Shown here piece after piece: positions 1 through 64,000 of a stretch of 64,000 nucleotides of DNA. The position numbers and the translations under genes were made by a program. Position 1 is the stretch's first letter, and each line of letters opens with the position of its first letter. The notes under the pieces are model-generated. The model had not been told where the DNA came from and made no database searches. It saw nothing but the letters and a program-made list of their open reading frames with translations. Source of the stretch: an uncultured SAR86 cluster bacterium (GTDB taxonomy: Bacteria > Pseudomonadota > Gammaproteobacteria > Magnimaribacterales > D2472); contig CACKNK010000002.1 in the NCBI GenBank assembly GCA_902601475.1, forward strand, positions 62,001 to 126,000, given 5' to 3'.

Positions 1-597
1 ATCTTGTTTCATATCAATCAAAACAAATGAAATTCCGTCATGCTTTTTTATTTTATCTGTCTTAACAAGGCAATACATCCAATCAGCTTTATCTGCTTCC
101 GAAGTCCAAATTTTGGATCCATTAATTATGTAAGTTTCATTATCATTTGATGTTGCTGTGGTGCTTACTCCTGCAAGATCTGAACCTGCACCTGGCTCAG
201 AAAATCCTTGGCACCACCATATTTCTCCTCTGGCTATCTTCGGAAGAAACTCCTTTTTTTGATCTTCTGTTCCAAATTCAAGTAATACCGGACCAAGCAT
301 TGTTATTCCAAAATTAATCTGTGGATTTCTGCAGCCTCTTTTCTTAAGTTCTTGCCTTAAAATCTGAGCTTCCTCAAAATCCAAACCTGCTCCACCATAT
401 TCCTTTGGCCATTCTGGTGTGGAATATCCAGTTTGAGTCATTGCATTAAACCATTTTTCAGAATCTGAATTTGGGAATGAAATTGATGATGATGCCCATA
501 CCTGCTCGCTAGCTGGCATTGGAGTCATCATTGATTTTGGACAATTTTCATCAATCCAATTGGATATATAGGCTCTAAAGTCTTTAGTTTGGCTCAT
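1..597 (-). CDS. acyl-CoA dehydrogenase, N-terminal part (runs off window start)
   Basis: Reverse-strand translation from ATG at 597: MSQTKDFRAYISNWIDENCPKSMM...WPKEYGGAGLDFEEAQILRQEL...WWCQGFSEPGAGSDLAGVST..., typical ACAD N-terminal/middle domain motifs; open to the window edge. Confidence 0.9.
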   Translation of the reverse strand, partial: MSQTKDFRAYISNWIDENCPKSMMTPMPASEQVWASSSISFPNSDSEKWFNAMTQTGYSTPEWPKEYGGAGLDFEEAQILRQELKKRGCRNPQINFGITMLGPVLLEFGTEDQKKEFLPKIARGEIWWCQGFSEPGAGSDLAGVSTTATSNDNETYIINGSKIWTSEADKADWMYCLVKTDKIKKHDGISFVLIDMKQD

Positions 598-601
598 TGA
601 G

Positions 602-1039
602 TTAGAAATTAAAATTTAATGTAAAGGGTCCATCATTGGTTAATTCAAGTTCCATATATGCCCCAAAAACACCATATTTTACATTTTTATATTCAAGATT
701 TATGGAGGCTTTGAGTTTATTATAAAGCTCTTCTGCTAAATCAGGAGATGCAGCCTTATGGAAACTAGGTTTTAAGCCTTTTTTTGTGGATGCATTTAAG
801 GTAAATTGGCTTACAATTAGCAATTCTGCTCCTATTTTACGCAAACTTGCATCTAACTTGCCACTAACTCCTTCGAAAAATGAATAATCTAATATTTTTG
901 ATATTAGTTTATCTATTTGAACTTGTGTGTCAGTTTGTTCAAAACAAACCATTAAAAGTATGCCTTTATCAATAGAGCTGACTAAATCCTTATTAACCCT
1001 TACCGAGGCTTTTTTGACCCTTTGTGCTAAACAAAGCAA
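602..1039 (-). CDS. dtd: D-aminoacyl-tRNA deacylase
   Basis: ORF; SQFTL and NDGPFT motifs, N-terminal xxxQRVxxASV. Confidence 0.9.
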   Translation of the reverse strand: MLCLAQRVKKASVRVNKDLVSSIDKGILLMVCFEQTDTQVQIDKLISKILDYSFFEGVSGKLDASLRKIGAELLIVSQFTLNASTKKGLKPSFHKAASPDLAEELYNKLKASINLEYKNVKYGVFGAYMELELTNDGPFTLNFNF

Positions 1040-1042
1040 GAC

Positions 1043-2107
1043 TTAATTTACGGTTGGATCGAGATTTCCTGACAGATATTGCAAATGCATCTCTTCTAAT
1101 GATAGTGGTGAGATTTTGTCTGCATTGCCTGCGGTACCAAATGATTCGTATCTGTTAATACATATTTCCTTCATCGCTACCAAGGTTTCAGAGAGATATT
1201 TCCTAGGATCAAACTCTGATTTATTAGCGTCTAAAAATCTTCTTATTGCACCAGTTGATGCAAGCCTTAAATCAGTATCGATATTTACTTTTCTAACTCC
1301 ATGCTTTATTCCTTCTTGAACTTCTTCTACTGGAACCCCATAAGTCTCAGGAATATCTCCACCAAACTTATTAATAATTTCTAACCAATCCTGAGGAACT
1401 GCTGACGATCCATGCATAACCAAATGTGTATCTGGAATCCTTTTGTGTATTTCTTTTATTCTGTCGATTGCAAGAATATCGCCAGTTGGTGGCCTCGTAA
1501 ATTTATATGCACCATGGCTCGTTCCAATTGCAATTGCTAGGGCATCAACATGAGTATCTTTCACAAAGCTTGCTGCTTCTTCCGGATCAGTTAATAACTG
1601 GTCATGGGTTAGAATCCCTTCGGCCCCACTACCGTCTTCATCGCCAGCCTCTCCAGTTTCAAGTGAACCCAAACAGCCTAACTCTCCTTCAACAGAAACC
1701 CCGCAGGCATGTGCCATATCAACTGTTCGCTTAGTAACAGAAACATTGTAATCATATGAAGCTGGAGTCTTCATGTCCTCTTCTAATGATCCATCCATCA
1801 TCACTGAAGAAAAACCAAGCTGTATGGATCTCTGACATACTGCTGGAGATGCCCCATGGTCTTGATGCATAACTACCGGAATGTGCGGAAACTCTTCTAT
1901 TGCAGCTAAAATTAAATGTCTTAAAAAGTTAGGGCCGGCATATTTTCTTGCACCTGCAGAGGCCTGAACAATAACAGGACTATTAGTTTCATCAGCTGCC
2001 TCCATAATAGCTCTCATTTGTTCAAGGTTATTAACGTTGAAAGCAGGAACACCATAAGAGTTCTCTGCGGCATGATCTAGAAGCTGTCTCATACTTATTA
2101 ATGACAT
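1043..2107 (-). CDS. fba: class II fructose-bisphosphate aldolase (Calvin-cycle subtype)
   Basis: [36 protein letters not shown] motifs. Confidence 0.95.
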
Positions 2108-2123
2108 AAATTCTCCTTAATAG

Positions 2124-3254
2124 TTAATCGCTTAGTGCGCTAATGGATGGTAACTCTTTTCCTTCAATAAATTCAAGAAAGGCACCGCCCGCTGTAGAGC
2201 AATAGGATATATCTTCTTTATTTATAAACTGATTGATTGCGCTGAGTGTCTCGCCACCACCTGCAAGTGTATAAGCATCAGACATGCTAATTAGTTTACT
2301 AAGCTCCTCAGTGCCCTCTGAGAAATTTTTATTTTCAAAAACACCTAAGGGTCCATTCCAAATAATCGTATTCGATGAATCAATAAATTGTTTTATATCT
2401 TCAGAGATAACCTGATCTAAAATAATTTCATTATCTTCGATCTCACTAATTCTTTTCTTTATTGGTGGGCCATCGAAACTATTTGAGACCACAACTTCCT
2501 CTGGAAGCATAATATTAAAATCATTTAATAAAGACTTTGCGGTCTTAATCATATCTTTCTCGTAAAGTGAGTTGCCGACCTGAAAGCCTTTGGCCGCCAA
2601 GAAGGTATTGGTTATCCCACCCCCGGTAATGACCTTGTCACATATTTGGCCTAAATTTTGAATGACCTCTAACTTTGTTGAAACTTTTGATCCTCCAATG
2701 ATTGCAGCAAAGGGAGATGAAAAATCTTTTAATGCCCTAGATAAGGCTTCAACTTCTCTTTGCACTAAAAAACCTGCGCATGAAAAAGGGGCTACTTTGA
2801 TTGCTCCATAAGTAGAGGCTTGCTTTCTGTGCGAAGTTCCAAATGCATCGAAAACATATACGTCGATATGTGAACCAATTTCCCTTGCAAGTGAATCAGA
2901 ATTTTTTGATTCTCCTTCAAAAAAACGAATATTTTCTAGCATACAGATTTGCGCATTTGTATCATGGAATTCTTTCATAGAATTGATTAAGGAAATGGAG
3001 ATGCCTAATTCGTTACTAAGGTGACTGGCAACCGGTCTTAGAGAAAGTTGGTCATCAAAAGTCCCTTCTTTGGGTCTGCCAAGATGGGAAAGGATAACAA
3101 TTTTTGCTTCTGCTTTAATTAAGTAATTTAAGGTTTCAAGCGATGCTAAAATTCGAGTATCGTCTGTAACAACTCCCTCTTTAATTGGAACATTTAGATC
3201 TAACCTTAGTGCTACTTTTTTTTTCGCAATATCTAAATCGGACAACAGTCGCAT
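2124..3254 (-). CDS. pgk: phosphoglycerate kinase
   Basis: ORF; RLDLNVPI, LSHLGRPKEG, GGSKVSTK, WNGPLGVFE, GGGETLSA motifs. Confidence 0.96.
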   Translation of the reverse strand: MRLLSDLDIAKKKVALRLDLNVPIKEGVVTDDTRILASLETLNYLIKAEAKIVILSHLGRPKEGTFDDQLSLRPVASHLSNELGISISLINSMKEFHDTNAQICMLENIRFFEGESKNSDSLAREIGSHIDVYVFDAFGTSHRKQASTYGAIKVAPFSCAGFLVQREVEALSRALKDFSSPFAAIIGGSKVSTKLEVIQNLGQICDKVITGGGITNTFLAAKGFQVGNSLYEKDMIKTAKSLLNDFNIMLPEEVVVSNSFDGPPIKKRISEIEDNEIILDQVISEDIKQFIDSSNTIIWNGPLGVFENKNFSEGTEELSKLISMSDAYTLAGGGETLSAINQFINKEDISYCSTAGGAFLEFIEGKELPSISALSD

Positions 3255-3257
3255 AAT

Positions 3258-5243
3258 TTAGATTAACTTCTTGACTGATGAAATAATGTTTTCGACAGTA
3301 AATCCAAATTCTTTCATTAATTCATCTCCGGGAGCACTTTCTCCAAACGTCTTAATGCCGATAACAGCATCCTCAGGTTTTGCAATTGTTAGCCAAGAAT
3401 CTGGATGAAGTGCTTCAACAAACAAGGTTGGCTTTGTAGGATCAATTACCTCATTTTTGTATTCATCTGACTGTGCTTTAAAAATATCAAGGCATGGAAT
3501 TGATGCAATGTTGCAAAGGATATTTTCAGCTTCAAGATCATTAGCTGCATCCATAATTAAATGCACTTCACTGCCAGATGCCACTAAATTTACTTCTGAA
3601 TTATTATCAAACTTTAATGCATAGCCACCATGTTTGATCAGCTCAGCAGTGTCTTTATTGTCTACAATCGAAGGCAGGCCTTGTCTGGTTAAAATAAGAG
3701 AAGTTGGTGCAGTCCTTGAGGAAACTGCATTGTGCCAAGCTACTGCGGTCTCAGTTAAATCTGCAGGGCGCCAATTATTTAAATTTGGAGTTGCTCTTAA
3801 AGTTACTAAGTGTTCAATTGGCTGGTGAGTTGGCCCGTCTTCACCTAAACCAATTGAGTCATGAGTGTATACAAAAATATTTGGTATCTTCATCAATGCA
3901 GAAAGTCTCACTGCATTTCTTGCATAATCCATAAATACTAGAAAAGTTCCGCTATAAGGTTTGATGCCACCATGAAGAATCATGCCATTGGTTATCCCAG
4001 TCATTCCAAACTCTCTTACCCCATAGTAGATATGAGTTCCTTCTGGACTTTCTGGTAAAAGCTCTGTATTCGATGAGCTTAAAGTATTATTTGAGCCAGT
4101 TAAATCTGCTGAGCCTCCAATCATTTCTGGAAGTTGAGCACAAAAGAACTCTAAACAAGTTTGAGAAGCTTTTCTTGTTGCAAGCTTTAATGTTTCTTCA
4201 ACACAGTTAGATAAAAACTCATTAAATTTATCCTCAAAATTATCTGGCAGGTCATTTGATGATGTTCTCAATAGCTCAGAATGATCTTCCGGATAATCCA
4301 CTTGATAATTGTTTAAAAGATTGTTCCAGTCATCTTCATAGGCTTTTCCTGTTGCTTTTGCATCAAAAACCTCATAAACCTCTCTAGGAATTGTAAATGG
4401 AGGATATTCCCAACCCAGTTTTTCTCTCGTGAGTTTGACCTCATCATCACCTAATGCGGCACCATGAACTCCAGATGTACCTTCTTTATTAGGAGAACCA
4501 AATCCTATTTTTGTTTTACAGCAAATAAGTGTTGGCTGATCAGCATTCTCTTTGGCAGTTGAAATAGCCTGATCTATTTCTTTCAAGTTGTGCCCATCAA
4601 CTTTGATTACTTGCCAGTTATAACTCTCAAAACGCTTTTGAGTGTCATCGCTAAACCAAGAACTAACTTCACCATCAATAGAAATTCCGTTGTCATCATA
4701 AAGACAGATAAGTTTTCCTAAATTGTGAGTTCCGGCAAAGGAACAAGCTTCGTGGGATATTCCTTCCATCAAACAGCCATCACCTAAAAAAACATATGTA
4801 TAGTGATCAATGACCTTTAGATTTTCTTTATTAAATTTTGCAGCCAAATGCTTCTCAGCCAAAGCCATGCCAACACCATTTGAAAGCCCTTGACCAAGAG
4901 GACCCGTAGTTGTTTCAATACCAATCTCAATGTCATACTCTGGATGTCCGGGGGTTTTAGATCCAAGTTTTCTAAATCCTTTAATATCATCGATTGAAAT
5001 TGGATAGCCTGAAAGATGAAGCAAACTGTAAAGCAGCATTGAGCCATGACCATTGGATAATACAAATCTGTCTCGGTTAAACCATTTGGGATTTTGAGGG
5101 TTATGTTTGAGGTGATTTTTCCAAAGCACAACTGCTATATCTGACATTCCCATTGGCATTCCTGGATGCCCACTGTTTGCTAACTGAACTGCATCAACCG
5201 AAAGAAATCTAATCGCATTACTTACTAGAGGTAAATTTGACAT
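3258..5243 (-). CDS. tkt: transketolase
   Basis: ORF; SGHPGMPMGM, GDGCLMEGISHEA, THDSIGLGEDGPTHQP motifs. Confidence 0.96.
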   Translation of the reverse strand: MSNLPLVSNAIRFLSVDAVQLANSGHPGMPMGMSDIAVVLWKNHLKHNPQNPKWFNRDRFVLSNGHGSMLLYSLLHLSGYPISIDDIKGFRKLGSKTPGHPEYDIEIGIETTTGPLGQGLSNGVGMALAEKHLAAKFNKENLKVIDHYTYVFLGDGCLMEGISHEACSFAGTHNLGKLICLYDDNGISIDGEVSSWFSDDTQKRFESYNWQVIKVDGHNLKEIDQAISTAKENADQPTLICCKTKIGFGSPNKEGTSGVHGAALGDDEVKLTREKLGWEYPPFTIPREVYEVFDAKATGKAYEDDWNNLLNNYQVDYPEDHSELLRTSSNDLPDNFEDKFNEFLSNCVEETLKLATRKASQTCLEFFCAQLPEMIGGSADLTGSNNTLSSSNTELLPESPEGTHIYYGVREFGMTGITNGMILHGGIKPYSGTFLVFMDYARNAVRLSALMKIPNIFVYTHDSIGLGEDGPTHQPIEHLVTLRATPNLNNWRPADLTETAVAWHNAVSSRTAPTSLILTRQGLPSIVDNKDTAELIKHGGYALKFDNNSEVNLVASGSEVHLIMDAANDLEAENILCNIASIPCLDIFKAQSDEYKNEVIDPTKPTLFVEALHPDSWLTIAKPEDAVIGIKTFGESAPGDELMKEFGFTVENIISSVKKLI

Positions 5244-5340
5244 ATATGATAGAAATAAAAGTTAATAATAGTACGCCTGTAAAATTAATTAAACGTTTAA
5301 TTGTCTCTATCTCTTAAAAACTATAAAATACCGAAACTTA

Positions 5341-5400
5341 AAAAGTGATTTGTCCCTGCTTGCATACTTAAACTGCTAAATGGGGGCGCCTTTAAGGTGC
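5341..5400 (+). ncRNA. candidate SAM-II/SAM-V-type riboswitch with downstream RBS-sequestering hairpin, upstream of metF
   Basis: AAGT-GATTT-GTCCC-TGC-TTGCA-TACTT-AAAC-TGCTAAAT-GGGGG: short P1 (5343-5346 with 5366-5369), pseudoknot UCCC 5353-5356 with GGGG 5382-5385, then hairpin GCGCC-TTTAA-GGTGC 5386-5400 covering the AAGG Shine-Dalgarno, next to S-adenosylmethionine-cycle genes. Confidence 0.6.
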
Positions 5401-5406
5401 AGAATA

Positions 5407-6216
5407 ATGAATATATCTTTAGAATTTTTTCCACCAGCAAACTTAGACTTTAATGCTCTATTGTCTGAATATAAAAAACTAGAGCATCTTGATCCATCTT
5501 TTATTTCGGTTACTTATGGAGCAGGTGGAGGTGCAGAAAATAAATCACTAGAACTTATAAAGGCACTTAAAAAATATAATCTGGACATCGCTGCTCACAT
5601 CACCCTTGTTAACAAAAGCATTGATGATTTAGAAAAAATAGTCTCAGATTTTGCGAAACTTGGAGTAAAAAAATTTGTTGCATTGAGAGGCGACAGTCCA
5701 GAGGGAAAATTTAAGCAGCATCCTAACGGATTTTTTAATACTTCAGACTTTGTGGAGTTTCTTAACAATAAAAATTTTGAAGTTATTGTTTCGGCATATC
5801 CAGAACCACATCCAGACTCCAAAGGGTTTGATTTTGATTTACAGCTTCTTAAAAATAAATCTGAATCTGGGGCAAAAAAAGCCATTACGCAGTTTTGCTT
5901 TAGCAAAGATGACTATGAAAGGTTAATTGAAACTGTTCTAAAGGAAAATATTGAAGTAGAGGTCATACCTGGAATTATGCCAATTTATAACATAGAAAAT
6001 ATAACAAGAATGGCAGAAAAATGCGGTACTAAAGTTCCACCAAATATCATCAACAAGTTTGGAAATGATGATATATCAAATCAAAAGTATGCTATTGAAA
6101 TTTGTAATGAACAGCTGGACTTTTTATCTGAGTTGGGCTGCCAAAAATTTCATTTTTATACACTTAACAAATCTTATTTAATCAATAAAATTTTTAGAGA
6201 AAGGAGTTTATTATGA
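5407..6216 (+). CDS. metF: methylenetetrahydrofolate reductase
   Basis: [28 protein letters not shown] motifs; start moved from 5380 to the ATG at 5407 that follows the SD. Confidence 0.92.
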
Positions 6217-7367
6217 GTTATATATTTACATCAGAATCTGTTTCAGAAGGTCATCCAGATAAAGTTTGCGATCAAATATCAGATGCAATCTTAGATGCAT
6301 ACTTAAAAGAGGATCCGGACAGCAGAGTGGCTTGCGAAACTCTTATTAAAAATAATATTGTTGTTGTTGCAGGAGAGATTACCTCTAAAGGAAACCCGAA
6401 TCTTGAGCCAGTGATAAGAAATACAATAAATTCTATTGGTTATGATAATGATGACTTAGGATTTAATGGATCAAATTGTGAAATTCAAAATCATATTTTT
6501 CAGCAATCTCCAGATATTGCTCAAGGCGTAAATGAGGGTGAAGGTGAGAATCTAGAGCAAGGAGCTGGCGACCAAGGCCTGATGTTTGGATATGCTTGTA
6601 AAGAAAATGAAGCTCTTATGCCTGCACCCATAGATTTATCACATCAATTGGTTAAAAAGCAGTCTGAGCTAAGAAAAAATGGTAGCTTAGATTGGTTAAG
6701 ACCTGATGCAAAAAGCCAAGTAAGTGTTATATATGAGGATAATGGTAAATCTATAAAAGGCCTATCAGCAATTGTATTATCAACTCAACATGATGAGGGT
6801 ATTTCTCAGGACGACTTAAAAGAGGCTGTTTTAGAAGAAATAATTAAGCCTGTGATTCCATCAAATTGGCTATTAGATGAAACTAAGATCTTTATTAATC
6901 CTACCGGAAAATTTGTTATTGGAGGTCCTGTTGGAGACTGTGGGCTTACTGGAAGAAAGATAATTGTAGATACATATGGTGGTATGGCGCGTCATGGTGG
7001 CGGTGCATTTTCAGGCAAAGATCCATCAAAAGTAGACAGATCAGCAGCATATGCTGCTAGATACGTAGCAAAAAATATTGTTGCGGCTGGTCTTGCTGAG
7101 TGGTGTGAGGTTCAGGTTTCATATGCTATTGGTGTTGCAGAACCAACCTCAATTAATGTAAACACATTTGACAGTGGAAAAATTGATCAAACTGAAATAG
7201 AGTCGATGGTGCGTGAGGTTTTTGATCTTAGACCAAAAGGAATTATAAAAATGCTTGATTTAAAAAGGCCAATCTATCAAGATACGGCTGCTTATGGGCA
7301 TTTTGGTCGTGAAGATGACTCCTTTACATGGGAAAAAGTAGATCAAATAGAAGCCTTAAAGTCTTAA
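6213..7367 (+). CDS. metK: S-adenosylmethionine synthetase
   Basis: [61 protein letters not shown]. Confidence 0.97.
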
Positions 7368-7383
7368 TTTTTTGGAGGTAGTT

Positions 7384-8778
7384 ATGAGCGAAGATTATAA
7401 AGTTGCAGATATAAATCTTGCAGAGTTTGGCAGAAGAGAGATATCTCTAGCAGAAAATGAAATGCCTGCACTTATGGCACTAAGAGATAAATATAAAGAT
7501 GATCAGCCTCTCAAAGGAGCAAAAATTTTAGGCTGCATTCATATGACAGTTCAAACTGCTGTATTAATGGAAACTTTGCAAGAACTTGGTGCAGAGCTTA
7601 GATGGTCTTCGTGTAATATTTTCTCAACTCAAGATCATGCTGCAGCTGCTATGGCTGCAAAAGGTATACCTACATTTGCTTGGAAAGGTGAAACTGAAGA
7701 AGAGTATGAGTGGTGCCTTGAACAAACGATATTAAAAGATGGACAACCATGGGATGCGAACATGATTCTTGATGACGGCGGAGATTTAACCGGGTTAATA
7801 CACCAACAATATCCAGAAATGTTGGAGAGAATACATGGTGTTTCAGAAGAGACAACAACTGGTGTTCATCGTTTAAAAGAACTGCTTAGAAACGGAGAAC
7901 TAAAAATTCCAGCTATTAATGTTAATGACTCAGTTACTAAGTCAAAAAATGATAATAAATATGGTTGCAGGCATAGTCTGAACGATGGCATTAAAAGAGC
8001 TACCGATATGTTGCTGTCAGGAAAAAAAGCACTTGTTATAGGCTATGGTGATGTTGGGAAAGGCTCTGCATTAAGTTTAGCCCAAGAAGGAATGATCGTC
8101 CGTGTAGTCGAGTCTGATCCGATATGCGCCATGCAGGCTTGTATGGATGGCTTTGAAGTTGTTTCAACATATGAGAATGGTGTTGTATCAAGAAAAGATG
8201 AGGACATTAATAAAACTTTGCTACAAGATACAGATTTGTTAGTTACTACTACCGGTAATGTAAATGTTTGTGATGCACCGATATTGAGAAATATTAAAAA
8301 TACTGCCTTGGTTTGTAATATTGGTCACTTTGATAACGAAATTGATACTGCATATATGAGAGATGCATGGCATTGGGAAGAGATAAAACCTCAAGTTCAC
8401 AGAGTTTTTAGAGATGCGACCCCAGACGAAGAGCCTGATCTGAGCAGTAAAAATTACATCGTTTTATTGGCAGAAGGCAGATTGGTAAATCTTGGAAATG
8501 CAACTGGTCATCCTAGTAGGATTATGGATGGATCATTTGCAAACCAAGTCCTTGCTCAAATTTTCTTATATGAACAGGCTTTCGCAAACATTAATGATGA
8601 TGAGAAAAAGAAAGAGTTAATTACTGTAAAGGTTCTACCAAAAAAACTTGATGAGGAAGTTGCTGAATTAATGGTTCAAGGGTTTGGAGGAACCATTACT
8701 AAGCTTACTCAGGAGCAGGCTGATTATATTCATGTCCCTGTAGATGGCCCGTTTAAAGAAGAAGAATACAAGTATTAG
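7384..8778 (+). CDS. ahcY: adenosylhomocysteinase
   Basis: [27 protein letters not shown]-terminal [15 protein letters not shown] supports start at 7384 rather than 7372. Confidence 0.96.
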
Positions 8779-8817
8779 AAAGTAGGATTTTAAGTATTAT
8801 TTATTCATAATACTTTG

Positions 8818-8934
8818 ATGAAAATTTTTATAGCAGCACTTCTGTTCGTATTTCTATCTAGCTGTGGTTATAAGGGTCCCATACAACCAAATACTCTGAG
8901 CCCGGGTACTCAAAATATAGATGGATCACTTTAA
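8818..8934 (+). CDS. lptM: small lipoprotein, LptM (YifL)-like
   Basis: 38 aa MKIFIAALLFVFLSSCGYKGPIQPNTLSPGTQNIDGSL: lipobox LSSC followed by GYKGP, directly upstream of lysA-dapF; absent from ORF track. Confidence 0.75.
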   Translation: MKIFIAALLFVFLSSCGYKGPIQPNTLSPGTQNIDGSL

Positions 8935-10156
8935 TTTTAAACAAGGGGAGCTGTTTTGTGAGGATGTTCCCATCAAAAACATTGCTGAGAAGTTTGGAAC
9001 TCCAGCTTATGTTTATTCAAAAGCTACGCTGTTAAGACACCTAGATGTCTATCAAAAAAGTCTTGAAAGCCTTAATGGAATCGTTTGTTTCTCAGTAAAA
9101 GCCCTTTCAAACCTTAGCATTTTAAAGTTACTAGATGAACATGGAAGTGGCTTTGATATTGTCTCTGGCGGTGAGCTCCATAGGTGCATTAAGGCAGGTA
9201 TTGACCCCAAAAAAATAATATTTTCAGGAGTAGGGAAATCTGCAGATGAAATCGCACTTGCCCTCAAGGTTGGTATCTTGTCTTTTAATGTGGAGTCTGA
9301 GAGTGAGCTGAAAAGAATCTATCAAATCTCCAAGAACATGAACTTAAAAGCGCCTATTGGCTTAAGAGTTAATCCAGATGTTGATGCTGGTGGACATGAG
9401 TACATAAAGACAGGCAAAAAAGAAAACAAATTTGGAATATCCTTTGAAAAAGCTTTAGATATTGCAAAGGAATATTCGAACAAGTCAGAGTTAAATTTTC
9501 TTGCAATCACTTGTCACATTGGCTCTCAAATATTAGATCTAAAAAGCTTTAAAAATGCTGCGGAGCAAATGTTAGATTTGGCAAACCGATTAGATCAAAT
9601 AGGTTTAGAAATTAAAATTATTGATATGGGTGGTGGTCTAGGAGTGAGATATATTGATGAAGAAACATCTGCTCCTGCTGAACTCATGGAAATCTATCAA
9701 GATGTTTTCTCAGGAACCAACAAAAGAATATTTCTTGAACCGGGCAGATCTATTGCCGCTAATGCTGGAATTCTATTAGCAAAGGTAGAGTATCTAAAGA
9801 ATAATTTTCTTATTACAGATGCAGCAATGAATGATTTGCTAAGACCTGCCTTATACAAAGCTAATCATCAAGTTGTGCCCTTGCTAGAACAAAACATTAG
9901 CCATAATAAAGTAGATGTAGTTGGGCCTGTTTGCGAAAGTGGGGATTATTTAGCCAAAGAGGCTGAAGTTGAAATCAAAGAAGATGAATTCTTAGCAATT
10001 AGAACTGCTGGAGCTTATGGTTTTGTAATGAGCTCCAACTATAACTCTAGACCAAGAGCATGTGAAATTCTTGTTGAGGGAGATGACTTTAGGTTAATAA
10101 GACAAAGAGAGTCTCATGATGACTTGTTTAAGCATGAAATAGATTTATTAAAATGA
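8921..10156 (+). CDS. lysA: diaminopimelate decarboxylase
   Basis: ORF; FSVKALSNL, HIGSQ, EPGRSI, GPVCESGDYLA motifs. Confidence 0.96.
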   Translation: MDHFNFKQGELFCEDVPIKNIAEKFGTPAYVYSKATLLRHLDVYQKSLESLNGIVCFSVKALSNLSILKLLDEHGSGFDIVSGGELHRCIKAGIDPKKIIFSGVGKSADEIALALKVGILSFNVESESELKRIYQISKNMNLKAPIGLRVNPDVDAGGHEYIKTGKKENKFGISFEKALDIAKEYSNKSELNFLAITCHIGSQILDLKSFKNAAEQMLDLANRLDQIGLEIKIIDMGGGLGVRYIDEETSAPAELMEIYQDVFSGTNKRIFLEPGRSIAANAGILLAKVEYLKNNFLITDAAMNDLLRPALYKANHQVVPLLEQNISHNKVDVVGPVCESGDYLAKEAEVEIKEDEFLAIRTAGAYGFVMSSNYNSRPRACEILVEGDDFRLIRQRESHDDLFKHEIDLLK

Positions 10157-10932
10157 TTGCCTTTGAAAAAATGCATGGTAACGGTAATGACTTTGTGGTT
10201 ATTGATGCTTTGACCTCGAACATTGCTTTTCCTAAAGAGTTAGTTAAAAGAATGGCTCACAGAAAACTCGGCGTTGGTTTTGATCAGTTAATAGTTATTT
10301 ATCCCCCGAAAAAAAAGCAAGATGATTTTTTTGTAAAGTTCTTTAATGCAGATGGTTCACAAGCTGACATGTGCATGAATGGCCTAAGATGTGTAGCTTT
10401 TTTTATTTGGGAAAATAAATTGGCCCCCAAAAAAGTATTAAATCTTGGCACTAAAACTAAGGGCATAAAAGCAAAACTTCTTAAAAATTATATGATCGAA
10501 CTTTCCTTCGATTTGCCAAAAAAAATTACTTTGCCTGAATCAGTTCTTAAGTTTTTAGAAAAAAAAGGCTTTAAAAACTCTCAAGCTATAGATGTTGGTA
10601 ATAAACACTTAATCTTGAAAAAAAATAATCTCGATACTCATGACCTAGAAAATACTGATAGCGTATTACGAAAAAATAGTTTTTTAAGTGACTTTAATAT
10701 TTCCATAATAAAGATAACAAAAAATGCTATAAATGTTCGTACAAGCGAACATGGTGCTGGTGAAACGTTGGCTTGTGGTTCTGCAGCAGCAAGTATTGGT
10801 TTTGCATATGGCAAAGATGATGCCAAAACAACTCTGAAGTTTAGAGGTGGTAAGATTACAACCATTAAGGCTACTAACATGAAACTAATAGGGCCAGCAG
10901 TTAAGCTATTCGAAGGAAGATGGGAAAGTTAA
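10153..10932 (+). CDS. dapF: diaminopimelate epimerase
   Basis: ORF; KMHGNGNDFVVID, CMNGLRC, ERGAGETLACGSAA-like (EHGAGETLACGSAA). Confidence 0.95.
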   Translation: MIAFEKMHGNGNDFVVIDALTSNIAFPKELVKRMAHRKLGVGFDQLIVIYPPKKKQDDFFVKFFNADGSQADMCMNGLRCVAFFIWENKLAPKKVLNLGTKTKGIKAKLLKNYMIELSFDLPKKITLPESVLKFLEKKGFKNSQAIDVGNKHLILKKNNLDTHDLENTDSVLRKNSFLSDFNISIIKITKNAINVRTSEHGAGETLACGSAAASIGFAYGKDDAKTTLKFRGGKITTIKATNMKLIGPAVKLFEGRWES

Positions 10933-11555
10933 AAGAAAAAGATGTAGAGTTATTCCTACTTGAAAACAGGGATTTCTTTGTTAATCATCCTGCCATCCTT
11001 GCTGAAATGGATTTTGAAGAAGAAAAAGGTGGTGTATCTTCATTGCTTCAGCGCCAAGTTGCTCGCTTAAGAGATGAGCAAAATAAACTTACAGGGCTTT
11101 TATCAAATTTTTTAGAAACTGGTAAGGAAAACGAAATTCTATTCTCAAAAATTAGATCACTTGTTCTTCAGATTTTAGACGCTGACAGTCATGAGATGAC
11201 AAAAAAAGTTTTTGAATCATCTTTAAAAAAGGATTTCCAAATAGAGGCATGCTCACTAGAATTTCTCGACCAAAAATCACTAATTAATTTGGGAGATGCA
11301 ACAAAACTGAATCTCCTTAAATCAGAGGTTTTCACAGGGACCTTCAATATAAAAAATCTCAAAACATTCTTTAATAGTGAAAAAATAAAATCAGCAGTGA
11401 TTGCAAGCTTTAATTATGGTGAAGAAAAATTTGGATTAATTAAGTTTGGTTCTGAGGACCCCATCAAGTATCTCGGCGAAGCAGATGTTACTTTTGTTGA
11501 GTTTCTTAGAGATGTGCTTGCAGTTTCATTAAAGCGTCTTAATCATAATGTCTGA
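10920..11555 (+). CDS. DUF484 family protein
   Basis: ORF between dapF and xerC; FLLENRDFFVNHPAIL and GVSSLLQRQVARLRD typical of DUF484. Confidence 0.85.
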   Translation: MGKLKEKDVELFLLENRDFFVNHPAILAEMDFEEEKGGVSSLLQRQVARLRDEQNKLTGLLSNFLETGKENEILFSKIRSLVLQILDADSHEMTKKVFESSLKKDFQIEACSLEFLDQKSLINLGDATKLNLLKSEVFTGTFNIKNLKTFFNSEKIKSAVIASFNYGEEKFGLIKFGSEDPIKYLGEADVTFVEFLRDVLAVSLKRLNHNV

Positions 11556-12456
11556 TAAAGAAATCTTTTTTGTTTTTGAAGATGCTCTTAGATACACAAA
11601 TTATTTGAAAGATATAAAAGGGTTATCAGAAAATTCTCAAAGAGCATATTTAAGAGACCTTAAAAAATTTTCTGATTACATAGCAAAAAAAGATTGCAGT
11701 ACATATAGGCAAATTACTTCTGATATTTGCTCTGAATGGTTAGGTCAGTTATTCGCAGATAACTTGAGTGCTAAAAGCATTCAACGTCATGTGTCTTCGG
11801 GAAAGGGATTCTTTAATTTCTTGAAACAGAATAGCTTAGTCGATTCATCTCCATTTGATGATGTGGTAACACCCAAAGCACCAAAGAATCTTCCTGAAGT
11901 CCTTAGCCCTGATCAAGTAAATAACTTGCTCTCATTTCCAGCAAAGAAACCTCAAGATTTTAGAGATCTTGCAATTCTTGAGCTTATTTATTCTTGTGGT
12001 TTGCGTGTTTCTGAAGCAAGCAATATTAATATTGATGACTTTGAAGATAATAAATCATTCTTGAGGGTATTAGGTAAGGGCTCTAAAACTAGATTAATTC
12101 CAGTTGGAAGTTTTGCTTTAAAGTCAGTTGATGTCTGGTTGAAGCATCGGAATAAAATTGATCCTGATACAAAAGCATTATTTATTAATCTTCGTGGAGA
12201 AAGATTGTCTGTTAGGTCAATCCAAGAAAGGATTAAAAAAATAGCAATTGCTCAGGGTCTTCCTCCTGTTCATCCTCATATGCTGAGGCATAGCTTTGCA
12301 ACCCATCTTTTAGAATCAAGCGGTGACTTAAGAAGTATTCAGGAGCTATTGGGACATAGTTCATTGTCAACCACCCAAATATACACAAAATTAGATTATC
12401 AGCATCTGATTAGAATTTATGAAAAATCACATCCAAAAGCTTTTCTTGATTCATGA
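11548..12456 (+). CDS. xerC: tyrosine recombinase XerC
   Basis: ORF; ELIYSCGLRVSEA, HMLRHSFATHLLESSGDLRSIQELLGHSSLSTTQIYTKL. Confidence 0.94.
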   Translation: MSDKEIFFVFEDALRYTNYLKDIKGLSENSQRAYLRDLKKFSDYIAKKDCSTYRQITSDICSEWLGQLFADNLSAKSIQRHVSSGKGFFNFLKQNSLVDSSPFDDVVTPKAPKNLPEVLSPDQVNNLLSFPAKKPQDFRDLAILELIYSCGLRVSEASNINIDDFEDNKSFLRVLGKGSKTRLIPVGSFALKSVDVWLKHRNKIDPDTKALFINLRGERLSVRSIQERIKKIAIAQGLPPVHPHMLRHSFATHLLESSGDLRSIQELLGHSSLSTTQIYTKLDYQHLIRIYEKSHPKAFLDS

Positions 12457-13163
12457 GAGCTAAAATTAAAGCTATTACTTTTGATCTTGATGATACATTT
12501 TGGGATATAGGTCCTGTGATCATAAATGCAGAAATAAAAACACGAGAGTGGATAGAGAGCAGCTTAGATGAAGAGATAGCTTGGGGAGACTATGAGTCCT
12601 TTATGCTTCTTCGAGAAGACCTAATTAAAAAAAATGAGCGTCTGGCATATGATTTGGGGGCACTTAGAAGAGAGAGTATTAAGCATCACGTTAAGCATGC
12701 GTTCAGTAATGAAAAACAGCTAGATGCTTTTGTTGAATCAGCTTTTGAAATATTTTTTGATTTAAGGCAACAGGTGACTCTATATCCACATGTAAAAGAT
12801 TTCTTAGCTGCTGCCTCTGCAAGGTTGCCTCTTGGAATTCTTACTAATGGAAACGCTGACGTAAAAAAAATTGGTATTGATAAATTTTTCAAATGCCACT
12901 TTACCTCATTAGATGTTAAGTCAAACAAGCCCTCATCAAAACACTTTAAAAAAGCAGTCGAGTTCTTTGATGTGCTTCCTGAGGAAATCCTTCATGTTGG
13001 GGACGATAAAATTGCTGACATAAGTGGCTGTATAAGGGCTGGTCTGAATCCTTTATGGTTTAATAATAAATCTAATAAATGGGACTTAGATCTAGAGGAG
13101 CCTCCTCAGATTAGTTCTTGGGAAAACGCACTGGAATATATTGAGCAAAATTATGAATTCTAA
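12453..13163 (+). CDS. HAD-family hydrolase (YigB-like)
   Basis: ORF; ITFDLDDTFWD, LGILTNGNAD, HVGDDKIADISG; follows xerC as in other Gammaproteobacteria. Confidence 0.85.
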   Translation: MRAKIKAITFDLDDTFWDIGPVIINAEIKTREWIESSLDEEIAWGDYESFMLLREDLIKKNERLAYDLGALRRESIKHHVKHAFSNEKQLDAFVESAFEIFFDLRQQVTLYPHVKDFLAAASARLPLGILTNGNADVKKIGIDKFFKCHFTSLDVKSNKPSSKHFKKAVEFFDVLPEEILHVGDDKIADISGCIRAGLNPLWFNNKSNKWDLDLEEPPQISSWENALEYIEQNYEF

Positions 13164-13383
13164 AGAGTCCTTACAAGCCTTGGTTGGTGTTATTCAAGAA
13201 AAAATTGAGGAACTTGGTTCCAATAATCCATCGGACGAGGTAGAAAAATTAATTAAATCAAAGTTAGAACCATTCCTTGAAAAGCAAGGCTATGTCAGTA
13301 AAGAAAAATATGAGAGTGTACTTAAGATTCTGGAAAGCTTAGAAAGGCGTCTTGAGAAACTTGAATCGAGATCAGAAAAATAA
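13153..13383 (+). CDS. ubiK: ubiquinone biosynthesis accessory factor UbiK / BMFP-domain protein
   Basis: Short protein with predicted C-terminal coiled coil (YVSKEKYESVLKILESLERRLEKLE); start moved to ATG 13153. Confidence 0.75.
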   Translation: MNSKESLQALVGVIQEKIEELGSNNPSDEVEKLIKSKLEPFLEKQGYVSKEKYESVLKILESLERRLEKLESRSEK

Positions 13384-13384
13384 T

Positions 13385-13822
13385 TTAAAGAGTATCCAGC
13401 ATATATTCTACTGCTAGACCAATTTCTTCTTTTGTACAATCACTACAAAGCCCTTTTGCAGGCATTCCACCAATCCCTGACCAAGCATTGTTAATTAGCA
13501 TGTCCGTTCCTTTTGCTAACCTTTGCTCCCATTGACTTTGGTTGGCAAGCATTGGCGCCCCTGCAACACCAGCATCATGACAAGCGGCACATCCGCTTGT
13601 ATATATTTGTTCTGCTGAGCGTGATCCTCCCGCTGCAGATGAAGATGTAGCTGCAAGAACTGCCTGACCACAAGATTCACCTTGCAAACAAATCGCAACA
13701 TCTGATGAAAGTCTTGATGAAACAAGCTCATCATATTTTTTGCCATTAAACATAAAGATAACAGCACAAACAACAGTAAGAATTGGAAGTATTTTTTTCA
13801 TATTATGAATTAGGTTTTTCAA
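13385..13822 (-). CDS. cytochrome c5-like monoheme cytochrome
   Basis: ORF; SGCAACHDAGVAGAPML, GGMPAKGLCSDCTKEEI. Confidence 0.88.
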   Translation of the reverse strand: MKNLIHNMKKILPILTVVCAVIFMFNGKKYDELVSSRLSSDVAICLQGESCGQAVLAATSSSAAGGSRSAEQIYTSGCAACHDAGVAGAPMLANQSQWEQRLAKGTDMLINNAWSGIGGMPAKGLCSDCTKEEIGLAVEYMLDTL

Positions 13823-14423
13823 TATTAATTAAATAGTCAACGGTATCAAGCATCTTGCTGGTAGATCCTTTGACTTGAATTTTATATTTGCCATCTACAA
13901 ACATCATTGGCACAGCAGAGACTTTTAGTTTTCGTGACAATTCAATTGATCTTTTCACTTTTTGCCTAACTGAGAATGAGTTCATTTGTTTATATGCCTC
14001 TTGCTCGTCAATACCAAGCTTGGACAAAAACTCCAATATAGACTTTTCACTTGATAGGTAATTACCCTCTTTGTGAATTGCTGTAAAAACAGCACCATGC
14101 CCAGTTTCTCCAATTTTTAGAGCCTCAATAGTGTAATAAAGCGTGGCGTGAAGTTGATGCATTGGACCCCAACCTACTGGAAGCTTTGCAAATTTAACGT
14201 CATCATTTAATTCTTTCTTCCACTTGTTGATCACCGGCTCAAAAGAATAGCAATGACCACACCCGTACCAAAAAGCTTCTATTACCTCTACTTTGCCATC
14301 TTGTTTAATTGGCAATGGAGAGGAAATTCTTTCATAGTCTCTTCCAGCCTGATATTGAGCAATAGTATTGCAAGATAGCAAGACTGTAAGAATTAAAGTC
14401 GATGCATTTAAGAGTTTCTTCAT
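13803..14423 (-). CDS. dsbA: thiol:disulfide interchange protein DsbA
   Basis: ORF; EAFWYGCGHCYSFEP, cis-Pro region SAVPMMFVDGKY; start at 14423 (MKKLLNAST) more likely than 14474. Confidence 0.9.
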   Translation of the reverse strand: MKKLLNASTLILTVLLSCNTIAQYQAGRDYERISSPLPIKQDGKVEVIEAFWYGCGHCYSFEPVINKWKKELNDDVKFAKLPVGWGPMHQLHATLYYTIEALKIGETGHGAVFTAIHKEGNYLSSEKSILEFLSKLGIDEQEAYKQMNSFSVRQKVKRSIELSRKLKVSAVPMMFVDGKYKIQVKGSTSKMLDTVDYLINIEKPNS

Positions 14424-14424
14424 T

Positions 14425-15078
14425 TTATTTCCTGTAAAGCCCATGCATGTAATTGGCAAGAGCTTCAATGTCATTATCTTTTAAGTTAGCCGATGCGGCC
14501 TGCATCACCAATGCATAATTTCCTGCATTTCTGCTTTGAGATCTATATTCTTTTAGGGTACTGATTAAATAACCTTTTTGCTGTCCTGAAATTTTGGGAA
14601 AACCGGCCTGGATATTCCCTTCTCCATATAAAGAATGACAGGCAGTACATGCTGGTATCCCTCGACTTAAATCTCCTGCTCTGTACAAAGACTCTCCTAA
14701 TGCAAGCAAATCAACATCAGAATCAGCCTGTCCAACAGATGCAGAGCTTTCTGCATAGAAGGCAGCTATATCAAATAATTCATCACTGCTTAAAGTTTTT
14801 AGATAAGGAATGACCGCGGTCATAAGTGCATTTTCTCTCTCACCATTTACAAAATAAACCAATTGATCATACAAATATTTCTGATTTTGACCTGCGAGAC
14901 TGGGCCAATCTGTATTAATACTATTGCCATCATTTCCATGGCAAGCTGCACAAGTTGCTACTAATGAAGAACCATTTGAAGCATCTCCAGTTTTAAGTAC
15001 ATTGGGAATATTTAATTCTGCAGCATAGGAATTAACACCAATGAAAACTAAACTGATAGTTAAAAGTACTTTTTGCAT
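14425..15078 (-). CDS. diheme cytochrome c4
   Basis: ORF; two CxxCH motifs (CAACHGNDG, CTACHSLYG), signal peptide. Confidence 0.92.
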   Translation of the reverse strand: MQKVLLTISLVFIGVNSYAAELNIPNVLKTGDASNGSSLVATCAACHGNDGNSINTDWPSLAGQNQKYLYDQLVYFVNGERENALMTAVIPYLKTLSSDELFDIAAFYAESSASVGQADSDVDLLALGESLYRAGDLSRGIPACTACHSLYGEGNIQAGFPKISGQQKGYLISTLKEYRSQSRNAGNYALVMQAASANLKDNDIEALANYMHGLYRK

Positions 15079-15139
15079 TTTTGATATTTAATAAAGAGAG
15101 CCTATTATATGCGCAGAGGCGCCTGCATAAAAGATAAAT

Positions 15140-15730
15140 ATGAAAAATCCCTTTAAAAACACAGTCTTTGAATTTGGTGTGCTGAACTATAAATCCATGC
15201 CTGATGAAGGTTGTGCTGAAGTGCTATTGTCAGGCAGGTCAAATGCAGGAAAATCAAGTGCTTTAAATGCCCTGGCTGAGAATCGTAAACTTGCAAGAAC
15301 AAGCAAAACGCCTGGTCGTACTACAGAAATAAACTTTTTTCGTGTTAATGAAGATCTAAGGCTGCTAGATCTGCCTGGTTACGGTTTTGCCAAATCAAAT
15401 AGGTCAAAAAAGAAAGACTGGGGACCAATGCTTGGTGAATATTTTCAAAAAAGACATTCCTTGAAAGCAGTGGTTGTCTTTATGGATATCAGACACCCTT
15501 TAAAGGAAATCGATATTGATATGATTGGTCTTTGTAGGGATTTTGACGTTGAATTTCTTCCAGTATTAACGAAATCTGATAAGGTCTCAAATAATCAAAT
15601 TTTTAAGTTGAAGCAAGAGGTTCAAAGGAAAACTGGTGTGAGAGAAGTCCTTGCAATCTCAGCTTTAAAAGATCAAGGAATTAAGGAGCTAAGGACTCGT
15701 CTGATAAACTATTCTCTTATAGATGAGTGA
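15140..15730 (+). CDS. engB: ribosome biogenesis GTP-binding protein EngB/YihA
   Basis: ORF; GRSNAGKSSALNAL, TSKTPGRTTEINFF, DLPGYGFA, TKSDKV. Confidence 0.95.
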   Translation: MKNPFKNTVFEFGVLNYKSMPDEGCAEVLLSGRSNAGKSSALNALAENRKLARTSKTPGRTTEINFFRVNEDLRLLDLPGYGFAKSNRSKKKDWGPMLGEYFQKRHSLKAVVVFMDIRHPLKEIDIDMIGLCRDFDVEFLPVLTKSDKVSNNQIFKLKQEVQRKTGVREVLAISALKDQGIKELRTRLINYSLIDE

Positions 15731-16247
15731 CCTAAGTTTTCAACAACAAGCATGTACGTTATCGCTTGAAGATGGATTAATTGAATACAGATCCTACTTG
15801 CAAATGAATAATAAAAAACAGCTTAAAGACGTTCCAGGCTCGTCCATAATAAGAGATCATGACGTTACGCATGTCATATTTGGTTTAGATACCTCTCTTG
15901 AGCAAGAATCTCTTTTGGATTCATGGTTGTTTTCTGGAGCCAGTTGGAAATTGAAAGATTTGCTCGCCTATGGAAAGCTGCCAGAATTAAAAGAGCTTAA
16001 TAAATATCTTGGTCGTGAAGTTGGCTATTTCAGACTTATAAGAATGGTAATTTCTTTGATTCCTACGAAGATCCTTATCTGGAAGCGTGCTCGAAGAATG
16101 AAAAAAAAATGGCCATTCAAATCCTATGAGGAATATTTAAAGATAAGAATTTGTGATATTAGAGATGAGTTTGGCATAAAAATTTTATTACCTGAGGAAA
16201 GAAAATTAAAAAATCCTGTTATTTGGAGTGGTCTTATTCGAAATTAG
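15723..16247 (+). CDS. Coq4-like protein (candidate ubiquinone biosynthesis)
   Basis: ORF; RDHDVTHVIFGLDTSLEQE matches HDxxHx11E exactly; nearby WKRARRMKKKWPF. Confidence 0.7.
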   Translation: MSDLSFQQQACTLSLEDGLIEYRSYLQMNNKKQLKDVPGSSIIRDHDVTHVIFGLDTSLEQESLLDSWLFSGASWKLKDLLAYGKLPELKELNKYLGREVGYFRLIRMVISLIPTKILIWKRARRMKKKWPFKSYEEYLKIRICDIRDEFGIKILLPEERKLKNPVIWSGLIRN

Positions 16248-16248
16248 A

Positions 16249-18936
16249 TTAATGCGCCTCATTCCAATTGTTTCCAGATTCTGCTTCAACAATTAGCGGC
16301 ACCGAGAGGCTAAATGTATTTTCCATAAGGGAAACAATTTGTTCTTGATACTCTTTGGTTTTTGATTTTTTTACTTCAAAGACCAATTCATCATGTACTT
16401 GCATAATCATTTTTATTTCATTACTGGAGTCTGAGTCCTCTATCCAGTGATACACATCTATCATAGCCTTTTTAATGATATCTGCAGCAGAGCCCTGTAA
16501 TGGTCCATTAATCGCTGCTCTTTCTGCGGCTTGTCTTCTAAGGCCATTCCCTGAATTTATTTCAGGCACATGAACCCTTCTGCCCATCACGGTTTCAACA
16601 TAACCTTTTGCTTTTGCCTCCCCTCTAATTGACTCCATGTATGCATTCACTCCCTGATATTTATCAAAATAAGAATCAAGGTATTGTTGAGCATCTTGTC
16701 TTGAAATTCCGAGCTGGCGCGTAAGACCAAATGCTGACATGCCATACATTAAGCCAAAATTAATTGCTTTAGCTTTGCGTCGATGATCAGAGGTTACCTC
16801 ATCAATTGGAATTGAAAATATCTCAGAGGCAGTGGAGGCATGAACATCGAGCCCTTCTTTGAAGGCTCTAGTTAAATTTGTATCTTCAGAAAGATGCGCC
16901 ATGATCCTTAGTTCAATCTGTGAGTAATCAGCAGAAATTATTATATTGCCTGGTTCTGCAATGAAAGCCTGTCTGATCTTTCTACCCTCTTCTGTCTTAA
17001 TGGGAATGTTTTGAAGGTTTGGTTCAGTTGAAGAAAGCCTTCCTGTTGAGGTCACAGCCTGTTGATAAGAGGTATGAACTCTTTTTGTTTGATTGTGAAT
17101 CATTTTCACAAGACTGTCAGTGTAAGTTGATTTAAGTTTTGCTAGACCTCTATACTCCAAAATAACTTTTGGAAGTTCATATTCTTCAGATAGTCGAACA
17201 AGCGTTTCCTCGTTGGTGGAAGGCTGTCCTTTTGGAGTTTTCTTAAGAATTGGTAGTCCAAGTTTATTGAAAAGAATTTCAAGTAACTGCTTGGGTGAAT
17301 CTAAATTAAATTCCTCTCCAGCAATTTTATATGCTTGTTTTTGAAGCTTATCAATTCGTAACGAAAGCTCTTTGGAATAGCTTTCAAGAAAATTTTGATC
17401 GATTTTTACACCATTGGTTTCGATTTTAAGAAGTGCATTTAGGGCAGGTTTCTCAATGGTTTCTAACAAAGTATTTAATGATTTTTCCTTGGCTAATTGG
17501 TCTGAAAAATATTTGAAAAGTCTTAAGGTGATATCAGCATCCTCTGCGGCATATTCTGTTGCAATATCTAGATCCACTTGAGAAAAACTAATTCTTTTTT
17601 TCCCTGTACCAACTACTTCATCAAATTTTGTTGGCTCATAATCCAAATAATTCTTTGCTAAATAATCTAGTCCATGTCGTGATCCAGTACTATTAAATAC
17701 ATAAGATAAAAGCATGGTATCGGCAAAAAAATCAGTGACGGCAAAACCATGTCTTCGTAACACCGGTAAATCAAATTTTAGATTTTGACCAACTAACTTT
17801 TTTTCATTAGCAACAATTACGGGTCCAAGAATGTCTTCTGCATCCGACAATGAAATTTGGTCAGGCGCTCCATCATAATTATGGCCAAAAGGAATGTAAC
17901 AACCTTCGCCTGATTTAGTGCTTAGAGATATCCCTAGTAGATTCGTGGTCTTTGTATCCAGTGAATCGGTTTCAGTATCTATTGCGAAGACATTTGATTG
18001 GCTGATTTCTTCGCAAACTTTTAAAAGGGCATCTTTGTCTAGTACACAAACATAATTACTTTTTATTGTCTTGGGTTTTGTTTTATTTTGTGGGGTTGAG
18101 ATCCAGGCATTAAATTCAAGCTCGATGAATAATGCTTCTAGCTCCTTAGTGTTTTCTTCAACTGCAATTAATTTATCAATACTAATTTCAAGATCAACAT
18201 CCTTTTTAAGTGATACCAACTCAACATTCCTTGCCAAATCGTCTATGGAATTTCTAAAGGATTCTCCAACAGCGCCTTTAAGTGATTCAGCATTATCAAT
18301 TATTGTTGAAATATCTTGATATTCATTCAGCCATTTAGATGCGGTTTTTGGCCCTACCTTTGGAACACCTGGAATGTTATCAGATGAATCTCCAACTAAA
18401 GCCAGGTATTCAATAATTTGATTTGGCTTCACATTGAATTTCTTTTCTACCCCTTTTTCATCGAACTCTTCACTGGTCATTGTGTTCATCATCGATACGC
18501 TTCCGTCTTCGACAAGCTGCATCAAATCTTTATCAAGACTAGAGATAATAATTTCGTATTTTGACTTAAGCTCCTCTGCAAGAGTTGCTATTACATCATC
18601 TGCTTCAACTCCTTTAATCTCTATGACTGGAGCCGCCATGGAATTACAAATAGATTTTAATGGCTCAAGTTGTTCAACAAGCTCTTTTGGCATAGGCGGC
18701 CGATTTGCTTTGTAAGTATTAAGAATCTCATGTCTGAAATTTTTTCCCTTTGCATCAAAGACAGTAATTATTTTTGATTCTGGATGTTCTTTTTTTAAAT
18801 TTCTCAGCATATTAACAACACCTTTAATTGCCCCAGTAGGAAGTCCTTTAGAAGTCGTTAGAGGTGGCATAGCATGAAATGCTCTATAAAGATATGAGGA
18901 GCCATCAATTAAAAAAACTTTGTTTTTGGATGCCAT
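16249..18936 (-). CDS. polA: DNA polymerase I
   Basis: ORF 895 aa; FLIDGSSYLYRAFHAMP, FAIDTETDSLD, ADYSQIELRIMAHLS, QVHDELVFEV. Confidence 0.97.
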   Translation of the reverse strand: MASKNKVFLIDGSSYLYRAFHAMPPLTTSKGLPTGAIKGVVNMLRNLKKEHPESKIITVFDAKGKNFRHEILNTYKANRPPMPKELVEQLEPLKSICNSMAAPVIEIKGVEADDVIATLAEELKSKYEIIISSLDKDLMQLVEDGSVSMMNTMTSEEFDEKGVEKKFNVKPNQIIEYLALVGDSSDNIPGVPKVGPKTASKWLNEYQDISTIIDNAESLKGAVGESFRNSIDDLARNVELVSLKKDVDLEISIDKLIAVEENTKELEALFIELEFNAWISTPQNKTKPKTIKSNYVCVLDKDALLKVCEEISQSNVFAIDTETDSLDTKTTNLLGISLSTKSGEGCYIPFGHNYDGAPDQISLSDAEDILGPVIVANEKKLVGQNLKFDLPVLRRHGFAVTDFFADTMLLSYVFNSTGSRHGLDYLAKNYLDYEPTKFDEVVGTGKKRISFSQVDLDIATEYAAEDADITLRLFKYFSDQLAKEKSLNTLLETIEKPALNALLKIETNGVKIDQNFLESYSKELSLRIDKLQKQAYKIAGEEFNLDSPKQLLEILFNKLGLPILKKTPKGQPSTNEETLVRLSEEYELPKVILEYRGLAKLKSTYTDSLVKMIHNQTKRVHTSYQQAVTSTGRLSSTEPNLQNIPIKTEEGRKIRQAFIAEPGNIIISADYSQIELRIMAHLSEDTNLTRAFKEGLDVHASTASEIFSIPIDEVTSDHRRKAKAINFGLMYGMSAFGLTRQLGISRQDAQQYLDSYFDKYQGVNAYMESIRGEAKAKGYVETVMGRRVHVPEINSGNGLRRQAAERAAINGPLQGSAADIIKKAMIDVYHWIEDSDSSNEIKMIMQVHDELVFEVKKSKTKEYQEQIVSLMENTFSLSVPLIVEAESGNNWNEAH

Positions 18937-19006
18937 ATTTTATTATCTCACCTGCATAAATTTTGTTCCAACGGATATATAATTTAGCTATCTTAATGAT
19001 TGCTCT

Positions 19007-19489
19007 GTGAACTACTTAATTAAACATCATAACTTGGTAATATTTTTTATATGCTTGGGCTTGTTGATTGGGGCTTTCATATTTGATGCTTTGGGTATTT
19101 ATCCTTGCCCTATGTGTATTGTGCAAAGGTGGTGTTTTGCTTTTGCTGGGTTGTCTGCATTAGGGTTATCAATTTTTAAAAATAACTATCTCAACAGGCT
19201 CTTGACGGTAGTGCTATATGGGTTTTTGATTTTTGGAATACTATTTTCTTCTAGACAGATTTTTGTGCAAAACCTCCCCATAGATGAGCTGATGTCTATA
19301 GGTGGTTGCGGCATGCCATTTAGTACCATGGTTGAATATCAGGGTTTATTTAATGCCTTAATAATGGCTTATCAGGGCGGGCCCTCTTGCGCTGAAGATG
19401 GCTGGAGATTTATTTTTAACTTTGCTGAGTGGGCGCTAATTGCATTTTTAGGGATGACCTTTTTGAAAACAATTAGTGCTTTAAAGTAA
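19007..19489 (+). CDS. dsbB: disulfide bond formation protein DsbB
   Basis: ORF; CPMCIVQRWCF, multiple TM helices, GGPSCAEDGW. Confidence 0.9.
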   Translation: MNYLIKHHNLVIFFICLGLLIGAFIFDALGIYPCPMCIVQRWCFAFAGLSALGLSIFKNNYLNRLLTVVLYGFLIFGILFSSRQIFVQNLPIDELMSIGGCGMPFSTMVEYQGLFNALIMAYQGGPSCAEDGWRFIFNFAEWALIAFLGMTFLKTISALK

Positions 19490-19493
19490 AGAT

Positions 19494-19512
19494 AATGTAG
19501 CAAAACTACATT
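19494..19512 (+). terminator. possible intrinsic terminator after dsbB
   Basis: AATGTAG-CAAAA-CTACATT, 7-bp inverted repeat followed by TTATTATA. Confidence 0.4.
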
Positions 19513-19636
19513 TTATTATATCTGTGATCCCTTTATTATAAGGTTTTCCAAATTTCTTGACCTAAGTATCCATTTAAAATTTAATTTCACTACACACAGA
19601 TAGACACAAGTATTTATCAACCTATAATATTTATAT

Positions 19637-21184
19637 ATGAGCAATGATCAGTCAGCTTTGACCAAAGAATTTTGTTTATCTGCACAAGAGCTTCTTGATA
19701 AGGCTATTGAAAATGGTGAAGGTATCATTGCATCTAACGGAGCCTTATCTGTTGAGACAGGCGAAAGAACAGGCAGAAGTCCTAATGACAGATTTATTGT
19801 TAAAGAACCTAGCACGGAAGATTTAATTGACTGGGGTGAGATTAACAAACCCTTTGAAGTAGATGCATTTAATTTGCTTTGGGATAAAGTTCACTCTTAT
19901 TTAGCGGAAAAAGATAGATACAAATCTAATGTGCACGTCGGCTCACATGACGAGCACTATATCCCAATTAATATTACAACTGAAACAGCATGGCATAACA
20001 TGTTCTCGCAATTAATTTTTGTCTGTCCAGATGAATTTAATCCAAAGGAAAAACAGTGTTGGGAAATTTTAAGTGCTCCAAATTTTGAGTGCGACCCTGC
20101 AGTCGATGGAACTAATTCAGAAGCAAGTGTGATAATTAATTTTGCAAAGAGAAAGGTCATAATTGCTGGCATGAAATATGCAGGAGAAATGAAAAAAGCA
20201 ATGTTCTCTGTTCAAAATTTCCTCCTTCCAGAAAAAGATGTTCTGCCAATGCATTGCTCAGCAAATGTGGATGCTAATGGAAAAGTTGCTTTATTTTTTG
20301 GCTTGTCTGGTACTGGAAAAACAACCCTATCAGCTGATCCATCGTGTCACCTTATTGGTGATGATGAGCATGGATGGTCTGAGGGTTCTGTATTTAACTT
20401 TGAAGGCGGCTGTTATGCAAAATGCATAGATCTTTCCGAGGAGAATGAGCCTGTTATTTGGAAAGCAATTAAAAAAGGCAGCATCATTGAAAATGTAATT
20501 TTAGATGATCAACTGGTGCCTGATTATGCTGATACATCTCTTACTCAAAATTCACGTTGTTGTTATCCAAGATCTCATGTTGAAAAAGCAGTCCCCACAA
20601 ACAATGGGCCTGAACCTGAAGTTGTAATTTTTCTGACTTGTGATTTAACTGGTGTTCTGCCCCCGGTTTCAATCCTTAGTAAGGAAGCAGCTGCATACCA
20701 TTTTTTGAGTGGCTATACAGCAAAAGTAGGTTCTACAGAGGTTGGTTCTACATCTGCAATTGAGTCAACATTTTCAACTTGCTTTGGTGCACCTTTTTTC
20801 CCTAGGCCTGCTGGTGTTTATGCTGATCTGCTAATCAAAAGAATAGAATCTTTTAATTCTCAAGTTTATTTGGTTAATACGGGCTGGACTGGAGGCCCAC
20901 ATGGTGTTGGTGAAAGATTTAGTATCCCCACTACAAGGAGAATTGTTAATGCTATTCAAGCTGGGGAACTAAAAACCACAGAAAAAACAATGCTTGATGG
21001 TTTAAATTTAGAAATCCCAAATCATATTGAAGGGGTTGATAAGAACATACTCAACCCTAGACAAACATGGGATAATGCTGATGATTATGATGAGGCTGCA
21101 AAAAAACTAATAGCTCAATTTGAAGAAAATTTTAAAAAATTTAACGTTAGACCAGAAATCTCCAAGGCCGGACCTAGCATGTAG
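19637..21184 (+). CDS. pckA: phosphoenolpyruvate carboxykinase (ATP)
   Basis: [38 protein letters not shown]. Confidence 0.96.
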
Positions 21185-21195
21185 GGTTAGGATAA

Positions 21196-22737
21196 ATGAC
21201 TAGTGCTAACTTTGAAAAAGCACTTGTTGCCCTAAGTAATAGAAAGTTCTTTAAAAATATTTCAATTTCAAGAGGGATAGAGCGTGAGGCTTTACGTTCA
21301 AATCTCAATGGAGTTATTTCTAAAACCCCGCATCCTAAATCCCTAGGGTCTGCATTAACAAACCCCTTTATAACGACTGATTTTGCTGAGGCGCTGATAG
21401 AAATGGTTACGCCAACTTTTGATACAGTTGAAGGATTACATAGTTTTCTTGAAAATCTGGATTTTTTTGTAAAAGAAAATCTTAATGATGAGATTCTCTG
21501 GAACGCTTCTATGCCATGTGAATTAGGTGATGAAAAACAAATACAAATTGCTGAGTACGGTGTTAGTAATACAGGAAGGTTAAAAAACATATATCGGAGA
21601 GGCTTACGTGAACGCTATGGCTCTGCCATGCAATGTGTTTCTGGAATTCATTACAATTTTTCTCTCTCAAAAAAGAGCTGGCAAGATTTTTTGAATCAAA
21701 ATGAATCTAATCAAGCAGAAATAGATAAAGCTTATTTTGGCCTAATTCGAAATGTTAAAAGGAATTATTGGCTTATTGCATATTTATTTGGAGCCAGCCC
21801 GATATGCCATCAATCATTTCTCCAAAAAAGAGAGCACGAATTAATAGAAACAAAAACGGATCTTTATGCGGAAACATCTACCAGCCTGAGAATGAGCGAC
21901 ATCGGCTATCAGAGTCTTGAACAGGATAATCTGAAAATTTCATATGATGATTTGGATACCTTTGTGTCAGGTTTAGTTGATGGAATTAAAAACCCATCAA
22001 AGAGGTTTGAAAAAATAGGACTCTTTGATAAGCAAAATTATCCGTTACAAATTAGTAATGGAATCCTGCAAATTGAGAATGAGCTTTATGAAGTAGTTAG
22101 GCCAAAAAGAAAGGTTCTTGCTGGAGAGAGACCAGCAAATATTCTAATGTCAAAGGGTGTCGAGTATGTTGAATTTAGAGGATTAGATATTAATCCTTAT
22201 GAACCTGTTGGTATTAGCAAAGAACAAATACAATTTTTGGATCTTTTCTTGCTGCATTGTCTGATTAATGAGTCACCTATGCTTGAAAACAATGAGAGTA
22301 AGATCATAAAGGAAAATAACAGAGCTGTTATATATAAAGGCAGAGATAAACAAACAACAATTTTTATTGAAGGTAAGGAAATATCAATAAATGAAGCAGC
22401 AAAGAATTTACTTGAAGAAATTTTAGCAATAGGCAATGAGATGGCTTTACATGATCAATCTCTAAAAAAATTAACGGAAGAATTTATTCCAACTGTCGGC
22501 CCAATATCTAAAAAGATAATGTCAGATATTTTTGATAATCAAAAAACTCATTGTGAGTTGATTTTGGAATTATCAAAACATCATCATGAAAACAAAAAAT
22601 ATAATGATAGATCTCAATTAGATAACTTTGAAAAGGCTTCAAATCAATCAATTGATGAGCAAACGAAACTCGAAGAAAAAGATAAAATTGATATAATCGA
22701 ATATCTTAACAATTTTAACCAAAGTCTAAGGGGATAG
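21196..22737 (+). CDS. gshA: glutamate-cysteine ligase
   Basis: ORF; SRGIEREALR, GIHYNFSL, VEYVEFRGLDINPYEPVGIS. Confidence 0.93.
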   Translation: MTSANFEKALVALSNRKFFKNISISRGIEREALRSNLNGVISKTPHPKSLGSALTNPFITTDFAEALIEMVTPTFDTVEGLHSFLENLDFFVKENLNDEILWNASMPCELGDEKQIQIAEYGVSNTGRLKNIYRRGLRERYGSAMQCVSGIHYNFSLSKKSWQDFLNQNESNQAEIDKAYFGLIRNVKRNYWLIAYLFGASPICHQSFLQKREHELIETKTDLYAETSTSLRMSDIGYQSLEQDNLKISYDDLDTFVSGLVDGIKNPSKRFEKIGLFDKQNYPLQISNGILQIENELYEVVRPKRKVLAGERPANILMSKGVEYVEFRGLDINPYEPVGISKEQIQFLDLFLLHCLINESPMLENNESKIIKENNRAVIYKGRDKQTTIFIEGKEISINEAAKNLLEEILAIGNEMALHDQSLKKLTEEFIPTVGPISKKIMSDIFDNQKTHCELILELSKHHHENKKYNDRSQLDNFEKASNQSIDEQTKLEEKDKIDIIEYLNNFNQSLRG

Positions 22738-22738
22738 T

Positions 22739-23752
22739 ATGAAGGCGCTTAATTGCATTGAATTAGCTGGTCAGGAAAAATGGTCAGAAACACTTCAATA
22801 TATCGAAGTTGATGACCCGATCCCAGGCAATAATGAAATTTTAATAGGCCTAAAAGCGGCTAGTGTTAATTTCCCTGATGTATTAATGGTTCAAGGCCTG
22901 TACCAATTCCAGCCGCCCATGCCTTTCATTCCAGGTGCGGAAGCAGCGGGTGTTGTGGAGAAAGTTGGATCAGGCGTCACTGACTTTGATGAGGGTGATC
23001 ACGTTTTTGTGATGACAGGAAATGGATGTTTTGCAGAAAAACTAGTTGCAGATCAATCTAGAGTGCAGAAGATCCCAAAAGAAATGGACCTTCAGGTCGC
23101 TGCAGGACTTGCCATGACTTATGGAACTTCACTATATGCACTTAAACAAAGAGCCGACCTTCAGGCAGGAGAAACATTATTGGTTCTTGGAGCAGCAGGT
23201 GGGGTTGGTTTGGCTGCTGTTGAGCTAGGCAAGTCTATGGGTGCAAAGGTTATTGCTGCAGCTTCAACACAGGAAAAGGTAGATATTTGTCTTGAGCATG
23301 GAGCAGATGAAGGGTTTGTTTATAAATCGGGCAATATGAATAGAGACGAACAAAAAGAGTTCTCAAATAAAATTAAAGAACTTACTGGGGGCATGGGTGC
23401 TAATGTGGTTTACGATCCTGTCGGGGGATCCTTTAGTGAGCCTGCTATTCGTGCAACAGCTTGGGAAGGGAGATATTTAGTAATTGGTTTTGCAGCTGGA
23501 GAAATACCAAAGCCACCCCTTAATCTTGCATTGTTAAAAAGTTGTCAAATTGTAGGTGTTTTTTGGGGTGCATGGACTGCAATGTTTCCTAAAGAAAATC
23601 AAGAAAACTTTGAAGAACTTTTTGAGCTTTTAGAAGCAGGCAAAATTAATCCTCGTATAAAAGATAAATTTAAGCTTGAAGATTCAGCAAAAGCAATTGC
23701 GCACCTAGCTGAAAGGAAGGCAACTGGAAAAGTAATTGTTGAAATCGCATAA
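22739..23752 (+). CDS. NADPH:quinone oxidoreductase, zinc-free MDR family
   Basis: ORF; NFPDVLMVQGLYQFQPPMPFIPGAEAAGVV, LGAAGGVGLAAVELGKSMGAKVIAAAS. Confidence 0.92.
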   Translation: MKALNCIELAGQEKWSETLQYIEVDDPIPGNNEILIGLKAASVNFPDVLMVQGLYQFQPPMPFIPGAEAAGVVEKVGSGVTDFDEGDHVFVMTGNGCFAEKLVADQSRVQKIPKEMDLQVAAGLAMTYGTSLYALKQRADLQAGETLLVLGAAGGVGLAAVELGKSMGAKVIAAASTQEKVDICLEHGADEGFVYKSGNMNRDEQKEFSNKIKELTGGMGANVVYDPVGGSFSEPAIRATAWEGRYLVIGFAAGEIPKPPLNLALLKSCQIVGVFWGAWTAMFPKENQENFEELFELLEAGKINPRIKDKFKLEDSAKAIAHLAERKATGKVIVEIA

Positions 23753-24620
23753 ATTAACACTGATTGGTTTTTTGTTCTTATGCATTTCATGCACGAATGA
23801 GTCTGATGAAAAAATGAAAGTAATACATAAAGATAATCCTGACTTTCAAACAGAAGAATATCGAAAGATTTTTCTAGATGGAACTCACAATACCAGAGAG
23901 CTTGGTGGGTATGAAACAACAGATGGAAAAAAAGTTAAATGGGGAGTCTTATATCGGTCTGATAAATTATCTGACCTCTCAACAGATGATCAGGAATACT
24001 TATCATCGCTGGGCATTAAAAATGTTATCGACTTCAGGTCAAGTAATGAAAAATCTGAAGATCCAGACCTAATCCCCGATGGTATGCGATACATCCAATT
24101 ACCGATTGAGGCAGACGGTGCCATTCGACCTAAAGTTGAAGCTATGATGAGAGGCCAAGATCAGGGTGATTTGGGCGAATTGCTTGTTGAAGCAAATGCA
24201 GAATTTGTATCAAAATACAAAGGTGTCTACAAAGACTTCCTTGAAACCCTCGCAAACGAACAAAAACCCTCTCTTTTCCATTGTACAGCCGGAAAAGATC
24301 GAGCTGGATTTGCAGCAGCCATAACGTTGCTAGCTGTTGGCGTCCCAATGGAAACAGTAATAAATGATTACATGAAAACAAATGAATACACCAAAGAATT
24401 CGTTGATGATTACTTAAAGAAGATTAAACTTTACTCCCTTAATCAAGCAGATGTAGACCAATTAAGGCCAATAATGGGCGTGGAAGAAAGATTCATTATT
24501 GCTGCCATGGATAGAATTGTTGAAGATTACGGTTCAATAGAAAACTTTATTGCTGAAGGGCTTGAAATTGACGACGAAACCCTAGGAAAACTTAAAAATT
24601 TTCTCTTAGAGGAATCCTGA
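23736..24620 (+). CDS. tyrosine/serine phosphatase family lipoprotein
   Basis: ORF; N-terminal LIGFLFLCISC lipobox-like, DGTHNTRELGGY, HCTAGKDRAGFAAA (CX5R P-loop). Confidence 0.85.
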   Translation: MLKSHKLTLIGFLFLCISCTNESDEKMKVIHKDNPDFQTEEYRKIFLDGTHNTRELGGYETTDGKKVKWGVLYRSDKLSDLSTDDQEYLSSLGIKNVIDFRSSNEKSEDPDLIPDGMRYIQLPIEADGAIRPKVEAMMRGQDQGDLGELLVEANAEFVSKYKGVYKDFLETLANEQKPSLFHCTAGKDRAGFAAAITLLAVGVPMETVINDYMKTNEYTKEFVDDYLKKIKLYSLNQADVDQLRPIMGVEERFIIAAMDRIVEDYGSIENFIAEGLEIDDETLGKLKNFLLEES

Positions 24621-25265
24621 TTAATAAGCTACTGATTGATAAGTTAGAAGTAAATTCTCTTTAATAAAAGGCGGTCTAAAATAGCCTAAGTATTTTTGAT
24701 CGGGTCCGATCAAAATAATATTATTCATATGATTATCTAAATGATTTGCATGGCCAGAATGATTTTTCTGTTTGGGTGATGTGACCATGACGTCTAGTTG
24801 TGTTGCTAGATTAACCAACATTGGACGAACTGCTACTGCTCCGTAAAAATTTTTATTAAATCCTTTTGCATACATATCGATTTCACTGGGTGTATCGTTT
24901 TCTGGATCAATAGAAATTAAAAGTACCTGCTTATCGCTTAAATCCATACCTTTTTCAGATAATGTCAAAAAAAGTTCCCTAATCATGGACATAGAAACAG
25001 GGCATTCGTCTGGGCAATTAGTAAAACCAAAATAAACTAGCGTCCATTTATCCTTTAAAAAGTCCTTAGTAATCTTGGTATTATTTGAAGAGATGAATTC
25101 AAAATTAGAAATCTCCTTAGGCTGACTAAGTGAATAATAACCGTTCACCAAAAGTTCGCTCCTGGAAAGTTCGCGTGGTGTTGTTAGTTTATTTACAAAT
25201 AAAGTCAGGACAGTAGCCATAAATAAAATTATTAAAATGATTGAGATCGAAATATTTCTGTTCAT
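24621..25265 (-). CDS. SCO1/SenC copper chaperone
   Basis: ORF; VYFGFTNCPDECPVSMSMI, SIDPENDTP; upstream in cytochrome oxidase cluster. Confidence 0.92.
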   Translation of the reverse strand: MNRNISISIILIILFMATVLTLFVNKLTTPRELSRSELLVNGYYSLSQPKEISNFEFISSNNTKITKDFLKDKWTLVYFGFTNCPDECPVSMSMIRELFLTLSEKGMDLSDKQVLLISIDPENDTPSEIDMYAKGFNKNFYGAVAVRPMLVNLATQLDVMVTSPKQKNHSGHANHLDNHMNNIILIGPDQKYLGYFRPPFIKENLLLTYQSVAY

Positions 25266-26134
25266 AACATGAAATGATCAATTAATAATGCTAAAAAAAT
25301 AAGAAAAATATAATAAATTGAATATTGAAATGTTGGCATGGCAAGACTATTTGAATCATCAACATACAAACTAAATGCATACCATAAAAAAATTAATCCA
25401 AGCACAAGAGCTGAAACTAAATAAAATGCTCCGGACATCATTACAAAATAGGGAAATAGACTCACCAACAGCATGATGATCGTATAAAGAATAATTTGTA
25501 ATTTTGTAAACGAAATGCCATGTGTAACTGGAAGCATTGGGATATTTTCTTTGGCATATTCATCTTTTCTATGAATAGCTAAAGCCCAAAAATGTGGTGG
25601 CGTCCACGCAAAAATAATCAACACCAGCAAAAGAGCGTTAGGATCTATGCTCCCTGTAATAGAACTCCAACCCAAAAGAGGAGGCGCAGCTCCGGCAAGG
25701 CCACCGATCACTATGTTTTGAGGCGTTGCTCTTTTTAAAAAAACTGTATAAATAATTGCATAGCCTATCAATGAAGCAATTGTTAGATATGCTGTCAGCG
25801 CATTTACATATCTGTACAAAATGGCATAGCCAATTAAGCCGATGACAATAGCAAATGAGATTGCTTTGCTGGAAGAAATTTCTCCTTGAGGTATTGGTCT
25901 TTCACTTGTTCTTGACATATTAGCATCAACTTTTTGATCAACCACTTGATTAATGGCAGCGGCAGAGGCTGCACATAAACCAATACCTATGAGTGAAATT
26001 AAAATTAATAATGGATTGAAGTTAGATCCGTTAGTTGCCAATAATGATCCGATTAATGAAGTTATTAGCATCATAAAAACAACATTTGGTTTACATAGAT
26101 GATAGTAACTTCTGAGTATGCTCATTTTTTCCAA
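25262..26134 (-). CDS. cyoE: protoheme IX farnesyltransferase
   Basis: ORF; NQVVDQKVDANMSRTSERPIPQGEIS, WTPPHFWALAIHRKDEYA. Confidence 0.95.
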   Translation of the reverse strand: MEKMSILRSYYHLCKPNVVFMMLITSLIGSLLATNGSNFNPLLILISLIGIGLCAASAAAINQVVDQKVDANMSRTSERPIPQGEISSSKAISFAIVIGLIGYAILYRYVNALTAYLTIASLIGYAIIYTVFLKRATPQNIVIGGLAGAAPPLLGWSSITGSIDPNALLLVLIIFAWTPPHFWALAIHRKDEYAKENIPMLPVTHGISFTKLQIILYTIIMLLVSLFPYFVMMSGAFYLVSALVLGLIFLWYAFSLYVDDSNSLAMPTFQYSIYYIFLIFLALLIDHFML

Positions 26135-27084
26135 GCTAGCATATTTATATAGAGAGTTGTTAATAATAACAGTGCTGCGACTAAATTATGAGCAATCGCA
26201 ATATAAAGTGGTAATACATAAACCACATTCATTATCCCAAGAGATATTTGAGTAAGCAGAACGATTCCTAAAGTCGATGCGAGAGGTGCGGCACTAGAGA
26301 ACCACAACTTAGAAATTAATATTAGAAAAATAATTGTTAGGAATATTGCTGTTATGCGATGGGAATAGTGAATCGCAACCCTTGCTTCATTATCTAAAAG
26401 GCCATAAAGATAGTTTGGTCCAACCTCTTGAGCAAGATTAAATCCAGCTGAAAAATCCATATCGGGTATAAAACTGCCTTGGCAAGTTGGAAAATCTGGA
26501 CATGCCAATGAGGCATAATTTGTTGAAGTCCATGCCCCAAGAAAAATTTGAATGACCAAAACAAACAAAGCAAGCATTGCTAGATTTTTTAAGTGACCAA
26601 TTTGAAAGTTTTTGAAAAAATTAGAATTTTTAATGTACAAATAAAAAAATGTGGAAAGAGTAATAAAACCTCCAAATAGATGAGTAGTTACTATGATGGG
26701 CAGCAGCTTAAGGCTTACAGTTAAATAGCCAAATAATCCTTGGCAGCAGATGAATATCAATAAAAAAATTGAAATTCTTTTGTTTTGTTTATCTTCGGTT
26801 CTGTGGGTTAAGTACACAATAAAAATTGCCAGCAAACCAAGTGCAGCTGCAAAATATCTATGAACAACCTCTGGAATAGCTTTATCTATCTCATAAGGAA
26901 ATGCTGGATATCTTTGCTCAGCGAGAGCAACTTCTGCCTCAGTAGTTGGAAAAAAAACAAAGCCATAACATCCTGGCCAGTCAGGACATCCCAGCCCAGC
27001 ATCAACTAATCTGGTCCAAGCGCCCAGAGCTATAACCACGAAAGCAAATAGAATTCCGAAGAGAGATACATTTTTTATATTCAT
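26122..27084 (-). CDS. ctaA: heme A synthase (CtaA/COX15 family)
   Basis: ORF; GAWTRLVDAGLGCPDWPGCYG, EVVHRYFAA, CPDFPTCQG, IHYSHRI. Confidence 0.93.
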   Translation of the reverse strand: MNIKNVSLFGILFAFVVIALGAWTRLVDAGLGCPDWPGCYGFVFFPTTEAEVALAEQRYPAFPYEIDKAIPEVVHRYFAAALGLLAIFIVYLTHRTEDKQNKRISIFLLIFICCQGLFGYLTVSLKLLPIIVTTHLFGGFITLSTFFYLYIKNSNFFKNFQIGHLKNLAMLALFVLVIQIFLGAWTSTNYASLACPDFPTCQGSFIPDMDFSAGFNLAQEVGPNYLYGLLDNEARVAIHYSHRITAIFLTIIFLILISKLWFSSAAPLASTLGIVLLTQISLGIMNVVYVLPLYIAIAHNLVAALLLLTTLYINMLAWKK

Positions 27085-27623
27085 ATGAGCACCTTTAAAT
27101 CTTTTAGGATTAACTTTGGATCCATTGAGGCATCAAAAAACATTACTGCCCGACCGTATGGATCTATTACAAAAATTCGAGGGGTTGAGAAATAATCTGT
27201 AGTATTTTTTTCAATTTGATTTATGAACCCGTCATTTACATCATTAAAAATTTCTATACGCGGAAAATCATCTAATAATTTTGCATTTGGTTGAAAAGAC
27301 TTTGATTGAACAAAAATTCTTTTAAGCTTGAATATATCTCTGTTAAGAGCAACATTTAACTGTCGCATTAAATAAAGTGCATTCTCAAAATTAAGATCAT
27401 TATTGTAATAAACACCCAGTACCCACTTACCATCCTCAAATTCAATTTCAGATCCGCTCTCATCAACTAACGACCTTGGATCAACTTCAAAATAACTATC
27501 AAAAAAAGTTCCGTTATTTTTTGTATTCTCAGGTGAGTACCCAAGGTTAAATGCTAGCGTTGATCCAATAATTACAATTAGTGGCGTTACTAATAGAAAA
27601 ATTAAAAAAATCCGATTATTCAT
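27081..27623 (-). CDS. conserved membrane-anchored protein, possibly thioredoxin-fold, between SURF1 and CtaA
   Basis: ORF; single N-terminal TM, DGKWVLGVYYN, STPRIFVIDPYGRAVMFFD reminiscent of Sco-like proteins but lacking CxxxC. Confidence 0.65.
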   Translation of the reverse strand: MNNRIFLIFLLVTPLIVIIGSTLAFNLGYSPENTKNNGTFFDSYFEVDPRSLVDESGSEIEFEDGKWVLGVYYNNDLNFENALYLMRQLNVALNRDIFKLKRIFVQSKSFQPNAKLLDDFPRIEIFNDVNDGFINQIEKNTTDYFSTPRIFVIDPYGRAVMFFDASMDPKLILKDLKVLI

Positions 27624-28311
27624 TTTCGTTCCTATTTATTGTAAAAAAATACATTGCTGCAAGGACTATTGTCATGACAAACCACTGAAAAGCGTACCCA
27701 AAATGCCTAGTAGATGAAATGGTAAAGGGGACAATTTCTTGAAAAGTTAATACTTCCCGATGATTTGCATCTAGGTGTAAAAAGAAATCTTCGACTGATT
27801 CTGAATACTGTTTGCTATAAAAATTTGTGTCTCTTAGCTGGCTAATTTTAGGCCAACTTTCAGTAATAAGATTATCTCCAAAGGTAATATTTCTTTCCGG
27901 GCGATAGATTATTCCTGTAATTGTCTTTGATTTAGATGTTACATCAAGGATTGGGGATAATTGACTCATATCCGCTTTTGATAACCACCCTCTATTTACC
28001 ATGATTAGTCGATCATCCGAAAAAATAAATGGCGTATAAACTTTATATCCTGGTTTACCATCCAAAAGCTGATTGTCAAAAAGTATTTGTCTTGAGGAAT
28101 CAAACCTTCCCTCAATAGAAACATTGGACCACGTCTGAAGTGATTGAGAATATGGGATGCTCGGTTTATAAGCATAAAATTCTTTTTCTTCTTGTGCTTT
28201 AAGGTTACCTTTATAAACCTGCCAAATTCCAAGGGAGAAGAATACTATTATAAAAAAGAAGCTAAAAACTGATAAAGCTGAATTTTTTTTTATTAATTCT
28301 AAATAATTCAT
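27616..28311 (-). CDS. SURF1 family cytochrome oxidase assembly protein
   Basis: ORF; SLGIWQVYKGNLKAQEEKE, VNRGWL, RHFGYAFQWFVM. Confidence 0.88.
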   Translation of the reverse strand: MNYLELIKKNSALSVFSFFFIIVFFSLGIWQVYKGNLKAQEEKEFYAYKPSIPYSQSLQTWSNVSIEGRFDSSRQILFDNQLLDGKPGYKVYTPFIFSDDRLIMVNRGWLSKADMSQLSPILDVTSKSKTITGIIYRPERNITFGDNLITESWPKISQLRDTNFYSKQYSESVEDFFLHLDANHREVLTFQEIVPFTISSTRHFGYAFQWFVMTIVLAAMYFFTINRNENE

Positions 28312-28336
28312 TATAGGTTTAAGTTACAATCAAATA

Positions 28337-28549
28337 ATGTGGTTGAAGCCTGCTATATTCATCTTAATTATTTTAATACTTCTAAGTTTAACGAGTGGTC
28401 TGTTCTTTCTGTTCAAAGACAGAGGTAATAGCAAAGGAACAGTAATAAGCTTGGGTGTTAGAGTATCACTGGCTGCCTTGCTTCTTATATTAGTAGCTTA
28501 TGGCTTGTATACCGGAGAACTTGGCAACTCAGTGCCGTGGGGCTCTTAA
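28337..28549 (+). CDS. DUF2909 family two-TM protein
   Basis: 70-aa ORF with two TM segments, DRGNSKGTVISLGVRVSLAALLLILVAYGLYTG, within cox cluster. Confidence 0.75.
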   Translation: MWLKPAIFILIILILLSLTSGLFFLFKDRGNSKGTVISLGVRVSLAALLLILVAYGLYTGELGNSVPWGS

Positions 28550-29460
28550 AGTATATAAACAAACATAAATAGCATCACCCAAACAACATCAACAAAATGC
28601 CAGTACCATGATGCTGCTTCAAAACCAAAGTGCTCATGAGGGTCTGGTTTAAAGTGATTATAAAAAACTGATCTAATCAGCATCACTGAAAGCATCAAAC
28701 CGCCCATCATCACATGAAAGCCGTGGAATCCTGTTAGCATGAAGAAAGTTGACCCATAAATTCCAGAATTTAAGGTTAGGCCATAGTGTTCGTATGCTTC
28801 GTAATATTCAAGCGCTTGAAGAAAAACAAAAAATATTGCAAGTGAGACGGTAACGCCCAGCCAAATATTAAACTTATTTTTATTTGCAGCCTTTAAATTA
28901 ATATGAGCCATATGAACTGTTACGCTAGAGCTTAGAAGAACGATTGTGTTCCACAATGGAAGCCAGGTTAGTATTTTGTCCCATCCTGGAAAACTCATGC
29001 TTTTTTCAGGAACTGTGTAAGCAGCACCCAGATCTGGAGTGGTCAAAAGCGGCCAAGTTGACTGAAAATTTTCCCATAGCATATTTGCTAACCCTTTTTC
29101 TCCCTCGCCACCAAGCCATGGAACTGAAAATGTTCTTACATAAAATAATGCACCAAAAAATGCTGCGAAAAACATCACTTCTGAAAAAATGAACCATGCC
29201 ATTCCGTAAACAAATGATTGATTTAGCTGAGCACTATCTAGTCCTGCTAAATGTTCTTGAACAACTTTTCGAAACCAAAAGAATAAGGTAGCACCAAAAG
29301 ATGCCAGCCCAGCATAAAGTATGTACTTAGCCATGCTGTCAGGCTGTCCCAATGCATTGATGGTGCTGGCAGCACCCATAACTAGAATAAATAAAGAAGT
29401 CGCAGCATAAATTGGAAACCTGCTCTGCTCTGGTACATAGTATTTTTCGTAAGTGCTCAT
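28546..29460 (-). CDS. ctaE: cytochrome c oxidase subunit III
   Basis: ORF; FIFSEVMFFAAFFGALFY, FFMLTGFHGFHVMMGGLML, WYWHFVDVVWVMLF. Confidence 0.95.
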   Translation of the reverse strand: MSTYEKYYVPEQSRFPIYAATSLFILVMGAASTINALGQPDSMAKYILYAGLASFGATLFFWFRKVVQEHLAGLDSAQLNQSFVYGMAWFIFSEVMFFAAFFGALFYVRTFSVPWLGGEGEKGLANMLWENFQSTWPLLTTPDLGAAYTVPEKSMSFPGWDKILTWLPLWNTIVLLSSSVTVHMAHINLKAANKNKFNIWLGVTVSLAIFFVFLQALEYYEAYEHYGLTLNSGIYGSTFFMLTGFHGFHVMMGGLMLSVMLIRSVFYNHFKPDPHEHFGFEAASWYWHFVDVVWVMLFMFVYIL

Positions 29461-29462
29461 TT

Positions 29463-30047
29463 CTAACTCCCCATTGAGTGATGATCTTCACCATGCTCAT
29501 GCATGTAACTAGCTAATTCATCTAAATTATCTTCGGTAACATCGAAGATTGTGTACGAAAGAACAATATTATTAATATTGTCTGGTAATTCATTATCAAA
29601 AATAAGTCTGACTGGTAGCAGAGCTTCTTCACCTGGCTTTAAAATTTGTTGCTCAAAGCAAAAACATTCCAATTTTTTTAAATGTGCAGCTGCATTCGAT
29701 GGTGCAACGCTTGGAATAGCTTGAGCCACCATTGCTTTGCTGGTTGTATTTTTAACATAGTAGGTGGCTGTGTAATATTTACCAGTTGTTATGTTTATAA
29801 CCTCATCAGAGGGACCAAAATCCCACGGCATCTGTTCGTTATTATGAGAAACAAATTGAACAGTAATATCTCTACCCTCTGAAATATCGCTTTCGACAAT
29901 TCTGGATGGAGATAAATCAATCTTTCCATTCAGTCCAGTAACTTCGCAGAAGACATCATAAAGAGGGACCAAGGCAAAAGAAAAGAAAAACATGCCCAGC
30001 ACTGCAAGTGAAAGCATCTTGATCGTCTTTTTGCCACCCTCGTTCAT
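29463..30047 (-). CDS. ctaG: cytochrome c oxidase assembly protein CtaG/Cox11
   Basis: ORF; FFSFALVPLYDVFCEVTGLNG, KLECFCFEQQ. Confidence 0.93.
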   Translation of the reverse strand: MNEGGKKTIKMLSLAVLGMFFFSFALVPLYDVFCEVTGLNGKIDLSPSRIVESDISEGRDITVQFVSHNNEQMPWDFGPSDEVINITTGKYYTATYYVKNTTSKAMVAQAIPSVAPSNAAAHLKKLECFCFEQQILKPGEEALLPVRLIFDNELPDNINNIVLSYTIFDVTEDNLDELASYMHEHGEDHHSMGS

Positions 30048-30049
30048 GA

Positions 30050-31630
30050 TTACTTAACTTCTGGTGGTGTTGAAAATGTGTGATATGGAGGAGGAGAATC
30101 AACTGTCCATTCTAAACCTTGAGCTCCCTCCCAGACTTCAGGAGTAGCCTTCTTACCGCCCATAACTGTTCTTACAACAATAAATAGGAAGAGTATTTGA
30201 GAAGCACCGAACAAGAAAGCTCCAACAGTAGATACCATATTCCAGTCCGCAAACTGAAGCGCGTAATCAGGAATCCTTCTAGGCATTCCAGCTAACCCAA
30301 TAAAGTGCTGTGGGAAAAATGTAACGTTTACACCAATAAAAGAAAGCCAAAAGTGCAAGCGACCTAGTCTTTCGTCATACATGTTTCCACACCATTTAGG
30401 AAGCCAGTAATATACTGCAGCCATAATTGAAAATATTGCTCCGGGTACGAGTACATAGTGGAAATGAGCGACAACAAAATATGTATCATGATATTGAAAA
30501 TCAGCAGGTGTAATAGCAAGCATTAGCCCAGAAAACCCGCCGATTGTAAATAGAACAACGAATGCTATTGCAAACAACATTGGTGTTTCGTAAGTTATTG
30601 AGCCCCTAAACATGGTTGCAACCCAATTAAAGACCTTAACTCCTGTAGGAACTGCGATTAGCATGGTTGCCCACATAAAAAATAGTTCAGCTGCTAGTGG
30701 CATTCCAACAGTGAACATATGATGAGCCCAAACAACGAAAGAAAGAATAGCAATTGAAACCATTGCCCAAACCATTGACGAGTAACCGAAAAGCTCTTTC
30801 CTAGAGAAAGTAGAAATTATGTGCGAAACAATTCCGAAGGCCGGCAATATCATTATGTAAACCTCAGGGTGACCAAAGAACCAGAAAATGTGTTGAAAAA
30901 GGACTGGGTCTCCACCACCTGCAGCATTGAAGAAACTAGTTCCAAAGTGGATATCCATCAGCATCATGGTTACTGCTCCTGCTAGGACAGGCATAACTGC
31001 TATCAACAAATATGCTGTTATGAGCCATGACCAAACAAATAATGGCATCTTCATTAAAGTCATTCCTGGAGCTCTCATATTCATAATAGTTACAATCACA
31101 TTAATAGCTCCCATAATTGATGAGGCTCCGAGAATATGAACAGAAAAAATGAAAAAAGTAACACTGGGTGGTGCATATGTTGTGGATAATGGAGCATAGA
31201 AAGTCCAACCAAAATTAGGTGCCCCTCCCTCCATAAATAAAGATGAAAGCATCATCAAAAAGGCAAAAGGCAAAATCCAAAAACTCAAATTATTCATTCT
31301 AGGTAGTGCCATATCTGGGGCACCAACCATCATAGGAACAAGCCAATTTGCTAGCCCTACAAAAGCTGGCATCACTGCTCCAAAGACCATTATTAGGCCA
31401 TGCAGTGTAAGCATCTGGTTATAAAATTCTGGCTCTACGATTTGCATACCAGGCTGAAATAACTCTGCTCTAATTACCAGAGCCATTGCTCCGCCAATTA
31501 AGAACATCGCAAAGCTAAACCAAAGGTATAAAGTACCAATATCTTTATGATTTGTGGTGAATAACCATCGGGTTAAGCCTTTTGCAGGACCGTGATGGTG
31601 ATCATCATGAGATTCAATAACTGCGCTCAT
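30050..31630 (-). CDS. ctaD: cytochrome c oxidase subunit I
   Basis: [55 protein letters not shown]. Confidence 0.98.
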
Positions 31631-31639
31631 ATTTACTTC

Positions 31640-32794
31640 CTATATCTTAATTTTGTTTTCTTTATATTCGACAATTTCTTTTGGAACAACAATTTCACCG
31701 TCTCCTTTTGCATCATTGCCCCAAGCTCTTCTTGTATATGTAATAACAGCCGCCATATCAACTTCAGAAAGTTGATTCGCAAAAGATTGCATTGCAGCAC
31801 CCTGAACTCCTTCCATCAATATTTCTACGTTGCGAGGTTTATTGTTTAAAACTATGTCGCTGCCTGCGAGTGCGGGAAAGATTCCAGGAATTCCTGCTCC
31901 ATTCACCTGATGACAAGCAACGCAGTTCATTTGATAAACACCCTCTCCTTTTGCAACTAACTCTTCCATGGTCCAATCTTTCTCAGTGAGCTGGGCAAGT
32001 TCAAAGGCTGCCTGTTTTTTTTCTGCTACCCAAAGATCATAATCTTCGGGGGTAACTGCTCTAACCACTACTGGCATGAAGCCATGATTCTTTCCACATA
32101 ATTCCGTGCATTGACCTCTGTATATACCTGGCTCATCTACAATTGTCCAAGCGGTATTAATGAAGCCCGGAATAGCATCCTGCTTGATTGCAAAATCTGG
32201 CACCCACCAAGAGTGAATTACGTCATTAGCTGTAATTAAAAATCTTATTCTTTTACCAGTGGGGATCACAACCGGCTCATCAACTTCAAGTAGATAGTGT
32301 TCGCCTTTTGGTGTTTGATTGTAAATTTCGTCTTGATCAGTGGTTAAGTTGGAGAAAAAGTTAACACCATCCTCTAAATACTTGTACTCCCATTTCCATT
32401 GATAGCCGACTACTTGAATATTTATATCGCCTTCTTCGTCAGCATACATTTTCTGTAATGTATTGGTTGCTGGTACTGCCATACTAATTAATATTACAAA
32501 AGGAATAACCGTCCAAAGTATTTCTAATTTTGTATTTTCATGAAAACTAGCTGGCTCTGGATTTTTCTTCTTAGTATGAGCATACATTGAATAAAACATG
32601 ACACCAAAGACAAGAACACCGATGGCAACAACGATCCAAAAGATGAACATGTGAAGACCAAAAACTTCTCTACTAATGTCGGTTACACCCTCAGTCATGT
32701 TAAGGGCATTCCATTCTGCAAAAGCTGACTGACTAAGGATTAAACCTAAAAAAATTGTAAACGAACTGATAAAAGTTGAACGAATATTAAACAT
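31640..32794 (-). CDS. ctaC: cytochrome c oxidase subunit II with fused C-terminal cytochrome c domain
   Basis: ORF; VVGYQWKWEYKY, CuA region RGQCTELCGKNHGFMPV, then YQMNCVACHQVNGAGIPGIFPALAGSD; start moved to MFNIRSTF. Confidence 0.95.
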   Translation of the reverse strand: MFNIRSTFISSFTIFLGLILSQSAFAEWNALNMTEGVTDISREVFGLHMFIFWIVVAIGVLVFGVMFYSMYAHTKKKNPEPASFHENTKLEILWTVIPFVILISMAVPATNTLQKMYADEEGDINIQVVGYQWKWEYKYLEDGVNFFSNLTTDQDEIYNQTPKGEHYLLEVDEPVVIPTGKRIRFLITANDVIHSWWVPDFAIKQDAIPGFINTAWTIVDEPGIYRGQCTELCGKNHGFMPVVVRAVTPEDYDLWVAEKKQAAFELAQLTEKDWTMEELVAKGEGVYQMNCVACHQVNGAGIPGIFPALAGSDIVLNNKPRNVEILMEGVQGAAMQSFANQLSEVDMAAVITYTRRAWGNDAKGDGEIVVPKEIVEYKENKIKI

Positions 32795-32979
32795 TGTGAT
32801 CCCTTGTGCCGTGTTCTGAATAAAATAAATTATTTGTATAATCAATTATAAATAAAAATAATGTGAATTTACAGTTAAATATCAATTAATTAACGATTTA
32901 CGGTCGCTATGATAGCTTCATTTAAAGCTTAGTTCTAGGGGAGTTTAAAGGAAAATTTAACAGCAATATTCCTAAGGTT

Positions 32980-33150
32980 TTAAAGCTTTGTAATTTTGTT
33001 TTCTTTTTGAGGATTTTTAGGTTTAAGCTCTTCAAAATCACAACTAACACAGATGATTTTTTCATCGTCATAGGTGACTGCAATTCTATCAAGAGCTTTG
33101 CATTTTGGACAAATGGCTCCTGCAATGAACTTCAGTTGCTGCTTATTCAT
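32980..33150 (-). CDS. YheV-like (DUF2387) small zinc-ribbon protein
   Basis: 56 aa MNKQQLKFIAGAICPKCKALDRIAVTYDDEKIICVSCDFEELKPKNPQKENKITKL; CPKC...CVSC; start overlaps aroE stop as ATGA; not in ORF track. Confidence 0.75.
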   Translation of the reverse strand: MNKQQLKFIAGAICPKCKALDRIAVTYDDEKIICVSCDFEELKPKNPQKENKITKL

Positions 33151-33938
33151 AGTATTTCTTTAATAATATTTTTTGTAGTTGGTTTTTTTTCAAACCAAAA
33201 CTCAAAAGAAAGAGCTGCTTGCTCCACCAGCATACCCTCTCCAGAATATATGTATTGTGAAAATTTTTTAAACCAGTTTCTTGTTGGTTTGTGAGGATTA
33301 CCATAACTCAAATCATATAGAATGCAGTCTTTAGAAATTTTTAAGTTGTTAAAAAATTTAGGCACTGTTGAATCATGGCCAGCAGAAGAACAATTTATAA
33401 CTATGTCAGGGCTAAGCTCGTATTCATGAAGAGAAACAGATTCCCCAAACCGACGAATTAATTTCTTTGCATTTTCTTCGCTTCTGTTTGCGATCTCGAT
33501 GCTACTTGGATTGAAACCACTAATAGCTGGAATTATGCTGGCAGCTGAGCCACCTGCTCCAAGTATTAAAATTTTTTTATCTTTGATTGATATACCTTTG
33601 TTACTAAAGTCATTTACAAGTCCCTGACCGTCAGTGGAATGCAAATATAATGATTCATTACTTTTCTTTATGGTGTTAGCTGTATTGATTTTATTAACAA
33701 TACTAGATTTGTTCGCATCAAGCTCAAGCACTTCTTTTTTTAATGGAAGAGTTACGTTCAACCCTAATGCGTTAGGATTGTCAAAAAATTGATTACAAAA
33801 GCTACTAAGCTCGCCGGCATTAACAAGATATTTCTCATAGCTGATTTTAATATTTAGTTCCTGCGCAAAAATATTATGAATCTCAGGAGACAGTGAGTGC
33901 TCAATTGGAGAGCCAACAACTCCTAACTTATATTCCAT
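33147..33938 (-). CDS. aroE: shikimate dehydrogenase
   Basis: ORF; VVGSPIEHSLSPEIHN, LNVTLPLKKE, STDGQGLVNDF, ILGAGGSAA. Confidence 0.93.
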   Translation of the reverse strand: MEYKLGVVGSPIEHSLSPEIHNIFAQELNIKISYEKYLVNAGELSSFCNQFFDNPNALGLNVTLPLKKEVLELDANKSSIVNKINTANTIKKSNESLYLHSTDGQGLVNDFSNKGISIKDKKILILGAGGSAASIIPAISGFNPSSIEIANRSEENAKKLIRRFGESVSLHEYELSPDIVINCSSAGHDSTVPKFFNNLKISKDCILYDLSYGNPHKPTRNWFKKFSQYIYSGEGMLVEQAALSFEFWFEKKPTTKNIIKEIL

Positions 33939-33940
33939 TT

Positions 33941-34852
33941 TTATGCATGCCAATCATTTGATAAAAAATCATTAAGTTTTTTGTTCATGGAAATTTGCTT
34001 GCTCGTTAATTTGCCTGGCCAAGCAACATTTTGAGGTAGTGAAGCTAGAATTGAGTCTGTTCTTCCCCCTGATTCAATACCAAACTTCGTACCCCTATCA
34101 AAAAGCAAATTAAACTCTACGTATCTTCCTCGTCTATATAACTGGAATTCTTTTTCATCTGTAGAAAATTTAGAATTTAATCTTCTATTTATTATTTTTT
34201 TATAACTAGTTAAATATGTTTCAAACATATTTGCTAATAAGCTTAGTGAGCTTGTTATGTTTTTATGTTTGAAGTTATCAAAGAAGATCCCTCCTATACC
34301 CCTCCGTTCGTCTCTGTGAGGAAGATAGAAGTATTCATCACAATTTTTGGCAAATTTTGAATAATAAGTTTTATTAAATTTATTTAAAAAATCTTTTGCG
34401 CCTTTATGCCATAACTCAGCATCTGTTTTATATGGAACGTAGGGTGTTAAATCAAAGCCGCCGCCAATCCACCATTTTTTTATTTCTTTTTTATTATGAA
34501 TAATAAATATTCTTCCATTCATATGACTGGTGGGTGCTTTTGGATTTGATGGATGAGAAATTACAGATAGTCCAGACGCAATAAATTCATCTCCTTTTTT
34601 TAAATCTAATGCTTTTGCTTGAGAGGAACTTGGAATGATATTGTCATGAATTATTGAAAAATTTATTGCAGCTTTTTCGATTTTATCTCCAGAAAGAATT
34701 ATTGTTTTTCCTCCACCACCATTTTGTCTTGACCACTCAGAAATATTTTCTTCAACTGTTTTATTGATTGCTGCAAAATCAGATGATATTTTTGATTGAT
34801 GGTCCTGAAAAAGACTAACAATCTGTTTGTTTAAATCTGAATCGATCTTCAC
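33941..34852 (-). CDS. hemF: oxygen-dependent coproporphyrinogen III oxidase
   Basis: ORF; WWIGGGFDLTPYV, RDERRGIGGIFFDNF, RRGRYVEFNLLFDRGTKFGIESGGRTDSILASLP. Confidence 0.95.
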   Translation of the reverse strand: MKIDSDLNKQIVSLFQDHQSKISSDFAAINKTVEENISEWSRQNGGGGKTIILSGDKIEKAAINFSIIHDNIIPSSSQAKALDLKKGDEFIASGLSVISHPSNPKAPTSHMNGRIFIIHNKKEIKKWWIGGGFDLTPYVPYKTDAELWHKGAKDFLNKFNKTYYSKFAKNCDEYFYLPHRDERRGIGGIFFDNFKHKNITSSLSLLANMFETYLTSYKKIINRRLNSKFSTDEKEFQLYRRGRYVEFNLLFDRGTKFGIESGGRTDSILASLPQNVAWPGKLTSKQISMNKKLNDFLSNDWHA

Positions 34853-34856
34853 TTAA

Positions 34857-35408
34857 TTACTCTCTTATTACCTTTTTTGATTTAAGCATAATAATTTTTG
34901 ATGGCTTAGAAATTCCCCCAAGCCGATGATTAAATAATGCAACTTCATTTGATTTAAAAGTATTGCATATATCCTTAAGATTGTTTGTATATTCTGTACC
35001 GGATATGTTTGCTGATGTAGAAATAAAAGGAGCATTGAGTTCTTTAATCAATGCATTTAGATGATAGTGAGTGCTAACTCTACACGCAATATTATTTTTT
35101 TCATCTGTAAAACTTTCCAGGCATTTGCTGGCTGATTCTGCTACTAAAGTTACGTGTCCCGGCCATACTTCTCTAATGAACTTTCTACCAATTTTGTCGG
35201 ACTCAATATGCTCTAATGCATTGTCAATATCATGAAATAGAATGATGTAATTTTTATTTTTTTTTCTCTGCTTTAATTTATCAATCTTTGTGATCGCAGC
35301 TTTTGTTGCGATACAACCTAAACCCCAAATGCCATCAGTTGGATGAATTAATATACGATTATTTAAAAGCCAGTCAGCGCCCTCTTTGACGTCAACAATT
35401 TCTTTCAA
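34857..35408 (-). CDS. tsaC: threonylcarbamoyl-AMP synthase (TsaC/YrdC)
   Basis: ORF; LIHPTDGIWGLGC, KQRKKNKNYI, PGHVTLVAES, STSANISG. Confidence 0.88.
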   Translation of the reverse strand: MKEIVDVKEGADWLLNNRILIHPTDGIWGLGCIATKAAITKIDKLKQRKKNKNYIILFHDIDNALEHIESDKIGRKFIREVWPGHVTLVAESASKCLESFTDEKNNIACRVSTHYHLNALIKELNAPFISTSANISGTEYTNNLKDICNTFKSNEVALFNHRLGGISKPSKIIMLKSKKVIRE

Positions 35409-35410
35409 AA

Positions 35411-35908
35411 TTAGTCTGTTTCAGAGTTAATCTGAATAACTTCTTCGGTTTGATCTTTTCTAAACTGATCAAACTTTTCGCTTAAGTTTGAATCAGCAAG
35501 AGATAAAATCTGAACCGCACATAACGCAGCATTTATGGCACCAGATTTTCCAATAGCAAAGGTTGCTACGGGAATACCTTTTGGCATTTGGACGGTTGAC
35601 ATTAAAGAATCCAGTCCGTTCATATCACCACCACCCAAGGGTATTCCTAAAACAGGCTTGTAAGTGTGTGCAGCTATTACGCCAGCAAGGTGAGCTGCCA
35701 TACCAGCAGCAGCAATAAAAATTTTAACTCCTTTGTTCTCGAGTTCTTCAAGCTTTCTAACAACCTCATGAGGCGTTCGATGAGCAGAAAGCACATTAAG
35801 ATCGTAAGAAACACCAAAATTAGATAAGATCTTTGCTGATTCCTCAACAATTGGAAGATCTGATTTAGACCCCATGAATATACCTACGGATACTGATTCG
35901 TTAGACAT
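35411..35908 (-). CDS. purE: N5-carboxyaminoimidazole ribonucleotide mutase
   Basis: ORF; GIFMGSKSDLP, VLSAHRTPHEV, AAAGMAAHLAGVIAAHT. Confidence 0.95.
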   Translation of the reverse strand: MSNESVSVGIFMGSKSDLPIVEESAKILSNFGVSYDLNVLSAHRTPHEVVRKLEELENKGVKIFIAAAGMAAHLAGVIAAHTYKPVLGIPLGGGDMNGLDSLMSTVQMPKGIPVATFAIGKSGAINAALCAVQILSLADSNLSEKFDQFRKDQTEEVIQINSETD

Positions 35909-35965
35909 TATGATTCCTTAAAAAAATATAGTTTAGATTATAAATAAAGAACCTATAATATCCAC

Positions 35966-36463
35966 ATGTCTATAATGAAAATATTAACTTTTCCTGACCC
36001 TAGGTTAAGAACAGTTGCTGATCCAGTAGAGAAATTCGACAAAAGTTTAAAAAAGCTAACAGATGATATGCTCGAAACTATGTATTCAGAAAATGGAATT
36101 GGGTTAGCTGCAACTCAAGTAAATGTTCATAAAAGAGTTATCGTTATGGATATAAGTGAAGAAAGAAATGAGCCTAGAGTCTATGTAAATCCAGAATTTG
36201 AAATAAAAAGCAACAAAAGTTTATTTACCTTCTCAGAAGGATGTCTTTCTGTACCAGGTTTTAATGAGGAAATTACTAGGCCTGATCAAATAATCCTTAA
36301 GTGGCAGAACCTTGATGGCGATAGATTAGAAGATGAACCAGAGGGCTTGTTAACTGTATGTATTCAACATGAAATAGATCATTTAGAGGGCAAACTTATG
36401 GTTGACTATTTATCAACATTAAAGCGAGATAGAATAAGAAATAAGCTAAATAAGCGAATTTAA
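35966..36463 (+). CDS. def: peptide deformylase
   Basis: [36 protein letters not shown]; alternative start 35975. Confidence 0.96.
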
Positions 36464-36502
36464 AAGAATTTATAAATATTTAGCAACTTTTAAAAGAATT
36501 CA

Positions 36503-37438
36503 ATGGAAAATAAGTTAAAAATTGTTTTTGCAGGTTCTCCAAAATCATCTGCGACAATACTTCAATCATTAATTGACAATAGTAAAGTAGAAGTTCCTTG
36601 CGTTATTTCACAAGAACCCAAAAGAGCAAAAAGAGGCAACAAGCTTATGCCCACAGAAGTAGCAATAAAGGCCACTGAACATGGTATTGATTTATTGGAG
36701 CCAAGATCTTTAGATGATATTAAAGAATCAATTACTGGCTTTGATTTCGATTTTCTTCTTGTTGCGGCTTATGGAAAGATTCTGCCAGATTGGATGTTGA
36801 GCGCTCCTGTTTACGAGCCAATAAATGTTCACTATTCCATCTTACCAAAACACAGAGGAGCTTCTCCGATACAGTCAACAATTTTGGCAGGTGACACAAT
36901 GGCTGGAATATCAATAATGAAAATGACAAAGGGATTGGATGAGGGGCCAATCTATAAAAAGTTTAAAATTGATATTAAAGAATCAGATAAAGAAGAGCTT
37001 GAAGATAAACTATCAGTCATCGCAGCTAAAAATATTACTAGTGTTTTATTTGAAATAAAAAGCAAGAATATAAAGCCTATTGATCAAAATGAAGATGACG
37101 CATCATATTGCAAGAAAATTAAAAAAGAGTCTGGATTGATTGATTTACAAAAGGATAATGCAGAAAAAATACTTCTCAAGTTTAGAGCATATAAAGGCTG
37201 GCCCGGAGTTTTTTTTAGATATAAAAATGTGGATATAAAAATACATGGACTAATGCTTTTAAATCCTAATAATGATATTCACATGGAACATTCTGGTTCA
37301 ATATTTAAAGTTACTAGAGATGGTTTGATTATTAAAACTATAGATTCAAAGATAGTAATCACTAACTTACAAATGCCAGGAAAGAAAGTCATTAATAAGG
37401 GTGATATTTATAATGCATACTCAAATTATTTTGAATAA
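36503..37438 (+). CDS. fmt: methionyl-tRNA formyltransferase
   Basis: ORF; YGKILPDWML, NVHYSILPKHRGASPIQSTILAGD. Confidence 0.95.
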   Translation: MENKLKIVFAGSPKSSATILQSLIDNSKVEVPCVISQEPKRAKRGNKLMPTEVAIKATEHGIDLLEPRSLDDIKESITGFDFDFLLVAAYGKILPDWMLSAPVYEPINVHYSILPKHRGASPIQSTILAGDTMAGISIMKMTKGLDEGPIYKKFKIDIKESDKEELEDKLSVIAAKNITSVLFEIKSKNIKPIDQNEDDASYCKKIKKESGLIDLQKDNAEKILLKFRAYKGWPGVFFRYKNVDIKIHGLMLLNPNNDIHMEHSGSIFKVTRDGLIIKTIDSKIVITNLQMPGKKVINKGDIYNAYSNYFE

Positions 37439-37474
37439 CTTCCCATTGAAGCAAAACAGGTTTAAGTTACGCAT

Positions 37475-38833
37475 ATGAACATTCTTGTATTAGGGGCTGG
37501 AAAAGTAGGTAGAAATATTGCTAAGAATTTAGCTAGACAAACTTTTGATGTTTGTATAGTTGATGTTGATATTGAAAGATTAAAAAGTATACAAGAGGAT
37601 CATGACCTGGCAATTGTTCAAGGGCATGCATCAAGCCCTGAAGTTCTTAAGAAAGCAGGCGCCAATATAGAAACTGTTGTTCTTGCAGTTACTAATGATG
37701 ATGAAGTGAATATCGTCTCGTGTCAGCTAGCAAAAAAACTATTTAATGTATCAAAGACTATTTGTAGGCTATCTGACTATACATATATTGAAAATTTGGA
37801 TGCTCTTGGCAAAGATAATATTGATGTTGCCATAAGTCCTGAGCTAGAAGTTACTCAGCACATTGTTGACCTAATTAATCATCCAGGTGCAGAACAAATA
37901 GAATCTTTTGCAGAAGGTAAGGTGAAGCTGGTTTCAGTAAAAGCTAAAAAAGATGGAAAGCTTGTGAATAGGGAGCTTAAATCCATAAAAAGTGATTTGC
38001 CTGATATAGATACATTTGTTCCAACTATATTTAGAAAAGATAAGCCCGTTGTTCCTGATGGAAACACGGTCATCAAAGAAAATGATGAGGTTTACTTTTT
38101 ATCCTCTGAAGAGAGTATAGACAAAATCGTTAATGAACTCAGGGATCAAGGAGATACTACATCAAGAATAATGATTGTAGGAGGCGGCAGGATAGGCCTT
38201 TCCTTGGCAATGACCCTTGAAAAAAATTATAAAGTTAAGGTTTTAGAGCAAGACCATACCAAATGTGAATCAATTGCAAAAGATTTAAACAAAGCAATAG
38301 TATTAAAGGGAAGCGGCTCTGATGAAGAGTTATTGCGGAGCGAAAACATTGAAAATATAGATGTGTTTTGCGCGCTTACAAATGATGATGAAACAAATAT
38401 TATGTCAGCCTTCCTTGCAAAAAAACTAGGTGCAAAGAAAACTCTCATAATCCTCAACAATTATTCATACATTAATATTCTGCCGAAAAGTTTTGTAGAT
38501 CTTCCCCTTTCACCACAAAGAATGACAGTTTCTCTGGTAATGCAACATCTGACATCAGTAGATATGCCACAAGAGGTTTTATTAAAAATGAATTCAGGGG
38601 TTGAGGCCTTGGAAGGTGTTATCCATTTCAATAATGATACTAAGGATTTATTTGGATCAAAATATGTCCTACTTCCTCTACCTGAAAATTCAGTTCTTGG
38701 TTCAATTTATCGAAATGGAAAAAACATTATTCCATCTGATGACCTTACCATTGAGAGAGATGATCACTTAATAGTTTTTATCAACGGCAAGACAGACAAA
38801 TCTCAAATTGAGAAACTCTTCAAGGAGTCTTAA
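37475..38833 (+). CDS. trkA: Trk system potassium uptake regulatory protein TrkA
   Basis: ORF; two TrkA-N Rossmann repeats (ILVLGAGKVGRNIA; IMIVGGGRIGLSLA). Confidence 0.95.
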   Translation: MNILVLGAGKVGRNIAKNLARQTFDVCIVDVDIERLKSIQEDHDLAIVQGHASSPEVLKKAGANIETVVLAVTNDDEVNIVSCQLAKKLFNVSKTICRLSDYTYIENLDALGKDNIDVAISPELEVTQHIVDLINHPGAEQIESFAEGKVKLVSVKAKKDGKLVNRELKSIKSDLPDIDTFVPTIFRKDKPVVPDGNTVIKENDEVYFLSSEESIDKIVNELRDQGDTTSRIMIVGGGRIGLSLAMTLEKNYKVKVLEQDHTKCESIAKDLNKAIVLKGSGSDEELLRSENIENIDVFCALTNDDETNIMSAFLAKKLGAKKTLIILNNYSYINILPKSFVDLPLSPQRMTVSLVMQHLTSVDMPQEVLLKMNSGVEALEGVIHFNNDTKDLFGSKYVLLPLPENSVLGSIYRNGKNIIPSDDLTIERDDHLIVFINGKTDKSQIEKLFKES

Positions 38834-38835
38834 AT

Positions 38836-40272
38836 TTGAATATTAGGCCTATTTTTTCATTATTTGGAATTCTTTTGTGCTCATTTAGTACTGTTTTTTT
38901 AGTGCCTGCATTTGTTGGTTACATATTTAATGAAATAAATTACTTTAGCTTCATATTGGTTTTTATTGGTGTGATGTTATTGGGTTTGATAATGTGGCTT
39001 CCAAACAAAAACTCAATTGATGCTCTCAAAATATCAGATGGTTTTATTGTTACTGCTATGTTTTGGTTCGTGTTAGGTATTGTGGGCGCTATACCTTTCA
39101 TTACTTATGGAATATCGCCGGTAAATGCATTTTTTGAGTCAACATCTGGAATAACAACAACTGGCGCAACGGTTCTTGTTGGCTTAGATGATTTGCCTAA
39201 ATCACTTTTGATCTATAGACAGATGCTTCAATGGGTTGGGGGAATGGGGCTAATAATTCTTGTGGTCGCGATTATGCCAACTTTAGGTATTGGTGGTGGT
39301 CAATTATTTAAGATGGAAGTTCCTAGCTTTGAGTCTTCGCAGAGATTAACTCCTAGGATTACACAAAATGCAAAAGCTCTTTGGCAAATATATTTATTCT
39401 TGACGATAAGCTGTTTATTAGCATATTTAATCTCAGGAATGGGATTGTTTGATGCTTTTGCTCATGCATTATCAACTGTTGCGATTGGTGGCTTTTCGAC
39501 TCATGACGCAAGCATAGGTTATTTTGATAGTTTTGGTATAGAGGTTGTTTGTATTATTTTTATGTTGATGTCTGCCACATCATTTTCGCTGCACTATGCT
39601 GCTCTGTATGAAAGGAAATTTCTTAAATATTTATATAGTGAGGAGCTGAGATTTTTTCTTTCAGTGATTGCAATATTTCTTACGCTTACAATTATATGTT
39701 TTGCGACATTTTCAATGCTCGATTGGGATACGTTAAGAAAATCTATTTTCCAAACAATTTCAATAATTACTACCTCGGGTTTTACAATAGACGATTACTC
39801 GCTTTGGCCGGGCTATATACCTTTTTTGCTTCTTGTTGGAGCCTTTATTGGTGCTTGTTCTGGATCTGTTGGTGGCGGTCTCAAATCATGGAGAGTTCTT
39901 ATAATCTTAGACCAGGCTAGGCAAGAAATAATTAAAACTATTCATCCAAATGCTGTTGTAACTTCAAGAATAGGAAAAAAAGTTGTCGATGCCTCTATTT
40001 CTGAGAAAGTCTGGGGATTTTTTGCTGTGTATGTAATTACCTTCATAGTTCTTTTAGTTCTAGTGCTAATATCTGGACTCGATTTTGAGAGCTCTTTTTC
40101 AGCTGTTGGGGCAACCCTTAACAACCTGGGACCAGGACTGGGCGAAGTTTCATCAAACTATGAATCACTTTCAAGCTTTACAAAAATTGTTTTATCTCTG
40201 GCGATGATACTTGGAAGATTAGAAATTTTTACGCTTTTGGTTCTGCTGACTCCAGCTTTTTGGAAACGCTAG
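38836..40272 (+). CDS. trkH: Trk-type potassium transporter membrane subunit TrkH
   Basis: ORF with TTG start; ESTSGITTTGATVL, ALSTVAIGGFSTHD, GACSGSVGGGLKSWR, LGRLEIFTLLVLLTPAFW. Confidence 0.95.
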   Translation: MNIRPIFSLFGILLCSFSTVFLVPAFVGYIFNEINYFSFILVFIGVMLLGLIMWLPNKNSIDALKISDGFIVTAMFWFVLGIVGAIPFITYGISPVNAFFESTSGITTTGATVLVGLDDLPKSLLIYRQMLQWVGGMGLIILVVAIMPTLGIGGGQLFKMEVPSFESSQRLTPRITQNAKALWQIYLFLTISCLLAYLISGMGLFDAFAHALSTVAIGGFSTHDASIGYFDSFGIEVVCIIFMLMSATSFSLHYAALYERKFLKYLYSEELRFFLSVIAIFLTLTIICFATFSMLDWDTLRKSIFQTISIITTSGFTIDDYSLWPGYIPFLLLVGAFIGACSGSVGGGLKSWRVLIILDQARQEIIKTIHPNAVVTSRIGKKVVDASISEKVWGFFAVYVITFIVLLVLVLISGLDFESSFSAVGATLNNLGPGLGEVSSNYESLSSFTKIVLSLAMILGRLEIFTLLVLLTPAFWKR

Positions 40273-41129
40273 AAATTATATATATCTTTATTTTCTTCTA
40301 TTCTTCTAAACTTTTTATATTCCCATGAATATTCTTTCGGATTCTTGGAAATTTCTGCTTTAAAAAGTTGATTCATATATTTATGACCGTCATCTAATTT
40401 AATTTGAGGTGAAGATTGAGCAAATACTATTGAATAAATTGATTTATTTGGTTTGGTTACATAGACCATTATTGGAAGATTGTTCATTTTTTTTGCAAGT
40501 GAGCTAACTATTGTTGTTGAATAGCACTTTTTTCCGAAAAAATACGATTCAATGCCTAATTTCCTTTGTGGAACTTGATCAGAGGCAAGCGCTATAGTCT
40601 TGTTGCTTTTAATATCTATAAGCATTTGTCGAACCCCTCTTATAGATGCTTCAACAGGTAATGAATTGTTGTGTGAGCGATGCTTTTTTACAAACTCATC
40701 AAAGGGTTTAAATTTGAAAGGTTTATACATTACCGTACTTTGACTTTGTACTATTAACCAGGAAAGCAAAAAATCTATACTACGATTGTGAAAAGAGAAA
40801 CATAGCCTTGGGTTGTTAACAGTTTCTTGAGTGAATAAATAACGGTCTACAACCTTGTTAACATAAAAGGAAGTTTTTAGGGGGCCACTACCCCAAGAAT
40901 AAAGACTTTCAAAAAATGAGATGAGTGTTTCTTTACAGCTTTCATTGATTAGCTTATCTATTTCATTACTAGATTTATTAGTAAAAACTGTAGTTATATT
41001 TGCTTTAGATATTTTGTATAAATTTGTCCTTCTAATTAAAAATTTAAGACCGAGGTTATAAGCAATTTCAATTAGCTTAGTTCCAACGGTTAACCCAGAT
41101 ATTGTTAAAACATAAAGTAATGTTTTCAT
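40269..41129 (-). CDS. LpxL/HtrB-family acyltransferase, divergent
   Basis: ORF; HX4D motif HNRSID, VEASIRGVRQMLIDIKSNKTIALASDQVPQRKLGIESYFFGKKCYSTT. Confidence 0.78.
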   Translation of the reverse strand: MKTLLYVLTISGLTVGTKLIEIAYNLGLKFLIRRTNLYKISKANITTVFTNKSSNEIDKLINESCKETLISFFESLYSWGSGPLKTSFYVNKVVDRYLFTQETVNNPRLCFSFHNRSIDFLLSWLIVQSQSTVMYKPFKFKPFDEFVKKHRSHNNSLPVEASIRGVRQMLIDIKSNKTIALASDQVPQRKLGIESYFFGKKCYSTTIVSSLAKKMNNLPIMVYVTKPNKSIYSIVFAQSSPQIKLDDGHKYMNQLFKAEISKNPKEYSWEYKKFRRIEENKDIYNF

Positions 41130-41182
41130 ACTTAATTATATGATCATATTAGAGTATATAATTTAATTTTTAGGATCTTTAT

Positions 41183-42532
41183 ATGCCTGCAAATTCAATG
41201 GATGAACTCGTTTCTTTGTGTAAGAGGCGAGGATTTATTTTTCAATCTGGAGAAATTTATGGTGGTCTTCAGGGAATATATGACTATGGTCCAATGGGCG
41301 TAGAGCTTAAGAAGAATATTAAGGATTCCTGGTGGTCATCAATGGTCTATAGAAGAGATGATATTGAAGGCTTGGATGCATCAATATTAACTAACCCAAA
41401 AGTACTTAAATATTCGGGACACGAGGATACTTTTTCAGATCCATTGGTTGATTGTAAGGATTGTAATGGACGTTTTAGAGCCGATCACTTAGATGATAGT
41501 AAGTGCCCACTTTGTGGTTCTATAAACCTAACAGATCCGCGCCCATTTAACCTAATGTTCAAGACGGCAGTAGGGCCTGTTGATGATGGTAAAAATTTTG
41601 CTTATTTAAGGCCTGAAACAGCTCAGCAAATTTTCACAAACTTTAAAAATGTATTGGATTCAAATCCTAAAAGTTTACCATTTGGAATAGCTCAAATTGG
41701 TAAAGCTTTTAGGAATGAGATTACACCAAGAAATTTTATTTTTAGAGTGCGCGAATTTGAGCAAATGGAGTTAGAGTTTTTTGTAAAAAATGGTGATGAT
41801 GAAAAATGGCATGAATATTGGTTAGAAGAGAGATTGTCATGGTGGGAAGATCAAGGAGTTCCTAGATCAAGTCTTGAAATTTTGGATGTTCCTCAGGATG
41901 AGCTCTCTCATTATTCAAAAAAAACATATGATCTTATGTATAAGTTTCCACATGGAGTTGAAGAACTAGAGGGAATAGCTAACAGGACAGACTTTGATCT
42001 TGGTTCTCATAGCAAAAATCAAAATGAATTTGAAATAACAGCCAAGGTTACAAATAATAAAGAATCTAATTCTAAGCTCGCTGTTCATAACTTAGATGAA
42101 AAAAAATGGGAGATACCATATGTAATTGAGCCTTCTGCTGGAGTTGATAGAGCATTTCTTGCAATACTTAATGAGGCATACAACGAGGAAAGCCTTCCTG
42201 ATGGAAAGACAAGAACTGTATTAAAGCTTTCAAAACATCTTGCTCCCATATCTGCTGCTGTGATTCCCCTCAAAAAAAATGATAATAAATTAGTAAACCT
42301 AGCTAAGGATGTTAAGGATCAGTTACAGCAAGTATCAAACCGCAGAATAATTCTCGAAAATACTGGGAACATAGGAAAAAGCTACAGAAAACATGATGAA
42401 ATTGGAACGCCAACCTGCATTACAATTGATTACGACAGTATAGAGAAAAATACAGTTACTCTTAGAGATAGAGATACAATGGATCAAAAAACAATAGATA
42501 TAGATGATATTAATAAACATCTGTTGATATAA
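41183..42532 (+). CDS. glyS: glycyl-tRNA synthetase, single-chain (alpha2) type
   Basis: [78 protein letters not shown]. Confidence 0.95.
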
Positions 42533-42540
42533 ATTAACAA

Positions 42541-46229
<3,689 letters not shown>

Positions 46230-47327
46230 CTAGATAAGAAGCGGCATTACAACATATTTTGGAAAATCAGCATCAGGTGGAAGCATTAAACAGCTTTTGT
46301 CAGATCCAAAGAATTTTATATTACAAATATTTCCTTCTTGGTGGCTCAATATTTCTTGCAAATAATTAACATTAAAAGCTATATCAATATTTTCACCAGA
46401 ATAATTAACGCTCAGGGTTTCCTCTCCAGCCTCTTCCTCAGGATTATTTGCAGAGACCATCAAACTTCCATCAGATACATTCAACCTAATCCCCCTATAC
46501 TTATCACTTGATAAAACACTAACCCTGCTTAGACTTTCAGAAAGCTCTTTTACATCAACCTCAAGAACAAAACTATCACCAGATGGAATGACTTGATTAA
46601 AATCAGGGTAATTTCCATCAATCAACTTGCTTTTAAAGGTTATATTTCCTGTATTAAGCTCGATTGAAGAATCAGTTATTAGTAATGAGACTTCCCCGTC
46701 TGAATCAGCAAGAAATTTTGTCATCTCATTTACAGACTTTCTGGGGACTATTCCAGAAAAAGAGCTTCCTGGTGACACTTTAAATGTGTTTATAGCTAAC
46801 CTGTGCGCATCTGTTGCTACAGCGGTTAAAAGGTCATCTTTGAGCTCCAAGTAGAGTCCATTTAAATAGTGTCTCCAATCCTGATTGCCCATAGCAAAAG
46901 ATGTTGTTGAAAAGATTTTTCTCAGATCTTTTGAGTTAACTTTTAATTGTTCTCCATTTTCTTGATTCTCAAATATAGGAAAGTCATCACTTGGAAGTGT
47001 TGCTAGTGAGTACTTTCCTGAGGGTGTTTTAAGTTGAATTTTATCTCCTGAAAGTTTAATTTCTATGCTTGATCCATCGGGTATTAGTCGACATAAATCG
47101 TTTAATTTTTTAGCAGAGGTTGTAGTTCTTCCCTCGCTAGAAACACTCTCTAGTGTACCGCTTGTTCTTACTTCTGACTCTAAGTCTGTTGCGGTTAAAT
47201 GAAAACCTGATTCATTAACCTCAAGAAGTACGTTTGCTAAAATCGGAAGGGTTTGTTTTTTTTCAACAACACCCAGGGTTACTCCAAGAGCCTTGGTAAT
47301 GTCCTCTTTTTTAAATACTGCTTGCAT
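46230..47327 (-). CDS. dnaN: DNA polymerase III beta sliding clamp
   Basis: ORF; ITKALGVTLGVVEKKQTLPILANVLLEV, C-terminal YVVMPLLI-like. Confidence 0.96.
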   Translation of the reverse strand: MQAVFKKEDITKALGVTLGVVEKKQTLPILANVLLEVNESGFHLTATDLESEVRTSGTLESVSSEGRTTTSAKKLNDLCRLIPDGSSIEIKLSGDKIQLKTPSGKYSLATLPSDDFPIFENQENGEQLKVNSKDLRKIFSTTSFAMGNQDWRHYLNGLYLELKDDLLTAVATDAHRLAINTFKVSPGSSFSGIVPRKSVNEMTKFLADSDGEVSLLITDSSIELNTGNITFKSKLIDGNYPDFNQVIPSGDSFVLEVDVKELSESLSRVSVLSSDKYRGIRLNVSDGSLMVSANNPEEEAGEETLSVNYSGENIDIAFNVNYLQEILSHQEGNICNIKFFGSDKSCLMLPPDADFPKYVVMPLLI

Positions 47328-48649
47328 TAATTTGTGAGTGTTCTAGTGAGGTTTCTATAATCTTCCTCAAGTGAAGGTAGTTCTTTCCTGAGCTCAGCTA
47401 TTTTTGAGCATGCATGAATGACTGTTGTGTGGTCGCGACCATTAAAAGACTCACCTATTTCAGGCAGGCTGTGGTTGGTAAGCTCTTTGGTTAGTGCCAT
47501 GGCGAGTTGTCTTGGCCTGGTAATGGACCTACTTCTTCTTTTAGATAAAAGGTCTGAAAGTTTTATATTGTAATACTCTGCAACTGTTTTCTGGATGTTT
47601 TCTATTGAAACCATTTTTGCAGAAATAACAAACAAATCCTTTAGGGACTCTTTAACGAAAGGAACATCAATTTTTGTATTAGAAAACCTTGCATTTGCAA
47701 CCACCCTTTTTAATGCCCCCTCTAACTCTCTAATATTTGATCTAATTCTTTGTGCAATATAAATAGCGCAATCATTGGGCAGTTCAACACCCATAAGTTG
47801 TGCTTTTCTTAGTAATACAGCTGCTCTGGTTTCTAGCTCTGGTGGCTCAACAATAACAGGCAGGCCCCAACCAAGCCTAGACTTTAGTCTTTCTTCTAAA
47901 CCGTCAATTTCTTTTGGGTATTTATCACAGGTCAGCACCATTTGGTGATTTCTATCCAACAAAGTGTTGAAGGTGTGAAAAAACTCTTCTTGTGATTGTT
48001 CTTTGCCAGCAAAAAACTGAATGTCGTCTATCAATAACGCATCAGCGTTTCTGTAAAAAGATTTGAACTCACTCATAGCCCCTAATTGCAAAGCCTTTAC
48101 CATGTCAGCAACAAATTTTTCAGAATGCACATAAACAATTCTCTTTTTTGGGCTGTTTCTAAGAATTTCATTTCCTACTGCGTGCATTAAATGAGTTTTT
48201 CCAAGACCAACACCCCCATATATAAAGAGTGGGTTGTAGTCTCCTTTTGGGTTTTGGGCAACCTGTTTGGCAGCAGCCAGTGCCATATGGTTAGATTTAC
48301 CCTCAACAAAAGTACCAAATGTAAAAGCTTGAACCAAACCTGGATTTCTGTCTTCAGAAGAGTCAAGTTTGTCAACAAATGTTGACTTATCAAGTGTTTT
48401 AAAAATTATTTCCTTTTCGGGGTCAATGCCATTAAGCGCATCACTGATGTCATCTAAAAAATTCTCTCTTACATGGTTTAAGATAAAGTCATTTGGCGCT
48501 TTTAACTCTAATGAGTTGTTGGTTGTTTCTGCAGAAAGGGGTTTTATCCAGGTGTTAAAGTCCTCTGATGAAAGCCTTGACTCAAGAAGGCCTGAACATT
48601 GTGTCCAAAGTTCCAATATATCTCTCCGGTTTTGAAACAAGTCTAGCAA
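47327..48649 (-). CDS. dnaA: chromosomal replication initiator DnaA
   Basis: ORF with TTG start; [45 protein letters not shown]. Confidence 0.97.
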
Positions 48650-48689
48650 AAATTAACAAGATATCTACAGCATAAACCAATGAATTTTT

Positions 48690-48698
48690 TGTGGATAA
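48690..48698 (-). promoter_or_regulatory. perfect DnaA box TTATCCACA in dnaA-rpmH intergenic region
   Basis: TGTGGATAA on + strand, followed by a TTGTGGCTA near-match and AT-rich sequence. Confidence 0.7.
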
Positions 48699-48789
48699 CT
48701 TGTGGCTATCTTTATATTGAAATTCTTTTTTTATTTTATGGAAAAAAAAATACTTTACTATATAATTTTGCCCCTATTTAGAGTTAACC

Positions 48790-48924
48790 ATGAAAAGAAC
48801 CTTTCAACCCAGTAATATTAAAAGAAAAAGAACTCATGGCTTTAGGGCTAGAATGGCAACCAAAGCAGGTAGAGCTGTGCTTTCTAATAGAAGAAAAAAG
48901 GGTAGGAAAGTCCTATCAGCTTAG
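48790..48924 (+). CDS. rpmH: 50S ribosomal protein L34
   Basis: 44 aa [44 protein letters not shown]; missing from ORF track. Confidence 0.97.
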
Positions 48925-48942
48925 CCATACCATGCTCATAGG

Positions 48943-49203
48943 GTGAGAGCAAATTTAAAAATTTTTTTTAAAAAGTCTTATTCCGTCAAACCGGGGACAT
49001 TTATAGTGGTAAGAAAAAAAGATTATCCTAGGGCCGTGGATCGAAATAAGATAAAAAGACAAATAAAAAATGCTCTTGCTCAAACCTATAAAGCGGATCA
49101 GTCTAAAGATCTTGTTTGTGTTGTGGGTGGAGGGTTGTTGGGTGAATCATACGTGGGAATAAAAAAATTGGTCTCATTAGAACTGTCTAAGGTAAATGCG
49201 TAA
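48943..49203 (+). CDS. rnpA: ribonuclease P protein component (short)
   Basis: ORF with GTG start after rpmH; AVDRNKIKRQIKNAL is the RNxxKRxxR-type RNR motif. Confidence 0.88.
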   Translation: MRANLKIFFKKSYSVKPGTFIVVRKKDYPRAVDRNKIKRQIKNALAQTYKADQSKDLVCVVGGGLLGESYVGIKKLVSLELSKVNA

Positions 49204-49405
49204 TATCGCCATACGTTTGGTTCGGGGCTACCAGTGGCTTATAAGCCCACTAATTGGTGACAATTGTAGATTTCATCCCACCTGTTCAGAATATTGTGTA
49301 GAATCGATTCACAAACATGGGGTAGTTGTTGGTGGCTGGTATTCTTTGGTAAGAATATTAAGATGTGGTCCATGGTCTAAAGGTGGGATAGATGAGGTTA
49401 AATGA
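49196..49405 (+). CDS. yidD: membrane protein insertion efficiency factor YidD
   Basis: ORF; YQWLISPLIGDNCRFHPTCSEYCVESI. Confidence 0.95.
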   Translation: MRNIAIRLVRGYQWLISPLIGDNCRFHPTCSEYCVESIHKHGVVVGGWYSLVRILRCGPWSKGGIDEVK

Positions 49406-50943
49406 TGAGTTTTAGGTTGTTGTGGGTCCTGATGGTGGGTTTGTTTGCGTACCTTCTTTTTTGGGAGTGGTCACAGGAGTCTGCGGCAAAGGCAGAGCTT
49501 GTTGCAACCACAAGAATTGACGAGATTTCTTCTGGTGTCGATAGTGTTGATAGCTCAAATGCTTCAAAAATAAGTAATGGCTCTATAACCCTTGTGGTTG
49601 ATAATTCAAGCGGCTCAATAATTGGTGTAGAGCTTAGCGAATATCCTGTGCTTCAAAAAGCGGGCTCTCCAAATGTTAGGTTGTTAGGGTCAGAGGGTGC
49701 GTTTAAGTTTTATGTCAAAAGTGGTTTTGGTGTTGAAAGCCCTGTCTTTTCTCTAAAAAATAATGATGGTTCTAGCATCACGCTTGTTTCGGATGACGGT
49801 CTTTACAAAAAAGTTATATCAATCAAAGAGGGGTATTTGGTTGATATTAATGATAGTTATTTGGGCGGGAATAAACCTGGAGATCCTTTTGTTGCAATGT
49901 ATCGAACTGATGGTAAGCCCTTAGATGCTACAGATTCATGGATTGATAACGCCTCATATGTTGGGGTGGCCTTTAATACTCCTGATGATCCCTATGATAG
50001 TTACAGGCTACGCTCTGTTGATGAAAGGCTAATGTTTGATCAGGTTGGTGGTTGGGTTGGTTTTATTCAAAAGTATTTTTTAACCGCTTTGCTGGTTAAC
50101 CCAAATGATGTGGTGACAATGTTCGCAAATCCTCCTAGCGTTCCTGGTGGTGTTTACTCGATGGGTTCCATTGTTAGAGAAAAATCGGTTTCTGATATTA
50201 ACTCAGGTGTTTCACATGGGTTGTTTTTTGGGCCAAAAGTCAGGTCCGATCTTATGCTAATTGCCAAGGATTTAGAGCTTTCTATTGATATGGGGTGGTT
50301 TTGGTTTTTAGCCCAACCCCTTGTCATGTTGCTTGTGGTTATAAATGACTTTATTAATAATTGGGGTGTATCAATTTTGTTGTTGACTGTAGTGGTTAAG
50401 TTGTTGCTTTGGCCAATCTCTGCAGCTGGATTTAGGTCAATGGCAAAAATGCGTGTAGCACAGCCAAAGCTTCAGGAGATACAGCAGCGCTATAAAGATG
50501 ATAGACAAAAGCTGGGTGTTGAGATGATGGCGTTGTATAAAAAAGAGAAGATTAATCCAGCTGGGGGTTGTTTTCCGATGTTGTTACAGTTTCCTGTTTT
50601 TATTGCTCTTTTCTTTGCTCTCAGAGAAATTGTTGAGCTTAGGCATGCGCCTTTCTTTTTTTGGTTACAGGATCTCTCGGCCCCGGATCCTTATTTTGTT
50701 TTGCCAGTCCTAATGGGTGGGCTTATGTATTTAACTCAGCAGCTAAACCCAACGCCTCCCAACATGGATCCAATGCAGGTTCAGGTTATGAAGTACATGC
50801 CTGTTTTGTTCTCTGTGTTTTTTATTTTTCTACCATCAGGATTGGTTTTGTACTCGGTTGCCAACGCCTTATTTTCGCTGGTTCAACAGCGTATGATGTA
50901 TAGAAAATATGGTGCTGCCTCACATCATAACTCTGGTGGTTAG
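49402..50943 (+). CDS. yidC: membrane protein insertase YidC
   Basis: ORF; KLLLWPISAAGFRSMAKMRVAQPKLQEIQQRYKDDRQKLGVEMMALYKKEKINPAGGCFPMLLQFPVFIALFF. Confidence 0.96.
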   Translation: MMSFRLLWVLMVGLFAYLLFWEWSQESAAKAELVATTRIDEISSGVDSVDSSNASKISNGSITLVVDNSSGSIIGVELSEYPVLQKAGSPNVRLLGSEGAFKFYVKSGFGVESPVFSLKNNDGSSITLVSDDGLYKKVISIKEGYLVDINDSYLGGNKPGDPFVAMYRTDGKPLDATDSWIDNASYVGVAFNTPDDPYDSYRLRSVDERLMFDQVGGWVGFIQKYFLTALLVNPNDVVTMFANPPSVPGGVYSMGSIVREKSVSDINSGVSHGLFFGPKVRSDLMLIAKDLELSIDMGWFWFLAQPLVMLLVVINDFINNWGVSILLLTVVVKLLLWPISAAGFRSMAKMRVAQPKLQEIQQRYKDDRQKLGVEMMALYKKEKINPAGGCFPMLLQFPVFIALFFALREIVELRHAPFFFWLQDLSAPDPYFVLPVLMGGLMYLTQQLNPTPPNMDPMQVQVMKYMPVLFSVFFIFLPSGLVLYSVANALFSLVQQRMMYRKYGAASHHNSGG

Positions 50944-50954
50944 GTTTCAAGACA

Positions 50955-52268
50955 ATGATTTTTGCTCTTGCGACACCTGTAGGTAAGTCAGCTATAGCAG
51001 TTATAAGGGTCGCTGGGGAGGGCTGTCATAAAAAAATAAATGCTTCTCTAGACAAGCCAATTAATGCCTTTGGTCAAGTGTTCCTTAGAGATTTAAGGTC
51101 TCGTGAGGGGGTTCTTGATAGTTGTATGTTGGTTTTTTATAAAGGTCCGAAAAGTTACTGCGGTGAGGATATGGTTGAAATTTTTTCACATGGGGGGCTT
51201 GGTGTAATTAAGGGTATTGTTGGTTTTTTGGGGCAGCTTGGTATGCGCGAGGCTGAACCCGGAGAATTTACAAGGCTGTCCGTGGCTAATAATAAAATGT
51301 CTCTCAATGAAGCTGAAATGGTTTCAACTCTCATCGACTCTATTGATGAGCATGAGATAATGCTAAGTGTTGCTGCAATTTCTGGGGCTTTGTCTGAGAG
51401 GGTTGTCCGGATTGGGGATTCAATTGATTTATTAAGGGTGGAATTAGAATCTCAAATTGATTTCTCAGATGAAGATGGGGTTAATGAGGAGAATGTTGGT
51501 CGGTTGGGAGCTATGTGTAATGACACAATCAAACAGTTGGGCAACCTCAGAAATAATTCAAGGCTGGTGGATGATGTCGGGGAGAAAAAAAGTGTTTTGT
51601 TGGTGGGTCCACCTAACTCGGGAAAATCCTCATTGTTTAATAGTATGTTGGGAAGGACAAGATCTATCACATCTAATATTGCAGGAACAACTCGAGATAT
51701 GATTGAAAGTGAGATGGTTTTTAATTCAAATAAATTCAGTCTTTTTGATTCTGCTGGGATAAGAGATACGAATGATGAGATCGAATCTAGCGGTATATCA
51801 TTGGTTTTGCAGGAAGTAAAAAATCAATCATTGGTGTTAGTGGTGGTTGATAGCACTTGTTTAGATTTTATAGAGGCTTCAAAAAAGATATTAAAAGATG
51901 TTCCACACATCATCATATTAAATAAATCTGACCTTGGTGATTGTGATTCTCACCCAGATGTGGATTTTACAGTCTCCGCAAAAACTGGTTTTGGTATAAG
52001 CGGGTTGGTGAAAAGGGTGGCCAAATTAATCAGTTCAGCCAATCAAGATAAAGAGCGCCTTTTTCTAATTAATAACAGGCAAGCAAAGCTTATTGATGAG
52101 GCAACTGTGTGTTGTGTAAATTGCTTAGAAAAAATATCCATAGAGGATTTTGAGTTGGCTGCAGAAGAGCTCAAACAGTCACGTGCCCGTCTTGATGATT
52201 TTATTGGGTCCAAGTCTGCAGATGATTTGCTGGGTGACATATTTGAGAATTTTTGTATTGGGAAATGA
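50955..52268 (+). CDS. mnmE: tRNA modification GTPase MnmE
   Basis: ORF; FALATPVGKSAIAVIRVAG, GPPNSGKSSLFNSMLGRTRSITSNIAGTTRD, C-terminal FCIGK. Confidence 0.96.
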   Translation: MIFALATPVGKSAIAVIRVAGEGCHKKINASLDKPINAFGQVFLRDLRSREGVLDSCMLVFYKGPKSYCGEDMVEIFSHGGLGVIKGIVGFLGQLGMREAEPGEFTRLSVANNKMSLNEAEMVSTLIDSIDEHEIMLSVAAISGALSERVVRIGDSIDLLRVELESQIDFSDEDGVNEENVGRLGAMCNDTIKQLGNLRNNSRLVDDVGEKKSVLLVGPPNSGKSSLFNSMLGRTRSITSNIAGTTRDMIESEMVFNSNKFSLFDSAGIRDTNDEIESSGISLVLQEVKNQSLVLVVVDSTCLDFIEASKKILKDVPHIIILNKSDLGDCDSHPDVDFTVSAKTGFGISGLVKRVAKLISSANQDKERLFLINNRQAKLIDEATVCCVNCLEKISIEDFELAAEELKQSRARLDDFIGSKSADDLLGDIFENFCIGK

Positions 52269-52299
52269 TGGGGGTATCTTGTTGGGATTTTGGTATAAA

Positions 52300-52475
52300 A
52301 AATAATATGCACAGTTTATACATTTGCATGCCACAAAAGAGTAAGAAAGCTTATCCCTGTTTATCAACAGCCCCAAGCTTATGCACGGACAGCCTTACAA
52401 GGAGATACCAACAGAAAAAACACTCCTTAATAAAAACAACTAAAAATATGTATTTATATTTATTATTATTCTTAT
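52300..52475. other. candidate oriC: DnaA-box-like cluster plus AT-rich tract between mnmE and mnmG
   Basis: ATATGCACA 52305-52313, TTATCCCTG 52351-52359, TTATCAACA 52361-52369, TTATGCACG 52379-52387, then AT-rich 52426-52475; strand composition flips here; next to mnmG as in Enterobacteria and Vibrio. Confidence 0.5.
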
Positions 52476-54305
52476 ATGTTTGATGTTTTAGTTGTTGGTG
52501 GTGGTCATGCAGGGGTTGAGGCAGCTCATGCATGCCATAGATTGGGATTAAAGTGCGGCCTAATAACCCATAAAAAAAATACCATCGGTCAGATGTCTTG
52601 TAATCCCGCAATTGGTGGGCTGGGAAAATCTCATATCGTAAAGGAAATTGATGCTATGGGCGGCATTATGGCACAAGCAACTGACATGTCAGGCATACAG
52701 TTCAGAACCCTCAACACACGCAAGGGACCAGCAGTTCAAGCACTAAGAGCGCAATGTGATAGATATCTTTACAAGCAATCCATTCAATCAATCATTAATA
52801 ATTCAAACATTGAAGTTATGGAGGGCGAGGTTACCGACCTTATTGTTGAAAAAGACAAAGTGATGGGCGTAATCACAGACTCTTTGGGAGCCATAGAAGC
52901 TAAAAAAACCATTTTAACAACAGGCACCTTTTTGAACGGCATCTTGTATACCGGAGACGAGAAAAAGTCAGGTGGGAGAGTTGGAGATAAACCTTCCATC
53001 CCACTATCTCAAAAACTTTACGATCTTAAGCTTCCAATGGGAAGGCTTAAAACAGGTACCCCAGCAAGAATAAAAATGTCTTCACTGAATCTCGGAGTAA
53101 TGGAGGAGCAGCCAGGCGACAGCCCAACACCCTTCATGAGCAGCCTTCAAGAAAAACATCCTCACCCAACACAACTGTCTTGTTACATAACCAGGACAAC
53201 ACCGGCAACCAAGAAAATTATTGAAGAAAACTTACACCTTTCTGCAATGTACTCTGGTCAAATATCTGGAATCGGGCCTCGCTACTGTCCATCCATCGAA
53301 GATAAGGTTTTTAAATTTAAAGACAAAGAGACCCACCAGGTATTTATTGAGCCCGAAGGAATCAATGTTGATCTGGTATATCCCAACGGCATATCAAGCA
53401 GCCTACCCAAACAAACCCAAGAAAGATTTATTAGAACAATAACCGGTCTAGAAAATTGTGAGATAGATGAGTTTGGATACGCTGTTGAGTATGATTTTAT
53501 AGACCCAAGAAACCTTAATGACACCCTTGAAACAAAATTCTTCAACAACTTTTACCTCGCAGGACAAATTAATGGGACCACTGGTTACGAAGAGGCAGCC
53601 GCACAAGGACTAATGGCCGGGGTTAACGCGTGTAAGTCTTTGTTAAAAGAAAAGCCCTTTGTTCTAGAAAGACACGAATCTTATATTGGAGTATTAATTA
53701 ATGATCTTATCTCTCATGGTGTTACTGAGCCCTATCGAATGTTTACTAGCAGAGCAGAACACAGACTTATGTTGTCACAAGACACAGCAAGAGAAAGGCT
53801 CACAATTAAAGCGAACGACATTGGGCTAATCAATCAAAAAGATTTTAAGTCTTTTAAAAAAGAAGAGCAGGAATATCAAGGCTTTAAAAAACTTCTCGAC
53901 AAGAAAAAACTTTCAAAACCTTTTGAGGGGACAACGGCTCTTGAGGTCTTAAAAAGAACAGATGTAAGCACAGCAAAACTTAAACAAGCCATCGGAGAAG
54001 AGCTTGCATCTCACCCCCAAATCGAACGAGCAATCATAGATCAGAGGTATAGCGGGTATATAAAAAAACAACTCAGAGAAATTGAGACAAACAAAAAGCA
54101 CTTTTCAACAAGAATACCCACGGGGCTTGATTATTCATTGATACCTGGATTATCAAACGAGATTCAAGAGAAGCTTTCAAACCTTCGGCCACCAAGCATA
54201 GGGGTCGCAGCCCAGCTTGAGGGGGTAACCCCAGCAAGCATTAACCTACTAAGAATTTATCTTAGAAAACAACCAAATCAAAATGTTGAGAAAGAAACAG
54301 GTTGA
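52476..54305 (+). CDS. mnmG: tRNA uridine-5-carboxymethylaminomethyl modification enzyme MnmG
   Basis: ORF; DVLVVGGGHAGVEAAHA, MSCNPAIGGLGKSHIVKEIDAMGG, TSRAEHRLMLSQDTA. Confidence 0.97.
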   Translation: MFDVLVVGGGHAGVEAAHACHRLGLKCGLITHKKNTIGQMSCNPAIGGLGKSHIVKEIDAMGGIMAQATDMSGIQFRTLNTRKGPAVQALRAQCDRYLYKQSIQSIINNSNIEVMEGEVTDLIVEKDKVMGVITDSLGAIEAKKTILTTGTFLNGILYTGDEKKSGGRVGDKPSIPLSQKLYDLKLPMGRLKTGTPARIKMSSLNLGVMEEQPGDSPTPFMSSLQEKHPHPTQLSCYITRTTPATKKIIEENLHLSAMYSGQISGIGPRYCPSIEDKVFKFKDKETHQVFIEPEGINVDLVYPNGISSSLPKQTQERFIRTITGLENCEIDEFGYAVEYDFIDPRNLNDTLETKFFNNFYLAGQINGTTGYEEAAAQGLMAGVNACKSLLKEKPFVLERHESYIGVLINDLISHGVTEPYRMFTSRAEHRLMLSQDTARERLTIKANDIGLINQKDFKSFKKEEQEYQGFKKLLDKKKLSKPFEGTTALEVLKRTDVSTAKLKQAIGEELASHPQIERAIIDQRYSGYIKKQLREIETNKKHFSTRIPTGLDYSLIPGLSNEIQEKLSNLRPPSIGVAAQLEGVTPASINLLRIYLRKQPNQNVEKETG

Positions 54306-54852
54306 TGCCTACATCGAGGAAATTTTAAAATACAACTCAGTTCACAACCTTGTTAAAAGGTCATCAAGGGAACAAATTTACAAAGAAGACATACTCGACA
54401 CGCTTTTGTTTTTAGATCACTTTAAAACAGCAAAAAACATTTTAGATATAGGAACGGGCGCAGGGATTCCAGGAATGGTTTTGGCAATTCATCTCCCAAA
54501 AACTCAAATTACCCTTGCAGAAAAAAACCAAAAGAAAGCCTATTTTTTAGAAAAAACAATCAAAAAACTTAACATTTCAAATGCCTCCGTGTTTAACAAA
54601 AGCATAAATGAACAAACCCAACTTAAGAGCTTTAGTCACATAACAGCGAGAGCCCTCAGTGAGATTGAGAAAATTATTAACATATCATCACACCTTCTAG
54701 AAAAGGATGGAGAATACTTGCTATTTAAAGGCAAAAAGGAAATAGTCGAAAAGGAGATAGCAAGAATAAAAAAACACAAAACAGAAGTTTTTAAAAGCGA
54801 TCAAACAGACAAACAAAGACATCTTGTTAGAATAACAATTAACACGCAATGA
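54283..54852 (+). CDS. rsmG: 16S rRNA (guanine527-N7)-methyltransferase
   Basis: ORF; ILDIGTGAGIPGMVLAI, HITARALSEIEKII. Confidence 0.93.
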   Translation: MLRKKQVDAYIEEILKYNSVHNLVKRSSREQIYKEDILDTLLFLDHFKTAKNILDIGTGAGIPGMVLAIHLPKTQITLAEKNQKKAYFLEKTIKKLNISNASVFNKSINEQTQLKSFSHITARALSEIEKIINISSHLLEKDGEYLLFKGKKEIVEKEIARIKKHKTEVFKSDQTDKQRHLVRITINTQ

Positions 54853-55592
54853 AAATCATATCAGTCGCAAATCAAAAGGGCGGGGTGGGCAAAACAACAA
54901 CAGCCGTTAATTTGGCTGCAGTTTTAGCATCCACCAAAAGAAAGCTCCTTTTAATTGATCTCGATTCCCAGGGAAACGCAACCACCGCCTCAGGCCTAAA
55001 AAAAGAAAACACACTTTTGGGGTTGTTTGAAGGCAAGAATATTAACGAGATAGTTGTAAGCTCAAGCAACGGCTATGATGTTATTCCTGGAGGAGAAGAT
55101 CTTGTCGCTTTAGAGGCCCACATCAGAACAGAACCAAAAAAAGGATTCATTGAGGAATCTATATCAGGGCTAAAGTATGACTTTGTGATTATAGACACTC
55201 CCCCAGCCCTGAACTCACTTACGGTAGAGGCGTTAATATCTTCTGTTGGCACGCTTGTTCCCCTTCAGTGCGAATACTATTCTCTTGAGGGTATTTCCTC
55301 GTTGCTTAATACAATAACCTCCCTTGGAAATAGGGGTTTGAGCAGCAACAAAGTTGTTGGGATTATAAGAACAATGGTAGACATGAGAAACAACCTAGCA
55401 AAAAGCGTGTCAGATGATCTTGAAAGACACTTCCCGGATCTGTTATTTAACACGCTTATTCCAAGAAATGTTAAGCTAGCAGAAGCGCCAAGCCACGGAC
55501 TATCTGGTACAAAGTATATGCCGGAATCGCTTGGAGCAAAGGCATACATAGCATTAACTGGTGAGTTTCTAAGGAGGATAGAGGGTGCCTGA
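54849..55592 (+). CDS. parA: chromosome partitioning ATPase ParA/Soj
   Basis: ORF; ISVANQKGGVGKTTTAVNLAAVLA, DLDSQGNATTASG, IDTPPALNSLTVEAL. Confidence 0.96.
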   Translation: MKIISVANQKGGVGKTTTAVNLAAVLASTKRKLLLIDLDSQGNATTASGLKKENTLLGLFEGKNINEIVVSSSNGYDVIPGGEDLVALEAHIRTEPKKGFIEESISGLKYDFVIIDTPPALNSLTVEALISSVGTLVPLQCEYYSLEGISSLLNTITSLGNRGLSSNKVVGIIRTMVDMRNNLAKSVSDDLERHFPDLLFNTLIPRNVKLAEAPSHGLSGTKYMPESLGAKAYIALTGEFLRRIEGA

Positions 55593-56421
55593 AAAACCAA
55601 TACTTAATAAGGGTTTGGATGCTTTGCTCGGTGATGTAGAACAACCAAATGCCAACATAGTAAAAAACATACCAACCAACAAAATAGCACCCAACAGGTA
55701 TCAACCCAGAACCTCATTTAATGATGAAAAACTATTAGAGCTTGCAGACTCAATAAAGCAACACGGCATCCTCTCACCCATTATAGTAAGAGAGGCTTCG
55801 CTTGATCAATATGAAATTATTGCCGGTGAAAGAAGGCTTAGGGCAGCAAAAAACCTGAAACTTAAAGAGGTGCCATGCATCATTGAAAACACTGAAAACC
55901 AACAGTCTCTAGAAATAGCATTAATTGAGAACCTTCAGCGTGAAAACTTAAACCCGGTTGAGGAGGCTAGAGGGTACGACAGGCTTAAAAGGGAATTTAA
56001 CTTAACACAAGAAGAAATATCTGGTGTTACTGGAAAGGCAAGAAGTACAATCGCAAACGCAGTGAGGCTTCTATCTCTTAACCCTGAAGTTTTGGGTTTG
56101 CTTGAATCCGGAAAGATAGAGAGAGGCCATGCAAAAATTCTTATTTCTCTTTCTGAAAAAGATGCTTTAAAGGCAGCCAAAAAAATAGCTGAAGAGGGCT
56201 TAACAGTAAAAGACCTAACCTCCAAAGTTAAAAAAACAAAACCACAAACAAAGAAAGACACCGATGTGGAGGACCTGTTTGAGTCATTATCTGAGAGCGT
56301 TGGCCACAAAATTTCAATCCAAGAAAAATCCAAAAAAACAGGCCAAATTACAATTCAGTACTTTTCAGCTGACGAGAGAGAAATCGTCATCAAGAAATTA
56401 TCAAAATTAAGTTCCAAATAA
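55585..56421 (+). CDS. parB: chromosome partitioning protein ParB/Spo0J
   Basis: ORF; RYQPRTSFNDEKLLELADSIKQHGILSPIIVR, GERRLRAAKN, ALIENLQRENLNPVEEA. Confidence 0.96.
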   Translation: MPEKPILNKGLDALLGDVEQPNANIVKNIPTNKIAPNRYQPRTSFNDEKLLELADSIKQHGILSPIIVREASLDQYEIIAGERRLRAAKNLKLKEVPCIIENTENQQSLEIALIENLQRENLNPVEEARGYDRLKREFNLTQEEISGVTGKARSTIANAVRLLSLNPEVLGLLESGKIERGHAKILISLSEKDALKAAKKIAEEGLTVKDLTSKVKKTKPQTKKDTDVEDLFESLSESVGHKISIQEKSKKTGQITIQYFSADEREIVIKKLSKLSSK

Positions 56422-56526
56422 CCTTGTTTGAAGAGGACATAATTCCTATAATTCAGCCTGAAAATTTTTATTAGAAACATCAGAAACATAAAAGAAAGTT
56501 TTCCAGCAATTATTGCTCTCTTAACA

Positions 56527-57670
<1,144 letters not shown>

Positions 57671-57684
57671 TCCTCAAAATTTAG

Positions 57685-57920
<236 letters not shown>

Positions 57921-57921
<1 letters not shown>

Positions 57922-58391
57922 TGAATATCAACGCAACGCTTCTTGGCCAAACATTAGCATTCGTGCTTTTTGTGGCCATATGTTGGAGGTATGTGTGGCC
58001 CCCAATTATTGCGATTATGGAGGAGCGAGAAAAAAGAATTTCTGATGGTCTTGAGGCTGCTAAAAAAGCCAACGACTCTTTAAAGGAGGCTAAACTAAAT
58101 TACGAAGCAGAATTAGATAAAGCCAAATCAGAGTCAGCAGATATTGTTGAGAAAGCCAATCAGCGTGCTTCACAAATAATCTCTGAGGCCAAAACAAAAG
58201 CAGAGGCTGAGGCAGAAAAGATTATTGCATCTGCAAACAAAAATCTTGAGGCTGAAATTAATAAGACTAAAGAAGCCCTAAGAAAAGATGTGTCAGAAAT
58301 TATCGTTTCGACAACAGAAAAAATTCTTGGAGATGAAATTTCACAAGAAAAACATGAAAAAATTATTTCTGAGGCTGCCCAAAAAATCTAA
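57921..58391 (+). CDS. atpF: F-type ATP synthase subunit b
   Basis: [32 protein letters not shown]. Confidence 0.96.
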
Positions 58392-58927
58392 TGCAAGACT
58401 TAGTCCCGCTAGCAAGACCATACGCCAAAGCAATTTTTGATGCCGCTGTTGATAGTGGGTCTACTTCAGAAACTCAGGCGAGCCTTAAAAGTCTTGCCGC
58501 AGGATTTAAAGAAAAAGCAATTACAGACCTTATCTCTTCACCAACCCTTTCAAGAAGCGAAATTCTAAAAAAACTCACATCAATATTTGGCGGAGAGGTG
58601 AATGAGTTGGTAAATAATTTGCTAGGGGCTTTGGCAGAAAATGATAGGTTAGAAATTTGTCCTGAAATTTCTAACTTATATGAATCACTGCTTGCAGAAC
58701 ATAACCAACAACTCGACATAGATGTTTCAATTCCTGTTGATCTTGGTGATGAAAGCAAGGAAGGATTAAAACAATCAATATTAAAAAAATATGGAGAAAC
58801 TTCTAACATTAACTTTTTAGTTGATCCAGCAATTATGGGTGGCATCACTATCAAAATAGATGATGAGATCCTTGACCTCTCAATTAAAGGAAGAGTTCAA
58901 AAATTAGTAAACGAACTAAATATTTAA
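58391..58927 (+). CDS. atpH: F-type ATP synthase subunit delta
   Basis: [43 protein letters not shown]. Confidence 0.95.
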
Positions 58928-58937
58928 AGGTGAAATT

Positions 58938-60482
58938 ATGAGCCAACTTAACCCATCAGAAATCTCAAGCGTTCTAAAGGAAAAAATCGCAGGCTTGGAC
59001 CTTAGTGCAGAGCGAAAGAATGAGGGAATTATTGTTAGTGTCTCAGACGGGATTGTACGTATTCATGGCATGGGAGATGTCATGTTTGGCGAACTTATAG
59101 AGTTTGAGAACGGCGTGCTTGGTCTGGCGCTAAATTTAGAGCAGGATTCGGTAGGGGCTGTTGTCCTGGGAGACTATCTTGGATTGATTGAAGGACAAAA
59201 AGCAACTTGTACCGGAAGAATCCTCGAAGTACCAGTCGGTAGCGAGATGTTGGGTAGGGTTGTTGATGCTTTAGGTAACCCCATTGACGGTAAAGGAGAA
59301 ATTGGAACATCTTTAACTGCTCCTGTGGAGGTGGTTGCCCCAGGGGTGATCGCAAGACAGTCTGTTGACCAGCCTGTTCAAACAGGACTAAAGGCCATTG
59401 ATGCTATGGTGCCTATTGGTAGGGGTCAAAGGGAGCTCATCATTGGTGATAGGCAAACAGGTAAAACGGCTGTTGCTATTGATACCATCATCAACCAAAA
59501 AGATACTGGTATTAAATGTATTTACGTTGCAATAGGTCAAAAACAATCAACTATTGCTAATGTTGTAAGAAAATTAGAAGAGTACGGCGCCATGGATCAC
59601 ACCATCGTTGTTTCAGCTGCAGCAGCAGATCCAGCAGCGATGCAATATCTTTCTGCTTATTCTGGATGCGCAATGGGTGAATACTTTAGGGATAGAGGAG
59701 AGGACGCATTAATTGTTTATGACGACTTATCAAAGCAAGCTGTAGCTTACAGACAAATATCCCTTCTTCTAAGAAGACCTCCAGGTCGTGAAGCTTTCCC
59801 GGGTGATGTTTTCTATCTGCATTCACGTCTTTTAGAAAGAGCAGCAAGAGTAAATGCTGACTATGTTGAAAAAATTACCAATGGTGAAGTGAAGGGAAAA
59901 ACAGGATCCTTAACAGCACTTCCAATCATTGAAACACAGGCTGGTGATGTTTCGGCGTTCGTCCCAACCAACGTCATTTCCATTACTGACGGTCAGATAT
60001 TTTTAGAAACTGACTTATTTAATTCAGGAGTAAGGCCTGCAATTAACCCAGGTATTTCTGTATCTAGGGTTGGTGGTGCGGCGCAAACCAAAATTATTAA
60101 AAAACTTGGTGGTGGGGTTAGGTTAGCACTAGCTCAGTTTAGAGAGCTTGCTTCGTTTGCTCAATTTGCATCCGATTTAGATGATGCCACCAAAGAACAA
60201 TTGGCTCACGGCCAAAGAATTACCGAGCTGCTTAAGCAAAAACAATATTCACCTTTAAGCGTGGCTCAACAAGCAGTAACTCTTTTTGCTGCTGACCGAG
60301 GATTTTTAAAAGACGTTGAAGTTGAAAAACTTGGCTCTTTTGAGGATGCATTGCACTCGTATTTTCATGCGGAAGCTGGTGAGCTTGAAAATAGAATCAA
60401 TGATACGGGCGATTGGGATGATGACGTCGAGAAGCAGTTCGAGTCTTTGTTAGAAAACTTTAAGAAAACACAAACTTACTAG
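58938..60482 (+). CDS. atpA: F-type ATP synthase subunit alpha
   Basis: [45 protein letters not shown]. Confidence 0.98.
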
Positions 60483-60491
60483 AGATCATAA

Positions 60492-62763
<2,272 letters not shown>

Positions 62764-62769
62764 TTAATA

Positions 62770-63183
62770 ATGAGCGAAATTAAGGTAAGTGTTGTTTCTT
62801 CTAATGAAGAGATATATTCAGGTGAGGCTAAAATGGTTTACGCCACCGGTTCACTTGGCGAGCTTGGTATTGCACCAGGACACACACCTTTATTAACAGG
62901 CCTGGCGCCGGGCCCTGTAAGACTTGAAACTGAAAACGGCGAAGAGACTTTCTTTTGCTCGGGTGGATTTATTGAAATCCAACCCAATGAAGTAACTTTT
63001 TTAGCCGACACTGCAGAAAGAGCAGATTCTTTAGATGAGGCAGAAGCTATCAAGGCGCAAGAGCTCGCCCAAAAAGAATTGTCCGACAGAGATGCCGACA
63101 TGGATTTCACTAAAGCCGCAGCCCAACTTGCAGAAGCTGCTGCAAGAATCAAAACTATACAAAAGCTCCGCAAAAACAAGTAA
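62770..63183 (+). CDS. atpC: F-type ATP synthase subunit epsilon
   Basis: ORF; EIYSGEAKMVYATGSLGELGIAPGHTPLLTGL. Confidence 0.96.
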   Translation: MSEIKVSVVSSNEEIYSGEAKMVYATGSLGELGIAPGHTPLLTGLAPGPVRLETENGEETFFCSGGFIEIQPNEVTFLADTAERADSLDEAEAIKAQELAQKELSDRDADMDFTKAAAQLAEAAARIKTIQKLRKNK

Positions 63184-63206
63184 GGTATTCCTTATTTAGT
63201 TTACTT

Positions 63207-64000
63207 GTGAATTTACATACTATTATTCTCGCAGCTGGCAAAGGCACCAGAATGCACACAAATCTTCCAAAAGTGATGCAACCCCTGGCGGGAAAACCGA
63301 TGATAGATCATGTCATCACAACTGCAGGCACATTAGCCAACAAAATAACCACCATCATCGGTTACAAAAAAGATGTTCTTAATGAATACCTAAGTGCAAA
63401 TTTCAAAAACGTAGAGACTTTTGTTCAGCCCGAACTCAATGGAACTGCAGGGGCGGTCAAAGCAGCCCAAAAGAACATAATGGATGAGGAAAATGTATTA
63501 ATTCTTTACGGCGACGTGCCCCTTATTAGCCATGAGAGCCTAAAAAATGCATTAAATGATAATCACGATGCAGTAATTTTGACCATGATCCCAAAAGATC
63601 CCTTTGGTTATGGAAGAGTCATCAAGGATGATTCAGGTCTGGCAACTGAAATTATCGAAGAAAAAGATGCTAACCCTGAGCAAAAAAAAATTAATGAAGT
63701 ATTTACTGGAATTATGATCATTAAGGGTGGGATGCTTTTATCTTCTTTGGGAGAGGTTAACAATAATAATGCAGCCGGAGAATATTACTTAACCGACGTC
63801 ATTAAGATAGCAAGCAAAAAGGGTGTTAAAATTAACCCTATAGTAGTTGAAGAAACTGAGGTGTTGGGCGCTAACACCAAAAGCGAACTTCATGAAATAG
63901 AGAATATTTTCAGAGAAATGAAATCTAAAGATTTACTTGAACAGGGAATTACCTTATCAGATGCATCAAGAGTGGATGTAAGGGGTGATGTGTCTGCAGG
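63207..64000 (+). CDS. glmU: bifunctional N-acetylglucosamine-1-phosphate uridyltransferase/acetyltransferase, N-terminal part (runs off window end)
   Basis: Translation from GTG 63207: MNLHTIILAAGKGTRMHTNLPKVMQPLAGKPMIDHVI...LILYGDVPLI...EYYLTDVIKIA; follows atpC as in other Gammaproteobacteria. Confidence 0.93.
   Translation, partial: MNLHTIILAAGKGTRMHTNLPKVMQPLAGKPMIDHVITTAGTLANKITTIIGYKKDVLNEYLSANFKNVETFVQPELNGTAGAVKAAQKNIMDEENVLILYGDVPLISHESLKNALNDNHDAVILTMIPKDPFGYGRVIKDDSGLATEIIEEKDANPEQKKINEVFTGIMIIKGGMLLSSLGEVNNNNAAGEYYLTDVIKIASKKGVKINPIVVEETEVLGANTKSELHEIENIFREMKSKDLLEQGITLSDASRVDVRGDVSA

Follow-up and report, generated by a model that had tools for sequence, protein, structure and literature searches.

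The leader of metF in a bacterium of SAR86, a group of ocean bacteria that is abundant, mostly uncultivated and small in genome size, is probably a compact SAM-II-type aptamer followed by a Shine-Dalgarno (SD) hairpin of its own; together they would form an OFF switch that controls the SAM cycle at the level of translation. The leader lies in the window (the whole 64,000-nucleotide stretch analysed), which belongs to a genome of 1.35 Mb at 81% completeness. If this reading is true, the SAM cycle of SAR86 is under riboswitch control, and surveys based on Rfam undercount the SAM-II class.

Anatomy and setting of the metF leader

The leader precedes metF, metK and ahcY on the plus strand, with a transketolase gene diverging on the minus strand. 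Pfam analysis confirmed that these downstream genes are those of the SAM cycle, as stated in the first-pass annotation, and the ATG of metK overlaps the stop codon of metF as ATGA. A predicted promoter would start the RNA near position 5336, ~7 nt ahead of the helix P1; the consensus scan behind it gave no more sites than in shuffled sequences. In most relatives, AT-rich -10-like boxes are seen by eye at a similar distance.

The first-pass annotation had placed the element at 5341-5406; the sequence it quoted is present but in fact spans 5343 (AAGT) to 5409, 2-3 bases away, and thus ends with the metF start codon ATG (5407-5409). With the same offset, the ordered SAM-II/SAM-V elements that it listed are all found (Table 1). 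They form an H-type pseudoknot of P1 and P2, in which P2a extends P2. The proposed P1 holds, and so does the UCCC:GGGG pairing, but the latter belongs to the P2a extension, whereas the ligand-binding pseudoknot helix is P2, composed of UUGCA with UGC-U-AA. Between the 3' strands of P1 and P2 there is no P3 stem-loop; the sequence has a linker of only four residues, AAAC, instead.

Table 1. Features of the metF leader and its operon, in window positions
Feature	Position	Strand	Basis or remark
Predicted promoter (TTGTCT, 17 nt, TAAAAT)	5301-5329	+	consensus scan
P1 5' strand AAGU	5343-5346	+	pairs with 5366-5369
Third strand of P2 triplex, GAUUUG (GATTTG)	5347-5352	+	invariance in core alignment; SAM-V crystal-structure equivalence
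TCCC	5353-5356	+	sequence
P2a 5' strand CCCUG	5354-5358	+	pairs with 5381-5385
P2 5' strand UUGCA (TTGCA)	5360-5364	+	invariant in 30 of 30 tabulated homologues
P1 3' strand ACUU	5366-5369	+	homologue alignment
AAA	5370-5372	+	sequence
L3 linker AAAC, 4 nt	5370-5373	+	sequence; A-rich linker conserved
P2 3' strand UGC-U-AA	5374-5379	+	invariant in homologues
GCTAAA	5375-5380	+	sequence
P2a 3' strand UGGGG	5381-5385	+	homologue alignment
G-run	5382-5386	+	sequence
P4 hairpin GCGCCUUUAAGGUGC	5386-5400	+	directly after P2a; homologue tail folding
GCGCC versus GGTGC	5386-5390, 5396-5400	+	sequence
AAGG	5394-5397	+	sequence
metF SD AAGGUG	5394-5399	+	P4 3' arm, 7 nt ahead of start codon
metF (methylenetetrahydrofolate reductase)	5407-6216	+	Pfam PF02219, E 3e-66
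metK (SAM synthetase)	6213-7367	+	Pfam PF00438, PF02772, PF02773
ahcY (S-adenosylhomocysteine hydrolase)	7384-8778	+	Pfam PF05221, PF00670

The leader was mapped onto the crystal numbering of SAM-V (PMC6061858), with further SAM-V features drawn from PMC2704228. In this mapping, U19-A23 correspond to 5360-5364 and U44-A49 to 5374-5379, with U47 at U5377 and A50 at A5380. The GAUUUG segment supplies the equivalents of U8-U9-U10-G11, and U5377 is equivalent to the residue that pairs with the adenine of SAM in SAM-V (PMC6061858). Where SAM-V has the pair C24:G43, the leader has U5365 and C5373, and this U/C mismatch is invariant among the 23 sequences of the core alignment.

The pattern GATTTG-N3..20-TTGCA-N5..30-GCTAAA has a single match in the window, compared to 0.01 expected from shuffles, and two in the 1.35-Mb genome, the second being upstream of metH. 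The folding energy of the single metF leader is ordinary (z -0.22), and the case for a riboswitch therefore rests on comparison.

Conservation, covariation and class

R1, a covariance model based on 23 homologues, matched 32 genomes of the SAR86 order at E<=1e-4. It also matched five further genomes, all of the genus g3, at E 0.002-0.016; two g3 members were read (L140 and L141), and both have the element directly ahead of metK. The strong matches that were read precede metF or, after its loss, metK, with the exception of L143, a second and weaker match in its genome (G040) that is followed by only a 23-aa frame. On a quick MetK tree, which often has low internal support, metF seems to have been lost more than once. 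No frame of 90 aa or more begins downstream of several weak R1 matches in four genomes (G023, G025, G032 and G036; TTTGAnCCTGATTGCATTGCTAAATTAGG), which probably represent coding sequence. Among 369 genomes of the class, R1 had two matches: the genome of the window and, outside SAR86, G330, where the match is weak, looks like chance and adjoins no recognisable metF, metK or other methionine gene. The strict pattern recovered 27 stretches from a collection of 84,980 species, nearly all labelled SAR86, and was found in no viral contig; apart from SAR86, the element occurs in a few records of uncultured Gammaproteobacteria and in an alphaproteobacterial MAG that is probably misbinned. Overall, the element is essentially absent from the other sampled Gammaproteobacteria.

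Comparison of the related leaders revealed strongly conserved elements with covarying P1 and P2a. The MetF proteins are ~50-57% identical across genera, and the aptamer core has a mean identity of 87% with 32 invariant columns. The pocket, consisting of the GAUUU third strand, UUGC and GCUAAA, is invariant in the core alignment, as are the counterparts of the residues that contact SAM in SAM-V and SAM-II; a few distant members carry GCUAAG or GAUUUC. In the six GCUAAG variants, the change of A50 to G gives a C18:G50 pair. As the pocket is that of SAM-II and SAM-V, the ligand should be SAM.

Base pairs were tabulated in a wider alignment of 30 sequences made by hand. In P2a, the pair 14:54 appears as CG, UA or GC, 13:55 as UA, CG, UG or GC, and 15:53 as CG or UA. 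The first pair of P1 is UA, UG or CG in 29 of the 30 homologues and the next two pairs are kept in 29 of 30, with an outer fourth pair in about half of them; P1 is poor in one member (L029 of G049). P2 shows no covariation of its own because it never varies. The pseudoknotted structure pairs 94.4% of the cells, compared to 30-52% in slid registers, and its covariation score and number of double-changed cells were reached by none of 500 shuffles, an outcome that counts as support and not as a probability, since the sequences are related. Altogether, the very strong conservation, the covariation of P1 and P2a and the conserved SD hairpin support the earlier assignment to the SAM-II/SAM-V superfamily, which had been made without a choice between the two classes.

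No Rfam family reached its gathering threshold in the whole window. At permissive settings, the best match at the leader is SAM_alpha (RF00521), which spans the whole model at 16.4 bits against a gathering threshold of 36, followed by the SAM-II long loop family (RF01726) at 15.5 bits against 44. Thus, the Rfam comparison suggested by the first-pass annotation yields SAM-II matches below threshold only, and for SAM-V (RF01826) a whole-genome scan gave nothing at the site even at E<=10. The element shares with SAM-II the GAUUUG third strand, the (C)UUGCA:GCUAAA helix P2, the P2a extension, the lack of P3 and a gene of methionine/SAM metabolism, but differs in a P1 of 3-4 bp (consensus 6 bp), an L3 of 4 nt (consensus about 10 nt) and a P4 hairpin directly after P2a. 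The presence of P2a, the absence of P3 and the fact that only SAM-II models score bring it nearer to SAM-II, and it very likely works like SAM-II. Nevertheless, the short P1 and very short L3 put it outside both Rfam models, and together with the low score indicate that it is not a plain member of RF00521, RF01726 or RF01826.

Membership in ordinary SAM-V is very improbable. The ligand-contact positions, a P1 of ~4 bp, an A-rich run just ahead of UGCUAAA, a marine host and a translational context, the last being presumed for the SAR86 element, are all features of SAM-V; however, RF01826 has no match at the site, P3 is absent, P2a is longer (~4-5 bp), and the SD sits in the separate hairpin P4, in contrast to SAM-V, where it overlaps a short P2a. 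Even less credible is a conserved DNA site, for instance of a methionine repressor, or a chance likeness with no RNA switch at all. A near-invariant core sequence alone is indeed no proof of RNA structure, but compensatory changes occur in P2a, P1 and P4, the element lies downstream of a promoter-like box, and a SAM-II-like core recurs at other methionine genes.

Meyer et al. 2009 (PMC2704228) stated the presence of SAM-II in Alpha-, Beta- and Gammaproteobacteria, and of the genomes covered by a regulon survey, only those of Rhizobiales and Rhodobacterales had SAM_alpha (PMC4239095). A literature search, with subscription papers mostly outside its reach, found no report of a SAM riboswitch in SAR86, which is no proof of absence. 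The compact element is best read as a SAM-II-type variant within a wider set of SAM-II-like leaders in SAR86, ahead of metH, metY and homocysteine methyltransferase genes.

The SD hairpin and the mode of control

The GCGCC/GGUGC hairpin noted in the first-pass annotation, directly after the pseudoknot strand and with the SD inside, is kept in nearly all relatives; in the window, the SD begins 8 nt past the end of the P2a strand. The tails of 27 homologues, which are related sequences, have a mean minimum free energy of -5.6 kcal/mol compared to -1.85 kcal/mol after shuffling (z -12). The loop of P4 is variable in length and sequence, and its arms change together in L034 (CGUC:GGCG) and L054 (UGCC:GGCA); P4 is weak in L159 and L161. 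Placement of the SD in the 3' arm is common to other metF-bearing leaders, and in L160, from G040, which has lost metF, P4 with AAGGUG stands directly ahead of the metK ATG. In many other metF-less genomes, P4 is kept ~60-90 nt ahead of metK, along with an apparent remnant of the metF start, and in some of these leaders a CCUC from the remnant pairs with the metK SD; simple burial of the SD is no explanation there. The g3 leaders have no hairpin, and their SD directly follows P2a (GUUUC:GAAAC), like in a translational SAM-II. These natural versions, with metF, without metF and without the hairpin, offer a direct test of how the aptamer acts on the ribosome.

We propose that P1 (3-4 bp) and P2 stack on each other, with GAUUUG lying in the major groove of P2 as a third strand, SAM held inside the triplex so that its adenine rests on U5377, and P2a continuing P2. 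When SAM is plentiful, the pseudoknot would lock and fix P2a, on which P4 would stack with the SD buried, leading to less translation of metF and, via the overlapping start, of metK. When SAM is scarce, the third strand would be free and P2a would fray, so that the ribosome could open P4. The modelled cost of opening the SD without ligand is 2.5-4.3 kcal/mol in the metF-bearing leaders. As P4 can form without ligand, the switch is not visible in the sequence, and the part of the proposal that is least certain is the coupling via P4. The leaders were also inspected by eye for an alternative helix that joins the 5' arm of P4 to the 5' strand of P1, and such pairing is not conserved.

The compact variant might instead switch by competition, a possibility that we hold tentatively. 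In the absence of SAM, U5351-G5352 and their neighbours at the end of the third strand would lengthen P2a so that it reaches into the base of the hairpin holding the SD and weakens that hairpin; with SAM, the triplex would capture this strand and the SD hairpin would close. The extended P2a appears in the RNAfold minimum-energy folds of some homologues (such as L003, L017, L037 and L072), but its pairing is short and not uniform among homologues.

It is rather unlikely that SAM is bound while control is exerted by ribosome standby at a distance, mRNA stability or premature termination, with P4 merely capping P2a. The P4 hairpins retained 60-90 nt ahead of metK in metF-less genomes would fit such control, as would the SAM-II riboswitch of Sinorhizobium meliloti metA, for which initiation takes place 74 nt downstream of its SD and the mRNA is stabilised (PMC9373788). 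This riboswitch is translational with an SD in the expression platform, as proposed for the SAR86 element, and its distant initiation recalls the metF-less leaders; it differs in the gene and in that its SD is occluded by the pseudoknot, whereas in SAR86 a following hairpin would do so. However, no intrinsic-terminator-like site was found near the window leader, and the 3' arm of P4 lies at SD distance from the start codon in the metF-bearing genomes and in L160. A quite improbable alternative is that the same fold senses another ligand, such as S-adenosylhomocysteine (SAH), given that the operon includes ahcY and that other proteobacteria use SAH riboswitches for ahcY (PMC4239095). Nevertheless, the U/A positions equivalent to the selectors of the SAM sulfonium and adenine are invariant, SAM-V excludes SAH through those contacts (PMC6061858), and only metK follows closely in several genomes.

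Related SAM-II-like leaders in SAR86

At relaxed thresholds, RF00521 matched 57 of the 107 genomes of the family, only two of them above the cut-off; matches below the cut-off also occur in two of 14 control genomes, and weak matches thus need context. Many of the sites precede metH, metY-type Cys/Met enzymes, homocysteine methyltransferases, OmpW or a fatty-acid-desaturase-family protein, and three such sites, at metF, metH and metY, lie in the genome that contains the window. This wider set is mostly missed by Rfam.

The metH leader of the same genome has a SAM-II-like element (L002:1486-1560, G000:C5) that scores 29.8 bits to RF00521 (gathering 36), with relatives L012, L039 and L150. Its downstream CAUAGGAU could pair with the aptamer segment GAUCCUAU; this possible alternative fold is retained by several of the relatives. 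Another SAM-II-like element, L133 (G000:C1:123221-123296, minus strand), has a GCGC-rich P1 of 5-6 bp and lies ahead of a gene for a metY-type Cys/Met PLP enzyme; its relatives are L041, L042 and L172, and the gene was Pfam-checked for L133.

The metY leaders L174 and L176 (family f4) have a compact aptamer with P1 UGCC:GGCA and the short linker UAAAC, and next to it a CUCC...GGAG hairpin that covers the SD; this is the architecture of the window's metF leader at another gene in distant SAR86. SAM-II-like elements also stand ahead of genes for OmpW-type outer membrane proteins (L175, L177 and L137, Pfam-checked for L137 only). In L175 and L177, and in L181 ahead of metY, a terminator-like hairpin and U-run come next, suggesting transcriptional control. 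The SAM-II-like aptamers of L134, L135, L138 and L149 precede a fatty acid desaturase-family membrane protein, an unexpected target for control by SAM, and L134 and L135 each have two tandem aptamers ~110 nt apart.

In other SAR86 genera, the metK leaders L136, L187, L189 and L192 have a version rich in U (GAUUUUU...UUUUUUGCA...GCUAAAAAA), whose P2 and P2a would make up a long U:A helix; it is possibly a degenerate or divergent form. In addition, two SAM-II-like aptamers lie back to back in G032:C3 (82277-82351, minus strand; 82430-82480, plus strand) and likewise in G021:C55, sharing one intergenic region between divergent metH and metF-metK.
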